Assembly: GCA_016195465.1 (NCBI GenBank)
Contig: JACPZO010000015.1
Location: 1-48,235 of the forward strand
Direction of reading: 5' to 3'
DNA length: 48,235 nucleotides
Origin: Nitrospirota bacterium
GTDB lineage: Bacteria > Nitrospirota > RBG-16-64-22
In this document: one piece after another, positions 1-48,235 of the stretch
Layout of the letters: each line of letters begins with the position of its first letter
Position numbering within the stretch: the stretch's first letter is position 1
Program-made: the position numbers and the translations under genes
Notes under the pieces: generated by a model
The model's database searches: none
Seen by the model: only the letters and a program-made list of their open reading frames with translations
Told to the model about the DNA's origin: nothing

Positions 1-59
1 CAGGGGGAAGCATTGAACGGACTTGACAGGATACGCGAAGCAACTTCGCGTCAACGACC

Positions 60-134
60 CGAGGTAGGAGCCGTATGAGGTAATTCCTCACGTACGGATC
101 TGTGCGGGGGGCGCCCGGCAACGGGCGTCCCTAC
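60..134 (+). ncRNA. Group II intron 3' end: domain V (68-100) and domain VI (about 107-134); the rest of the intron lies upstream of the window
   Basis: GAGCCGTATGAGG-TAATT-CCTCACGTACGGATC folds as a domain V with the AGC triad and the 2-nt bulge. It is followed by a long stem with a GCAA tetraloop (GGGGGCGCCCG-GCAA-CGGGCGTCCCT) ending ..CCCTAC. Confidence 0.75.
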
Positions 135-312
135 CGCGAATTCTAATTGAGCAATTCGCTTGACAAGCAACAGGCCGGTCGAGAGGTAGAAAGGACAGAT
201 AGTCGTAAATAGAAACAACGTAGCCCTGAAGTCCCCGACAGGAAAGCCGGAAGAACCCGTTGTTGGGCCGTGCCTGCTGGGTGAACGCGGTTCTGTTGTC
301 CGGGAATGAGAC

Positions 313-1467
313 ATGAGAACTCGTCGGATCAAACGATGCGGCGCGGTTTTCTTCGCTTTGGCGGCCGCAACAGCGGTATGGTGGATTATCGCGGCTGGTC
401 CGATTACGGTCTATCGGACGGTTGTTTACAACTTTTCCGGCATTGATGACTACCGTATCTTTCCCCAGCGCCGCCTAACAGCTCCACAGCAACCATTTCG
501 ATTCCGCGAAGTCGGCAACGACGGGAACGCACCCTTCGCGGTCAGCTTTGGCAGCCGTCATGAAGTGCCTCTTTCGGAACTGCTATCCGCAACAGAGACG
601 GTCGCTTTTCTGATTGTGAAGAACGATGCAATTGTCTTCGAGAAGTACCTTCAAGGCTTCGATCGTGCGTCGCCATCCTTGTCGTTCTCGATGGCGAAGT
701 CACTCCTATCGGTATTGATAGGTTGCGCCATTGCTGACGGTTACCTGAAGTCGGTAGATCAGCCTGTGACCGATTTTGTCCCGGAACTGAAGGAGCAAGG
801 ATTTGCCTCGGTCACGCTGAAGCACCTTCTGCAAATGACTTCCGGCATTGACTACATGGAAAACGATTTTCCCCTAGGGTTACACGTTCGCTTCTACTAC
901 ACGAACCGACTCGAACCAGAGATCTTGAACCTCAGACTACGGGAACCACCCGGCACCCGATTTGTTTACAAGTCAGGCGATGCCTTCGTGTTGACGCTCG
1001 CTCTCAAGCGTGCACTCGGCGGCATGAGCATCACTCAGTACATGCAAGAACGCATCTGGAACCCGCTGGGTATGGAGGCCGACGGGGTGTGGAGCATCGA
1101 TCATGCGCCGGACGGTTTGGAGAAAACCAGTTGCTGCATCGCGGCCACCGCCCGGGACTTCGCCAAGTTCGGCCGCCTTTATTTGAACAAAGGAAGCTGG
1201 AACGGGCGACGCATCGTTCCGGAGGTCTGGGTGAGGGAATCCACTCGGAGCGATACGAGCCCCGGCAGCAACTGGAATTACCAGCACCTATGGTGGCTGG
1301 TCGCGCGCGACCGGCCCGACTTTATGGCGAATGGCCACCTCGGGCAGTTTCTGTACATCAACCCGTCCGCTGGAGTAGTCATCGTTCGCCTTGGCAAAAG
1401 CATGGGGGGGTTGAGTCGGGAGGAGTGGACGCAGGTCTTCATGTCGCTGTCGGACGGTATCCGATGA
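313..1467 (+). CDS. Serine hydrolase, class C beta-lactamase/esterase-like family
   Basis: 384 aa ORF with SMAKS (SxxK), hydrophobic N-terminus and YKSGDAF motif region; beta-lactamase-related fold signature. Confidence 0.8.
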   Translation: MRTRRIKRCGAVFFALAAATAVWWIIAAGPITVYRTVVYNFSGIDDYRIFPQRRLTAPQQPFRFREVGNDGNAPFAVSFGSRHEVPLSELLSATETVAFLIVKNDAIVFEKYLQGFDRASPSLSFSMAKSLLSVLIGCAIADGYLKSVDQPVTDFVPELKEQGFASVTLKHLLQMTSGIDYMENDFPLGLHVRFYYTNRLEPEILNLRLREPPGTRFVYKSGDAFVLTLALKRALGGMSITQYMQERIWNPLGMEADGVWSIDHAPDGLEKTSCCIAATARDFAKFGRLYLNKGSWNGRRIVPEVWVRESTRSDTSPGSNWNYQHLWWLVARDRPDFMANGHLGQFLYINPSAGVVIVRLGKSMGGLSREEWTQVFMSLSDGIR

Positions 1468-1513
1468 CGTTCGGGAAGAAATAGACGTCTCACCAATACC
1501 GTACCACTTCGCG

Positions 1514-1610
1514 GCCCAACACGGCGCACCACCCCGACTACCTACAGCTTCTACTCCAGGCATCGCTCCGGTTTTCGGCAGCGGGTAAGCGTGGTCGCTG
1601 GGCGTAACAG
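1514..1610 (+). other. Possible degenerate integron attC site after the serine hydrolase gene
   Basis: GCCCAAC (R''-like) + 7-nt spacer + ACCAC ... GTGGT + spacer ending GGGC + GTAACAG (imperfect R'). Confidence 0.28.
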
Positions 1611-1620
1611 GAGAAATCGC

Positions 1621-2169
1621 ATGGAGGTACTCAACGTACATCAGCGCGAGCTTGAAGCAGACCCGATACAAGTTGGCGCGCTCATTGATTCGCTTGCGTC
1701 GAAAGAAGATCGGTTATGGCCAAGACAAGCCTGGCCGCGCATGCAGTTCGACCGCGCGCTTGGGGTCGGCGCGAAGGGTGGACATGGCCCAATCGGGTAC
1801 TTTGTCGAGGAGTACACATCTGGCAATTCAATCAAGTTTCGCTTCACTCGCCCGGAAGGTTTCGATGGTCACCATATTTTCGAAATCACGAGCGGCCCCC
1901 AACAACCGGTTGTCTTGAGGCATACACTGAAAATGAATACTCACGGCCTCGCGGTCTTGTCATGGCCTTTGGTTTATCGGCCGTTGCATGACGCCCTGGT
2001 GGAGGACTCTCTTGCTGCGGCCCAGGCATCGCTCGGGCTGCCTCCGGCAACTCAACCCTGGTCACTTTGGGTAAGGATCCTTCGTTGGGCTGTTTCCGGC
2101 GGCAAGGCTCGTTCCCAGATTACGCCCAACAACTCGCCCAGGGGGACGCGCCAAGACCGACGCGCCTGA
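1621..2169 (+). CDS. Small SRPBCC/polyketide-cyclase-like hypothetical protein
   Basis: ORF MEVLNVHQRELEA...; SRPBCC-like pattern; stop codon lies inside the attC-like site, as is common for gene cassettes. Confidence 0.5.
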   Translation: MEVLNVHQRELEADPIQVGALIDSLASKEDRLWPRQAWPRMQFDRALGVGAKGGHGPIGYFVEEYTSGNSIKFRFTRPEGFDGHHIFEITSGPQQPVVLRHTLKMNTHGLAVLSWPLVYRPLHDALVEDSLAAAQASLGLPPATQPWSLWVRILRWAVSGGKARSQITPNNSPRGTRQDRRA

Positions 2170-2184
2170 GATCGGGCGTTGGGA
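2124..2184 (+). other. Integron attC-like recombination site
   Basis: R'' GCCCAAC (2124-2130), spacer AACTCGC, L''/L' CCCAGG...CCTGAG with inner CGCG/CGCG stem, spacer ATCGGGC, R' GTTGGGA (2178-2184). Overall layout closely matches textbook aadA-type attC (GCCTAACAATTCG...GGCGTTAGGC). Confidence 0.62.
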
Positions 2185-2206
2185 GGGGATCAAGGCGGGT
2201 AAATCA

Positions 2207-2764
2207 TTAGAGCACTTCCTTCAAGATGGTCTCGAAGGTATTCAAGAAGTTCCTGCCGTCCGAGGCGGAACCGAAGTCCTTCAGGCAGGCTCGGATGTGC
2301 CCAATGTCGATATTGCGGTTCTTGAGAAGGATGGACCGAACATCCTCCAAGTCCCTGGGCCGGCCGGCGAAGACCTTATGGATCACGAGGTCTTCCGGGG
2401 ACGCAAAACATACTTCTTGTCCCCCAATCTTGACAATCCGGCCGCGGCCTATGGCTTCCCTTTCGTACGGCGTGAAGGAAAAGATGAAATCCACGCGGAT
2501 TCCGGTTATGTCGTCGAGCGTGGGGAGCACCATCGTTTCCTGGACAAAGGCTGATGGGTTTTCGGGAAGGGGTCGCAAAGAAAGTTCCCGGACCAGCGAT
2601 AAGACCTCGTGGGCCCGGCTTGGCTCGAGTCCGAGCGTTACGTCGATGTCCCGCGTGAGGCGAGGCTCACCGTAGATCAGGACCGCTTGGCCGCCGATAA
2701 TCATGTACGGCACGCGGTGATCGCGCAACGACTTGCCTAGCTTGGCGAGGATTTCCTCGAACAT
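2207..2764 (-). CDS. Nucleotidyltransferase (AbiEii/MNT-like fold)
   Basis: MFEEILAKLGKSLRDHRVPYMIIGGQAVLIYGEPRLTRDIDVTLGL: GGxA + TxDIDV nucleotidyltransferase motif. Confidence 0.75.
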   Translation of the reverse strand: MFEEILAKLGKSLRDHRVPYMIIGGQAVLIYGEPRLTRDIDVTLGLEPSRAHEVLSLVRELSLRPLPENPSAFVQETMVLPTLDDITGIRVDFIFSFTPYEREAIGRGRIVKIGGQEVCFASPEDLVIHKVFAGRPRDLEDVRSILLKNRNIDIGHIRACLKDFGSASDGRNFLNTFETILKEVL

Positions 2765-2958
2765 GAATTTAGGATCGAAGCCAGGCGTATGTCGGTTTCG
2801 ATCCCCTCCATGGGGTCGCTGGGCGGGAGCACGCCGAGCGCCACGCCTTCGCGCCACATCGCGTCGACAAGGGCGAAGGCCCGGCGGGCGTCCAACCTCC
2901 CTTCGGTGCGTGAGAGGCGGTCTTCGAACTCATTCAGCGCCCGGGGATTTTCGATCAC
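2737..2958 (-). CDS. Small protein encoded immediately upstream of and overlapping the nucleotidyltransferase gene
   Basis: 73 aa ORF (MIENPRALNEFEDRLSRTEGRLDARRAFALVDAMWREGVALGVLP), overlapping the start of the NTase gene. Confidence 0.55.
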   Translation of the reverse strand: MIENPRALNEFEDRLSRTEGRLDARRAFALVDAMWREGVALGVLPPSDPMEGIETDIRLASILNSCSRKSSPS

Positions 2959-3071
2959 GGTTCGTCTTCCCCTTCCGTCGGAACTGCCGGCAGGTTATTC
3001 TTCACATTCTACCATGTCGGCGAGTGCGCTCGTAACTTTCTGCGCCCGCAGGGTCCGGACAACGGAGACGG

Positions 3072-3127
3072 TGAAGAACCCCGCCTTTCAAGGCAAGGCG
3101 GGGATTCTCCGACCTCTGCGGTTCAGC
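3072..3127. repeat. Dispersed element family II, internally deleted copy
   Basis: GAAGAACCCCGCC..GGCGGGGATTCTCCGACCTCT directly joined to GCGGTTCAG; the middle of the full-length copies is missing. Confidence 0.65.
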
Positions 3128-3388
3128 GCAAGACCTTGACCATCTGCTCGTGCGGAACGCGCGACCGGGGCAGGGGGTGCTCGGCCGGATAGCCGACGGG
3201 GACGAGCGCGACGGGGCGAAGATCGTCCGGGATGTCGAGAAGAGCGCGCACGGGCTCCTCGTCGAACGAGCCGACCCAGACTCCGCCGAGTCCCCTCGCG
3301 TGGGCGGCCAGGAGAAGGTTCTGGACGCTCGGGGACTGGAGGTTCCCCCGCTCGGCGCCCATCGGAGGGCCTCGACGAGGTCGTCCAT
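3120..3388 (-). pseudogene. Nitroreductase-family remnant (N-terminal stub fused out of frame to C-terminal half)
   Basis: MDDLVEALRWAPSGG in one frame, then NLQSPSVQNLLLAAHARGLGGVWVGSF..VPHEQMVKVLR* in another; the central nitroreductase region is absent. Confidence 0.6.
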
Positions 3389-3431
3389 CTGCCTTTAGCT
3401 GGGTATGGGGAGGCAGGCCCCCGACTACGGG

Positions 3432-4220
3432 TCAGGCCTCGGCGGGTTTCTTTCGGCCGAAGAGGCGGGCGGAGATGATGCCGATCTCGTAGAGGATGAT
3501 GAGCGGGCCGGCCATGAGCGTCTGGTTGAACACGTCCGGCGTCGGCGTCAGGATCGCTCCGATGATGAAGGCGAGGAGGACGGCGTACTTGCGGTTCCGG
3601 GCCAGGAAAGCCGGTGTCGTGAGGCCCATCCGCGCCATGAGCGTAATGACGAGCGGGAGTTCGAAGATCAGGCCGAAGGCCAGGAGGAACTTGACGCAGA
3701 AGTCGACGTACTCCCCGACGGTCAGGATCGGCTTCAGGTTCTCGTCGAACGAGACGAGGAAGTTCAGGGCGAAGGGGAGGACGACCTTGTAGCAGAAGGC
3801 GAGGCCGAGAGCGAAGAACAGGGTCGAAAGGACGACGAAGGGGAGGGCGTAGTGCCGCTCGCCGGGGAGAAGGCCGGGGGCGATGAACCGCCAGACTTCG
3901 AAGAGAATGACCGGGACCGACAGGAACAGCGCGGCGAAGAAGGCCAGCTTCAGGTGCGTCCAGAATGGCTCGGTCGGCGTGTGGAAGTAGAGCGTAAGAG
4001 GCTCCGGACGGGCCTTCGCCTGGACGTACGGCGGAACGCGCTCGAAGACGTACGTCGTGTTGAGCGGCGCCTGGACCAGTTGGAGGATGAAGTGCGACTG
4101 GTTGAACGTGACGACCATGGCGATCCCCACGGCGACGATCGAGACGAGAAGCCGCTTCCGGAGCTCTTCGAGATGAGCGGTGAGGGGCATCCGCTCCTGG
4201 CCGTTTTCTTCCTCAGCCAC
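3432..4220 (-). CDS. tatC: Sec-independent protein translocase TatC
   Basis: [17 protein letters not shown]... and multiple TM helices; adjacent to TatB-like gene. Confidence 0.93.
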
Positions 4221-4572
4221 CTTGCGGACCTCCAGCCGGCCGGCCTTTCGGCGCGTTTTCTGCCGGGGCGGGCTCGCCGGCTTTCGCTTCCTTCTCGACG
4301 GGCGATTCCACGGCCGACGTGATCTGGCGGGCGGTGTCCTCCGCGGCTTTCTTCGTTTCCTCCAGGTACTTCTCGATGTCGGCTTTCTCCTCTTCGAGAC
4401 GGATCTGCTTGATCTCTTCGTCGATCGTCTCCTTGACCTCCTGCGTGGCCCGCTTGAACTCCGCGAACCCCTTCCCCACGGCGCGGGCGAGGTCCGGGAG
4501 TTTCTTCGGGCCGAAGACCAGAAGGGCGATGACGAAGATGACGATCAGCTCGGGGACACCGATTCCGAACAC
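4213..4572 (-). CDS. tatB: Twin-arginine translocase TatA/TatB-family subunit
   Basis: [42 protein letters not shown]. Confidence 0.87.
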
Positions 4573-4593
4573 AGAGATTCTCCGGAATTAAAC

Positions 4594-4623
4594 AGGCACC
4601 CCCGGGTCCGTCCGGGGGTGCCT
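4594..4623 (-). terminator. Strong hairpin between the OmpA-family gene and tatB
   Basis: AGGCACCCCCGG-N6-CCGGGGGTGCCT, followed on the minus strand by TGTTTAATT. Confidence 0.6.
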
Positions 4624-4655
4624 GACGAAAAAGCCGGCCGCGCGAAGGTCTTCCG

Positions 4656-5933
4656 CTATTGCGTCTTTACGGTGAAATGGGCGCGGCGATTCTTGGCCCG
4701 GTTCGCCTCCACGTCGTTGGGATAGGCCGGCTTCTCTTCGCCGTAGGAGATCGTCGAGAGCCGGTCGGCGGGGATGCCCAGGAGGACGAGATAGTTGTAA
4801 ACGCTCCGGGCGCGGCGGTCTCCCAGGGCGAGGTTGTATTCCGTCGTTCCGATGTCGCACGTGTGGCCTTCGACGACGATCGCCACGCCGGGGTTCTTCT
4901 TGAGCTCCTCGGCGGCCCGGTCGAGGATCTTCTTCCCTTCGGGACGAAGCGCGGCGCGGTCGAAGTCGAAGTGGACGTCCTCCAGGGCCGCCACGAGGCT
5001 CGCGGGGACGGCGGCAGGGACGGGGGCAGGTGCGGCGGGGGCCGCGGCCGCGGGAGCGGCAGGTGCGGCCGGCGCCGCGGGCGGCGCGGCTTCGGCTTTC
5101 TTGACGCCGAACAGGAAGGCGACGCCCGCCGTCAGCCCCCAGTCGGGAGAACTGCTCGTGAACGCCCGGCTGGCGCCGAAGTGGGCGACGACCTTGTCCG
5201 TGACGTAACGAAGGCCCGCGCGTCCCTCGATCTGCCGGGAGGCGGCGTGGTCCGGGTTGCGGTCGGAATTTCCCGCGACTTCCGCCAAGCCCTGGAGCTT
5301 TCCGCCAGCGGGGAAGGCGAGGCCGACGCCGTACGTCACCTCGTTGTCCCTCTTGAACTCGGAAGGCTCGCCGACGACGGTGTAGCCGACGTTCACGTTC
5401 GTCTCGACGGTCCCCAGGGTCTTCGTGAGAAGGAGCTTCGCGCCGTAGTCGGTCTTCTTGGTCCCGATCCCCTTGTCCTTGCTCGCCGTGGGCGCGGCCA
5501 CGAACCCGAGGACCCCGAGTCCCGGCCTGCCGGCGGCCTCATCGAGGAAGCGGTACCGAACGCCGACCGTGAGGTCGTCGAGCCCCGCCTTGTTCGTCTT
5601 CGACTTGTCGGCTTCCCAGAACGTGAACGGGACATTGGCCTCGATCTGGAGGTTGTTTCTGATTCCGTAGGCCAGGGGGACGTAGAACGTGTTCTGGTCC
5701 AGGTCGTCCCCACCGCCTTCCGTAATCGCCTCGCTTCCATACCAGCCCAAGCCGACGCCGAAGGCTCCCTGGGGGAGAGTCCGGGTCCCGATGACCGTGA
5801 AGATTCCAGTGTCGCCCACCGGCTTGTGACCCCAAGCCTCGGCCTGAGGCGCGGCCGCCGAGGCCGAGACTGGCACAAGAAAGACGACGAGCATCGCGGC
5901 GAGGACTCCCGTCAACCAGGGTCGAGCGTTCAT
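4656..5933 (-). CDS. Outer-membrane beta-barrel protein with C-terminal OmpA/Pal-like peptidoglycan-binding domain
   Basis: Signal peptide, beta-barrel-like repeats, Ala/Pro linker, VHFDFDRAALRPEGKKILDRAAEELKKNPG..VEGHTCDIGTTEYNLALGDRRA. Confidence 0.85.
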   Translation of the reverse strand: MNARPWLTGVLAAMLVVFLVPVSASAAAPQAEAWGHKPVGDTGIFTVIGTRTLPQGAFGVGLGWYGSEAITEGGGDDLDQNTFYVPLAYGIRNNLQIEANVPFTFWEADKSKTNKAGLDDLTVGVRYRFLDEAAGRPGLGVLGFVAAPTASKDKGIGTKKTDYGAKLLLTKTLGTVETNVNVGYTVVGEPSEFKRDNEVTYGVGLAFPAGGKLQGLAEVAGNSDRNPDHAASRQIEGRAGLRYVTDKVVAHFGASRAFTSSSPDWGLTAGVAFLFGVKKAEAAPPAAPAAPAAPAAAAPAAPAPVPAAVPASLVAALEDVHFDFDRAALRPEGKKILDRAAEELKKNPGVAIVVEGHTCDIGTTEYNLALGDRRARSVYNYLVLLGIPADRLSTISYGEEKPAYPNDVEANRAKNRRAHFTVKTQ

Positions 5934-6109
5934 CTCATCCTCCTTGTCGGCTCCTCCCCGAACGGCTCGCGGGAGGAGAAGGGCTAAGGCGTTCCTGTCT
6001 CAAGTCGAAATCGTCGGCTGGGACCGGCGGGGCGGACCGAAAAACGGTTGGGATAATAACAACGCGGGAGAAAGGGGTCAAGCGGTTTGGGAGGTTCGGT
6101 TTTTCCAGG

Positions 6110-6143
6110 GAATTGGAAATTGTAAATTTGAAATTGTAAAGTG
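6110..6143. repeat. AT-rich intergenic micro-repeat (AATTGGAAATTGTAAATTTGAAATTGTAAA)
   Basis: Iterated AAATTG/TTGTAAA units; similar tracts at 15890, 37416, 46076 and 46164. Confidence 0.6.
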
Positions 6144-6202
6144 AATAGACAGGGGGAGGCCAGCCCTCGGCCGGGACTCCCCCTATCGACCCGCGGTTTG
6201 CG

Positions 6203-6682
6203 TTACTTCGCGGCCGGAGCCGGAGCAGGGGCCGGAGCGGCCTCCTTCTTCTCCTCCTTCTTGGCAGGAGCGGCCTTCACTTCGACGGAGCTGGCCACGT
6301 TCTTGCCATCCTTCTCGGAGTACTTGGCCGTGACCTTGTCCCCTTCCTTGACGTCGCCGATGCCCTTGACGCCCTTGAACTTCGTCTTGTCGGTGCAGGT
6401 GAGGACGACTTCCTTCTCCTCCTTCTTCACCTTCTTGACGACGGTCAGGGTGCTGGCCTTGGCGTCGACCGCCTTGACCGAGCCAATGACCGTGTGGGCC
6501 TTGGCGGCCTTCTTCTCGGCCTTGGCAGGCTCGCCCGGATGCTCGGCCTTCTTCTCGGCGGCCGGAGCGGCGGCGGGCTTCGTCTCGGCCTTCTTCTCCT
6601 CGGCCTTCTTCTCCTGAGCGAAGGCAACCGTGGAGACGGCGACGAACGCGAATGCCATTGCGATTGCGAAGATCTTCTTCAT
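6203..6682 (-). CDS. Secreted Ala/Lys/Glu-rich hypothetical protein with small beta domain
   Basis: Signal peptide MKKIFAIAMAFAFVAVSTVAFA, low-complexity segment, then IGSVKAVDAKASTLTVVKKV..VKEGDKVTAKYSEKDGK. Confidence 0.6.
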   Translation of the reverse strand: MKKIFAIAMAFAFVAVSTVAFAQEKKAEEKKAETKPAAAPAAEKKAEHPGEPAKAEKKAAKAHTVIGSVKAVDAKASTLTVVKKVKKEEKEVVLTCTDKTKFKGVKGIGDVKEGDKVTAKYSEKDGKNVASSVEVKAAPAKKEEKKEAAPAPAPAPAAK

Positions 6683-6921
6683 GTTGGATTCACCTCCTTC
6701 CAGATGGGATCGAAAAAATCAGTTCGGATGGACGGTAAGCAACTCCATTGCCACAGCTACGGATTGTAAGATTCGGTTAGTTGTTGAATTATTTCAAATT
6801 GTTACGAGGGCTGCTTGCCTGGTCGGTGATGACGTATCTGACGATTTCTTTCGGAGACCGCACGATTTCGTGCAACCCGCCGCACGAACTGGGGTGTTTG
6901 GCGGGTTGCGAAAAAGTCTTT

Positions 6922-7034
6922 TCCCTTCTCCCTCCGGGAGAAGGCCAGGATGAGGGGGATATTTAAAACAAATGTTTATGAAAGTGAGATCGCCCTCACC
7001 CCAACCCTCTCCCATGAGGAGAGGGGGCAAAAGG
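6922..7034. repeat. Pair of inverted REP-like palindromic motifs
   Basis: CCCTTCTCCCTCCGGGAGAAGGCCAGGATGAGGG and, inverted, CCCTCACCCCAACCCTCTCCCATGAGGAGAGGG. Confidence 0.55.
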
Positions 7035-7049
7035 GGGTTCAGCAACCCT

Positions 7050-8417
7050 TTAGGGCTCTTTCTTGATGGCGAATTTTTCCAGCCGGTATTGAAGGGTCCT
7101 GTAACTCATGCCGAGAAGACGGGCGGCCCGGGCCACGACGCCGTCCGACTTCCTGAGGGCCTTGAGGATGATCTCGCGCTCGAACTCTTCGAAGGAGAAT
7201 CCCTCGTCGGGAATCTCGAAGTCAACCTGTTCGATCGAGAGCGGGCGGTCCCGGATCTCGGCGGGAAGGTCCTTGAGGTCGATCCAGTCGCCCGCGGAAA
7301 GGACGACCGCCCGTTCGATCGCCGACTGGAGCTGGCGGACATTTCCCGGCCACGGGAACCGGACGAGCCGCTCCATGGCGGCGGGCGTGATCCCGAGGAT
7401 CCCGCGGATCGGGCTCTCGCGGTTGTGCCGGGCGAGGAAGTGCTCGGCCAGCTCGGGAATGTCGGTCGTTCGATCTCGCAAAGGCGGAAGGGGAATGACA
7501 AGCCCGCACAGGCGGTAGTAGAGGTCGGCGCGGAACCTTCCGGTCTGCACGTCACGCTCGAGGTTGCGGTTCGTGGCCGCGAGGATGCGCACGTCCACCG
7601 TGAGCGCCGTGTTTCCGCCGACCCGCCGCACCTCCTTTTCCTGGAGGACGCGAAGGATCTTCGCCTGCATCGGCAGGGGCATCTCTCCGATCTCGTCCAG
7701 CAGAACGGTTCCCCCCTGCGCGGCCTCGAAGAGGCCCGGATGGGCGGCCGTCGCGCCCGTGAAGGCTCCCCGTTCGTACCCGAACAGCTCGCTTTCGAGG
7801 AGCGTCTCGGGGATCGCCGCGCAGTTGATGACCCGGAACGGGGCGGTCCGCCGCGGCGAGGCGAAGTGGAGGGCGCGGGCCACGATCTCCTTCCCCGTTC
7901 CCGATTCCCCCGCGATGAGGACGGTGGAGGAGGTGGGAGCCAAGCGCCTGATCATCTGGCGGACCTCGTCCATCCGGCCGGACGAGCCGACCAGGTTCTC
8001 GATCCGGAAACGGTCCTCGAGTTCTTCCTTGAGGCGGCGGTTCTCGCGGACGAGGCTGACGCGGTCGGCGGCGCGCCGGACGGTCATCAGGAGGGCATCC
8101 CGGTCGATCGGTTTGGTCAGGTAGTCGAAGGCCCCCTTCTTCATCGCCTCCACGGCGGAGGCGATCGTGCCGTGGGCGGTCATCATGATGACGCAGGCAG
8201 AGGGGTCTTCGCGGATCAGCGCGTCGAGAAGGGCGTCCCCGGCCAGATCGGGCATCTTGAGGTCCGTGAGGACGACGTCGAAGGAATCGCGCCGGTACGC
8301 CTTGAGGGCTTCGCGTCCGCCGCCGGCCGTCTCGACGCGGTACCCCTCGCCCTCGAGGATGACGCCCACGATCTCCCTCTGCGGGGGATCGTCGTCAACG
8401 ACGAGAATCGACGGCAT
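7050..8417 (-). CDS. Sigma54-dependent NtrC-family response regulator
   Basis: Receiver domain, GESGTGKE Walker A, GAFTGA motif, C-terminal Fis-type HTH. Confidence 0.95.
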   Translation of the reverse strand: MPSILVVDDDPPQREIVGVILEGEGYRVETAGGGREALKAYRRDSFDVVLTDLKMPDLAGDALLDALIREDPSACVIMMTAHGTIASAVEAMKKGAFDYLTKPIDRDALLMTVRRAADRVSLVRENRRLKEELEDRFRIENLVGSSGRMDEVRQMIRRLAPTSSTVLIAGESGTGKEIVARALHFASPRRTAPFRVINCAAIPETLLESELFGYERGAFTGATAAHPGLFEAAQGGTVLLDEIGEMPLPMQAKILRVLQEKEVRRVGGNTALTVDVRILAATNRNLERDVQTGRFRADLYYRLCGLVIPLPPLRDRTTDIPELAEHFLARHNRESPIRGILGITPAAMERLVRFPWPGNVRQLQSAIERAVVLSAGDWIDLKDLPAEIRDRPLSIEQVDFEIPDEGFSFEEFEREIILKALRKSDGVVARAARLLGMSYRTLQYRLEKFAIKKEP

Positions 8418-9879
8418 GAGAAACGGGCTCGGGGGCGGGTGAAGTCGAAGAGGCGTCTTCCGGCTCGCCTTCCGGAATGACGATGCGGACGGTCGTGCCC
8501 CGGCCGGGCGCGGAGTCGATCGAGATGTTCCCGCCGTGCTCCATCAGGATTTTCCGCGTGAGCGCGAGGCCGAGGCCGATCCCCGTGTCCTTCGTCGTGA
8601 AATAAGGCTCGAAGACCTTGTCGATGTTCTCGGGAGGGATTCCGCCGCCCGTGTCGCCGATCGTGACGGCCGTCCCCTTATCGACGGGACCGGTCGAGAT
8701 CTGGAGGCGGCCTCCGTCCGGCATCGCCTGGAGGGCGTTGGCCGTGACGTTGTTGAGCGCCGTCCGGATGGCGTCGGCGTCGAACGGGATGGGCCGGGCG
8801 GCCGGATCGAGCGAAAGGGCGATCTCCACCCCCTGGGCGCGGGACCTCGCTTCGATCAGCGCGACGAGCCCCGCGACCACGGTGTTGACGTCGCCGCGCC
8901 GCTTGACCAGCCGGCCCGGGCGGCCGAACGTCAGGAAGTTGGAGACCATCGTATTGAGCCGGGCGATCTCTTCCTTCATCTGCCCCAGAAGGGCCGCGTC
9001 CGCTCCGCTCGGGTCCGCGGCGCCCTTTTCCATCCGGGCCCGCAGGTGGTCGATCGTCAGGTTGATGAAGTTCAGGGGATTTCGGATCTCGTGCGCGATT
9101 CCGGAGGCGAGCTGGCCCACGGCCGACAGGCGTTCGGCCTCGTGAAGCTTTTCCTCGAGCTGGCGGTTGTGCCGGAGCTTCACGACCATCTCGTTGAAGC
9201 TCCGGATCAACTGCCCCACCTCGTCGCTCCGGGTCTCGGGAAGGGTCTGTGAGAGGTCCCCGTCGGCCACGCGGCGGGCCGCCTGAACCACATGGAAGAT
9301 CGGCCGCGTGTAGCGGGTCGAGAGGTAGAGGGCCGCGACGGCGCCCAGGGCGAAGACGACGACGGTGGCGGCGATCCTCTTGGCGTTATTCGACCGGATG
9401 AGGGCGCGGAAGTCGTCGAGCAGCATGACGATGTGGACGTATCCGATCTCCTCGTCCCCCACGACGATCGGGAGGATGACGTTGTAGCGCTTCTTCGTCT
9501 CCCCGCCGACGTTCTCCCCGAGCGTGGCCTTGACGATCAGCTCCGGCTCCGGAGAGACCTTCTTGCCCACGTGCCGCGGATTGGTGCTTGCGATGATCTC
9601 CTCGTCCGGCGTGGAGACGACGGACACTTCCTCGATCCCCTTGGAGCGGATCTCCGGGACGTACTTCTGGAGGGCGTCGCTGTCGACCCTGCCGCCCTGC
9701 GTCAGGCGCTCGACGGACACCTGGATCGCCCGGGAGAGGTCGTTCGTATAGGTCGTCACCTGGCGGATGAGCTGAGCTTCGCTCGTCATGTAGACGAAAG
9801 AGAGGGATGAGAGCGAGAGAATGGAGAGAACGAGAAGGATGAGGAGGAGCTTAGTCTTAAGGCCCAGATTGACGTGCAC
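8395..9879 (-). CDS. Membrane sensor histidine kinase (HAMP, HisKA, HATPase)
   Basis: SGIAHEIRNPLNFI H-box; GDTGGGIPP and GLGLALTRKILMEHGG; GTG start preferred because the upstream ATG (9912) overlaps a TATAAT box. Confidence 0.9.
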   Translation of the reverse strand: MHVNLGLKTKLLLILLVLSILSLSSLSFVYMTSEAQLIRQVTTYTNDLSRAIQVSVERLTQGGRVDSDALQKYVPEIRSKGIEEVSVVSTPDEEIIASTNPRHVGKKVSPEPELIVKATLGENVGGETKKRYNVILPIVVGDEEIGYVHIVMLLDDFRALIRSNNAKRIAATVVVFALGAVAALYLSTRYTRPIFHVVQAARRVADGDLSQTLPETRSDEVGQLIRSFNEMVVKLRHNRQLEEKLHEAERLSAVGQLASGIAHEIRNPLNFINLTIDHLRARMEKGAADPSGADAALLGQMKEEIARLNTMVSNFLTFGRPGRLVKRRGDVNTVVAGLVALIEARSRAQGVEIALSLDPAARPIPFDADAIRTALNNVTANALQAMPDGGRLQISTGPVDKGTAVTIGDTGGGIPPENIDKVFEPYFTTKDTGIGLGLALTRKILMEHGGNISIDSAPGRGTTVRIVIPEGEPEDASSTSPAPEPVSHAVDSRR

Positions 9880-9910
9880 GGTTCGTCTGCCCCCTGACAG
9901 TGTCCCCGCC

Positions 9911-9939
9911 ATTATAATGCCCCTCCGGGCCGGCCGCAA
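9911..9939 (-). promoter_or_regulatory. Sigma70-type promoter for the histidine kinase/response regulator pair
   Basis: Minus strand TTGCGG - 17 nt - TATAAT. Confidence 0.55.
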
Positions 9940-9946
9940 CGTCGGC

Positions 9947-9975
9947 TTGGGCGCGACGCGCGCCTCCGCTATAAT
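9947..9975 (+). promoter_or_regulatory. Sigma70-type promoter for the J-domain gene; expected start site coincides with the ATG
   Basis: TTGGGC (9947-9952) - 17 nt - TATAAT (9970-9975); ATG at 9983. Confidence 0.55.
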
Positions 9976-9982
9976 AACTCTG

Positions 9983-11656
9983 ATGGACGCGAAAGAACCC
10001 CCTCTCCAATCGCTCGATCCGGCGTTCGATTTCGCCGGCCCCTTTACATGGGACGAACTGCCCCGGATTCTCCTGCGCGCCCAGGCGGCGCGGGCGGCGG
10101 GACGCTTCGTTTTCCGGGGGGCGGGGGCGGAGAAGGTCGTCTGGCTCGACGAAGGGATGGTCGTCTTCGCCACGTCGAACTTGGGGGACGACCGGCTCGG
10201 GGAGATGCTGATCAGGGCCGGCATGATCACGCTGGACCAGTACGACGAGTCGGTCCGCCTCATCAAGGAGACGGGGAAGAAGCAGGGCGTCGTTCTCGTG
10301 GAGATGGGGGCGCTCACGCCGAAGGACCTCTTCGGCGGCCTCAAGTTCCAGGTGCGGGAGATCGTCGTGTCCCTGTTCTCCTGGCCGGAGGGGAGGGCCG
10401 TCTTCATTCCTCCGGCCGAGGGGGAGATGCCGCCGATCCGGGTCCACTTCTCTCCGCGAAGCCTCATCCTGGAAGGGATCCGCCGGCGGGCTGACTCGGC
10501 AAGGCTCAGGCGCCGCCTGCCTCCGAGAGACGCCGTCGTCCGGCTGAACCGGGCGGCCCTGCTCGAGGAAGGACCCGCGATTCTCCTGCCGGAGGAACAG
10601 AAGATCGTGGAGGCGGCGGACGGCGGTCCGACCGTCGCCCAGATTCTGGATAGGACGGAGGGGGAGGAATTCTCGAGGCTCAAAGCCCTTTACGCGTTGG
10701 CCTCCGCGGGCCTGTGCGTGGTCGAGGGAGGAACGGCGACCGTAGAACCCGAGCCCGGGCCGGACCGGGAAAGCGAAGAAGCGTTTCGGGAGAAAGCGGC
10801 GCCTCCACCGTCTCCAACTCCGGAACCGGCGGAGCCGTCGATTTCGCCCGGGCCTTCCCCCGAGCCAAAGACGTCCCCGGTCTCGGGGGCCGCGCCTTCC
10901 GGCGCGGAGGATGAGGAAGAGACCCCCGAAACGATCCGCCGGTTCCTCGATGGAATGGAGGGGAAAACACACTACGAGATCCTGGGCGTGTCCGAGGAGA
11001 CGGACGCCCGGGTCGTCCGCCGGGCGTACCTGAGGCTCGTGAAGCGGTTCCACCCCGACCTCCACACCCACAAGGGCCTCGAAGGGGCGAAGGAGGACCT
11101 CGAGGAGATCTTCATGCGCGCGAACGATGCCTACGAGGTCCTTTCGGACGAAGCCAGGCGGAAGGAATACGACCTGGATCGGTTCGGGCTGAAGGAGAGC
11201 GAGAAAGAGAAGGAACAGCAGACCCAGGCCGCGCGAGCGGCCGAGCAGTTTGCGCGGGGGAAGGCGGAGCTCGAGAAGGGGAACTTCTGGGGGGCGGAGG
11301 AGTTGTTCAAGTGGGCTGTCCGGCTGGATCCGACTCGAGCAAACCATTACTACTTTCTGGCCACGGCCCAGAGCCGCATTCCAAAGCGCCTGCACGAGGC
11401 CGAGGAGAACATTCAGAAGGCGATCGAGATCGCGCCTTCGCGGCCCGACTACCACGTTCTCCTCGGACAGATCTACTTGAGGGGCGGGCTCAAGGCGAGG
11501 GCCGTCAAGAAGTTCATGGAGGCGCTCAACTGGAACCCGAGCCATCCGGGGGCCTTGAAGGGGATCGAGGAGGCCGGCGAGGAGAAGCCCGCGTCGGCGA
11601 TCGAGGAGGCGGGCGGCGTCCTGGGCCGGTTTTTCGGCAAGAAGGAAAAAGACTGA
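9983..11656 (+). CDS. PATAN/DUF4388-like + J-domain + TPR protein
   Basis: THYEILGVSEETDARVVRRAYLRLVKRFHPDLHTH..YEVLSDEARRKEYD (HPD), TPR-like C-terminus. Confidence 0.8.
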   Translation: MDAKEPPLQSLDPAFDFAGPFTWDELPRILLRAQAARAAGRFVFRGAGAEKVVWLDEGMVVFATSNLGDDRLGEMLIRAGMITLDQYDESVRLIKETGKKQGVVLVEMGALTPKDLFGGLKFQVREIVVSLFSWPEGRAVFIPPAEGEMPPIRVHFSPRSLILEGIRRRADSARLRRRLPPRDAVVRLNRAALLEEGPAILLPEEQKIVEAADGGPTVAQILDRTEGEEFSRLKALYALASAGLCVVEGGTATVEPEPGPDRESEEAFREKAAPPPSPTPEPAEPSISPGPSPEPKTSPVSGAAPSGAEDEEETPETIRRFLDGMEGKTHYEILGVSEETDARVVRRAYLRLVKRFHPDLHTHKGLEGAKEDLEEIFMRANDAYEVLSDEARRKEYDLDRFGLKESEKEKEQQTQAARAAEQFARGKAELEKGNFWGAEELFKWAVRLDPTRANHYYFLATAQSRIPKRLHEAEENIQKAIEIAPSRPDYHVLLGQIYLRGGLKARAVKKFMEALNWNPSHPGALKGIEEAGEEKPASAIEEAGGVLGRFFGKKEKD

Positions 11657-11787
11657 CCCGCAATCCGGCCCAGGGACGGCGCGGGTGTTTGCCATCCGAG
11701 ACAACCGGAATGGCCGTCTGGATATATCTCCATACAGTTTTTCCGAAGGCTGGACCGTAAGTTCCCGTTGAATCTACGGCCGGTTCG

Positions 11788-11804
11788 TGGCACGGCCCCT
11801 GCTT
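11788..11804 (+). promoter_or_regulatory. Sigma54 (RpoN) promoter
   Basis: TGGCACGGCCCCTGCTT: GG and GC separated by exactly 10 nt, near-consensus TGGCACG-N4-yTGCT. Confidence 0.65.
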
Positions 11805-11878
11805 CAGGTTCCGCCGTCTTTCATCCAGCGCCGGTTCTCCGGCCCATTCTCGATCGCCAACAGACAGGGAGGTTTCCG

Positions 11879-12748
11879 ATGATCCAATCTCTCAAGAAGT
11901 TCCTCGTTTGTTCGCTCGGACTGGGGGTCGCCGCGAGCGTCCTCGTTTCCCCGGCTTTCGCGGAGATCTCCGTCGGGCTCCTGCCCCGCCTTCCGGAGGA
12001 GCAGATGATCAAGATGTTCGCGCCGCTGGCCGCCTACCTCGAAAAGGAGACGGGAGAGAAGGTGAAGCTCGTCATTCCCAGGGATTTCCAGTCGTTCAGG
12101 GGGGCCGTCGCCCGCGGAGAGGTGGACTACGGCTTCGCCAATCCGCTCGTCTACGTGCAGGCCAAGAAGGAGGGAGGCGCGGTCGCGCCGCTTGCGATCG
12201 CGGCGGAGCCCGCCGGGGGGACGGCGTTTCGAGGGATCCTGATCTCGCGGAAGGGGTCCGGAATCGAGAGCGTGTCCGGCCTCAAGGGAAAGAAGCTCGT
12301 TTTCGTCGAGCCGGATTCGGCGGCGGGGTACGTGGCCCAGATGCTCATGCTCAAGAACGCCGGCCTCGAGAAAGGGCGTGACTATACGGTTCTGCCGTTC
12401 GCCGGCAAGCACAGCGAAGTCGTGAAGGCCGTGGCCGAGGGGCGGGCCGACGCCGGGGGAATCCGGGACGGCGATCTGGAGATCGCGGCCAAGGCGGCGG
12501 GCGTACAGGCGGCGTCGATCCAGACGGTCGGGACGTCCGAGCCGATTCCGAACTGGGCCTTCTTCGCCACGAGGAAAGCCAACCCAAACAAGTCGAACAA
12601 GGTGCTTCAGGCCCTTCTCCGCCTCAAGCCGGGAAGCGAGGAGGCCTCCGTTGTTCTCGGCTTGGCTCATTTGACCGGCTTCGTCCTGACGGCCGACCAG
12701 GATTACGACCCGATGCGGAAGGCTGGACAGGCCGCGGGCGTTCTGTAA
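11879..12748 (+). CDS. PhnD-like phosphate/phosphite/phosphonate substrate-binding protein
   Basis: Signal peptide; SVGLLPRLPEEQMIKMFAPLAAYLEKETGEKVKLVIPRDFQSFRGAVARGEVDYGFANPLVY. Confidence 0.85.
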   Translation: MIQSLKKFLVCSLGLGVAASVLVSPAFAEISVGLLPRLPEEQMIKMFAPLAAYLEKETGEKVKLVIPRDFQSFRGAVARGEVDYGFANPLVYVQAKKEGGAVAPLAIAAEPAGGTAFRGILISRKGSGIESVSGLKGKKLVFVEPDSAAGYVAQMLMLKNAGLEKGRDYTVLPFAGKHSEVVKAVAEGRADAGGIRDGDLEIAAKAAGVQAASIQTVGTSEPIPNWAFFATRKANPNKSNKVLQALLRLKPGSEEASVVLGLAHLTGFVLTADQDYDPMRKAGQAAGVL

Positions 12749-12834
12749 CAAATCGCTCAACGAGAAGACTTGCACGATTTGGCGGTGCACGGATGCACCG
12801 CGGCAGGCTGGGGATTTTCGGCAGCCTGCCGGCC

Positions 12835-12882
12835 GCGCGGGTGGGGGAACTTGCCCCCTCGATTTCCCCACCCGCGCTTTTT
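12835..12882 (+). terminator. Rho-independent terminator
   Basis: GCGCGGGTGGGG ... CCCCACCCGCGC TTTTT. Confidence 0.8.
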
Positions 12883-13038
12883 CCAGCAGGGCGTTGAATA
12901 ACACCCTGCTGGCGCAATCCATGGATGGATTGCCAAATTGCGAGAATCGAAGAGTCGAACAATTTGAAAGACCTGGACGAATTCATTTCGTCCAGGTCGT
13001 AGTTGAAAAAACCATGGATGGGTTTTTTCAACATCCTA
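12883..13038 (-). repeat. Five-hairpin dispersed element family I, copy A (reverse orientation)
   Basis: Reverse complement aligns along its whole length with 42092-42246; successive stem-loops conserved with compensatory changes. Confidence 0.85.
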
Positions 13039-13061
13039 TTAGTTCGGCCGGAGGTCAGCAC

Positions 13062-13235
13062 ATGGCCGGAAAGACGCTCAGGCTTCTTGCGCGGTTTGTC
13101 ACGCTCCTCTCCCAGCGCGATCCTCTTCAGATCGTCCGCGAGGACGAGGACGCGATGCTCTCGTGGCGTCTGTCCATCCTCAAGAACAACAAGTTCGACA
13201 AGACCCTCCCGAAGGGCAAGCGGTCGCCTTCCTGA
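13062..13235 (+). CDS. Small (57 aa) basic hypothetical protein
   Basis: MAGKTLRLLARFVTLLSQRDPLQIVREDEDAMLSWRLSILKNNKFDKTLPKGKRSPS with GGAGGT ribosome-binding site. Confidence 0.45.
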   Translation: MAGKTLRLLARFVTLLSQRDPLQIVREDEDAMLSWRLSILKNNKFDKTLPKGKRSPS

Positions 13236-13401
13236 AAGGCGTCCAAAGTCGAAAGTCCAAGGTCCAAGGTCAACGATCGCCCTTTTGACCTTTCACGTTG
13301 GACGTCGGGCGCCGCTCCTGTCCTTGACACTCGGCTCCCCTTGAGGCTACTCTAGGCCTCGCTTTTCTGGCCACACACTCCACATCGCGAACCCGACCTG
13401 G

Positions 13402-15864
13402 ATGCTTCCGCACAAGAAGGTTTCCTCTCATCGTACTTCCGGCCGCGTCGTCGTGCCCGCGCTCGTTCTGGCCGTGATCATTCTCCTCGTGGGAGGAGGG
13501 GGGTACTGGTACGTCACGCGCGATCTTCCCTGGGTCGACGTCCTCAAGGATCAGAAGGCCTATCCGGGGACGAAGATCTACTCGGACGACAACGTCCTGC
13601 TGGGCGAGATCAAGTTCGAAAAGGGGGTCCCGGTCTCCCTCAAGAAAGTCCCGAAGAACCTCGTTCAGGCGATTGTCGCCGTCGAGGACGCCCACTTCTT
13701 CCGCCACCACGGCCTCGACTACGTCGGAATGCTGCGCGCGCTGCTGACGAACATCTGGGCCGGGGGCGTCCGCCAGGGCGGGAGCACGATCACCCAGCAA
13801 TTGGCCAAGATCATGTTTCTGACGCCCGAACGGACCTTCTCCCGCAAGATCCGGGAGGTGATCCTGGCGCGGAGGATCGAGGCCCAACTGACCAAGGAGG
13901 AGATCCTCGACCTCTACCTGAACAAGATCTACTTCGGTCACGGCGCGTACGGGATCGAGATGGCCGCCCAGACCTACTTCGGCAAGCACGTCGAGGCGCT
14001 CACGCTTCCCGAGGCCGCCGTCCTGGCGGGTCTTCCCAAGGCGCCGAACATCTACTCCCCCTACGCGGACCTGGACCGGACCAAGAGGCGCCAGCGGTAC
14101 GTCCTCGACCGGATGATCGAGGAAGGGTACATCACGGCCGAAGAGGCGAAATCGGCCTACTCCAAACCCCTTGCCTTGAGGAACCTTCGGAAGAAGACGG
14201 ACGTCGCCCCCTACGTCGTCGAGGCGGTCCGGAAAGAGCTCGAGGAACGGTACGGCCAGGAAGCGCTGTACCAGAAGGGATTGAAGGTCTACACGACGAT
14301 CGATCCCGCGATGCAGCTTGCGGCCGTTCAGGCGCTTCAGGCGGGCCTCCGCGATCTGGACAAGCGCCACGGGTTCCGGGGACCGGTGGAGCACAGGGAG
14401 CCGCGGAAGACGGACGGGAAGAAGAAGGACGAAGACGAGACCACGGTCGGCAAGACGGTCCTGCCTCTGGGGGACGTGATCACGGGCCGCGTGACGGCCG
14501 TTTCGGACGACGGGGCCGCGGTCGTGGCGAGAGGCGTCAAGGGGCGGATCCCGTCCGCCGGGATGGCCTGGGCGCTCGACAAGGTGAAGCCGGCGAAGAG
14601 CGAGAAGGTCCCGAAGGGAAAGAAATGGCGGGCCGCGCCGGACCGGATCCTCAAGGCCGGAGACATCATCCGCGTGCGCGTGGCGGCCCTCCCGCAGAAG
14701 GGGAAGGCCGCCCTGTTCGACTTGGAGCAAGATCCTCTCGCCGAGGGCGCGGCCGTGATCCTCGACCCCGCGACCGGGTTCGTCAGGGCCCTGGTTGGGG
14801 GGTTCGACTTCGGCCGGAGCGAGTTCAATCGGGCGCTCCACGCCCGGCGACAGGCGGGCAGCGCCTTCAAACCGTTTGTCTACGCGGCCGCGATGGATGC
14901 GGGGTTCTCGCCGGCCTCCATCATCATCGACGCGCCCGTGACGTACGACGAACAGAAGGACCTCAAGCCCGGCTGGTCGCCCGAGAACTACGACCGGGAG
15001 TACTTCGGACCGACCCGGCTCCGGACGGCGCTCGCGTACTCGCGGAACATCGTGACGATCAAGCTTCTCAAGGAGGTCGGACTCAAGCCGGTCACAACCC
15101 TGGCCCGCCACTTGGGGATTTCCGGTCCGCTTCCGGAAGACCTGACGCTGGCTCTCGGCTCCGGGAGCGCGACGCCTCTCGAGCTCACGGCCGCTTACGC
15201 GGCCTTTGCCAATGGAGGCACGCGGATGAAGCCGATCCTGATCCGGGCGGTCGCGGACGCGAACGGAGAAATCATCGAGAGCCAGGAGCCGCAGGGCGAG
15301 CCCGTCGTTTCGCCCGAGTCATCGTACCTGTTGACCAGCATGCTTCAGGACGTCGTGGCCTACGGCACGGGTTGGCGCGCTCGGGAGGTCGGACGCCCCG
15401 TGGCGGGGAAGACGGGGACCACGAACGACTACAACGACGCGTGGTTCGTCGGGTACACGCCCAACCTGGCGGCCGGCGTGTGGGTCGGGTACGACAACGA
15501 GAAATCGCTCGGGCCGCAGGAGACGGGATCGCGGGCGGCCTCTCCGATCTGGACGGCCATGATGAAGGAGGCGCTCAAGGAGGTCCCTGTGGAATGGTTT
15601 CAGAAACCGCCGGGGATCACGGTTCTCGAAATCGACGCCGCCACGGGGCTCCTGGCTTCGTTCGACTCCGAGGAAACCATTCCCGAGGTCTTCAAGGCGG
15701 GGAAAGAACCGACGCGGGCCTCGACGCAGGCGGACCGCGAGGCTCTGGAAGAGGCGGCCAGGAAGGAGTTCGAAGCCGCGGCGGAGAGGGAAAAAGACAA
15801 GGGAAAGAAAGAGAAGAAGGCCGCCCGCCGGGGCCAGCGCCAGACCCGGGAGGACCGGGACTGA
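13402..15864 (+). CDS. Penicillin-binding protein 1A family (bifunctional transglycosylase/transpeptidase)
   Basis: VEDAHFFRHHGLDYVGMLRA..GGSTITQQLAK; SAFKPFVYAAAMD; AGKTGTTNDYNDAWFVGYTP. Confidence 0.93.
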   Translation: MLPHKKVSSHRTSGRVVVPALVLAVIILLVGGGGYWYVTRDLPWVDVLKDQKAYPGTKIYSDDNVLLGEIKFEKGVPVSLKKVPKNLVQAIVAVEDAHFFRHHGLDYVGMLRALLTNIWAGGVRQGGSTITQQLAKIMFLTPERTFSRKIREVILARRIEAQLTKEEILDLYLNKIYFGHGAYGIEMAAQTYFGKHVEALTLPEAAVLAGLPKAPNIYSPYADLDRTKRRQRYVLDRMIEEGYITAEEAKSAYSKPLALRNLRKKTDVAPYVVEAVRKELEERYGQEALYQKGLKVYTTIDPAMQLAAVQALQAGLRDLDKRHGFRGPVEHREPRKTDGKKKDEDETTVGKTVLPLGDVITGRVTAVSDDGAAVVARGVKGRIPSAGMAWALDKVKPAKSEKVPKGKKWRAAPDRILKAGDIIRVRVAALPQKGKAALFDLEQDPLAEGAAVILDPATGFVRALVGGFDFGRSEFNRALHARRQAGSAFKPFVYAAAMDAGFSPASIIIDAPVTYDEQKDLKPGWSPENYDREYFGPTRLRTALAYSRNIVTIKLLKEVGLKPVTTLARHLGISGPLPEDLTLALGSGSATPLELTAAYAAFANGGTRMKPILIRAVADANGEIIESQEPQGEPVVSPESSYLLTSMLQDVVAYGTGWRAREVGRPVAGKTGTTNDYNDAWFVGYTPNLAAGVWVGYDNEKSLGPQETGSRAASPIWTAMMKEALKEVPVEWFQKPPGITVLEIDAATGLLASFDSEETIPEVFKAGKEPTRASTQADREALEEAARKEFEAAAEREKDKGKKEKKAARRGQRQTREDRD

Positions 15865-15889
15865 TTTCTCGATGGGATTGCGGACTCGG

Positions 15890-15928
15890 CAATTTACAAT
15901 TTGAAATTTACAATTTCCAATTTTCAAT
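15890..15928. repeat. AT-rich intergenic micro-repeat
   Basis: AATTTACAATTTGAAATTTACAATTTCCAATTTTCAAT in a G+C-rich context. Confidence 0.6.
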
Positions 15929-16023
15929 CTGTCTTCCCGCTTGACATCACCCCCCGAGGATTTCCATACTGCGACCGTCGCCGTATTGTCAACCAATCGC
16001 TTGAATACTTGAAAGGAAACCCG

Positions 16024-16704
16024 GTGAGATCCAGGAGCCGTACCTTCAAGAACCGGATCTACGCGCAGTTTGCCCGCGTCGGGAAGGCTCTTTCCAGCCC
16101 CAAGAGACTGGAGCTCCTGGAGCTTCTGGCCCAGGGCGAGCGGACGGTCGAAGGCCTGTCGAGGGAGGCGTCACAAACCATCGCGAACTGCTCTCGGCAC
16201 CTTCAGGTCCTCAGGCAGGCCAACCTCGTGGAAACGCGCAAGGAGGGGACCTACGTCTATTACCGCCTTGCGGACGACGGCGTCAGCCGCTTCTGGCTTG
16301 AGCTTCGGGCTCTGGCCGAGGAGCGGCTGGCCGAGGTGGAACGCGTGGTGAGAGATTACATCGAGTTGAAGGACGACTTTGAGCCCATCGGCTGCTCTGA
16401 ACTGTTGGACAGGCTTCGAAAAGGCGAGGTCGTTGTTTTGGATGTCCGTCCCGAGGAAGAATACCGGGCTGGGCACCTCCCCGGCGCGCTCTCCGTTCCG
16501 CCCGGGGAGGTTGAACGGCGGCTGGCGAGTCTCCCGCGGGACAGGGAGATCGTGGCCTACTGCCGGGGCCGATATTGTGTTTACGCGGTGGAGGCGGTCA
16601 AGGCCTTACGTAAGCACGGCTATGCCGCCCGGCGCATGGAGCAGGGGATCCCCGAGTGGCGGCTCCTTGGTTTTCCCCTCGAAGTCGGGGGGACCGCGGG
16701 ATGA
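16024..16704 (+). CDS. ArsR-family regulator fused to rhodanese domain
   Basis: wHTH KALSSPKRLELLELLAQGERTVEGLSREASQTIANCSRHLQVLRQANLVETRKEGTYVYYRL, then rhodanese DVRPEEEYRAGHLPGA..VAYCRGRYCVYA. Confidence 0.87.
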   Translation: MRSRSRTFKNRIYAQFARVGKALSSPKRLELLELLAQGERTVEGLSREASQTIANCSRHLQVLRQANLVETRKEGTYVYYRLADDGVSRFWLELRALAEERLAEVERVVRDYIELKDDFEPIGCSELLDRLRKGEVVVLDVRPEEEYRAGHLPGALSVPPGEVERRLASLPRDREIVAYCRGRYCVYAVEAVKALRKHGYAARRMEQGIPEWRLLGFPLEVGGTAG

Positions 16705-16785
16705 AACATCAGTCCGGCCGATGCGCGGAAGATGTCGGGGGTTCTTCCTCGGCCCTCCCAAGAACCCTGAGTTAGGGAAGGACCA

Positions 16786-17478
16786 ATGGGAAATAAGGCG
16801 ACAGCCGGGAATGGGAACGCCCGAGAATCCGGGGTGCGGACCCTCAACCGATTCCTGGCCCAGACGGCCGACGGGGCATTCGTCCTAGACGAGCGACATT
16901 GTATCGTTCTCTGGAACAAGGCCTGTGAGCGCATCTTCGGTCTGGATCCCCGCATTGTGCTGGGGAAGCCGTGCTGGGAAGTGGTCGGCGGAGAGGACCG
17001 CTACGGAAACCCGATCTGCCTCTCTCGGTGCTTGGTCTCCGCTGCCGCCCGCCAGGGGCGGCTTGTGAAAAGCTTCGAGATGCGGATCCTCCGGAAGGGG
17101 GAGCCGGTGTGGATCAGCGCAAGCACTCTCTTCGTTCGGGGTCACCAGAAGGGTCTCTCGACCACCATCCATCTTGTGCGGGAAAGCTGGGATCCGCGCG
17201 GGCTGGAAGGCCATCTTCAGGAACTGCTCGCGCGATTGGAAAAACACCCGTTGGCGGAAAAGGAATCTCTAGACGCGAAGGCCATGCCGCCGCTCAGTCC
17301 GCGGGAAAGAGAAGTCCTCTCCTGCTTGTCGCGGGGCCAGCACGCGAAGGAGATCGCCCGGCAGCTCGGCGTGAGTCCGAGCACGGTGCGCAGCCACGTC
17401 AAGACCATCCTCTGCAAGCTCGAAGTCCACAGTCAGCTCGAGGCTGTTGCCCACGCGTTCCAGCACCACCTGCTCTGA
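16786..17478 (+). CDS. PAS-domain LuxR-type transcriptional regulator with Cys-rich PAS
   Basis: PAS with CWEVVGGEDRYGNPICLSRCLV; HTH LSPREREVLSCLSRGQHAKEIARQLGVSPSTVRSHVKTILCKL. Confidence 0.85.
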   Translation: MGNKATAGNGNARESGVRTLNRFLAQTADGAFVLDERHCIVLWNKACERIFGLDPRIVLGKPCWEVVGGEDRYGNPICLSRCLVSAAARQGRLVKSFEMRILRKGEPVWISASTLFVRGHQKGLSTTIHLVRESWDPRGLEGHLQELLARLEKHPLAEKESLDAKAMPPLSPREREVLSCLSRGQHAKEIARQLGVSPSTVRSHVKTILCKLEVHSQLEAVAHAFQHHLL

Positions 17479-17737
17479 TCCCTTCTCCGTCCTTCGGGTC
17501 CTTCGGCGGCGTTTTTCCCCTATCTGTGGGAGCAAAATCCCCTCGCTGGGGGATAGTATTCGAGAGGCTGCCGGCGTAGCCTTTGTTTCCAGCAATTCCC
17601 GCGAGTGCTTTCGTACCGCGATCCCCCCGGATGGACCCGATCTGGCCCCGACTGCGCGTCAAGGCCAGCGTTGATGGTCGTTCCCCTGATGTTACGCCTC
17701 ATGCGACGCCAACGGTCCCAGGCAAAAGGAGCAGATC

Positions 17738-20665
17738 ATGAAGGCAATCGGAAGAAGGGAGTTCCTGAAGGGGTCCGGAGTGGGCCTTCTTGCCCTGCTG
17801 GCTACGCCGGACTTGGCCTTTTCGAAGATCCAGGCCGTGGGCGACCCCCTGCGGGAATACCCCTACAGGGGGTGGGAGGATCTCTACCGGAAAGAGTGGA
17901 CTTGGGACAGGGTCCAGTACGCCACCCACAGCGTGGGGTGCGTGGGCAAATGCTCGTGGAAGGTCTACTCCAAGGACGGGATCCCGCTCCGGGAGGAACA
18001 GACGGCGACCTATTCCACCTACGCCCGGCGCACGCCCGGAAAGTACACTTGGAAATGCAATGGAAAGGAGCGAGGGGAGTATATCCGGTACGGTCCGGGC
18101 GGGGTCGTCCCTTCCTATTCGCCCCGGGGCTGCCAGAAAGGGATCGTCTACTCCGACTACATGAAGCAGGGAAACTTCCTCAAGTACCCGCTCAAGAGGG
18201 TGGGCGAGCGCGGGGGGAGGAAGTGGAAGAGAATCTCCTGGGAGCAGGCGTTCGACGAGATCGCGGAGAAGATCATCGAGACCACGCTGAAGGACCCGGG
18301 AGCGATGATCACCACCTCACGGGCTTTTTCGCAGCTTTCCAAGGGGAGCTCGGAGCGGTTCACGGGGCTCCTGGGCGGGCAGCTCGTCCCCGTCTCGGCC
18401 ATGGTGGGCGATGCCTATCCGGCGGGCCATACGGTCCTGATCGGAAGGATCGGCTCTACCCGGGACGACTGGTTTACAGCCGACCTCTTCATCGGCTGGA
18501 CCCAGAATTTCACCGCCATGGCGATGCCCGACGCCCATTTCGCCCACGAGGCGAAGTATAACGGCGCAAGGATTATTGTGGTTGACCCGAACCACAATGT
18601 GACTGCCGCGCAGGCCGCGGACCTCTATGTGCCGATAAGGATGGGGAGCGACTCCTATCTCGCGGCGGCAATCTGCAATGCCATCATCAAGGAGAAGAAA
18701 TACGATGAGGACTTTCTGAAGGAGCAGTCGGATTTGCCGTTCCTCATAAGGCTCGATACCAAAAAGTTCCTTGCCCAGAAGGACATGAAGCCGGATGGCA
18801 AGGAGTTTCAGTATTATTTTTGGGACACAAAGACCAATCAGGCCGTTGAAGCTCCCGGATGCCTTGACAGCCCAAAGGAAAAAAAGACTCTCGATATTGC
18901 GAAGCTCGGTTTTGACCCGGCCCTGGAAGGAAAATACAAAGTAAAGCTTGCGGATGGCAAAGAAATCGAATGCACGACGGTTTTCGAGATGACAAAGGCC
19001 GGGATATCAGAATACGACATGAATAGCGCGCTCGTGAGAGAGACAACGGGACTCCATCCCTCGGTCATCCGGACCATGACCGACTGGATGCTGGAGTCAA
19101 AATCCCTCCATATCACAAATGGGTATAACTGCCAGAAGCATTATGACGGGTATCAGTCCGAGAGGCTCAAGCTCTTGATACTTACCCTCACGGGACAAAT
19201 CGGAGGACCGGGCGCCTATCATCAGACCTATGAAGGCATGAAGCTCGAAGGGGGGCGGGCGGCGGGCGGCCTTCACTTTCCTGACCAGCCTGCTCGTCCC
19301 GAATTTGGGATAGAGGCTAAAAAAGGCGGTAAGCAACCGCCGAGCGTGGGTATCTACCACGAGGTCATCTACGGGAAGAGCCTCGAGCGGAGCAAGAAGT
19401 ATTTCGCCGGCACGCCCCTCAAGGAGCAGATCGGCTTCGACGTGAACGACATGGAGGCGTTCCTCGGGGACGCCCTCCAGAAGAAGTACCTCCCCAGCCA
19501 GAAGACGCCCAAGATCGCCCTCTGGCACTCCTGCAACAACTACCGCAACAAGACCGGCCAGCAGTGGTGGAGGGATAACTACCTGAAGAATCTCGATCTC
19601 CTCATCGTGACGGAGCTCAGGATGTCAGCCTCCGCCCAGTCCGCCGATTATGTCCTGTCAGCGGCAACCGACTACGAGAGGTGGGACGGCAGAGAGACAA
19701 CCAGTAATCCCTTCTTCACCCTTTTTGGGCGGGCCGTCAAGCCGATGTTTGGCCGGAGATCGGACTGGCAGATCTACGCGGGTCTCTGCAAGGCGATCCA
19801 GGAGAAGGCCATCGCCAGGAGGGTTGGGAGCATTCCCTTCGAGTACTGGGACGGGACGAAGAAGGTCAAGCGGACCATAGACCTTCAGACTATACATGAC
19901 GAGTATATACAGAATGGCGAGTTGGACACAGATGAGAAGGCGCTAAAGTGGCACAATATGAAGTCTAAAGGGCTTGGCGGTGAGGAAGGCTACGAGAAAT
20001 TCGTAAAAGAGGGTTATGTAAAATTCAGAGGACCCGCCAAATATGGCAACTACGAAGACGATGCCCCTGCCAGATCCATGAGATGGCAGGTCATAGACAA
20101 AAAGCCGTCCAAGACCAATACAGGAAGGTTCCAGTTCTATGTTGACCACGAGTATCACATAAAGTTGAACCAGATGACGCCGAAGCCTCAATACACCGAC
20201 AAATGGAAGGGCGGACCCATCATGCCGAGGAAGCCCGACGGAAGCCCATACCCATTCGTGATGAACTATCCCCACACTAAGTGGGGCATCCATTCGTCCT
20301 TCAGGGAAAACCAGTGGTTGATGAGGCTCCAGAGGGGGGAGGTCTACCTCTACCTGAGTCCCAAGGTCATGCGGGAGAGGGGGATCAAGGACATGAACAT
20401 AGTGAGAGTGTACAACCACATGGGCGAGTGGTTCGCCCGGGCCAAGGAGTGGCCGGGACTGCCGCCCTATATCGTCTTCACCGAGCACGGCTGGGACCAT
20501 CAGTACACAAAGAATTGGACGCACTACAATAACCTGAATTGCGAGTTCCTGAACCCCCTGGAGATGGCCGGCGGGACCCGGGGACACATCGTCTACACCG
20601 GAAACCACACCGGTAACCGCATCTACTACGAGACAGGCGTGGACATCGAGAAGGTGGAGGGCTGA
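17738..20665 (+). CDS. Type II DMSO-reductase-family molybdopterin oxidoreductase, catalytic alpha subunit (Tat-exported)
   Basis: Twin-arginine GRREFLKGSG; HSVGCVGKCSWKVY..SYSPRGCQKG (H-x3-C-x3-C-xn-C FS0 ligands); NarG/EbdA-like architecture. Confidence 0.9.
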   Translation: MKAIGRREFLKGSGVGLLALLATPDLAFSKIQAVGDPLREYPYRGWEDLYRKEWTWDRVQYATHSVGCVGKCSWKVYSKDGIPLREEQTATYSTYARRTPGKYTWKCNGKERGEYIRYGPGGVVPSYSPRGCQKGIVYSDYMKQGNFLKYPLKRVGERGGRKWKRISWEQAFDEIAEKIIETTLKDPGAMITTSRAFSQLSKGSSERFTGLLGGQLVPVSAMVGDAYPAGHTVLIGRIGSTRDDWFTADLFIGWTQNFTAMAMPDAHFAHEAKYNGARIIVVDPNHNVTAAQAADLYVPIRMGSDSYLAAAICNAIIKEKKYDEDFLKEQSDLPFLIRLDTKKFLAQKDMKPDGKEFQYYFWDTKTNQAVEAPGCLDSPKEKKTLDIAKLGFDPALEGKYKVKLADGKEIECTTVFEMTKAGISEYDMNSALVRETTGLHPSVIRTMTDWMLESKSLHITNGYNCQKHYDGYQSERLKLLILTLTGQIGGPGAYHQTYEGMKLEGGRAAGGLHFPDQPARPEFGIEAKKGGKQPPSVGIYHEVIYGKSLERSKKYFAGTPLKEQIGFDVNDMEAFLGDALQKKYLPSQKTPKIALWHSCNNYRNKTGQQWWRDNYLKNLDLLIVTELRMSASAQSADYVLSAATDYERWDGRETTSNPFFTLFGRAVKPMFGRRSDWQIYAGLCKAIQEKAIARRVGSIPFEYWDGTKKVKRTIDLQTIHDEYIQNGELDTDEKALKWHNMKSKGLGGEEGYEKFVKEGYVKFRGPAKYGNYEDDAPARSMRWQVIDKKPSKTNTGRFQFYVDHEYHIKLNQMTPKPQYTDKWKGGPIMPRKPDGSPYPFVMNYPHTKWGIHSSFRENQWLMRLQRGEVYLYLSPKVMRERGIKDMNIVRVYNHMGEWFARAKEWPGLPPYIVFTEHGWDHQYTKNWTHYNNLNCEFLNPLEMAGGTRGHIVYTGNHTGNRIYYETGVDIEKVEG

Positions 20666-20668
20666 GAC

Positions 20669-21880
20669 ATGTCCGAGTTCACGGGAAAGCAGCTCGCCGC
20701 GGTCTTCGATCTCAACAAATGCCTCGAATGCCACACCTGCACCCTGGCCTGCAAGCTCATGTGGACGAACCGGGGCGGCCGCGAATACATGTACTGGAAC
20801 AACGTGGAGACCATGCCGGGGTTCGGTTATCCCAAGGGGTGGGGAAACGGGACGAACCAGACCGCGTCCGGGGAAGGACAGGTCCTGGGCGGAGGCTTCC
20901 GGAGCGTGGCGTTGGAGGAAGGGAGGAGCGACGGGAAGGTCAAGAGCCGGGGCTCCGTGATCCGGGACGGGAAGATCCCGGAGATGGAAGATGACTACGG
21001 CCTTCCGTGGGAGTACGACTACGAGGCGGTGTTCGAGCCCGGCGCCTCTTTCGAGACGCCCGGGGCCACGGGTCCGCGGCCTCACTGGGAGGGGAAGGAG
21101 GTCAGGCCCAAGTGGGGCCCGAACTGGGAAGAGGACCAGGGGGCCGGCGAGTGGCCCAATCACTGGGCGCTTGCCCTTCCCCGGATCTGCAACCATTGCA
21201 CCCATCCGGCCTGCCTGCAGGCCTGCCCGAGGAAAGCGATCTACAAGAGGCAGGAGGACGGCGTCGTCCTCGTGGACCAGGACCGGTGCAGGGGTTATCG
21301 CCACTGCGTCAGGGCGTGTCCCTACAAGAAGCCTTATTTCAACGTCCTCGTCGGCAAGACCGAGAAGTGCCTCCTTTGCTACCCCAGGGTCGAGAAGGGC
21401 GTGCCGCCGGCCTGCTTCTGGCAGTGCCCGGGGAGGATCCGGTTCATCGGCTGGAAGGACGACCCGAAGAGCGCGGTCCACAAGCTTGTCAACGAGTGGA
21501 AGGTTGCCCTGCCTCTGCACCCGGAGTTCGGGACGGAGCCCAACGTTTTCTACGTGCCGCCGGTCGGCTCCTTCAAGTTCGGGCCGAACGGCGAGATGAC
21601 CCAGGAGAGAAGGATTCCCCTTCAGTACCTGGCCCGTCTCTTCGGGGGGGCTGAGAACGTGAAGCGCGCTCAGGACGTCATTCTGGCGGAACGGGAGAAG
21701 ATGAGGAAGGGGATCAAGAGCGAGCTCTGCATGATCCTGATCGGCCATGACAACGAGGACCGGTTCCAGCTCAACGTGGACGGCAAGCCTTTCAAGAGGC
21801 CGGAAGAGGTCCAGCCGGTCAAGACCCAGTTCGTGGCGCCATCCGAGGACCCTGAAAAACCCTCTCGCGGGGACGTCTGA
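20669..21880 (+). CDS. Fe-S electron-transfer beta subunit of the type II molybdoenzyme
   Basis: DLNKCLECHTCTLACKLMWT; CNHCTHPACLQACP; CRGYRHCVRACPYKKPYFN; CLLCYPRVEKGVPPACFWQCPGRIRFIG. Confidence 0.92.
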   Translation: MSEFTGKQLAAVFDLNKCLECHTCTLACKLMWTNRGGREYMYWNNVETMPGFGYPKGWGNGTNQTASGEGQVLGGGFRSVALEEGRSDGKVKSRGSVIRDGKIPEMEDDYGLPWEYDYEAVFEPGASFETPGATGPRPHWEGKEVRPKWGPNWEEDQGAGEWPNHWALALPRICNHCTHPACLQACPRKAIYKRQEDGVVLVDQDRCRGYRHCVRACPYKKPYFNVLVGKTEKCLLCYPRVEKGVPPACFWQCPGRIRFIGWKDDPKSAVHKLVNEWKVALPLHPEFGTEPNVFYVPPVGSFKFGPNGEMTQERRIPLQYLARLFGGAENVKRAQDVILAEREKMRKGIKSELCMILIGHDNEDRFQLNVDGKPFKRPEEVQPVKTQFVAPSEDPEKPSRGDV

Positions 21881-22587
21881 TGGAGACGACCCGGAATATC
21901 GAGGTCGCGGGGCCCGCCCGGCGCATCGAATCCACAAGCCGGATATACCTGCTCCTGGGCCGGTTCTTCTCCTATCCCGACGGGCGTTTCTACGGGACAA
22001 CGAAAGATCCGCGGATACAGGAGGACCTGCGCTCTCTTGTGGATGGGCTGCCTTTTGACGTGAAGTTCGAGGACATCCCCTCTCCTTCCGTTCCGCAGGA
22101 CGAGTTCGAATCCGAGTACATCAATTCCTTCGACATCACCCCGCCTTGTCCCCTGTACGAGTTCCACTACAGAAGCGGAGAACTGACCCGCAGGGAGATC
22201 CTCGAGGAGCTCCTCTGCTTCTACGGACACTTCGACGTCAAGCTGAGCGAGACGGAAAAAGACTATCCGGACCACCTGGTGGCGGAGCTGGAATTCATGG
22301 CTTTCCTCGCGATGAAGGAGGCCGACGCCGGAGAGCGGGGGACGGACCCGGACCCCTACCGCAGGGCCCAGCGAGATTTCCTGGAGAGGCACTTGGGGCG
22401 ATGGGTCGATAGACTGGACGCACGGATCCGGAAAGTCACCCGGGAGCGCTTTTACAGGGGGGCGAGTTTTCTCCTGAGGGAGTTTGTGAAGAGCCACCTC
22501 TTGCACCTTCGAGAGCAAGGGAGCGCCGAATCAATCGTCCCCCCGGGCTTGGGAGGAGATTGCGCTGAAAGGGAGGCGTCGCCATGA
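21880..22587 (+). CDS. TorD/NarJ-like molybdoenzyme assembly chaperone (delta)
   Basis: ESTSRIYLLLGRFFSYPDGRFY..FESEYINSFD..PCPLYE; ATGA overlap with the beta stop. Confidence 0.82.
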   Translation: METTRNIEVAGPARRIESTSRIYLLLGRFFSYPDGRFYGTTKDPRIQEDLRSLVDGLPFDVKFEDIPSPSVPQDEFESEYINSFDITPPCPLYEFHYRSGELTRREILEELLCFYGHFDVKLSETEKDYPDHLVAELEFMAFLAMKEADAGERGTDPDPYRRAQRDFLERHLGRWVDRLDARIRKVTRERFYRGASFLLREFVKSHLLHLREQGSAESIVPPGLGGDCAEREASP

Positions 22588-24059
22588 CGAGAATAGTGAA
22601 GTGGGCGTGGGTTTCATTCGGTGTGTTTCTCATGGGGACGGCCTCAGAGGGAGCAGCCCCCGCCCCTTCGAGACAGGGCGAGGCGCTTTACAAGGAGCAA
22701 TGTTCCATTTGCCACGGCGCCGAAGGCAAGGGGGACGGCTCCGCGGCCGAATTCCTTTTCCCCAAGCCGAGAAATTTCACGACCGGCACGTTCAAGGTTC
22801 GCTCGACCCCCAGCGGCTCCCCACCGACGGATCAAGACCTCTTGAACACGGTGACCCAAGGGATGCCGGGCTCGGCCATGCCGGGGTTCTCGTTCCTCTC
22901 CAAGGGAGATCGCCTGGCCCTGGTCAGCCACGTCAAGAGACTCGCCAATCTCCAGGAGAAGCCCGAGGGGACCATCGCGGTCTCTTCGCCCCCCGCGGCG
23001 ACGCCGGAAACTCTTGCCCAGGGAAAGAAGCTTTACCGGGAGATGAAATGCTGGGAGTGCCACGGCGATGAGGGGCGGGCGGATGGTCCGTCGACCGGCA
23101 CACTGAAGGATGATTCGGGGGAGGCCATCCTCGCGAACGACTTTACCCGCGGCATCTACAAGGGGGGAGGAACTCTCTCCGACATCGTCTTCCGCTTCGC
23201 CACGGGGATGGACGGGACTCCGATGCCCTCCTACGAAGATTCGCTCAAGGAGCCGGAGCGCTGGGCGCTGGCCCGCTACGTGAAGTCCCTGGCGGGTCCG
23301 AAGGTGGCGGTTCAGCCGACCACGGGAACGGTTGTGGTGAAGAGAGTCTCGGGGCCCGTTCCGACCGACACCATGGATCCGGCATGGGGGAAGGTCCCCG
23401 CCGTCCCCGTTCCGCTCATGCTGCTCTGGCAGAGGAACGAGGCGGCCGCCGACGAGGTCTCGGTCAAGGCCTTGCACAACGGGAAAGAGATCGCGCTGCT
23501 GCTCGAATGGAAAGACGAGGAGGTCAGTACGCGGTTCCGCCGCGATCGCCACTTCGCCGACGCGGCCGCCGTCATGTTCTCGCTCGCGCCCCAAGTCCCT
23601 CTTTCCCGGCAGGCGCACTTCGCCATGGGGGAAAAGAAGAAACCGGTCAACATCTGGTACTGGGCGCTGGACCGGCGCATGGACCTCGTCGGCGTTGAGC
23701 CTCCGGTCCAGCCGGCTTTCGCGCGCGGTCCGGCCCTCGTTGCAGGGTGGGGATCGGGGAATGCGGCCTCGGTCCCCTTGAGGCCCTCGGCGATTGTCGA
23801 GGACCTGAACGCGGAAGGTTTCGGGACACTTACGGCCCAGCCGCGCGCGGACCAGAACGTCAACGGATCCGGGTTCTACGCGGCCGGCCGCTGGAGAGTT
23901 GTCTTTACCCGCGACCTTCGCTCAAGAGGTGCGCTCGACGCGCCGCTTGAGCCTGGCCGGGCCATCCCGGTTGCGTTCGCCGTCTGGAACGGTTCCGCGG
24001 AGGACCGCGACGGCCAGAAAGCGGTCTCTACCTGGTACAGGCTTGTGCTGGCGAGATAG
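22584..24059 (+). CDS. Di-haem cytochrome c fused to ethylbenzene-dehydrogenase gamma-type haem-b domain
   Basis: Signal peptide; CSICHGAEGKGDGS and CWECHGDEGRADGPS; C-terminal EB_dh-like domain (DTMDPAWGKVPAVPV..HFAMGEKKKPVNIWYW..DRDGQKAVSTWYRLVL). Confidence 0.87.
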   Translation: MTRIVKWAWVSFGVFLMGTASEGAAPAPSRQGEALYKEQCSICHGAEGKGDGSAAEFLFPKPRNFTTGTFKVRSTPSGSPPTDQDLLNTVTQGMPGSAMPGFSFLSKGDRLALVSHVKRLANLQEKPEGTIAVSSPPAATPETLAQGKKLYREMKCWECHGDEGRADGPSTGTLKDDSGEAILANDFTRGIYKGGGTLSDIVFRFATGMDGTPMPSYEDSLKEPERWALARYVKSLAGPKVAVQPTTGTVVVKRVSGPVPTDTMDPAWGKVPAVPVPLMLLWQRNEAAADEVSVKALHNGKEIALLLEWKDEEVSTRFRRDRHFADAAAVMFSLAPQVPLSRQAHFAMGEKKKPVNIWYWALDRRMDLVGVEPPVQPAFARGPALVAGWGSGNAASVPLRPSAIVEDLNAEGFGTLTAQPRADQNVNGSGFYAAGRWRVVFTRDLRSRGALDAPLEPGRAIPVAFAVWNGSAEDRDGQKAVSTWYRLVLAR

Positions 24060-24172
24060 GGGAGGCCACCCCCCAAGCTCTCGGGCAAGTTGACTGCACC
24101 TCCGTCCCGTGGTATTTTTTCGACCGGGAAAGGGCTGTGGTTCTTCAACCTTTCACGGATGGGAGGCGCGAG

Positions 24173-24475
24173 ATGATTGCGAGACTTGCGAAGGGTGTTG
24201 CCGTCGTTCTTTTTTTAGCCGTGGCCGCTCCGGCATGGAGCGCCGAGGAAGGAAAGCCGGACCTCTTCGAGCAGGCGAAAGCGGCGTACCTCAAGAAACA
24301 GTTTGGGAAGTCCGCCGCGCTTCTGGAAAAGGCCGTCGCGGCCAATCCGAACGATCCCCGGTCCCACTACTACCTGGGGTACTCCTACTACAAGACCCGC
24401 TCGTTGCCCAAGTCCCTCGCCGCGTTTGCCAAAACGTACGACTTGAACCCGGGGTATTCTCCCGCGAAGAAGTAA
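24173..24475 (+). CDS. Small secreted TPR protein
   Basis: Signal peptide + FEQAKAAYLKKQFGKSAALLEKAVAANPNDPRSHYYLGYSYYKTRSLPKSLAAFAKTYDLNPGY. Confidence 0.7.
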   Translation: MIARLAKGVAVVLFLAVAAPAWSAEEGKPDLFEQAKAAYLKKQFGKSAALLEKAVAANPNDPRSHYYLGYSYYKTRSLPKSLAAFAKTYDLNPGYSPAKK

Positions 24476-24514
24476 CCGGGACCTCGATTTTCCGGCGGTG
24501 ATTCGCTCGGCGGG

Positions 24515-26020
24515 CTATGCCTCTTCCTTCTCCGACGCCCTCGCGGCGCGGTTGTAGGCCCAGTGCTCGATCTTCTTGATCTGCTCCTGCATCGTGACGG
24601 AGAGGGGCACCGTCCGGTCGAGGGCGATCATGATGTCCCTCTGCTGGAGGGGCCGCTTATCGCTGAACGCCTCGAACATGGCGCTCACGACCGCCTGCTC
24701 GATCTCCGCCCCCGAGAACCCCTTCGTTCCGTGGGCCAGAAGGTTCAGGTCGAAGTCGTCCGGGTTGTTCTTTCGCGTGGACATGTGGATCCGGAAGATC
24801 TGCTTGCGCTCCTCCTTCGTGGGGAGCGAGACGAAGAAGATTTCGTCGAACCGCCCTTTCCGAAGGACCTCCGCGGGGAGGAGGTCGATCGCGTTGGCCG
24901 TGGCGGCGACGAAGACGAAACCCTGCTTCTCCTGCATCCAGGTGAGAAACGATCCGAGGACGCGCGACGCGGCGCCTCCTTCCGCCTTGAACCCCTGGAC
25001 GGAGATTCCCGCCTCGATCTCGTCGATCCACAGGACGCAAGGGGCCACGGCCTCGGCCGTGTGCGCCGCCTTGAGAAAGGCTTCCTCCGGCGAGCCGAAC
25101 GAGCCGCCGTAGATCTTGGACATATCGAGGCGGAGCAGGGGAAGGTTCCAGAAGGAGGCGATGGCCTTCACGAAGAGGGACTTCCCGCAGCCGGAGATCC
25201 CGGTCATCAGGACGCCCTTGGGGAGCGACAGGCCGAACTCCCGCGCCTCCTCCGAGAAGAGCGTCTGGCGCTTGACGAGCCAGTCCTTGAGCATCTTCAT
25301 CCCGCCGATGTCCTCGAGGCGGATGCCGGCTTCCGCGAACTCCATGATCCCGCTCTTTTTTATGAATTGCTGTTTCTCCTCGAAGATCGTCCTGGGGACG
25401 GACGCGTCGATCGCGTTCTTGCCCACGAGGGCGCGGCGGAATGCCCGCTCCGCTTCCGGGTAGGAAAGACCCATGGCGGCGGCGAGAATCTGCTGTTTGA
25501 CGTCGGCCGGCAGGGAGGCGAGAGAAGGCGCCAACTGTTTGTTGGGGGAGGCCGTCCGCGTGAAAAGCGCATCGAGCTCGTCGGCACCCGGCAGTCCCAT
25601 GTCCACGACGAGCGTGATCGTCGAGAGCTCCGCCGGAAGGTGCAGGGTCGGAGAGGAAAAGACGAGGCACGAGTAGGTCGGCCGGAACCTCTGGTAAACG
25701 TCCTTGAGGCGGCGAACGATCTCGATGTCGGACAGAATGCGACGGTGGAGGTCGTGGAAGAGATAGAACGCGACCTCCGAACGGCCCGCGGCCCAGGCGA
25801 GGGCCGGCTCGGCGTCCCGAGGCGCTCCCTCGACCGGTTTGCCGCCCTGCGTCACTCCGTCGGAAAGCGTCCAGCGGTAGAGAGGGACGGGCTTCGAGAA
25901 GGCCCTGCCGGCGAGGTCCTGCATGAGCGTCTCGATCCGCTCGTCCCCTTCCGTGACGGCGCAGATGAGGGGCGTGCGGGCGACAATCGAACGATGGATT
26001 TGCTCGGAGGGACTGGGCAT
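24515..26020 (-). CDS. AAA+ ATPase, Ycf46-like
   Basis: Walker A GISGCGKS, Walker B VLWIDEIEAG; N-terminal domain TPLICAVTEGDERIETL resembles Ycf46-type AAA proteins. Confidence 0.8.
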   Translation of the reverse strand: MPSPSEQIHRSIVARTPLICAVTEGDERIETLMQDLAGRAFSKPVPLYRWTLSDGVTQGGKPVEGAPRDAEPALAWAAGRSEVAFYLFHDLHRRILSDIEIVRRLKDVYQRFRPTYSCLVFSSPTLHLPAELSTITLVVDMGLPGADELDALFTRTASPNKQLAPSLASLPADVKQQILAAAMGLSYPEAERAFRRALVGKNAIDASVPRTIFEEKQQFIKKSGIMEFAEAGIRLEDIGGMKMLKDWLVKRQTLFSEEAREFGLSLPKGVLMTGISGCGKSLFVKAIASFWNLPLLRLDMSKIYGGSFGSPEEAFLKAAHTAEAVAPCVLWIDEIEAGISVQGFKAEGGAASRVLGSFLTWMQEKQGFVFVAATANAIDLLPAEVLRKGRFDEIFFVSLPTKEERKQIFRIHMSTRKNNPDDFDLNLLAHGTKGFSGAEIEQAVVSAMFEAFSDKRPLQQRDIMIALDRTVPLSVTMQEQIKKIEHWAYNRAARASEKEEA

Positions 26021-26213
26021 CGCACGCCATCCTACCGGCTTTGCGCTCTTCGGTCAACGCTTACGCGAACGGGTCCGGATGCGAGCCATTCCCAGATGCG
26101 AGCCATTCCTTGCGGGAGAGTCCGGGCCGCTGTATATTGGGTCGGGTCGAGGACGGCTTGACCGGCGGCATGGTGTCTCGACGAACTCAAGGAGAACACG
26201 GGCAGTCAAAATC

Positions 26214-27056
26214 ATGAATCGAACGGTTTCGCAAGCCATCCGTCTCGGCCATTCCCCCGACCCCGACGACGCCTTCATGTGGTGGCCGCTGGCCGCGGGG
26301 AAGGTCGACTCGGGGAGTTGGCGGGTCGTGCACCTCCTCGAGGACATCGAATCGCTCAACCGCCGGGCGATGATGGGCGAGCTCGAGATCACGGCCGTCT
26401 CGATCCATGCCTACGCCTATCTCGCGGATCGCTACCTTCTCCTCCCCCACGGCGCCAGCATGGGGGACGGATACGGGCCTCTCCTCGTTTCGCGGGAGCC
26501 GATGACTCCCGCCGATCTCGCGGGAGCGACGATCGCCGTGCCCGGACGGATGACGTCCGCCTTCCTGGCGCTCAAGCTCTACAGGCCGAACGTCCGGGAG
26601 ATCGTCGTTCCGTTCGACGAGATCCCCCGGTACGTGGCCGACGGGAAGGCGCCCGTGGGTCTCCTCATCCACGAGGGCCAGCTCACGTATGGAAACCTCG
26701 GCCTTCACAAGGTCGCGGACCTGGGCGCGTGGTGGAAGGAAGAGACGGGTCTCCCCTTGCCGCTCGGCGGGAACGCGATCCGAAGAGACCTTGGCCCGGA
26801 GGCGATCCGGGAGCTTTCGACGATTCTCAAGTCCTCCATCCGTTACGCCCTCGATCATCGGGAGGAGGCCCTGGGCGCGGCGATGAAGTACGCCCGCGAC
26901 ATGGGGCGGGACCTCGCCGACCGGTTCGTGGGGATGTACGTGAACGACTACACGCTCGATTACGGGCCGAAAGGACGGGAAGCGATCGCGCTCTTCCTCG
27001 ACCGGGCGCGCCAAGCCGGCCTCGTTCCGCCGGTCGGGGTCGAGTGGGCGGAATGA
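26214..27056 (+). CDS. MqnD/MqnA-like (menaquinone-pathway type) or periplasmic-binding-fold protein
   Basis: IRLGHSPDPDDAFMWWPLAAGKV..SIHAYAYLADRYLLLPHGASMGDGYGPLLVS..IAVPGRMTSAFLALKL. Confidence 0.7.
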   Translation: MNRTVSQAIRLGHSPDPDDAFMWWPLAAGKVDSGSWRVVHLLEDIESLNRRAMMGELEITAVSIHAYAYLADRYLLLPHGASMGDGYGPLLVSREPMTPADLAGATIAVPGRMTSAFLALKLYRPNVREIVVPFDEIPRYVADGKAPVGLLIHEGQLTYGNLGLHKVADLGAWWKEETGLPLPLGGNAIRRDLGPEAIRELSTILKSSIRYALDHREEALGAAMKYARDMGRDLADRFVGMYVNDYTLDYGPKGREAIALFLDRARQAGLVPPVGVEWAE

Positions 27057-27105
27057 CGGACGGTGCGAGAGGGACGGCCTGGATTATTTCCGCTTGGTAC
27101 GTCAA

Positions 27106-28191
27106 TCAGGCCCCGAGCAGCCGGATCTGGTCGGGGATTACGCTGACCGTAACGGATTTATTCTCTTCGAGCGCAGGCGCGCCGACGAGGTGCGGAAGAT
27201 CGGCGAGGATTTCCACCTCTCCGGCTCTCAGCGTGTAGCGGATCGTTTCCCCCTGAAACTCCCTGGCCGTGACGACGGCATGAAACGCGGTTCCGCCGGG
27301 GGGCGGGTGGTCCAAGGCCGGGGAGATCTTCACGGCGTTTGGCCGGAACGCCAGCGTGGCGGATCCCCGGACCGCCTCGCCTCCGGGAAGGCGGATCGAG
27401 ACATCCCGTGCGCCGGCCGGGAGAAAAATCGGTTCGCCGGACGGCCCGGAAACCACCTCTCCTTCCAGGATGTTCACGCTCCCCACGAATCCGGCCACGA
27501 ACCGGTTCGCGGGCGAGTCGTACAGATCGACGGGCGTCCCAACCTGCTGGAGAACCCCCTGGTCGAGCAGGGCCACGCGGTTCGCGATGGCCAAGGCCTC
27601 CTCCTGGTCGTGCGTCACGAAGAGCGTCGTGATTCCGAGATTACGCTGGAGCGCCCGAAGCTCCTGGCGCATGTGGAGGCGGAGCTTCGCGTCCAAGTTC
27701 GAAAGAGGCTCGTCGAGGAGCAGGACCTGCGGCTCGATGACGATCGTCCGGGCCAGGGCCACGCGCTGCTGCTGCCCTCCGGAGAGCTGGTTGGGCCTCC
27801 GCTCCGAGAGGTCGGCGAGGCCCACCAGGTTGAGCGCCCCTTCCACTTTTTCCCGGATGGTTCGTCGGGAGAGCCTCCGCTCCTCGAGTCCAAAGGCCAC
27901 GTTCTCGCGGACGGTCATGTGCGGCCAGAGGGCGTAGTTCTGGAACATGAGTCCCACGTTTCGCTTCCAGGGCGGGACGCGGGTCACGTCCGTGGCGCCG
28001 ATCACGATCCGCCCGCCTTGGGGGCGGCTGAAGCCCGCGATGGCGCGAAGGAGCGTGGACTTGCCGGAGCCCGAGGGGCCCAGGAGCGCGAAGAACTCTC
28101 CAGGCTCGACGGCGAGATCCACGTCACGGAGGACCTCCGTTCCGCCGAACGACAGAGAAAGGTTCTCGATGGAGACGGCCGCTCGTTGCAC
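27106..28191 (-). CDS. ABC transporter ATP-binding protein
   Basis: GPSGSGKSTLL, LSGGQQQRVALART, LLLDEPLSNLD; GTG start upstream of VSIENLSLSFGG. Confidence 0.92.
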   Translation of the reverse strand: MQRAAVSIENLSLSFGGTEVLRDVDLAVEPGEFFALLGPSGSGKSTLLRAIAGFSRPQGGRIVIGATDVTRVPPWKRNVGLMFQNYALWPHMTVRENVAFGLEERRLSRRTIREKVEGALNLVGLADLSERRPNQLSGGQQQRVALARTIVIEPQVLLLDEPLSNLDAKLRLHMRQELRALQRNLGITTLFVTHDQEEALAIANRVALLDQGVLQQVGTPVDLYDSPANRFVAGFVGSVNILEGEVVSGPSGEPIFLPAGARDVSIRLPGGEAVRGSATLAFRPNAVKISPALDHPPPGGTAFHAVVTAREFQGETIRYTLRAGEVEILADLPHLVGAPALEENKSVTVSVIPDQIRLLGA

Positions 28192-28196
28192 GGTCC

Positions 28197-29879
28197 CTAG
28201 ATCGCCTCGGATTCTTTCGGCTCCCGCCGGTTTTTCACGAAACGGTGCGAGAGGTAGGTTCCAACCGCCACGATCGCCACGGCCACGACGCCCAGCGCCG
28301 CACCCGGACCCCTCCCCGTGATACTCTGCAGATACCAGTATATGCCGTAGGAGATCGGAGCGTCCGTGGACGACGCCGTGAGAACGATGGTGGCCGAGAG
28401 CTCCACGGAGGCGGTGATGAAGCTGGTCACGAATCCCGCCAGAAGCCCCCCGGCTACGAGTGGAACGACGATCCGCCGGACGGCGCGAGTCTTGGGCGCA
28501 CCCAGATTTTCGGCCGCTTCTTCGAGCGAGACGTGAAGCTGCCGCAGGGCCGAGATGGCGGAGCGAAGAGCGTAAGGAAGCCTGCGGACCGTGTACGCCA
28601 AGACGAGGATGGCCCACGTGGCGGTCACCGGCCCGTCCATGAAGGGAAGCTCGACGTGGCGGAACGTGCGCAGGAGACCGATGGCCAGCACGACGCCGGG
28701 GATGGCGAGAGCCGCGGTGGCCGCGAAGTCGAGGAGGCGGCGGCCGGGAACTCTGGTCCGAAGGATCAGGTAGGCGATGGCGCCGCCGATCAGCACGTCG
28801 AGGCCGGCCGCGATCGTGCAGTAGAGGAGCGTGTTTACGATCATCCGCGGGGAATCCTGGAAGATCGTGGCGTAGTGTTCCAGCGTGTATCCCTCCGGGA
28901 TCATCGTGAAGCTCCAGACCTTGCCGAGAGACAGGAGCAGGATCCCGGCGTGCGGGGCGAGGACGAGAAGGAGGACGAACACGACAAAGACGTAGGCCGC
29001 GGCCGCTCCAAGGGGGGAAAGTCTCCGCTTCGCGGGAGAGACGGAGCCTCGGGAGATCGTGGCGTACTCCTTCTTCTTCATGAACCGTTCGGCGATCCAG
29101 AGCGAAAGGAGCGAGAAGGACACCATGATGACGCTGATCACGTATCCGAAAGGGTCATCCAGTCCCACGGACGTGATCCGCAGGTACGCCTGGGGCGCGA
29201 GCATGTTGGTGACGTTCAGCACGAGCGGCGTGCCCAGGTCGTCGAAGACCTTGATAAAGACGAGCGAGGCGCCCGCGATGTACCCCGGCATGGCAAGGGG
29301 AAAGACGATGCGGCGGAAGAGGCGCAGGCCGTTCGCACCGAGGTTCTGGGCCGCTTCTTCCAGCGAGCCGTCGATTCCGGAGAGGGAGGTCGTGAGGTTG
29401 AGGAGGATGAACGGGAAGTAGTGGATCGTCTCCACGAAGATGACGCCGTTCAGCCCGTCCATGAGTGGGAGGGTGATTCCCAGCCAGTCGCCCAGGAGAA
29501 GGTTGATGGACCCGCTGCGGCCGAACACGAGCTGCATGGCCACGGCGCCCACGAACGACGGCATCACGAGGGGGAGAACGCCCAGCGTCTGGATGAGGAC
29601 CGCTCCGCGGAACCGGAGGCGCGCCGTGAGGTAGGCGAGCGGGACCGCGAGGAGGGAGGCGAGGAGGACGGACATCCCGGCCACGTAAAGGCTGTTCACG
29701 AACGACTCGCGCATGAGCGAGATCTCGAAGAAAGAGGAGAAGTGGCCGAGGGTGAAGCCGCCCGCGCCGTCGGAGAACGCCACGTAGGCCACCGTCCCCA
29801 CCGGGACCGCGAGGAACGCGGCGAGGAAGAGGCCCAAGGCGAAGGCGAGGAGGGCCTGAGGAAACGTGAAGCGGGGCAT
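28197..29879 (-). CDS. ABC transporter permease, two fused transmembrane domains
   Basis: Two EAA-like motifs (EEAAQNLGANGLRLFRRIVFPLAMP, EEAAENLGAPKTRAVRRIVVPLVAG), about 12 predicted TM helices. Confidence 0.9.
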   Translation of the reverse strand: MPRFTFPQALLAFALGLFLAAFLAVPVGTVAYVAFSDGAGGFTLGHFSSFFEISLMRESFVNSLYVAGMSVLLASLLAVPLAYLTARLRFRGAVLIQTLGVLPLVMPSFVGAVAMQLVFGRSGSINLLLGDWLGITLPLMDGLNGVIFVETIHYFPFILLNLTTSLSGIDGSLEEAAQNLGANGLRLFRRIVFPLAMPGYIAGASLVFIKVFDDLGTPLVLNVTNMLAPQAYLRITSVGLDDPFGYVISVIMVSFSLLSLWIAERFMKKKEYATISRGSVSPAKRRLSPLGAAAAYVFVVFVLLLVLAPHAGILLLSLGKVWSFTMIPEGYTLEHYATIFQDSPRMIVNTLLYCTIAAGLDVLIGGAIAYLILRTRVPGRRLLDFAATAALAIPGVVLAIGLLRTFRHVELPFMDGPVTATWAILVLAYTVRRLPYALRSAISALRQLHVSLEEAAENLGAPKTRAVRRIVVPLVAGGLLAGFVTSFITASVELSATIVLTASSTDAPISYGIYWYLQSITGRGPGAALGVVAVAIVAVGTYLSHRFVKNRREPKESEAI

Positions 29880-29923
29880 TGGGATGCTTGCCGGCGGGGT
29901 CTTGTCTTCCCGGGGACGCGGGC

Positions 29924-31273
29924 TCAGCGGGCCATGGCGGCGGCCTTCTCGGCCAGCTCCGCGGCCTTGGAGTAGTTCTCCTTCGCGTGCCGATCCCACT
30001 GCTCCTCGACGGCCGCGATCTTCCTGGCAGCCTCGGGGTCCTTCTTCCCCCCCTGGAAGACGGCGATGAACGCCTTATCCTTGACCTTCGCGGCCGAGAC
30101 GGGCGGCGTGAAGGCGAGGTCGCGCGCCTGGGCGAGGAGCTTCTCCGCTTCGGCGTTGCGTTTTCCGGCCAGGCGGGCCGCGGCGTCGTCGATCGCCTTC
30201 TTGGCCTTGTTTAACTCCTTGAGCCGGAACGTGATCGCGTGGTCGAACATGGACGTCACGACGTAGTAGCGGGACTCGGAGAGGTTCGCGTCGAACGAAA
30301 CGCTCGCCTTGATCGTTCCGGTAAAGGGATTTGGATATCCCGCGGGCGCCTTGGCGTAGACGCTGGGAAGGACCGGCAGACGGCTGATCTTGGGGTCCAG
30401 GAGGATCTGTTGCCCCTCGGGCGAGAGCGTGAAACCGATGAACGTCTTCGCCGCCTCCGCGTTCCGCGCGCCGGCGATGAGGGCGATGTTGGCCGGCACG
30501 AGCGCGGTCACGCTCGGGTAGACGAAATCCACCGGGAAGCCCGAGTTCTTCGCGGCGAGGCCCAGGAAGTCGATGACCAGGCCGATCCCGAACTGGCCGC
30601 TGCTCACGCCGTCGGGGACGCCGAAGCTCCGCTCGGTGACCGCCGCGCAGTTTCCCGCGATCTCGAGCATCTGGCGCCACCCCTTGTCCCACCCTTCGCC
30701 CTGGAGGATCGTCTCCACCGTGAGATGCGTCGTTCCGGACTTGGACGGCGATGAGATGGCCACGTGGCCGTGGTAGACCGGCTTCGCGAGGTCGGCCCAT
30801 TCGCGGGGCTCGGGGAGCTTGTGGGCCTTGAGGTAGCGGGTGTTCCACATGATGCCGTAGCCGGAGATCGCCTGGCCGCGGTAGAACCCTTCCGGGTCGT
30901 TCATCGGGTAGTTGCCGATCCTGGCGGGGATCTCGGGGCTGCCGCCCTCGAATTTCCGGAGGAGCTTCTCGCGGGCGAGCACCTCGAAGGCATCCGGGGC
31001 CGAGGCCCAGAAGACATCCGGCTTGCTCGCCGCGGGCGCCTCGCGCACGTAGACGATCCCGGCCGTGGTCCCCTTGTTGAGGATCTCGAGTTTGACGTTC
31101 GGGTATTTGGCCTCGAACGCTTTCTTGTACGCGGAGGTGAGCTCCTTGGGGAAGGAGGTGACGACGACCACTTGGTCCGCCGAGGCGGGCCCTGCAAGCC
31201 AGAGGGCCGCGACCGCGGCGAGGACGGCCAGAAAGCGGGTCTTGCGTTCCGAGAGACCGGAGTATCGCGTCAT
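29924..31273 (-). CDS. ABC transporter extracellular substrate-binding protein with helical C-terminal extension
   Basis: Signal peptide; VVVTSFPKELTSAYKKAFEAKYPNVKLEILNKGTTAGIVYVREAP; C-terminal Ala/Lys/Glu-rich helices. Confidence 0.87.
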   Translation of the reverse strand: MTRYSGLSERKTRFLAVLAAVAALWLAGPASADQVVVVTSFPKELTSAYKKAFEAKYPNVKLEILNKGTTAGIVYVREAPAASKPDVFWASAPDAFEVLAREKLLRKFEGGSPEIPARIGNYPMNDPEGFYRGQAISGYGIMWNTRYLKAHKLPEPREWADLAKPVYHGHVAISSPSKSGTTHLTVETILQGEGWDKGWRQMLEIAGNCAAVTERSFGVPDGVSSGQFGIGLVIDFLGLAAKNSGFPVDFVYPSVTALVPANIALIAGARNAEAAKTFIGFTLSPEGQQILLDPKISRLPVLPSVYAKAPAGYPNPFTGTIKASVSFDANLSESRYYVVTSMFDHAITFRLKELNKAKKAIDDAAARLAGKRNAEAEKLLAQARDLAFTPPVSAAKVKDKAFIAVFQGGKKDPEAARKIAAVEEQWDRHAKENYSKAAELAEKAAAMAR

Positions 31274-31499
31274 GGCTTGCCTCCCTCAGGGTGATGTGGC
31301 GGCGAGATTGTAGAAGAAGCGTTTCGCGGATTCAAGATGCTATCCGCGCATCCAAGGCGGCAAGTCTTGTCTTTCGCGGGTTCATCCCTTATTCTAACCC
31401 AGGCCATGAAGAGCTTTCGCAAAACTCCGGTTCACAATCCCGAGCCGGCGGAAGAAGCGAGGTCCGGCCAAGATCGTCGGAGAATAAGAAAGGAAAACC

Positions 31500-32564
31500 A
31501 TGAGCCGCCTGTTCGAGTCCCTTACGCTTCGGGGTCTAACGTTCCGCAACCGCGTCTTCATGTCCCCCATGTGCCAGCACTGCGCCATGGACAGCATCCC
31601 GGACGACTGGCACTTCGGCCATTACGGGACGCGGGCCGTGGGGGGCGTCGGGCTCGTCATCGTCGAGGCCACGGCCATCACGTCCGAGGGCCGGATCTCG
31701 CCGGGAGACCTGGGGATCTGGTCCGGCGAGCAGGTGAAGGCGTTTCAGCGGATCACGCGGTTCATCCGGGAGCAGGGGGCCGTTGCCGGAATTCAGATCG
31801 CCCACGCGGGGCGGAAAGCCTCCACGGACATTCCTTGGAAGGGCGGAGGGCCTCTCGGCGCGGAGAAAGGCGGATGGCCCGTCGTCGCGCCGAGCCCCAT
31901 TCCGTTTTCGCCGCGGCATTCCATCCCCCGCGCTCTTTCCGAAGCGGATCTGCGCGACCTGCTCGGGGTCTACGAGACGGCGGCGCGGCTTGCACTCGAG
32001 GCCGGCTTCGAGGTTATCGAGGTCCACATGGCGCATGGCTACCTGCTTCACGAGTTCCTATCCCCGATCACGAACAAGCGCACCGATGCCTACGGGGGCC
32101 CTTTCGACAACCGGGTCCGTTTTCCGCTGGAGGCGGCGCGGACGGTCCGCAGGGTGTGGCCGGACGATCTGCCGGTGTTCGTCCGGATCTCGGCCACGGA
32201 CTGGGTGGAGGGCGGGTGGGATCTCGAACAGTCCGTGCGCCTGGCCCGTGCCCTGAAGGACGTCGGGATCGATCTCATCGACTGCTCGAGCGGGGGCCTC
32301 GTCGAAGACGCCGTGATTCCGGCGGGCCCCGGGTTCCAGGCTCCCTTCGCCGCGGCGGTCCGCGAGAGGGCGGGGATTGCGGCGGGCGCGGTGGGGTTCA
32401 TCACGAGCCCGGCCCAGGCCGAGCAGATCGTCGCCGCCGGGCAAGCGGACGCCGTTCTCCTGGGCCGCGTCCTTCTCCGCGATCCGTACTGGGCGCTGCA
32501 CGCGGCGCGGACGCTGGGCGCCGACGTCCATTGGCCCCCGCAGTATCTCCACGGCCGGGCGTAG
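31500..32564 (+). CDS. NADH:flavin oxidoreductase / Old Yellow Enzyme family (YqjM/NamA-like)
   Basis: SLTLRGLTFRNRVFMSPMCQH..HFGHYGTRAVGGVGLVIVEATAI..IQIAHAGRKAS. Confidence 0.93.
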   Translation: MSRLFESLTLRGLTFRNRVFMSPMCQHCAMDSIPDDWHFGHYGTRAVGGVGLVIVEATAITSEGRISPGDLGIWSGEQVKAFQRITRFIREQGAVAGIQIAHAGRKASTDIPWKGGGPLGAEKGGWPVVAPSPIPFSPRHSIPRALSEADLRDLLGVYETAARLALEAGFEVIEVHMAHGYLLHEFLSPITNKRTDAYGGPFDNRVRFPLEAARTVRRVWPDDLPVFVRISATDWVEGGWDLEQSVRLARALKDVGIDLIDCSSGGLVEDAVIPAGPGFQAPFAAAVRERAGIAAGAVGFITSPAQAEQIVAAGQADAVLLGRVLLRDPYWALHAARTLGADVHWPPQYLHGRA

Positions 32565-32572
32565 AGGCGGCC

Positions 32573-32929
32573 GTGCAGGACGATATTATCTTCGACGTGA
32601 GCGAGGAAGACTTCGAGCAGAAGGTGATCGAGGCGTCGCGGACCCGGCCCGTTATGGTCGATATCTGGGCCGAGTGGTGTCCGCCGTGCCGCCAGCTCAC
32701 GCCCGTGCTGGAAAGGGTGGCGAAGAGCCGTGGAGGGAGGATTCTCCTGGCCAAGCTGGAGGCGGACGAGAACATGCGGCTGGCGGGATTCTACAGGGTG
32801 AAGGGGTTCCCCACCGTGATGCTGTTCCTGGACGGCGAGGAGAGGGGGCGATTCGCCGGCTTCCGGTCCGAGCAAGCCGTGCGCGAGTTCATCGACGAAC
32901 ACGCCTCCCCGCCCGACGCCCGCGGCTAG
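32573..32929 (+). CDS. Thioredoxin-like protein with CPPC active site
   Basis: VMVDIWAEWCPPCRQLTPVLERVAKS..FYRVKGFPTVMLFLDGEE; GTG start. Confidence 0.85.
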   Translation: MQDDIIFDVSEEDFEQKVIEASRTRPVMVDIWAEWCPPCRQLTPVLERVAKSRGGRILLAKLEADENMRLAGFYRVKGFPTVMLFLDGEERGRFAGFRSEQAVREFIDEHASPPDARG

Positions 32930-33010
32930 AACGGCTTACCAACGGTGGGTCGGCCCCGGCTCCCTCGGGGAGTCGCGCCAGGGCCGTTTTGCACGGCTGG
33001 GGGGAGCGGG

Positions 33011-33724
33011 ATGACAACACGAAATCACCGGGAAACCGTGACTTGCCCCGTGTGCCGGGAACAGAGGCCGCTCAGCGAGATGATGCACGGGGAGCTGGTC
33101 CACGGCCCCGTCGTCGAGTTGATTCAGAAAAAACAGCCGGAATGGTCGCCCAGCGACAAGATCTGCCTCGCCTGCCTCAACCGGTTCCGGACGGAATACG
33201 TGGAAGACGTCCTCGAGATGGAGAGAGGGGAGCTCTCCTCTCTGGAGGACGAGGTCGTCGAGAGCCTGAAGGAGCAGGAGCTCCTCTCCAAGAACATCAA
33301 CATCGACTTCGACCGCGGGCTCACGCTGGGCGAGCGCGTCGCCGACAAGGTCGCCGAATTCGGCGGAAGCTGGAAGTTCGTCATCGGCTTTTTCGTCGTG
33401 CTGCTGGCCTGGGTGGGCGTCAACTCCGCCGTTCTCCTCTGGCGGACGTTCGATCCTTATCCCTTCATCTTGCTCAACCTTGTCCTCTCGTGCCTCGCGG
33501 CGATCCAGGCGCCCATCATCATGATGAGCCAGAACAGGCAGGAGGCCAGGGACCGGATGCACGCCGAACATGACTACCAGGTCAACCTGAAAGCGGAGCT
33601 CGAGATCCGGCACCTCCACCGAAAGGTCGATCAACTGCTCACGCACCAGTGGCAGAGGCTCCTGGAGATCCAGCGGATCCAGATGGAGTTGATGGAGGAC
33701 CTTGCCCGCCGCCCCAAGGCGTAG
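33011..33724 (+). CDS. DUF1003-family membrane protein
   Basis: CPVC..CLAC zinc-ribbon-like N-terminus; ERVADKVAEFGGSWKFVIGFFVVLLAWVGVNS..DPYPFILLNLVLSCLAAIQAPIIMMSQNRQEARDR. Confidence 0.85.
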   Translation: MTTRNHRETVTCPVCREQRPLSEMMHGELVHGPVVELIQKKQPEWSPSDKICLACLNRFRTEYVEDVLEMERGELSSLEDEVVESLKEQELLSKNINIDFDRGLTLGERVADKVAEFGGSWKFVIGFFVVLLAWVGVNSAVLLWRTFDPYPFILLNLVLSCLAAIQAPIIMMSQNRQEARDRMHAEHDYQVNLKAELEIRHLHRKVDQLLTHQWQRLLEIQRIQMELMEDLARRPKA

Positions 33725-33757
33725 GGGGAATCCGAGACGCGCCCTCGGGCGGGAACG

Positions 33758-36187
33758 TCAGGCCGGCTGAGTGTGCGCGCATCCCTCGCGCACGCACTTG
33801 AGGACGGTCCCGCTCTTCTTCGTCCGGTTCTCGACGAGAAAGAGCGCGCCGCAGGCCGGGCACGGCGTCGGGACGGGCCGGTCCCAGACGGCGTACTTGC
33901 AGTCCGGGTAGCGGGAGCAGGAGTAGAACGTCCTCCCCCGCTTTGTCTTCTTGGCCGTGAGGTATCCGCCGCAGTCCGGCTCCGGACAGGCGACGCCGAT
34001 GCTGATCGGCTTGGTCGTCTTGCAGGTCGGGTAGCGCGCGCAGGCGATGAAGCGGCCGAAGCGCCCCGAGCGGATGACGAGGGGGCTCCCGCACTTCCCG
34101 CACGTCTCGCCCGTCGGTTCCGGGGGTGCGGCCGGCTCCTCCGGTCCCTTCCCAACCGGCCGCGTCGTCTTGCACTCCGGGTAGCGCGAGCATGCGAGGA
34201 ACGGTCCGAAGCGCCCCCGCTTGTGGACCATGGGGCTGCCGCAGTTCTCGCAGGTCTCGCCCGTCTCGGGCGGCGCCACCGGCTGGACTCCCCCCTCCGC
34301 GTCCCGCGCGAACTCCCGCGTGTTCTTGCAGTCCGGGTAGGCCGAGCAGGCGAGGAACTCTCCGTTCTTTCCCCATCGGATGACCATCTTCCCGCCGCAC
34401 TTGTCGCAAACGAGTTCGGTCGGGATCTCGTGGGTCTTGACGTTCCTCATCTCCACCTTGGCTTGCGCCAGGCTTTCCGAGAAGGGCGCGTAGAAGTCGC
34501 CGACGGCCTGCCTCCAGGGAAGATTCCCTTCCTCCACGCGGTCGAGTTCCTCCTCCATGCGCGCCGTGAAGGCGACGTCCAGGATCGTCGGGAAATGCGC
34601 CACGAGAAGGTCGTTGACCAGGAGGCCAAGCGGCGTGGGATGGAATTTCTTCTCGATTTTTTCCGCGTACTTCCGGTCCTGGATCGTCGACAGGATGGCG
34701 GCGTACGTGGACGGGCGGCCGATGCCCTTCTCTTCGAGCGCCTTGACGAGGGTCGCCTCCGTATAGCGGGGGGGAGGCTGGGTGAAATGCTGGCGGGGCG
34801 CGAGGCTCTTGAGCGAGAGCACGTCTCCCGCCTTCATGGCGGGGAGCACGCCTTCCCGTTCTTCGGCTTGGGCCTCGGGCTCCTCGGAGTTCTTTTTTTC
34901 CTCCTCGTCCCGTCCCTCCGCGTAGACCTTGAGAAACCCGGGGAACGTGATGACGGAACCCGTGGCTTTGAAGAGCCCGGGCCCCGCCTCGATCTCGACG
35001 GACGTGGCGTCCATGAGGGCGGGAGACATCTGGGAGGCGATGAACCGTTCCCAGATCAGGCGGTAGAGCCGGGCCATGTCGCGTTCCAGGAAATCCTTGA
35101 CGGCATCGGGCGTTCTTGACGGCGACGTGGGACGGACGGCTTCGTGCGCGTCCTGGGCGCCCTTCTTCGACGCATAGACCGGGGGGGCCGCGGGCAGGTA
35201 CTCCGGGCCGAACCTGGTACGGATCGCGTCGCGCGCCTCGTCCTGGGCCTCCTTGGCGATCCGGAACGAGTCGGTTCTCATGTACGTGATAAGGCCGACC
35301 GAGCCCTCGCTTCCGATCTCCATGCCCTCGTACAGGCGCTGGGCGAGCATCATCGTCTTCTTCGCCGTGAACCCGAGCTTTCGGGCCGCTTCCTGTTGCA
35401 GGGTGCTCGTGATGAACGGAGGGACGGGGTTGCGCCGCTTCTCTTTCCGCTCGACGCTCGCGACCCGGAACGGCTTTCCCTCGACCGCCCGGAGGGCGGC
35501 CTCGGCGGCCGCCTGGTCGGGAAGAGAGGCTTTCTTTCCGTCCAGGCGGGCGAGCTTCGCTTCGAACGGGGGAGGAGTGCCGGCTTCGAGGCCGGCCGTG
35601 ATCGACCAGAACTCTTCCTGCTTGAATTCGTTGATCTCGCGCTCGCGCTCGCAGACGAGGCGGACGGCGACGGACTGGACCCGGCCGGCCGAGAGGCCCC
35701 GCCGGACTTTCTCCCAAAGGAGGGGGGAGAGCTGGTATCCCATGAGCCGGTCCATGACGCGCCGGGCCTGCTGGGCGTCCACGAGCGACATGTCGATCCG
35801 GCCGGGGGTCTTGAGCGCGTCGGTGACGGCGCGCTTGGTGATCTCGTTGAACGTGATCCGGTAGATCGCGGGGGCCTTCTTCGACCCGTTGCCGATCTCT
35901 TCGGCGACGTGCCAGGCGATCGCTTCTCCCTCGCGGTCCGGGTCGGTCGCCAGGAAGACGGCCTTGGCGGTCTTCGCCGTCTGCCTGATCTTCGCCAGGG
36001 CGTCCTTCTTGCCCTTGATCGTCTCGTACTGGGGCTCGAAACCCTTCTCGACGTCGACGCCGAGCGTCTTTTTGGGGAGATCCCTGACGTGTCCGACCGA
36101 GGCCAGGATCTCATACTCCTTGCTCAGGAACTTCCTGAGCGTCTTGACCTTTGCCGGCGACTCGACGATGATGACCGAACTGCTCAT
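33758..36187 (-). CDS. topA: DNA topoisomerase I with C-terminal zinc ribbons
   Basis: VIIVESPAKVKTLRKFL; SVGLITYMRTDSFRIA; four C-terminal Cys4 zinc ribbons. Confidence 0.95.
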   Translation of the reverse strand: MSSSVIIVESPAKVKTLRKFLSKEYEILASVGHVRDLPKKTLGVDVEKGFEPQYETIKGKKDALAKIRQTAKTAKAVFLATDPDREGEAIAWHVAEEIGNGSKKAPAIYRITFNEITKRAVTDALKTPGRIDMSLVDAQQARRVMDRLMGYQLSPLLWEKVRRGLSAGRVQSVAVRLVCEREREINEFKQEEFWSITAGLEAGTPPPFEAKLARLDGKKASLPDQAAAEAALRAVEGKPFRVASVERKEKRRNPVPPFITSTLQQEAARKLGFTAKKTMMLAQRLYEGMEIGSEGSVGLITYMRTDSFRIAKEAQDEARDAIRTRFGPEYLPAAPPVYASKKGAQDAHEAVRPTSPSRTPDAVKDFLERDMARLYRLIWERFIASQMSPALMDATSVEIEAGPGLFKATGSVITFPGFLKVYAEGRDEEEKKNSEEPEAQAEEREGVLPAMKAGDVLSLKSLAPRQHFTQPPPRYTEATLVKALEEKGIGRPSTYAAILSTIQDRKYAEKIEKKFHPTPLGLLVNDLLVAHFPTILDVAFTARMEEELDRVEEGNLPWRQAVGDFYAPFSESLAQAKVEMRNVKTHEIPTELVCDKCGGKMVIRWGKNGEFLACSAYPDCKNTREFARDAEGGVQPVAPPETGETCENCGSPMVHKRGRFGPFLACSRYPECKTTRPVGKGPEEPAAPPEPTGETCGKCGSPLVIRSGRFGRFIACARYPTCKTTKPISIGVACPEPDCGGYLTAKKTKRGRTFYSCSRYPDCKYAVWDRPVPTPCPACGALFLVENRTKKSGTVLKCVREGCAHTQPA

Positions 36188-37332
36188 GATGACCCTGTTT
36201 CTCCTGCCGGGATGACGGGGAGCGAAACGAACCGCTTCCCGTCCATTTGCCTTACGGCTCCCTTCATTTCGAGAATGGTGAGGATCGGCGCGACTTCCCG
36301 GATGGGGCGACCGAGCTCCGCGCTGACCCGATCGATGTGTTTGGGATCAGCGGAGAGCGAAGCATACACGCCCCGTTCGGCCGGAGTCAACGAGACGGTT
36401 ACGGGGGGGCGGGGCGGCGAGGCGTGCAGGGTGACTCCCTCGGCTTGGGGACGCAAGGCGTCGGCCACTTCCGAAGCCGATTCCACGAGGACGGCCCCTT
36501 GGCGGATCAAGGCGTGGGGGCCCTTGGAGAGGGGCATCCCGGGCCGTCCCGGGACGGCGAAGACCTCGCGGCCCTGTTCGAGCGCCAGGCGGGCCGTGAT
36601 GAGAGACCCGGAATCGGGAGCGGCTTCGACAACGACGACGCCCATCGACAGGCCGCTGATGATCCGGTTTCGCTGGGGGAAGTTGGACGGATCGGGAGGG
36701 GTTCCGCACGGAAGCTCGGTCATGACGGCGCCGTGCGCCGCGACGGCCGCGAGCAAAGGGCCGTGCTCGCGGGGATAGGCGACGTCGATCCCGCACCCCA
36801 GGACGCCGATGGTTCTCCCGCCGGCCGAGACCGCTCCGCGGTGGGCGGCCGCGTCGATTCCCCGCGCGAGGCCGGAGACCACGGTGAATCCCATGGCGGC
36901 GAGCTCGCGGCCGAACTGCTCCGCCAGAGAGAGACCGAACGGAGAGGCCCGGCGGGCGCCGACGATCGCGACGGCGGCCGTGTCCCGGGGGAGGAACGTT
37001 CCTTTCCGCGTGAGGATCAAAGGCGGATCGGGGATCTCGCGAAGCCTGGTTGGATAGTCGGGGTCGTCGGGCGTCGAGATCTCCGCGCCCAGATCGCGCA
37101 GTTTGCTCCACTCTTGTCGGGCCTCTTCGAGCCACCCGTGCGACGCGAACGAGTCGACCTGGCGGGCGGAAAGCCCCTCGACCCGCCTGAGAAGCGCGGG
37201 CCCGGCGCGCAGAGCGGCTTCGGGGGAGCCGAAGGCGTCGATCAGCCGGCGGGCGGAAACGGGGCCGATGCCGTCGACCGACCGAAGGCCGAGCCACGCG
37301 AGCTTTTTTCCGGAGAGATTTTCCTGATCCAT
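36184..37332 (-). CDS. dprA: DNA-processing protein DprA
   Basis: VAIVGARRASPFGLSLAEQFGRELAAMGFTVVSGLARGIDAAAHRGAV; NRIISGLSMGVVVVEA. Confidence 0.95.
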   Translation of the reverse strand: MDQENLSGKKLAWLGLRSVDGIGPVSARRLIDAFGSPEAALRAGPALLRRVEGLSARQVDSFASHGWLEEARQEWSKLRDLGAEISTPDDPDYPTRLREIPDPPLILTRKGTFLPRDTAAVAIVGARRASPFGLSLAEQFGRELAAMGFTVVSGLARGIDAAAHRGAVSAGGRTIGVLGCGIDVAYPREHGPLLAAVAAHGAVMTELPCGTPPDPSNFPQRNRIISGLSMGVVVVEAAPDSGSLITARLALEQGREVFAVPGRPGMPLSKGPHALIRQGAVLVESASEVADALRPQAEGVTLHASPPRPPVTVSLTPAERGVYASLSADPKHIDRVSAELGRPIREVAPILTILEMKGAVRQMDGKRFVSLPVIPAGETGSS

Positions 37333-37364
37333 GGAAACCGCCTGGTAAGGTAAAACGGAAACGA

Positions 37365-37392
37365 ATTATACAGGGCGGGGCCGGAGGGTCAA
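37365..37392 (-). promoter_or_regulatory. Sigma70-type promoter for dprA-topA
   Basis: Minus strand TTGACC - 16 nt - TATAAT. Confidence 0.6.
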
Positions 37393-37458
37393 GGGCCGAA
37401 AGATTGAGGGCCGAAAGATTGAAAATTGGAAATTGAAAATTTCAAATTGGAAATTGGA
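37393..37458. repeat. 15-bp tandem duplication (GGGCCGAAAGATTGA x2) followed by AT-rich micro-repeat
   Basis: 37393-37407 and 37408-37422 identical; then GAAAATTGGAAATTGAAAATTTCAAATTGGAAATTGG. Confidence 0.75.
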
Positions 37459-37591
37459 TGACGAAGACCGGAAGGGCGAGGGCTGAAATCGCGGATTCGC
37501 GGTTGGCCGGGGGATCGTCAGGAAGGTGCTCCTGCCTCCCTGGGGGAGGCAGGAGCGAAGTGTGGAGGAGGAGATACTGGAGAACCCCGCG

Positions 37592-38665
37592 TTACGGCCT
37601 GCTTTGAACCTCGTACCCGCGTTCGACTTCCTTGTAGCTCTTCACGAGGACGGCCGTGGCGGTGCCGTCCTGGATGGAGATGACCTTGGCTTCGCTCACG
37701 AGCTGGTGTGGAAGCTGGATCCGGGCTTCCGACCAGCGGGCCTTCTTCACGAGGCCGGGGAGAATGACGGCGAACTTCGCGCCCACGCGGATTCCATCTT
37801 TTCTTCCGCGGTCGATGTAGACGATGTCGTGCTGGCCGTTCGAGTTCTTGTTGTCGGCCGTCTCGACGATGTGTCCCTTGACGGCCGGCGTCACTTCGCC
37901 GGCCACCATCTGGTCGGCGCCGGAAGGCTCGGCGAAGTCGGTGACCCGGTCCCCTTCCTCGATGGCGTCGTAGGAGCGGATGACGCGAGCCGTGGCGACC
38001 CGCCCGTCCGTCGCCGTCACCTCGGCGTAGCCAAGCGACTTGATCAGGTACCCCAGATTCCGTCCCGTGATCGGATGTTTCACCGCCCGGACGGTCCGGA
38101 CGATCGAGACCTTCGAGCCGGTCTGCGGATTGAAATTTGGCCCATGAGCGATGTAGATCGTGTCCTCCTGGCCGAGAAGGACCTTGTTGTCCCAGGAGCC
38201 GACGACCTCGCCTCCGGCCGGGACCGATCCGACGTAGCCGGCGGAGAGGATCAGCTTCTTCAAGGTGGGATCGACAGGCGCGGGCGGGACTGCCGGCCGC
38301 GCTTCTTCCGCTCCGGCCGCCGCCTCCTCCGGCTTTGCGGCCGCGACGGCTTCGGGGGCACCCTTCTCTTCGGCTTTGGCTTCCGCCTCCGTCTTTGAAG
38401 GCTTGGCGGGCGCTCCCGGAATCGCGATCTTCTGTCCCGGGTAGATCAGATCAGGGTTCTTGATGTCGGGATTCGCTTTCCAGACTTTCGGCCAGAGGAA
38501 GGGATCCTTGAGGTACGAGGACGTGATCCCCCAGAGAGTATCTCCCTTGACGACGTCGTGGCTCGCCGTCCCTTCCTTCTCGGCCATCGTCTGGTTGACG
38601 AAGAGAAAGACGGCGGCGCCAACGACCGCCGCCCCGATGCCGATCCATTTCGTGATCTTTGACAT
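37592..38665 (-). CDS. LysM domain-containing protein
   Basis: DVVKGDTLWGITSSYLKDPFLWPKVWKANPDIKNPDLIYPGQKIAIP. Confidence 0.9.
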   Translation of the reverse strand: MSKITKWIGIGAAVVGAAVFLFVNQTMAEKEGTASHDVVKGDTLWGITSSYLKDPFLWPKVWKANPDIKNPDLIYPGQKIAIPGAPAKPSKTEAEAKAEEKGAPEAVAAAKPEEAAAGAEEARPAVPPAPVDPTLKKLILSAGYVGSVPAGGEVVGSWDNKVLLGQEDTIYIAHGPNFNPQTGSKVSIVRTVRAVKHPITGRNLGYLIKSLGYAEVTATDGRVATARVIRSYDAIEEGDRVTDFAEPSGADQMVAGEVTPAVKGHIVETADNKNSNGQHDIVYIDRGRKDGIRVGAKFAVILPGLVKKARWSEARIQLPHQLVSEAKVISIQDGTATAVLVKSYKEVERGYEVQSRP

Positions 38666-38716
38666 GTCGGACCTCCCCTGGCAGAGGCGTGGAACAAGGG
38701 ACTGGAAATTATTTTG

Positions 38717-38745
38717 AGCCTAGCGAATGAGCCGGATATTGTCAA
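38717..38745 (-). promoter_or_regulatory. Sigma70-type promoter for the LysM gene
   Basis: Minus strand TTGACA - 17 nt - TAGGCT. Confidence 0.5.
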
Positions 38746-38847
38746 GGATATTTCTAGATTCGATGGCGTAATGTGCTGTTTTTGAACGGTTCAGAACTTC
38801 TTTCGGGCCTTGGTCTGGGTTCAAGGTCAGGGGTCAGGCTGTGGTTG

Positions 38848-38895
38848 GAGAACCCCGCCTTGAAACGCGGGGATTTCGGCCCACTTTGCGGTTCA
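38848..38895. repeat. Dispersed element family II, internally deleted copy
   Basis: GGAGAACCCCGCCTTGAAACGCGGGGATTTCGGCCCACTTTGCGGTTCA. Confidence 0.6.
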
Positions 38896-38971
38896 TCTTG
38901 CTCGGCCATGGGGGGTGTGGTACGGTTTTTCTTCAGGGAGCACTGCCAATCAACGAAAGATGGGAGGAGGA

Positions 38972-39181
38972 ATGGATTTCCTGATCACGCTGGTTGTCGT
39001 CCTGCTTTTCGTCTACGCCGGTTCAGCCGTCTATCTGTACTACGGGTACAAGAACAACATGACCCTCTGAGGTATCGCGCATTCCCCGGAGGTCCTGGCG
39101 CGCATCGAAAAGAAGCTCAGGGCCGAGGGGAAAGACGTCCCCAGTTGGGTGACGGCAAGACAGAAGAAAGGCTCCTGCTGA
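38972..39181 (+). CDS. Small single-TM ORF with in-frame UGA at codon 33 (stop, nonsense mutation or selenocysteine)
   Basis: MDFLITLVVVLLFVYAGSAVYLYYGYKNNMTL-UGA-GIAHSPEVLARIEKKLRAEGKDVPSWVTARQKKGSC*; GGGAGGAGG ribosome-binding site. Confidence 0.4.
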
Positions 39182-39224
39182 CGGCGCAAGGGGCAATGCG
39201 ACGCAGGGGCGTAATGCCACCGCA

Positions 39225-39815
39225 CTACCGCCAGGAGAGGATCTCGCTCACGGCCTTTCGCGGGGGCGCTAACGGCGTGTCCCGCGGAAAGCCGAGGACG
39301 AGCGAATCGACGACCCGGAACCCGTTCGGGACGTTCAGGCGTGAAATCAGGCGATGGTCCCGGTTGATGAGCGAGACGCCGCCGATGTGCGTCCCCCCGA
39401 GTCCCAGCGCCGTCGCGGCGATCAGGATGTTCTGAGCGGCGTAGGCGCAGGAGGCCTCGGCGTTCGGCCAGGAAGCGTCGGCGCAGACCAGGAGGAAGAG
39501 GGGGGCCCGGTGGATCGTCTGGCGAGGCGCTTTCTCGATGATCTCCCGGATTCTCTCCCCGCGGAGGGAAGGGAGAACGAGCTTGAGAAAGGGCCTCGCC
39601 TTCCAGATCCTCGCGGCCTGCCGGCGAAGCGCCGCCTCCACCTCATCGATCAGGAGCCTGTCTCGGACGGCGATGAAATGCCAGGGTTGCGAGTTGTACG
39701 GAGAAGGAGCGAGCGAGGCGAGGCGGACCAGGTCCTCGACCGTCTCGCGGGGGATTTCCCTTTCCTCGAAGCTCCTGCGGGCCCGTCTCTTTTCGATCGC
39801 CTCGATCGCGTCCAT
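39225..39815 (-). CDS. Nitroreductase family protein
   Basis: IEKRRARRSFEEREIPRETVEDLVRLASLAPSPYNSQPWHFIAVRD..AAQNILIAATALGLGGTHIG. Confidence 0.9.
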   Translation of the reverse strand: MDAIEAIEKRRARRSFEEREIPRETVEDLVRLASLAPSPYNSQPWHFIAVRDRLLIDEVEAALRRQAARIWKARPFLKLVLPSLRGERIREIIEKAPRQTIHRAPLFLLVCADASWPNAEASCAYAAQNILIAATALGLGGTHIGGVSLINRDHRLISRLNVPNGFRVVDSLVLGFPRDTPLAPPRKAVSEILSWR

Positions 39816-39844
39816 TTGCCTCCTCCCGCCGCCTCTCCGGCCTG

Positions 39845-41071
39845 ATGCGCACTGAAAAGATACCCGATCGCTTCACCCCATCCAAGGGGATTTGGCGGCC
39901 GGTTCTTCTTCTCGCCGTTCTGGTCGCCGTTCTCTTGTCCGGGGCCTGCGCCGGAATCCCCGAAGCCCCGCCGCCGGACTACGTTCCGGCCCCCCGTTCC
40001 GTTTTCGGCGGTCTCGCACTCTCCGTCGAAGATGCCGAGGCGCTTGCTCGATCGCTGGACGCCGCGGCCAAACGGCTGCCGGCTCCCGCGAACGCCTCGC
40101 AGGGTCTTGCGGGCGTTCTGTCGCTTCGCGGAATCCTTCGAGATGCCGGGACCCCGGATGAGATCCGGGCGAAGGTCGCGGAGGCGTTCGACCCGTGGAC
40201 GGCCGGAACGACGGAAGGCCAGGCCCTGGTCACGGGGTACTACGAGCCCGTGGTTGATGGCTCTCTTGCCCCTTCGGAGCGGTTCCGATACCCTCTGTAC
40301 GCCGTTCCCGACGATCTCGTGACGGTTTCCCTCCTTCCTTTCGGACTTACGAACGCCTCCCGCGACCGGCTCGTCGGGCGGCTGGCCGGGAGGACGGTTG
40401 TCCCGTACTACACGCGGCGGGAGATCGACAGCGGGAGCGCCCTCGCCGGGAAAGGATTGGAACTGGCCTGGCTGGACGATCCCGCGGAGGGCTTCTTCCT
40501 CCACGTGCAGGGGTCGGGCGTCGTCCGCCTTCCGGACGGACCTCCGCGGCGCATCGGCTACGCGGGATCGAACGGACACCCCTACCGGAGCATCGGCCGG
40601 CTCCTGGCGGACGAAGGGAAGATCCCGCTTGCGGACGTGACGATGCAGGCGATCCGTGACTACTTGGCGCGGAATCCCGACGAGCGGGACAAGGTTCTCC
40701 ATCACAACGAGAGCTACGTCTTCTTCCGCTGGACGGAGGGCGGGCCGTTCGGGTCTCTCGGCGCAAAGCTCGTTCAATTCGCGAGTGTTGCCGTCGATCC
40801 GCGCGTCTATCCGCCGGGCTCGATTCTCCTGCTCGAAACGGAAATTCCGGCTCCGGATGGGGGGGCGGCGCGCCCCTTCAGGAGTCTTGTCGTGGCGATG
40901 GACACGGGAGGGGCGATCAAGGGGCCGGGGCGCGTTGACCTCTTCTGCGGAACCGGAAAAGAAGCGGGCGAGATCGCCGGCCGTCTCAAGAGCCGCGGAA
41001 AAATCTACCTTCTCCGACCGAGAGGGCAGGGACCGCCGCGCGTTGAATCTGGAAAAAGGGGGGACACGTGA
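39845..41071 (+). CDS. mltA: Membrane-bound lytic murein transglycosylase A (lipoprotein)
   Basis: LLSGACAG lipobox; ALVTGYYEPVVDGSLAPSERFRYPLYAVP; LAWLDDPAEGFFLHVQGSGVVRLPDG. Confidence 0.92.
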   Translation: MRTEKIPDRFTPSKGIWRPVLLLAVLVAVLLSGACAGIPEAPPPDYVPAPRSVFGGLALSVEDAEALARSLDAAAKRLPAPANASQGLAGVLSLRGILRDAGTPDEIRAKVAEAFDPWTAGTTEGQALVTGYYEPVVDGSLAPSERFRYPLYAVPDDLVTVSLLPFGLTNASRDRLVGRLAGRTVVPYYTRREIDSGSALAGKGLELAWLDDPAEGFFLHVQGSGVVRLPDGPPRRIGYAGSNGHPYRSIGRLLADEGKIPLADVTMQAIRDYLARNPDERDKVLHHNESYVFFRWTEGGPFGSLGAKLVQFASVAVDPRVYPPGSILLLETEIPAPDGGAARPFRSLVVAMDTGGAIKGPGRVDLFCGTGKEAGEIAGRLKSRGKIYLLRPRGQGPPRVESGKRGDT

Positions 41072-42090
41072 TCGAATTGAAGCCGGAACAGATCCAGGAG
41101 TGGATGGTTGGAACGGCCACGGCGGGCGTGGCGTTCGCGGGGATGGCCCACGGCCTGTTTGGACGTCTGGCCGACGAAGGCCCGCTCTCCGCGAAAGCGC
41201 TGGCCGGCCGGGCCGGTGTTGACGAAGCGTACGGCGCGCGCTGGTGCGAGGTGGCTTTCGCGTTCGGATTTCTCGATCGGGTGGGGGACGGCTTCGCGCT
41301 TTCAGACGCGGGCAGGGCCGCCCTCGTTCCCGGTTCGCCTCAGTACGCCGGCGGGGCATTCGTCAACATGATGCTCCTCGGCCACTTCAGCCTCCGGTTC
41401 GCCGAGTGCCTGGGAACGGGCGACGTTCCCGGCGAAGGTCTCTTTGCCGAGCGCCGGATCTTCGCGCCCCTTTTTGGCCCGATGCTCGAGGCGAACTTCA
41501 AGCCCTTGTTCGAGCAGGCCGTCCTGCCGGCCGTCGCGGCCTATCGGGAGGCGGGCGGGAAGGGTGGCCGCGTGCTGGATCTCGGATGCGGGAACGCGTG
41601 GTTCCTCGTCTCGCTCGCCCGCGCGTTTCACTCCCTGACGGGCGTCGGCGTCGAGGGGCACGAGGCCCAAATCGCGAACGCGAACAAGCGGATCGAGTCG
41701 GAGGGGCTGGGGAGCCGGCTCCGTTGCGTGGCGGGAGACATCGTCGATCCGCCGGTGGACGGGCCGTTCGACCTCGTCACGATGAACCGCTCGGTCCATC
41801 ACGTGTGGGACAGGAAAGAGAGGCTCATTGGGTCCGTCAGGGACCGGCTTTCGCCGGGCGGCCGGTTCGTCGTCTGGGACCCCAACTTCCCCGACACGGA
41901 CGAGGGGCTTCGGACCCCCGCAAAGCGGACGATGGTCCTTCACTCTCTCGCGGAGGCGATGCAGGGGAACCGCCTGATGCCGGCGCGCGAGATCGTCGAC
42001 TGGATGCGGTCGGGCGGGTTCGAGGTGGAAGTGCATCTTCTCAACGGCGGGAACGAGGGGGTCGTCGTGGGGAGGAAGAAAGCATCATAG
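41068..42090 (+). CDS. Class I SAM-dependent methyltransferase
   Basis: GRVLDLGCGNAWFLVSLARAF; winged-helix-like N-terminal domain; GTGA overlap with mltA. Confidence 0.85.
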   Translation: MIELKPEQIQEWMVGTATAGVAFAGMAHGLFGRLADEGPLSAKALAGRAGVDEAYGARWCEVAFAFGFLDRVGDGFALSDAGRAALVPGSPQYAGGAFVNMMLLGHFSLRFAECLGTGDVPGEGLFAERRIFAPLFGPMLEANFKPLFEQAVLPAVAAYREAGGKGGRVLDLGCGNAWFLVSLARAFHSLTGVGVEGHEAQIANANKRIESEGLGSRLRCVAGDIVDPPVDGPFDLVTMNRSVHHVWDRKERLIGSVRDRLSPGGRFVVWDPNFPDTDEGLRTPAKRTMVLHSLAEAMQGNRLMPAREIVDWMRSGGFEVEVHLLNGGNEGVVVGRKKAS

Positions 42091-42091
42091 C

Positions 42092-42246
42092 GGGATGTTG
42101 AAAAAGTCCATCCATGGCTTTTTCAACCACGACTTGGCCGAAGTGAATTCGTCCAAGTCTTACAAATTACGAGACTTTCCAAGTCTCGCAATTTGGCAAT
42201 CCATCCATGGATTGCATAGCAGGGTGTTTTTCAACACCCTGCTAGG
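42092..42246 (+). repeat. Five-hairpin dispersed element family I, copy B
   Basis: Stem-loops 42097-42127, 42131-42159, 42163-42195, 42196-42215, 42217-42244; matches the reverse complement of 12883-13038. Confidence 0.85.
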
Positions 42247-42284
42247 GGCGGGTTTCCGAAACGGCTGCCCGCGCGAACGCGGCA

Positions 42285-42314
42285 TTGACAAACAGAGCCG
42301 AAGAAGTGTACTTT
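42285..42314 (+). promoter_or_regulatory. Promoter upstream of tRNA-Asn
   Basis: TTGACA - 18 nt - TACTTT. Confidence 0.45.
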
Positions 42315-42357
42315 CGCGTCCTGCGCCGAACCGCTTCTTCTTTGCAACGGACACCAT

Positions 42358-42433
42358 TCCCGGGTAGCTCAGTCGGCAGAGCAGGTGGCTGTTAACCACC
42401 CTGTCGGGGGTTCGAATCCCTCCCCGGGAGCCA
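42358..42433 (+). tRNA. tRNA-Asn (GTT), CCA encoded
   Basis: TCCCGGGTAGCTCAGTCGGCAGAGCAGGTGGCTGTTAACCACCCTGTCGGGGGTTCGAATCCCTCCCCGGGAGCCA; anticodon loop CTGTTAA. Confidence 0.96.
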
Positions 42434-42473
42434 GAATTTCATCCGCTGAATTCGGCGGTTCCTGTGTAACGCG

Positions 42474-42508
42474 AGACCCCGTGGGTTGAACCCCTCGGGG
42501 TCTTGTCG
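42474..42508 (+). terminator. Hairpin terminator after tRNA
   Basis: AGACCCCG-N14-CGGGGTCT then TGTCGTTT. Confidence 0.55.
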
Positions 42509-42559
42509 TTTCCGGCGATCCCACGCCGTTTTCCGCTCTCCCGGACATTCTCCCCTGCG

Positions 42560-43747
42560 TCATTCCGATCTCGGAGGCGCGGTCAGAGTCTCCCAGATAT
42601 CTTCGGCATGGAGCGGATTGAAAACGCGGACGCCCCGGACGTTGAACCTTTGCTCGCCGTTATAGAGGATCGCGCCTGCGCTGAGGCGTTTGATTCCGAG
42701 CGCCTGAAAGCGCTCCATCCCCTTGACGAAATCGACGGAAAAGGTCGCCGCGGATTTGATCTCGACCGGTGTGAGCGCGCCTTTTTCCCTAATGAGCAGA
42801 TCCACCTCGTTGCCGTGGGAGTCTCGGAAGAAATAAACCTCCGGCCTGATTCCCCTGTTGAGAGCGCCCTTCACGATGTCCGCGACGACGAGATTCTCAT
42901 ACAGGCTTCCGCGCAAGGGATCGCGGGATGCCTGCTCTTCCGTGTGGATGCCCAGCAAAAAGGAGGCGAGGCCCACATCCGTGAAGAATATCTTCGGGGA
43001 TTTGATCACGCGCTTTCGGACATTCTCGAAAAACGGCGGCAGTTCGAACAGAACATACGAGGCTTTCAGCACGGAAAGCCAGGTCCTGACGGTCGTGCCG
43101 GACACGCCGACGTCGTTCGAAAGCGAAGCGAGGTTCACAACCTGTCCCACCCGGCCCGCCAACAGCATGAGGAACTTCTGAAACTGCGACAGGTCGCGCA
43201 ACTGGATCAAGGCGCGCACATCGCGTTCGACGTAGGTCTGCAGATAGCCGTTGTAGAACCTGCGCGGTTCGAGCCTCTCTTCGTGAAGCCGCGGGAAGCA
43301 TCCGCGGACGATCAGGTCGAAGGGGGCCCGAGGAGTCTCATAACGGAGAAGTTCATGAAGGGAGAAAGGCCACAAGGTCAGCATGGCGGTTCGGCCCGCC
43401 AGCGACTGGCTGACCGCTTCGTGCAACTGCGGTTGATGGCTGCCGGTCAGGATGAACCGCCCGCGCTTCCTGGTCTTGTCCACCATCCCCTGGACGTAGG
43501 AAAGCAGCGCCGGGAGACGCTGGACTTCGTCCAGGATGCCCCCCTCTTCCATCCGGCCGAGGAATCCACGCGGGTCGGCTTCTGCCGCGATCCGGACATC
43601 CGGGTCTTCCAGGGAAAAGTACGGTTTGTCCGGAAACGTCATCCGGGCCAGGGTGGTCTTGCCTGATTGGCGCGGCCCCAGGATGGTCACCACGGGATAC
43701 TCCGCGGCTGACCGGACCAGTTCTTTTGAGATGTCTCGCGTAATCAT
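42560..43747 (-). CDS. AAA+ ATPase with C-terminal DUF4143-type domain
   Basis: MITRDISKELVRSAAEYPVVTILGPRQSGKTTLARMTFPDKPYFSLEDPD..ILDEVQRLPALLSYVQGMVD..FILTGSHQ; DSHGNEVDLLIREKGALTPVEIKSA. Confidence 0.92.
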   Translation of the reverse strand: MITRDISKELVRSAAEYPVVTILGPRQSGKTTLARMTFPDKPYFSLEDPDVRIAAEADPRGFLGRMEEGGILDEVQRLPALLSYVQGMVDKTRKRGRFILTGSHQPQLHEAVSQSLAGRTAMLTLWPFSLHELLRYETPRAPFDLIVRGCFPRLHEERLEPRRFYNGYLQTYVERDVRALIQLRDLSQFQKFLMLLAGRVGQVVNLASLSNDVGVSGTTVRTWLSVLKASYVLFELPPFFENVRKRVIKSPKIFFTDVGLASFLLGIHTEEQASRDPLRGSLYENLVVADIVKGALNRGIRPEVYFFRDSHGNEVDLLIREKGALTPVEIKSAATFSVDFVKGMERFQALGIKRLSAGAILYNGEQRFNVRGVRVFNPLHAEDIWETLTAPPRSE

Positions 43748-43834
43748 GCTGGCGTAATGATGCTCGGTAGATGTGTAAATAGCAAGCAAAACATCTGATT
43801 TGCACAAATCTACAGTGGAACTGCATGAGCATCC

Positions 43835-44095
43835 GTCTGCCAAGACCAAGTCGCGGCCGTCGAGCCGAAGGTCTCCCAAGCCGAACTCGACGCCCTGCGC
43901 AAGTTGGTCGAAACGGCCAAAGGCGGGCTGGAAAAGGCCCAGGACGACCTGCCCGCGCGCGTGCCGGGCACGCACGCGCAGGCCGGCGGGGGCGAAGGCG
44001 CTCACCGACAAGGCGCGGGGCCTGGTCGCCGAGGCGAAGGACGCCTACCGGACGGTGCTCGCTCCCTATCTGCCTCAAGTCCGGTCTCCCCTGTC
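43835..44095 (+). pseudogene. Frameshifted gene remnant encoding a helical, Ala/Lys-rich protein
   Basis: DQVAAVEPKVSQAELDALRKLVETAKGGLEKAQDDLPARVPG in one frame continuing as AGAKALTDKARGLVAEAKDAYRTVLAPYLPQ in another. Confidence 0.4.
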
Positions 44096-44097
44096 CC

Positions 44098-44241
44098 GGT
44101 TGAAGAACCCCGCCTTGAAAGGCGGGGTTCTTCAACCTCCAAGGCGCTTTTCGATATTTTGCATTCGTGCGCTTTGACCCCGCCCCACCTGCCTGCCGGT
44201 AGGCAGGTGGGGCGGGGATTGCGGCGCACTGCGCGGTTCAT
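44098..44241. repeat. Dispersed element family II, full-length copy with extended apical palindrome
   Basis: GGTTGAAGAACCCCGCCTTGAAAGGCGGGG...GCATTCGTGCGCTTTGACCCCGCCCC[ACCTGCCTGCCGGTAGGCAGGT]GGGGCGGGG..GCGCACTGCGCGGTTCA. Confidence 0.8.
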
Positions 44242-44379
44242 AGAAGATCGGCGTTTCCGCCCCCTCTTGGTTCTCCTCCCCCCTTGCGGGGGAGGATCAA
44301 GGTGGGGGGGGAGCTGGCCAGACAACGAACCACAGTATGTTGGGGGGACCTACAGAAAAGCCGGAAGGACCAGCAAGTG

Positions 44380-45375
44380 CTAGTGTGAATGAGCCGGGAG
44401 GCCGTCGTGGGCGTGGGTGCCGATCCGATGGTGTTCGAGACCAGAGGCGCTTGCCGGGTCGACGTGAATCGTCACGTGGCGGAGATGGGGGATGCGGTGG
44501 AGGAGGTGGTGTCGCACGTACAGGGCGCCTGCGTGCCCCTCTTGCACCGTGAGGCCGGGATCGACGGCGATGGAAACGTCCGCTTCGAGTCGGTGTCCCA
44601 TCCACCGGACGCGGACGTCGGTAACCGCCTGGACGCCCGGGGCGGAGCTGGTCGCTAGGCGGATCTCCTCCGCGACGTGAGGGTCCGTCTCATCGAGGAG
44701 CCGCCCGATGACCGCGCGGCCCGCCGTCCACGCGATGACACAGATGACGCCGGTGATGCCGAGCCCGACGATGGGATCGGCTTGGGGAAACCCAAGCCAT
44801 ACGCCGGCGGCGCCGAGAAGGACCGAGAGGCTGGTCAGGGCATCCGCGCGCGCGTGCTGGCCGTCGGCGATAAGCGCGGCGCTGGCGATGCGGCGGCCGG
44901 CGTTGATCCGGATCCGCGCGGCCGCTTCGTTTCCGGCGAATCCGACGAGGGCGGCCGCGGCGACGATCCCGAGGTGGGAGATCTCCCTCGGTTCCAGGAA
45001 ACGGAGGACGGATTCATAGGCGGCCAGGAGGGCGCTGGCGGCGATGACGACGACGATGGCCAGGCCCGCCAGGTCCTCCACGCGCCCGTAGCCGTAGCTG
45101 AACCGGCCGTTCGGCTCCCGGCGGGCCATCCGGAAGGCCAGCCATAAGGGGATCGCGGTGAGGGCGTCCCCCGCGTTGTGGATCGTGTCGGCAAGAAGGG
45201 CGACGCTCCCGGAGACGGCGACGGCCGCGGTCTGGACGGCGGCCGTGCCGAGGAGGATCGCAAGGGAGCGCCTGACGGCGCGGATCCCGACATCCGTCGA
45301 CAGGAGCGCGGGGTCGGGCGGCGCATGGCTGTGCCCGAAATGCCCGTGCGGGTGCGGCGGCTTGTGCTCAGGCAT
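44380..45375 (-). CDS. Cation diffusion facilitator (CDF) family transporter
   Basis: His-rich N- and C-termini; SVALLADTIHNAGDALTAIPLWLAF..FSYGYGRVEDLAGL..DGQHARADALTSLSV. Confidence 0.92.
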   Translation of the reverse strand: MPEHKPPHPHGHFGHSHAPPDPALLSTDVGIRAVRRSLAILLGTAAVQTAAVAVSGSVALLADTIHNAGDALTAIPLWLAFRMARREPNGRFSYGYGRVEDLAGLAIVVVIAASALLAAYESVLRFLEPREISHLGIVAAAALVGFAGNEAAARIRINAGRRIASAALIADGQHARADALTSLSVLLGAAGVWLGFPQADPIVGLGITGVICVIAWTAGRAVIGRLLDETDPHVAEEIRLATSSAPGVQAVTDVRVRWMGHRLEADVSIAVDPGLTVQEGHAGALYVRHHLLHRIPHLRHVTIHVDPASASGLEHHRIGTHAHDGLPAHSH

Positions 45376-45613
45376 CGCGCTCTTTCGCGCGGCCGAGCGT
45401 AAAGCCGAGAATCCCGAACCATATGATTCCCGTCCACACGAGCACAGCCGCCCCCAGGTGAACCGCGACCGAGGCGCCGGCGATGAGTCCCACCGCGGGA
45501 AGGGCGGACGGCCAGTTCGCCAGCGTCACGCCTCCCGCGATAAGAATGAGTCCCAGCGCCAGATGGGCTCTGAGCATTGTGTTCGGTTGCTTTACGGCGA
45601 TGCGGTGGCTCAT
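45368..45613 (-). CDS. Small membrane protein
   Basis: 81 aa, about two TM segments, located between the CDF and CsoR-family genes. Confidence 0.55.
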   Translation of the reverse strand: MSHRIAVKQPNTMLRAHLALGLILIAGGVTLANWPSALPAVGLIAGASVAVHLGAAVLVWTGIIWFGILGFTLGRAKERDA

Positions 45614-45629
45614 GGCGGCTCCTCCATTT

Positions 45630-45908
45630 TCAGCGCAGAAAGGCGCGGATGATTTCCATCAACTCCTCGGCGGCCCCGGCCTGTTCCGCCGTCGGTCTCC
45701 GCTTCTCGTCGAGGACGTGAAGGCGCACATGCCCCTCGATGATCTCGGCCATCAGGCTGCTCAGCGCTCCCCGGCAGGCGGCCACCGTCTGAAGGATGTG
45801 GAATGGCTCCTTCTCCCCCTCGAGCGCCCGCTCGATTCCCTCCACCTGTCCCTTGATTCGGCGGACCCGGTGTAGGAGTTTTTGCCTCTCGCGGATCGTG
45901 TGCGACAT
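45630..45908 (-). CDS. CsoR/RcnR/FrmR-family repressor
   Basis: RVRRIKGQVEGIERALEGEKEPFHILQTVAACRGALSSLMAEIIEGHVRLHV (DUF156-like). Confidence 0.92.
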   Translation of the reverse strand: MSHTIRERQKLLHRVRRIKGQVEGIERALEGEKEPFHILQTVAACRGALSSLMAEIIEGHVRLHVLDEKRRPTAEQAGAAEELMEIIRAFLR

Positions 45909-45929
45909 GGGTCAACCTCCCCTGTTTCT

Positions 45930-45959
45930 TATATACCATACCCCACTATGGTATGTCAA
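45930..45959 (-). promoter_or_regulatory. Promoter with overlapping CsoR/FrmR-type palindromic operator
   Basis: Minus strand TTGACA-18-TATATA with spacer palindrome ATACCATA-CCCCAC-TATGGTAT (45933-45954). Confidence 0.65.
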
Positions 45960-46038
45960 GGGCGGTGCCGTTGAACGGCTGTGCGGGGGGCCTGGTATTG
46001 CAAATCGTAAATAACGAAGCATTTTGTTTGGGGCTTAT

Positions 46039-46306
46039 CCGCGGTCATGTAGGTTGGGTTAGGTCACAAGAGCGATTGTAAATTGGAAATTGGAAATTTC
46101 AAAGTGAAAGGTTGGACGAAAAGTGTAAATCGCAAAGCGGAGAACTTCTTCTCAGTTCTTTCGCTTTACAATTTTCAATTTTCAATGAGCCTTTCGTGGT
46201 CTTAGGGGCTTTATCGCGTAACCCAACGAACCGAATATTCGCCAAAACGGTTTTGTTGGGTTTGAGGCGCAAAAAACCGCGCCTAACCCAACCTACGCAT
46301 CCGCGG
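46039..46306. mobile_element. MITE-like element with 25-bp imperfect terminal inverted repeats
   Basis: CCGCGGtcatGTAGGTTGGGTTAGG (46039-46063) versus CCTAACCCAACCTACgcatCCGCGG (46282-46306), 21/25 matching; no ORF of substance inside. Confidence 0.6.
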
Positions 46307-46336
46307 AGGAGGTTTCGTAATTAATGGGTTCGGATA

Positions 46337-46735
46337 CTAGACCGCCGTCACGACGACCTGCCTCGTGCGGGGGCCGTCGAACTCGGCGAGAAAGACGCCC
46401 TGCCAGGCGCCCAGGACGAGCGAGCCTCCCTGGACGGGGATCGTGAGGGAAGAGCCGACGAGACTGCTTCTCACGTGCGCCGCCGTGTTCCCCTCGGCGT
46501 GCCGGTCGCGGAGATTCTCCCACGGGACCAGCTCTTCCAAGCGCCGGAGGATGTCCCGCGCCACGTCGGGATCGGCGTTCTCGTTGATGAGGAGGCCGCA
46601 GGTGGTGTGGAGGACGAAGATGTGGGCGACGCCGTCCTCGATCCCGAGGTTGCCGACGGCCTCGGCCACCTTGTCCGTGATCGGGACGAGGGCCTGATGC
46701 GACGGGGTTGGGACCGTGACCCGGTGCGATTTCAT
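46337..46735 (-). CDS. YjbQ/UPF0047 family protein
   Basis: VEDGVAHIFVLHTTCGLLINENADPDV-type motif; GAWQGVFLAEFDGPRTRQVVV. Confidence 0.93.
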   Translation of the reverse strand: MKSHRVTVPTPSHQALVPITDKVAEAVGNLGIEDGVAHIFVLHTTCGLLINENADPDVARDILRRLEELVPWENLRDRHAEGNTAAHVRSSLVGSSLTIPVQGGSLVLGAWQGVFLAEFDGPRTRQVVVTAV

Positions 46736-46876
46736 CGTTTGTGGCTTTCAGTCCCGCGCCGGTTTGTTGCAAATCCGCGGATTGCGCAGATGACCGCGGA
46801 TAGGACGGGCCGATTCGCGGGGTTCGTAAGAATCTGCGTCAATCTGCGTCCATCGGCGGATAACCGCTTTTCCCAG

Positions 46877-46999
46877 GTTGAAGAACCCCGCCTTGAAAGG
46901 CGGGGATTCTCCGACCTCTAAGGTACTTTTCGTTATTTGCATTCGTGCGCCTTGACCCCGCCCCAAGGGGCGGGGTCAAGGCGCACTTTGCGGTTCAGT
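46877..46999. repeat. Dispersed element family II, full-length copy
   Basis: GGTTGAAGAACCCCGCCTTGAAAGGCGGGGATTCTCC...; includes perfect 20-bp stem GTGCGCCTTGACCCCGCCCC-AA-GGGGCGGGGTCAAGGCGCAC (46945-46986). Confidence 0.85.
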
Positions 47000-47297
47000 C
47001 CAGGTCAATCGGCCGGGTGGGGGGCGGGGCGTTCTTGTCGACGCGCTTTAACGCCTCCTTGACGCGCTCATCGAGGATCCGCGACTGATCCTTGAGAACT
47101 TCATTTTCCCGTTCCACCCGCTCCTGGGCGTCCTTCTGCTTCTGGGCCAGGTCGGCCATCATCTCCTTGATGGACCGGTTTTCCTTCGGGGCCGGCTTGC
47201 TCTCGTGCCAGAGGACGGCGCCCGTCTTCTGGTCGATCGTGAGACGCGCGCCGCAGTCGGGACAAGCGGCCGTGATTCGGGGGGTTTCGTCGGCCAT
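46995..47297 (-). CDS. Small zinc-ribbon/coiled-coil hypothetical protein
   Basis: ACPDCGARLTIDQKTGAVLWHE..IKEMMADLAQKQKDAQERVERENEVLKDQSRILDERVKEALKRVD. Confidence 0.65.
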   Translation of the reverse strand: MADETPRITAACPDCGARLTIDQKTGAVLWHESKPAPKENRSIKEMMADLAQKQKDAQERVERENEVLKDQSRILDERVKEALKRVDKNAPPPTRPIDLD

Positions 47298-47308
47298 CGG
47301 GCGTTCCT

Positions 47309-48235
47309 TTAAGGAGAAAAGGCTATCAGCTCGCGCGGGAGGCCGAACGTCGTCGATTCGATCACCGTGCGTTCCTCCCGCACGTCGATAATACCATACT
47401 TTCTCAGCCGGTCGATGACTTCACGCACGAGGTGCTCCGGGGCGGACGCGCCGGCCGTGATCCCCACTCGCCGCACTCCTCCGAGCCACTCCGGGTCGAT
47501 GTTTTCCGCCGATTCGATCAAGTGCGAGCGGATGCCGGTTCTCTCCCCGATCTCCCTCAAGCGGTTCGAGTTGGAGGAGTTCGGCGCGCCGAGGACGAAG
47601 AGGAGGTCCACTTCTCCTTCCAGCATCTTCACGGCGTTCTGGCGGTTCTGCGTGGCGTAGCAGATGTCGTCTTTTGACGGGGCCTTCAGGGCCGGGAAGC
47701 GGCGCTTGAGGATCGCGACGATCCCGGCGGCCTCGTCCAGCGAAAGAGTCGTCTGCGTGACATAGGCGACTTTATCAGGGTCCGGGACCCGGACCGTCTC
47801 CGCCTCGGCGGGAGAGCCGACCAGGAGGCAGCCTCCCGGTATCCGGCCCATTGTGCCGACGACTTCCGGATGCCCCGCGTGGCCGATCAGGATGACCGTG
47901 TCTCCCTCGGAATAGCGTTTCTTCGCCTCCTCGTGGACCTTCGTGACGAGAGGACACGTCGCGTCGAAGACCTTGAGACCCCGGCGCCGGGCTTCCTCCT
48001 CCACGGCGAGGGGGACACCGTGGGCGGAGAAGACAACGGTGGCGCCGTCCGGGACCTCATCCAGATCCTCGACGAAGACGGCCCCCTGCTCCCGCAGGGC
48101 TTCGACGACGTGTCGGTTATGGACGATCTCGTGACGGACGTAGATCGGCGGGCCGAGGAGCGCGAGCGCCCGCTCGACGATCTCGATCGCCCGGTCGACG
48201 CCGGCGCAGAAGCCGCGGGGAGAGGCGAGGATGAC
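47309..48235 (-). CDS. ispH: 4-hydroxy-3-methylbut-2-enyl diphosphate reductase, N-terminus beyond the window
   Basis: Open to window edge: [68 protein letters not shown]. Confidence 0.95.

What the first reader, a model, noticed from the sequence alone, without database searches (positions are those of the whole stretch)
17738..24059. Uncharacterised type II DMSO-reductase-family enzyme with a di-haem-c/EBDH-gamma fusion as its redox partner
Four translationally coupled genes: Tat-exported alpha (H-x3-C-x3-C-xn-C), beta, TorD-like chaperone, and a fused cytochrome c + ethylbenzene-dehydrogenase-gamma-like subunit. Family knowledge: type II enzymes (NarG, EbdA, SerA, PcrA/ClrA, DdhA, NxrA) act on oxyanions, DMS or hydrocarbons, and their gamma subunit is normally a stand-alone b-haem protein. 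Here the gamma domain carries two N-terminal CxxCH haems and no membrane anchor gene is present. Inference: a soluble periplasmic complex exchanging electrons through its own c-haems, with an unknown substrate.
Basis: partly seen in the sequence, partly recalled or inferred. Interest (0 to 1): 0.75.

Follow-up and report, generated by a model that had tools for sequence, protein, structure and literature searches.

The report
Oxyanion-reductase relative wired to haems
A groundwater bacterium carries an exported molybdenum enzyme, related to selenate and chlorate reductases, whose usual single-haem wiring subunit is replaced by a three-haem subunit of the kind found with nitrite-oxidising enzymes; its substrate is unknown but can now be tested.

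Summary
An A-B-D-C operon at 17738-24059 encodes a Tat-exported molybdopterin alpha, an Fe-S beta, a TorD-like chaperone, and a gamma that fuses a di-haem cytochrome c to an EB_dh domain. Alpha and beta are the sister group of the selenate/chlorate reductase (SerA/ClrA) branch (100/100 alpha, 93/92 beta), not an orphan and not EBDH-like. The gamma has a different history: its EB_dh domain groups with Kuenenia NxrC and the 'alt_NxrC' cytochrome fusions of Nitrospirota (100/99.9). A shared origin with ClrC/SerC, as the alpha tree would predict, is rejected (AU p = 0.0004). So this is a mosaic: a SerA/ClrA-type catalytic core with an NxrC-type, c-haem-bearing gamma. The fusion itself is already described (Nitrospina, 2013); its use as the gamma of a Ser/Clr-type operon I did not find described. 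Seven other genomes labelled as five phyla, mostly aquifer MAGs, carry the operon. Most likely it is a soluble periplasmic complex passing electrons cytochrome pool > c-haems > b-haem > Fe-S > Mo to an oxyanion. Chlorate is unlikely: no chlorite dismutase was found in the host. The oxidising direction is not excluded, and DdhA could not be placed. New variant of a known kind.

The parts
17738..20665 (+). alpha: Mo-bis-MGD catalytic subunit with Tat signal, 975 aa, sister clade of SerA/ClrA
17927..18133 (+). FS0 ligand region of alpha (H64-x3-C68-x3-C72-xn-C132)
   Evidence: alignment
18041..18106 (+). insertion of about 22 residues between the third and fourth FS0 ligands; in all members of this clade that were aligned, absent from ClrA, EbdA, PcrA and NarZ
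18410..18412 (+). Asp225, predicted Mo ligand (GD motif)
   Evidence: alignment with EbdA, PcrA and ClrA
20669..21880 (+). beta: Fe-S subunit, 403 aa (ClrB is 328 aa), follows the alpha phylogeny
21880..22587 (+). delta: TorD-like Mo-enzyme chaperone (TIGR03482, above cut-off)
22584..24059 (+). gamma: di-haem cytochrome c fused to EB_dh (b-haem) domain, 491 aa
22671..23303 (+). di-haem cytochrome c part of gamma; CxxCH at 22701-22715 and 23049-23063; homologous to Kustc0458 (6h5l_B)
23376..24023 (+). EB_dh domain of gamma, NxrC-type; haem-b ligands Met348 (23625-23627) and Lys479 (24018-24020)
15901..16704 (+). ArsR-type regulator with rhodanese domain, directly upstream in the three genomes of the genus; possible regulator
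16786..17478 (+). PAS-LuxR regulator, upstream in the three genomes of the genus; possible regulator

Best explanation
A soluble periplasmic alpha-beta-gamma molybdoenzyme. Its catalytic core (alpha-beta, with chaperone D) shares an ancestor with selenate/chlorate reductases (Ser/Clr). Its electron-transfer subunit comes from the NxrC/alt_NxrC line and carries a tethered di-haem cytochrome c. Shown: the genes, cofactor motifs, phylogenies, the different histories of core and gamma, and the spread across phyla. Inferred: the three subunits form one complex; electrons run cytochrome pool > two c-haems > b-haem (Met/Lys) > FS4 to FS0 > Mo-bis-MGD; and the enzyme reduces an oxyanion, with selenate the first candidate and chlorate unlikely. 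The tethered cytochrome would replace the free periplasmic cytochrome that Ser/Clr-type enzymes use.
For: Alpha: 48% aligned identity to ClrA, 33% to EbdA and PcrA; with the SerA/ClrA clade at 100/100; joining EbdA or PcrA rejected (AU p 2e-6 and 8e-9). T. selenatis SerA is 83.6% identical to ClrA (PMC12724226), so it should fall inside the sister clade. Same A-B-D-C gene order as clr. Beta agrees. Gamma: EB_dh domain with NxrC/alt_NxrC 100/99.9, ClrC/SerC grouping rejected p = 0.0004; the model matches Kustc0458, NxrC and EbdC. The fusion is next to the operon in six of the seven other genomes; the seventh (L025) has a cytochrome gene and an EB_dh gene side by side. Phosphate-type porin downstream in two genomes (L022, L024). 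Mo-site context resembles ClrA: Gly before the first FS0 Cys, no aromatic gate, and a YNxQKHxDGxQ block shared only with ClrA-type rows.
Against: No substrate or direction is demonstrated. The alpha stem branch is long and the clade differs from SerA/ClrA at the Mo pocket (WHSCN block, FS0 insertion, V-S-A-M before V-GD). Alpha, beta and gamma score below the NCBIfam subfamily cut-offs that ClrABC pass. The DMS dehydrogenase DdhA, an oxidising enzyme, could not be placed. Hosts of the genus are described as sulphur-oxidising autotrophs and the host has oxidases (PMC11033732), which would also suit a donor-side enzyme.
Confidence: 0.55

Rival explanations
1. Same complex run the other way: a periplasmic dehydrogenase (for example of a reduced sulphur compound such as DMS, or another small donor) that feeds electrons through the b- and c-haems to a high-potential oxidase.
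For: The haem-b of EbDH (+256 mV) and DMS dehydrogenase (+324 mV) is high-potential and suits electron export to cytochrome c (PMC8840923). The host has haem-copper oxidases and DsrAB. An alt_NxrC-type fusion lies beside a bd-like oxidase on contig C111. An ArsR-rhodanese regulator lies upstream in the genus, and FCSD-like or DsrE genes lie a few kb away in two other genomes.
Against: The closest enzymes placed here (ClrA, and SerA through its identity to ClrA) are reductases. The sulphur-gene neighbours differ from genome to genome. DsrA is also frequent in the SerA/ClrA-like carriers (9 of 11, against 4 of 7 other carriers of this clade), so it does not point to this clade.
Confidence: 0.3
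2. A nitrite oxidoreductase variant (the gamma is NxrC-like).
For: The gamma EB_dh domain groups with Kuenenia NxrC and the alt_NxrC proteins.
Against: Alpha is far from NxrA (PDB search E 2.7e-41 against about 1e-107 for EbdA and PcrA). It has H-C-C-C for FS0 where Kuenenia NXR has 3Cys/Asp, and Gly where NXR has its substrate Asn70.
Confidence: 0.05
3. An ethylbenzene-dehydrogenase-like hydrocarbon hydroxylase.
For: EB_dh gamma domain and Asp-ligated Mo.
Against: Alpha with EbdA rejected, p 2e-6. NF042978 scores 363 bits against a cut-off of 2000. EB_dh is shared by the whole Ser/Clr/Ddh/Ebd/NxrC group.
Confidence: 0.04
4. A chlorate respiratory reductase like ClrABC.
For: ClrA is the closest characterised relative found.
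Against: No chlorite dismutase family match in the host, in the two other genomes of the genus (L019, L021), or in L020, L022 or L025; only weak partial matches in L023 and L024. Known clr loci carry cld. The absence is not decisive: the genomes are draft MAGs, and one ClrA-clade genome used as a control (L041) also showed none.
Confidence: 0.05

Closest known systems
Chlorate reductase ClrABDC (Ideonella, Alicycliphilus) and selenate reductase SerABDC (Thauera)
   Same: A-B-D-C operon, Tat-exported alpha, FS0 and Mo-ligand motifs, Fe-S beta, TorD chaperone, EB_dh gamma, no membrane anchor; sister clade in the alpha and beta trees
   Different: about 48% identical; alpha and beta insertions; gamma of a different lineage carrying two c-haems; no cld beside it
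alt_NxrC proteins of Nitrospina/Nitrospira and Kuenenia NxrC
   Same: c-haem + EB_dh architecture (alt_NxrC) and the same EB_dh lineage, Met/Lys haem ligands
   Different: those are linked to NXR or to a bd-like oxidase cluster, some with membrane helices; here the gene is the last of a Ser/Clr-type operon and has no anchor
Kustc0458 di-haem cytochrome (6h5l_B)
   Same: N-terminal half of gamma: phmmer E 4e-59; 45% identity over 212 columns in the fold search
   Different: a separate subunit of a HAO-like complex in Kuenenia
Ethylbenzene dehydrogenase EbdABC (2ivf)
   Same: type II family, Asp Mo ligand, EB_dh gamma
   Different: alpha 33% identical and outside the clade; gamma without c-haems

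Membership tests
Type II (Asp-ligated) DMSO reductase family | H-x3-C-x3-C-xn-C FS0 motif and Asp Mo ligand in a Tat-exported alpha | tested here: met
NCBIfam TIGR03479/03478/03477 (DMSO_red_II alpha, beta, gamma) | score above the curated subfamily cut-off | tested here: not met
   861<984.75; 461<480.7; 138<169.85; ClrA 1346, ClrB 582, ClrC 218 pass. The chaperone TIGR03482 passes: 158>152.3
SerABC/ClrABC | alpha inside the SerA/ClrA clade | tested here: not met
   sister group, long stem, 100/100
SerABC/ClrABC | A-B-D-C gene order | tested here: met
SerABC/ClrABC | stand-alone b-haem gamma of the ClrC/SerC lineage | tested here: not met
   fusion with two CxxCH; AU p 0.0004
SerABC/ClrABC | selenate or chlorate reductase activity | not testable with these tools
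   needs purified enzyme
Ethylbenzene dehydrogenase | alpha in the EbdA clade / NF042978 cut-off | tested here: not met
Perchlorate reductase | alpha with PcrA; aromatic residues before the Mo ligand (FYDWYGD) | tested here: not met
   V-S-A-M-V-G-D instead; AU p 8e-9
Nitrite oxidoreductase | NxrA active site (Asn70, FS0 3Cys/Asp of Kuenenia NXR) | tested here: not met
   Gly and H-C-C-C instead
NxrC/alt_NxrC gamma lineage | EB_dh domain in the NxrC/alt_NxrC group; c-haem fusion for alt_NxrC | tested here: met
   100/99.9; two CxxCH
DMS dehydrogenase DdhABC | alpha with DdhA | not tested

The most novel reading that the evidence does not exclude
A new functional class of respiratory molybdoenzyme, horizontally spread among aquifer bacteria of about five phyla, that acts on a substrate other than those of Ser, Clr, Ddh, Ebd or NXR and carries its own c-type haem wire in place of a free cytochrome partner.
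Probability: 0.35. Interest if true: 0.7.

Novelty: new variant of a known kind. Interest (0 to 1): 0.5.

Why it matters
It shows that core and electron-transfer subunits of type II molybdoenzymes can be recombined between the selenate/chlorate-reductase and nitrite-oxidoreductase lines. It also defines a compact, expressible operon whose substrate would add a redox reaction to groundwater bacteria. Gene annotation would call it a chlorate or selenate reductase or an ethylbenzene dehydrogenase; the data here say none of these names is earned yet.

Tried and rejected
Two reference errors were corrected and redone. Plasmid tblastn gave ClrA and haloarchaeal relatives but no SerA or DdhA. A link to sulphur oxidation through DsrA was tested and is not specific: 4 of 7 other carriers of this clade against 9 of 11 SerA/ClrA-like carriers. 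EBDH-like, PcrA-like and NXR-like alpha placements were rejected. Conserved functional neighbours beyond regulators were sought; none is shared by all genomes. Papers on Rokubacteria CSP1-6 with type II enzymes: none found. The gamma structure model is only moderate (pLDDT 66) and was used for fold confirmation only.
Full report
WHAT IS THERE. The operon at 17738-24059 is real and complete. A ends at 20665 and B starts at 20669; D starts at 21880, on the last base of B; C starts at 22584, inside the end of D. Pfam and NCBIfam relate the four products to the type II DMSO reductase alpha, beta, chaperone and gamma. The gamma carries two cytochrome c domains before its EB_dh domain. Its N-terminal half is most like Kustc0458, a di-haem cytochrome of Kuenenia, and its C-terminal half most like NxrC. 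An AlphaFold model of moderate confidence (mean pLDDT 66) finds the same structures, 6h5l_B, 7b04_C and 2ivf_C. The b-haem ligands Met348 and Lys479 match the NxrC pair and are invariant in eight related gammas. A hydropathy scan finds no membrane helix in the window gamma; its start reads like a Sec leader.

WHO CARRIES IT. The window lies in a 2.6 Mb MAG, 93% complete. A published survey describes class RBG-16-64-22 of Nitrospirota as aquifer bacteria with aclAB (rTCA) and oxidative-type DsrAB (PMC11033732); the host has two full-length DsrA matches. A scan of 84,980 species found seven near relatives of the alpha, 74-89% identical. They are labelled Nitrospirota (3), Rokubacteria, Acidobacteria, Planctomycetota and Nitrospinota; these are submitters' labels of MAGs, and the scan used two peptide patterns, so the count is a lower bound. 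The alpha tree mixes the phyla, which suggests horizontal transfer, though mis-binning of single MAGs cannot be excluded.

WHERE THE CORE COMES FROM. The best characterised match is ClrA, 48% identical over the alignment, against 33% for EbdA and PcrA. In the careful tree the clade is sister to the SerA/ClrA group with 100/100 support, and joining it with EbdA or PcrA is rejected. T. selenatis SerA was not in my set, but it is reported 83.6% identical to Ideonella ClrA (PMC12724226), so it should belong inside that sister group. Beta gives the same answer (93/92). The clade has marks of its own: an insertion of about 22 residues inside the FS0 loop, a WHSCN block, and alpha, beta and gamma scores below the NCBIfam cut-offs that ClrABC pass.

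WHERE THE GAMMA COMES FROM. In the EB_dh tree the window-clade gammas, Kuenenia NxrC and the alt_NxrC-type fusions of Nitrospirota stand together (100/99.9), opposite ClrC/SerC and the haloarchaeal gammas. The arrangement predicted by the alpha and beta trees (window with Clr, haloarchaea outside) is rejected (p 0.0004). The first, quick tree gave the same split at 89, with EbdC on the Clr side. The fused gamma is next to the operon in L019, L020, L021, L022, L023 and L024; it lies downstream of D in some and upstream of A in others, and L022 has two copies. L025 has a separate cytochrome gene followed by an EB_dh gene, but its contig begins inside alpha, so an upstream fused copy cannot be excluded there. 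Gammas without haem c are the rule in the SerA/ClrA-like loci. Fusions of c-haems with EB_dh were already described as alt_NxrC in Nitrospina gracilis, two of four being predicted periplasmic (PMC3578206). In this phylum 146 of 296 genomes match the window gamma at E<=1e-30; some of these match only the cytochrome half. Nearly all loci read from that search carry both parts.

HOW IT MOST LIKELY WORKS. EbDH, Ser, Clr and DMS dehydrogenase exchange electrons with free periplasmic cytochromes through a b-haem subunit (PMC3578206), which is high-potential in EbDH and DMS dehydrogenase (PMC8840923). Here the cytochrome is tethered, so electrons can pass between the cytochrome pool and the b-haem without a diffusing partner (inference). 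The nearest enzymes reduce oxyanions, the Mo-pocket context resembles ClrA, and two genomes have a phosphate-type porin downstream. I therefore favour an oxyanion reductase. Chlorate is unlikely because chlorite dismutase was not found in the host or in five of seven other carriers, with only weak partial matches in the remaining two; this is not decisive on draft MAGs, since a ClrA-clade control genome (L041) also gave none. Selenate is the first candidate by kinship only. An oxidising role stays open: the host has oxidases and dsr genes, and DdhA could not be placed.

CAVEATS. EbdA and PcrA sequences were taken from printed PDB alignments and lack a few stretches; NxrC and EbdC likewise. Long branches are present in the alpha tree. 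The group for the AU test on gamma was chosen from the alpha topology after a first gamma tree had been seen. Absence of genes is judged on incomplete MAGs. The paper library lacks most subscription papers, so 'not found described' is limited to what it holds.

VERDICT. A new variant of a known kind. The structural and phylogenetic claims are well supported; direction and substrate are inference.

Noticed in passing
L054 (own genome contig C78: 20000-34418): A second type II operon whose gamma has the reverse order, EB_dh first and a c-haem domain at the C-terminus. It lies near an AIR-synthase family gene that reads like SelD, two Sulf_transp (YedE-type) genes, rhodaneses and an FCSD-like flavoprotein: a possible selenium or sulphur module.
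   Followed up: partly
L055 (own genome contig C111): Cluster of a bd-like oxidase subunit, two cytochromes c and an alt_NxrC-type di-haem/EB_dh protein with a C-terminal membrane helix, resembling the set reported as conserved in Nitrospira, Nitrospina and Kuenenia.
   Followed up: partly
own genome contigs C192 and C164 (L099, L100): Two separate full-length DsrA genes in one 2.6 Mb MAG; whether oxidative or reductive type was not tested.
   Followed up: no
L022: 1515-3464 and 11409-13433: One genome has two different di-haem/EB_dh gammas flanking the same operon, perhaps alternative electron partners.
   Followed up: no
L026 and L040: Sedimenticola selenatireducens has two SerA/ClrA-type operons; L040 alpha groups with ClrA and L026 alpha apart from it.
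   Followed up: no
L047 and L048: Type II alpha genes split into two ORFs by frame breaks: decayed genes or assembly errors.
   Followed up: no
L021: 3303-5036: Two adjacent 4Fe-4S proteins that read like NapG/NapH, a few genes upstream of the operon in RBG_16_64_22, a possible quinol link.
   Followed up: partly
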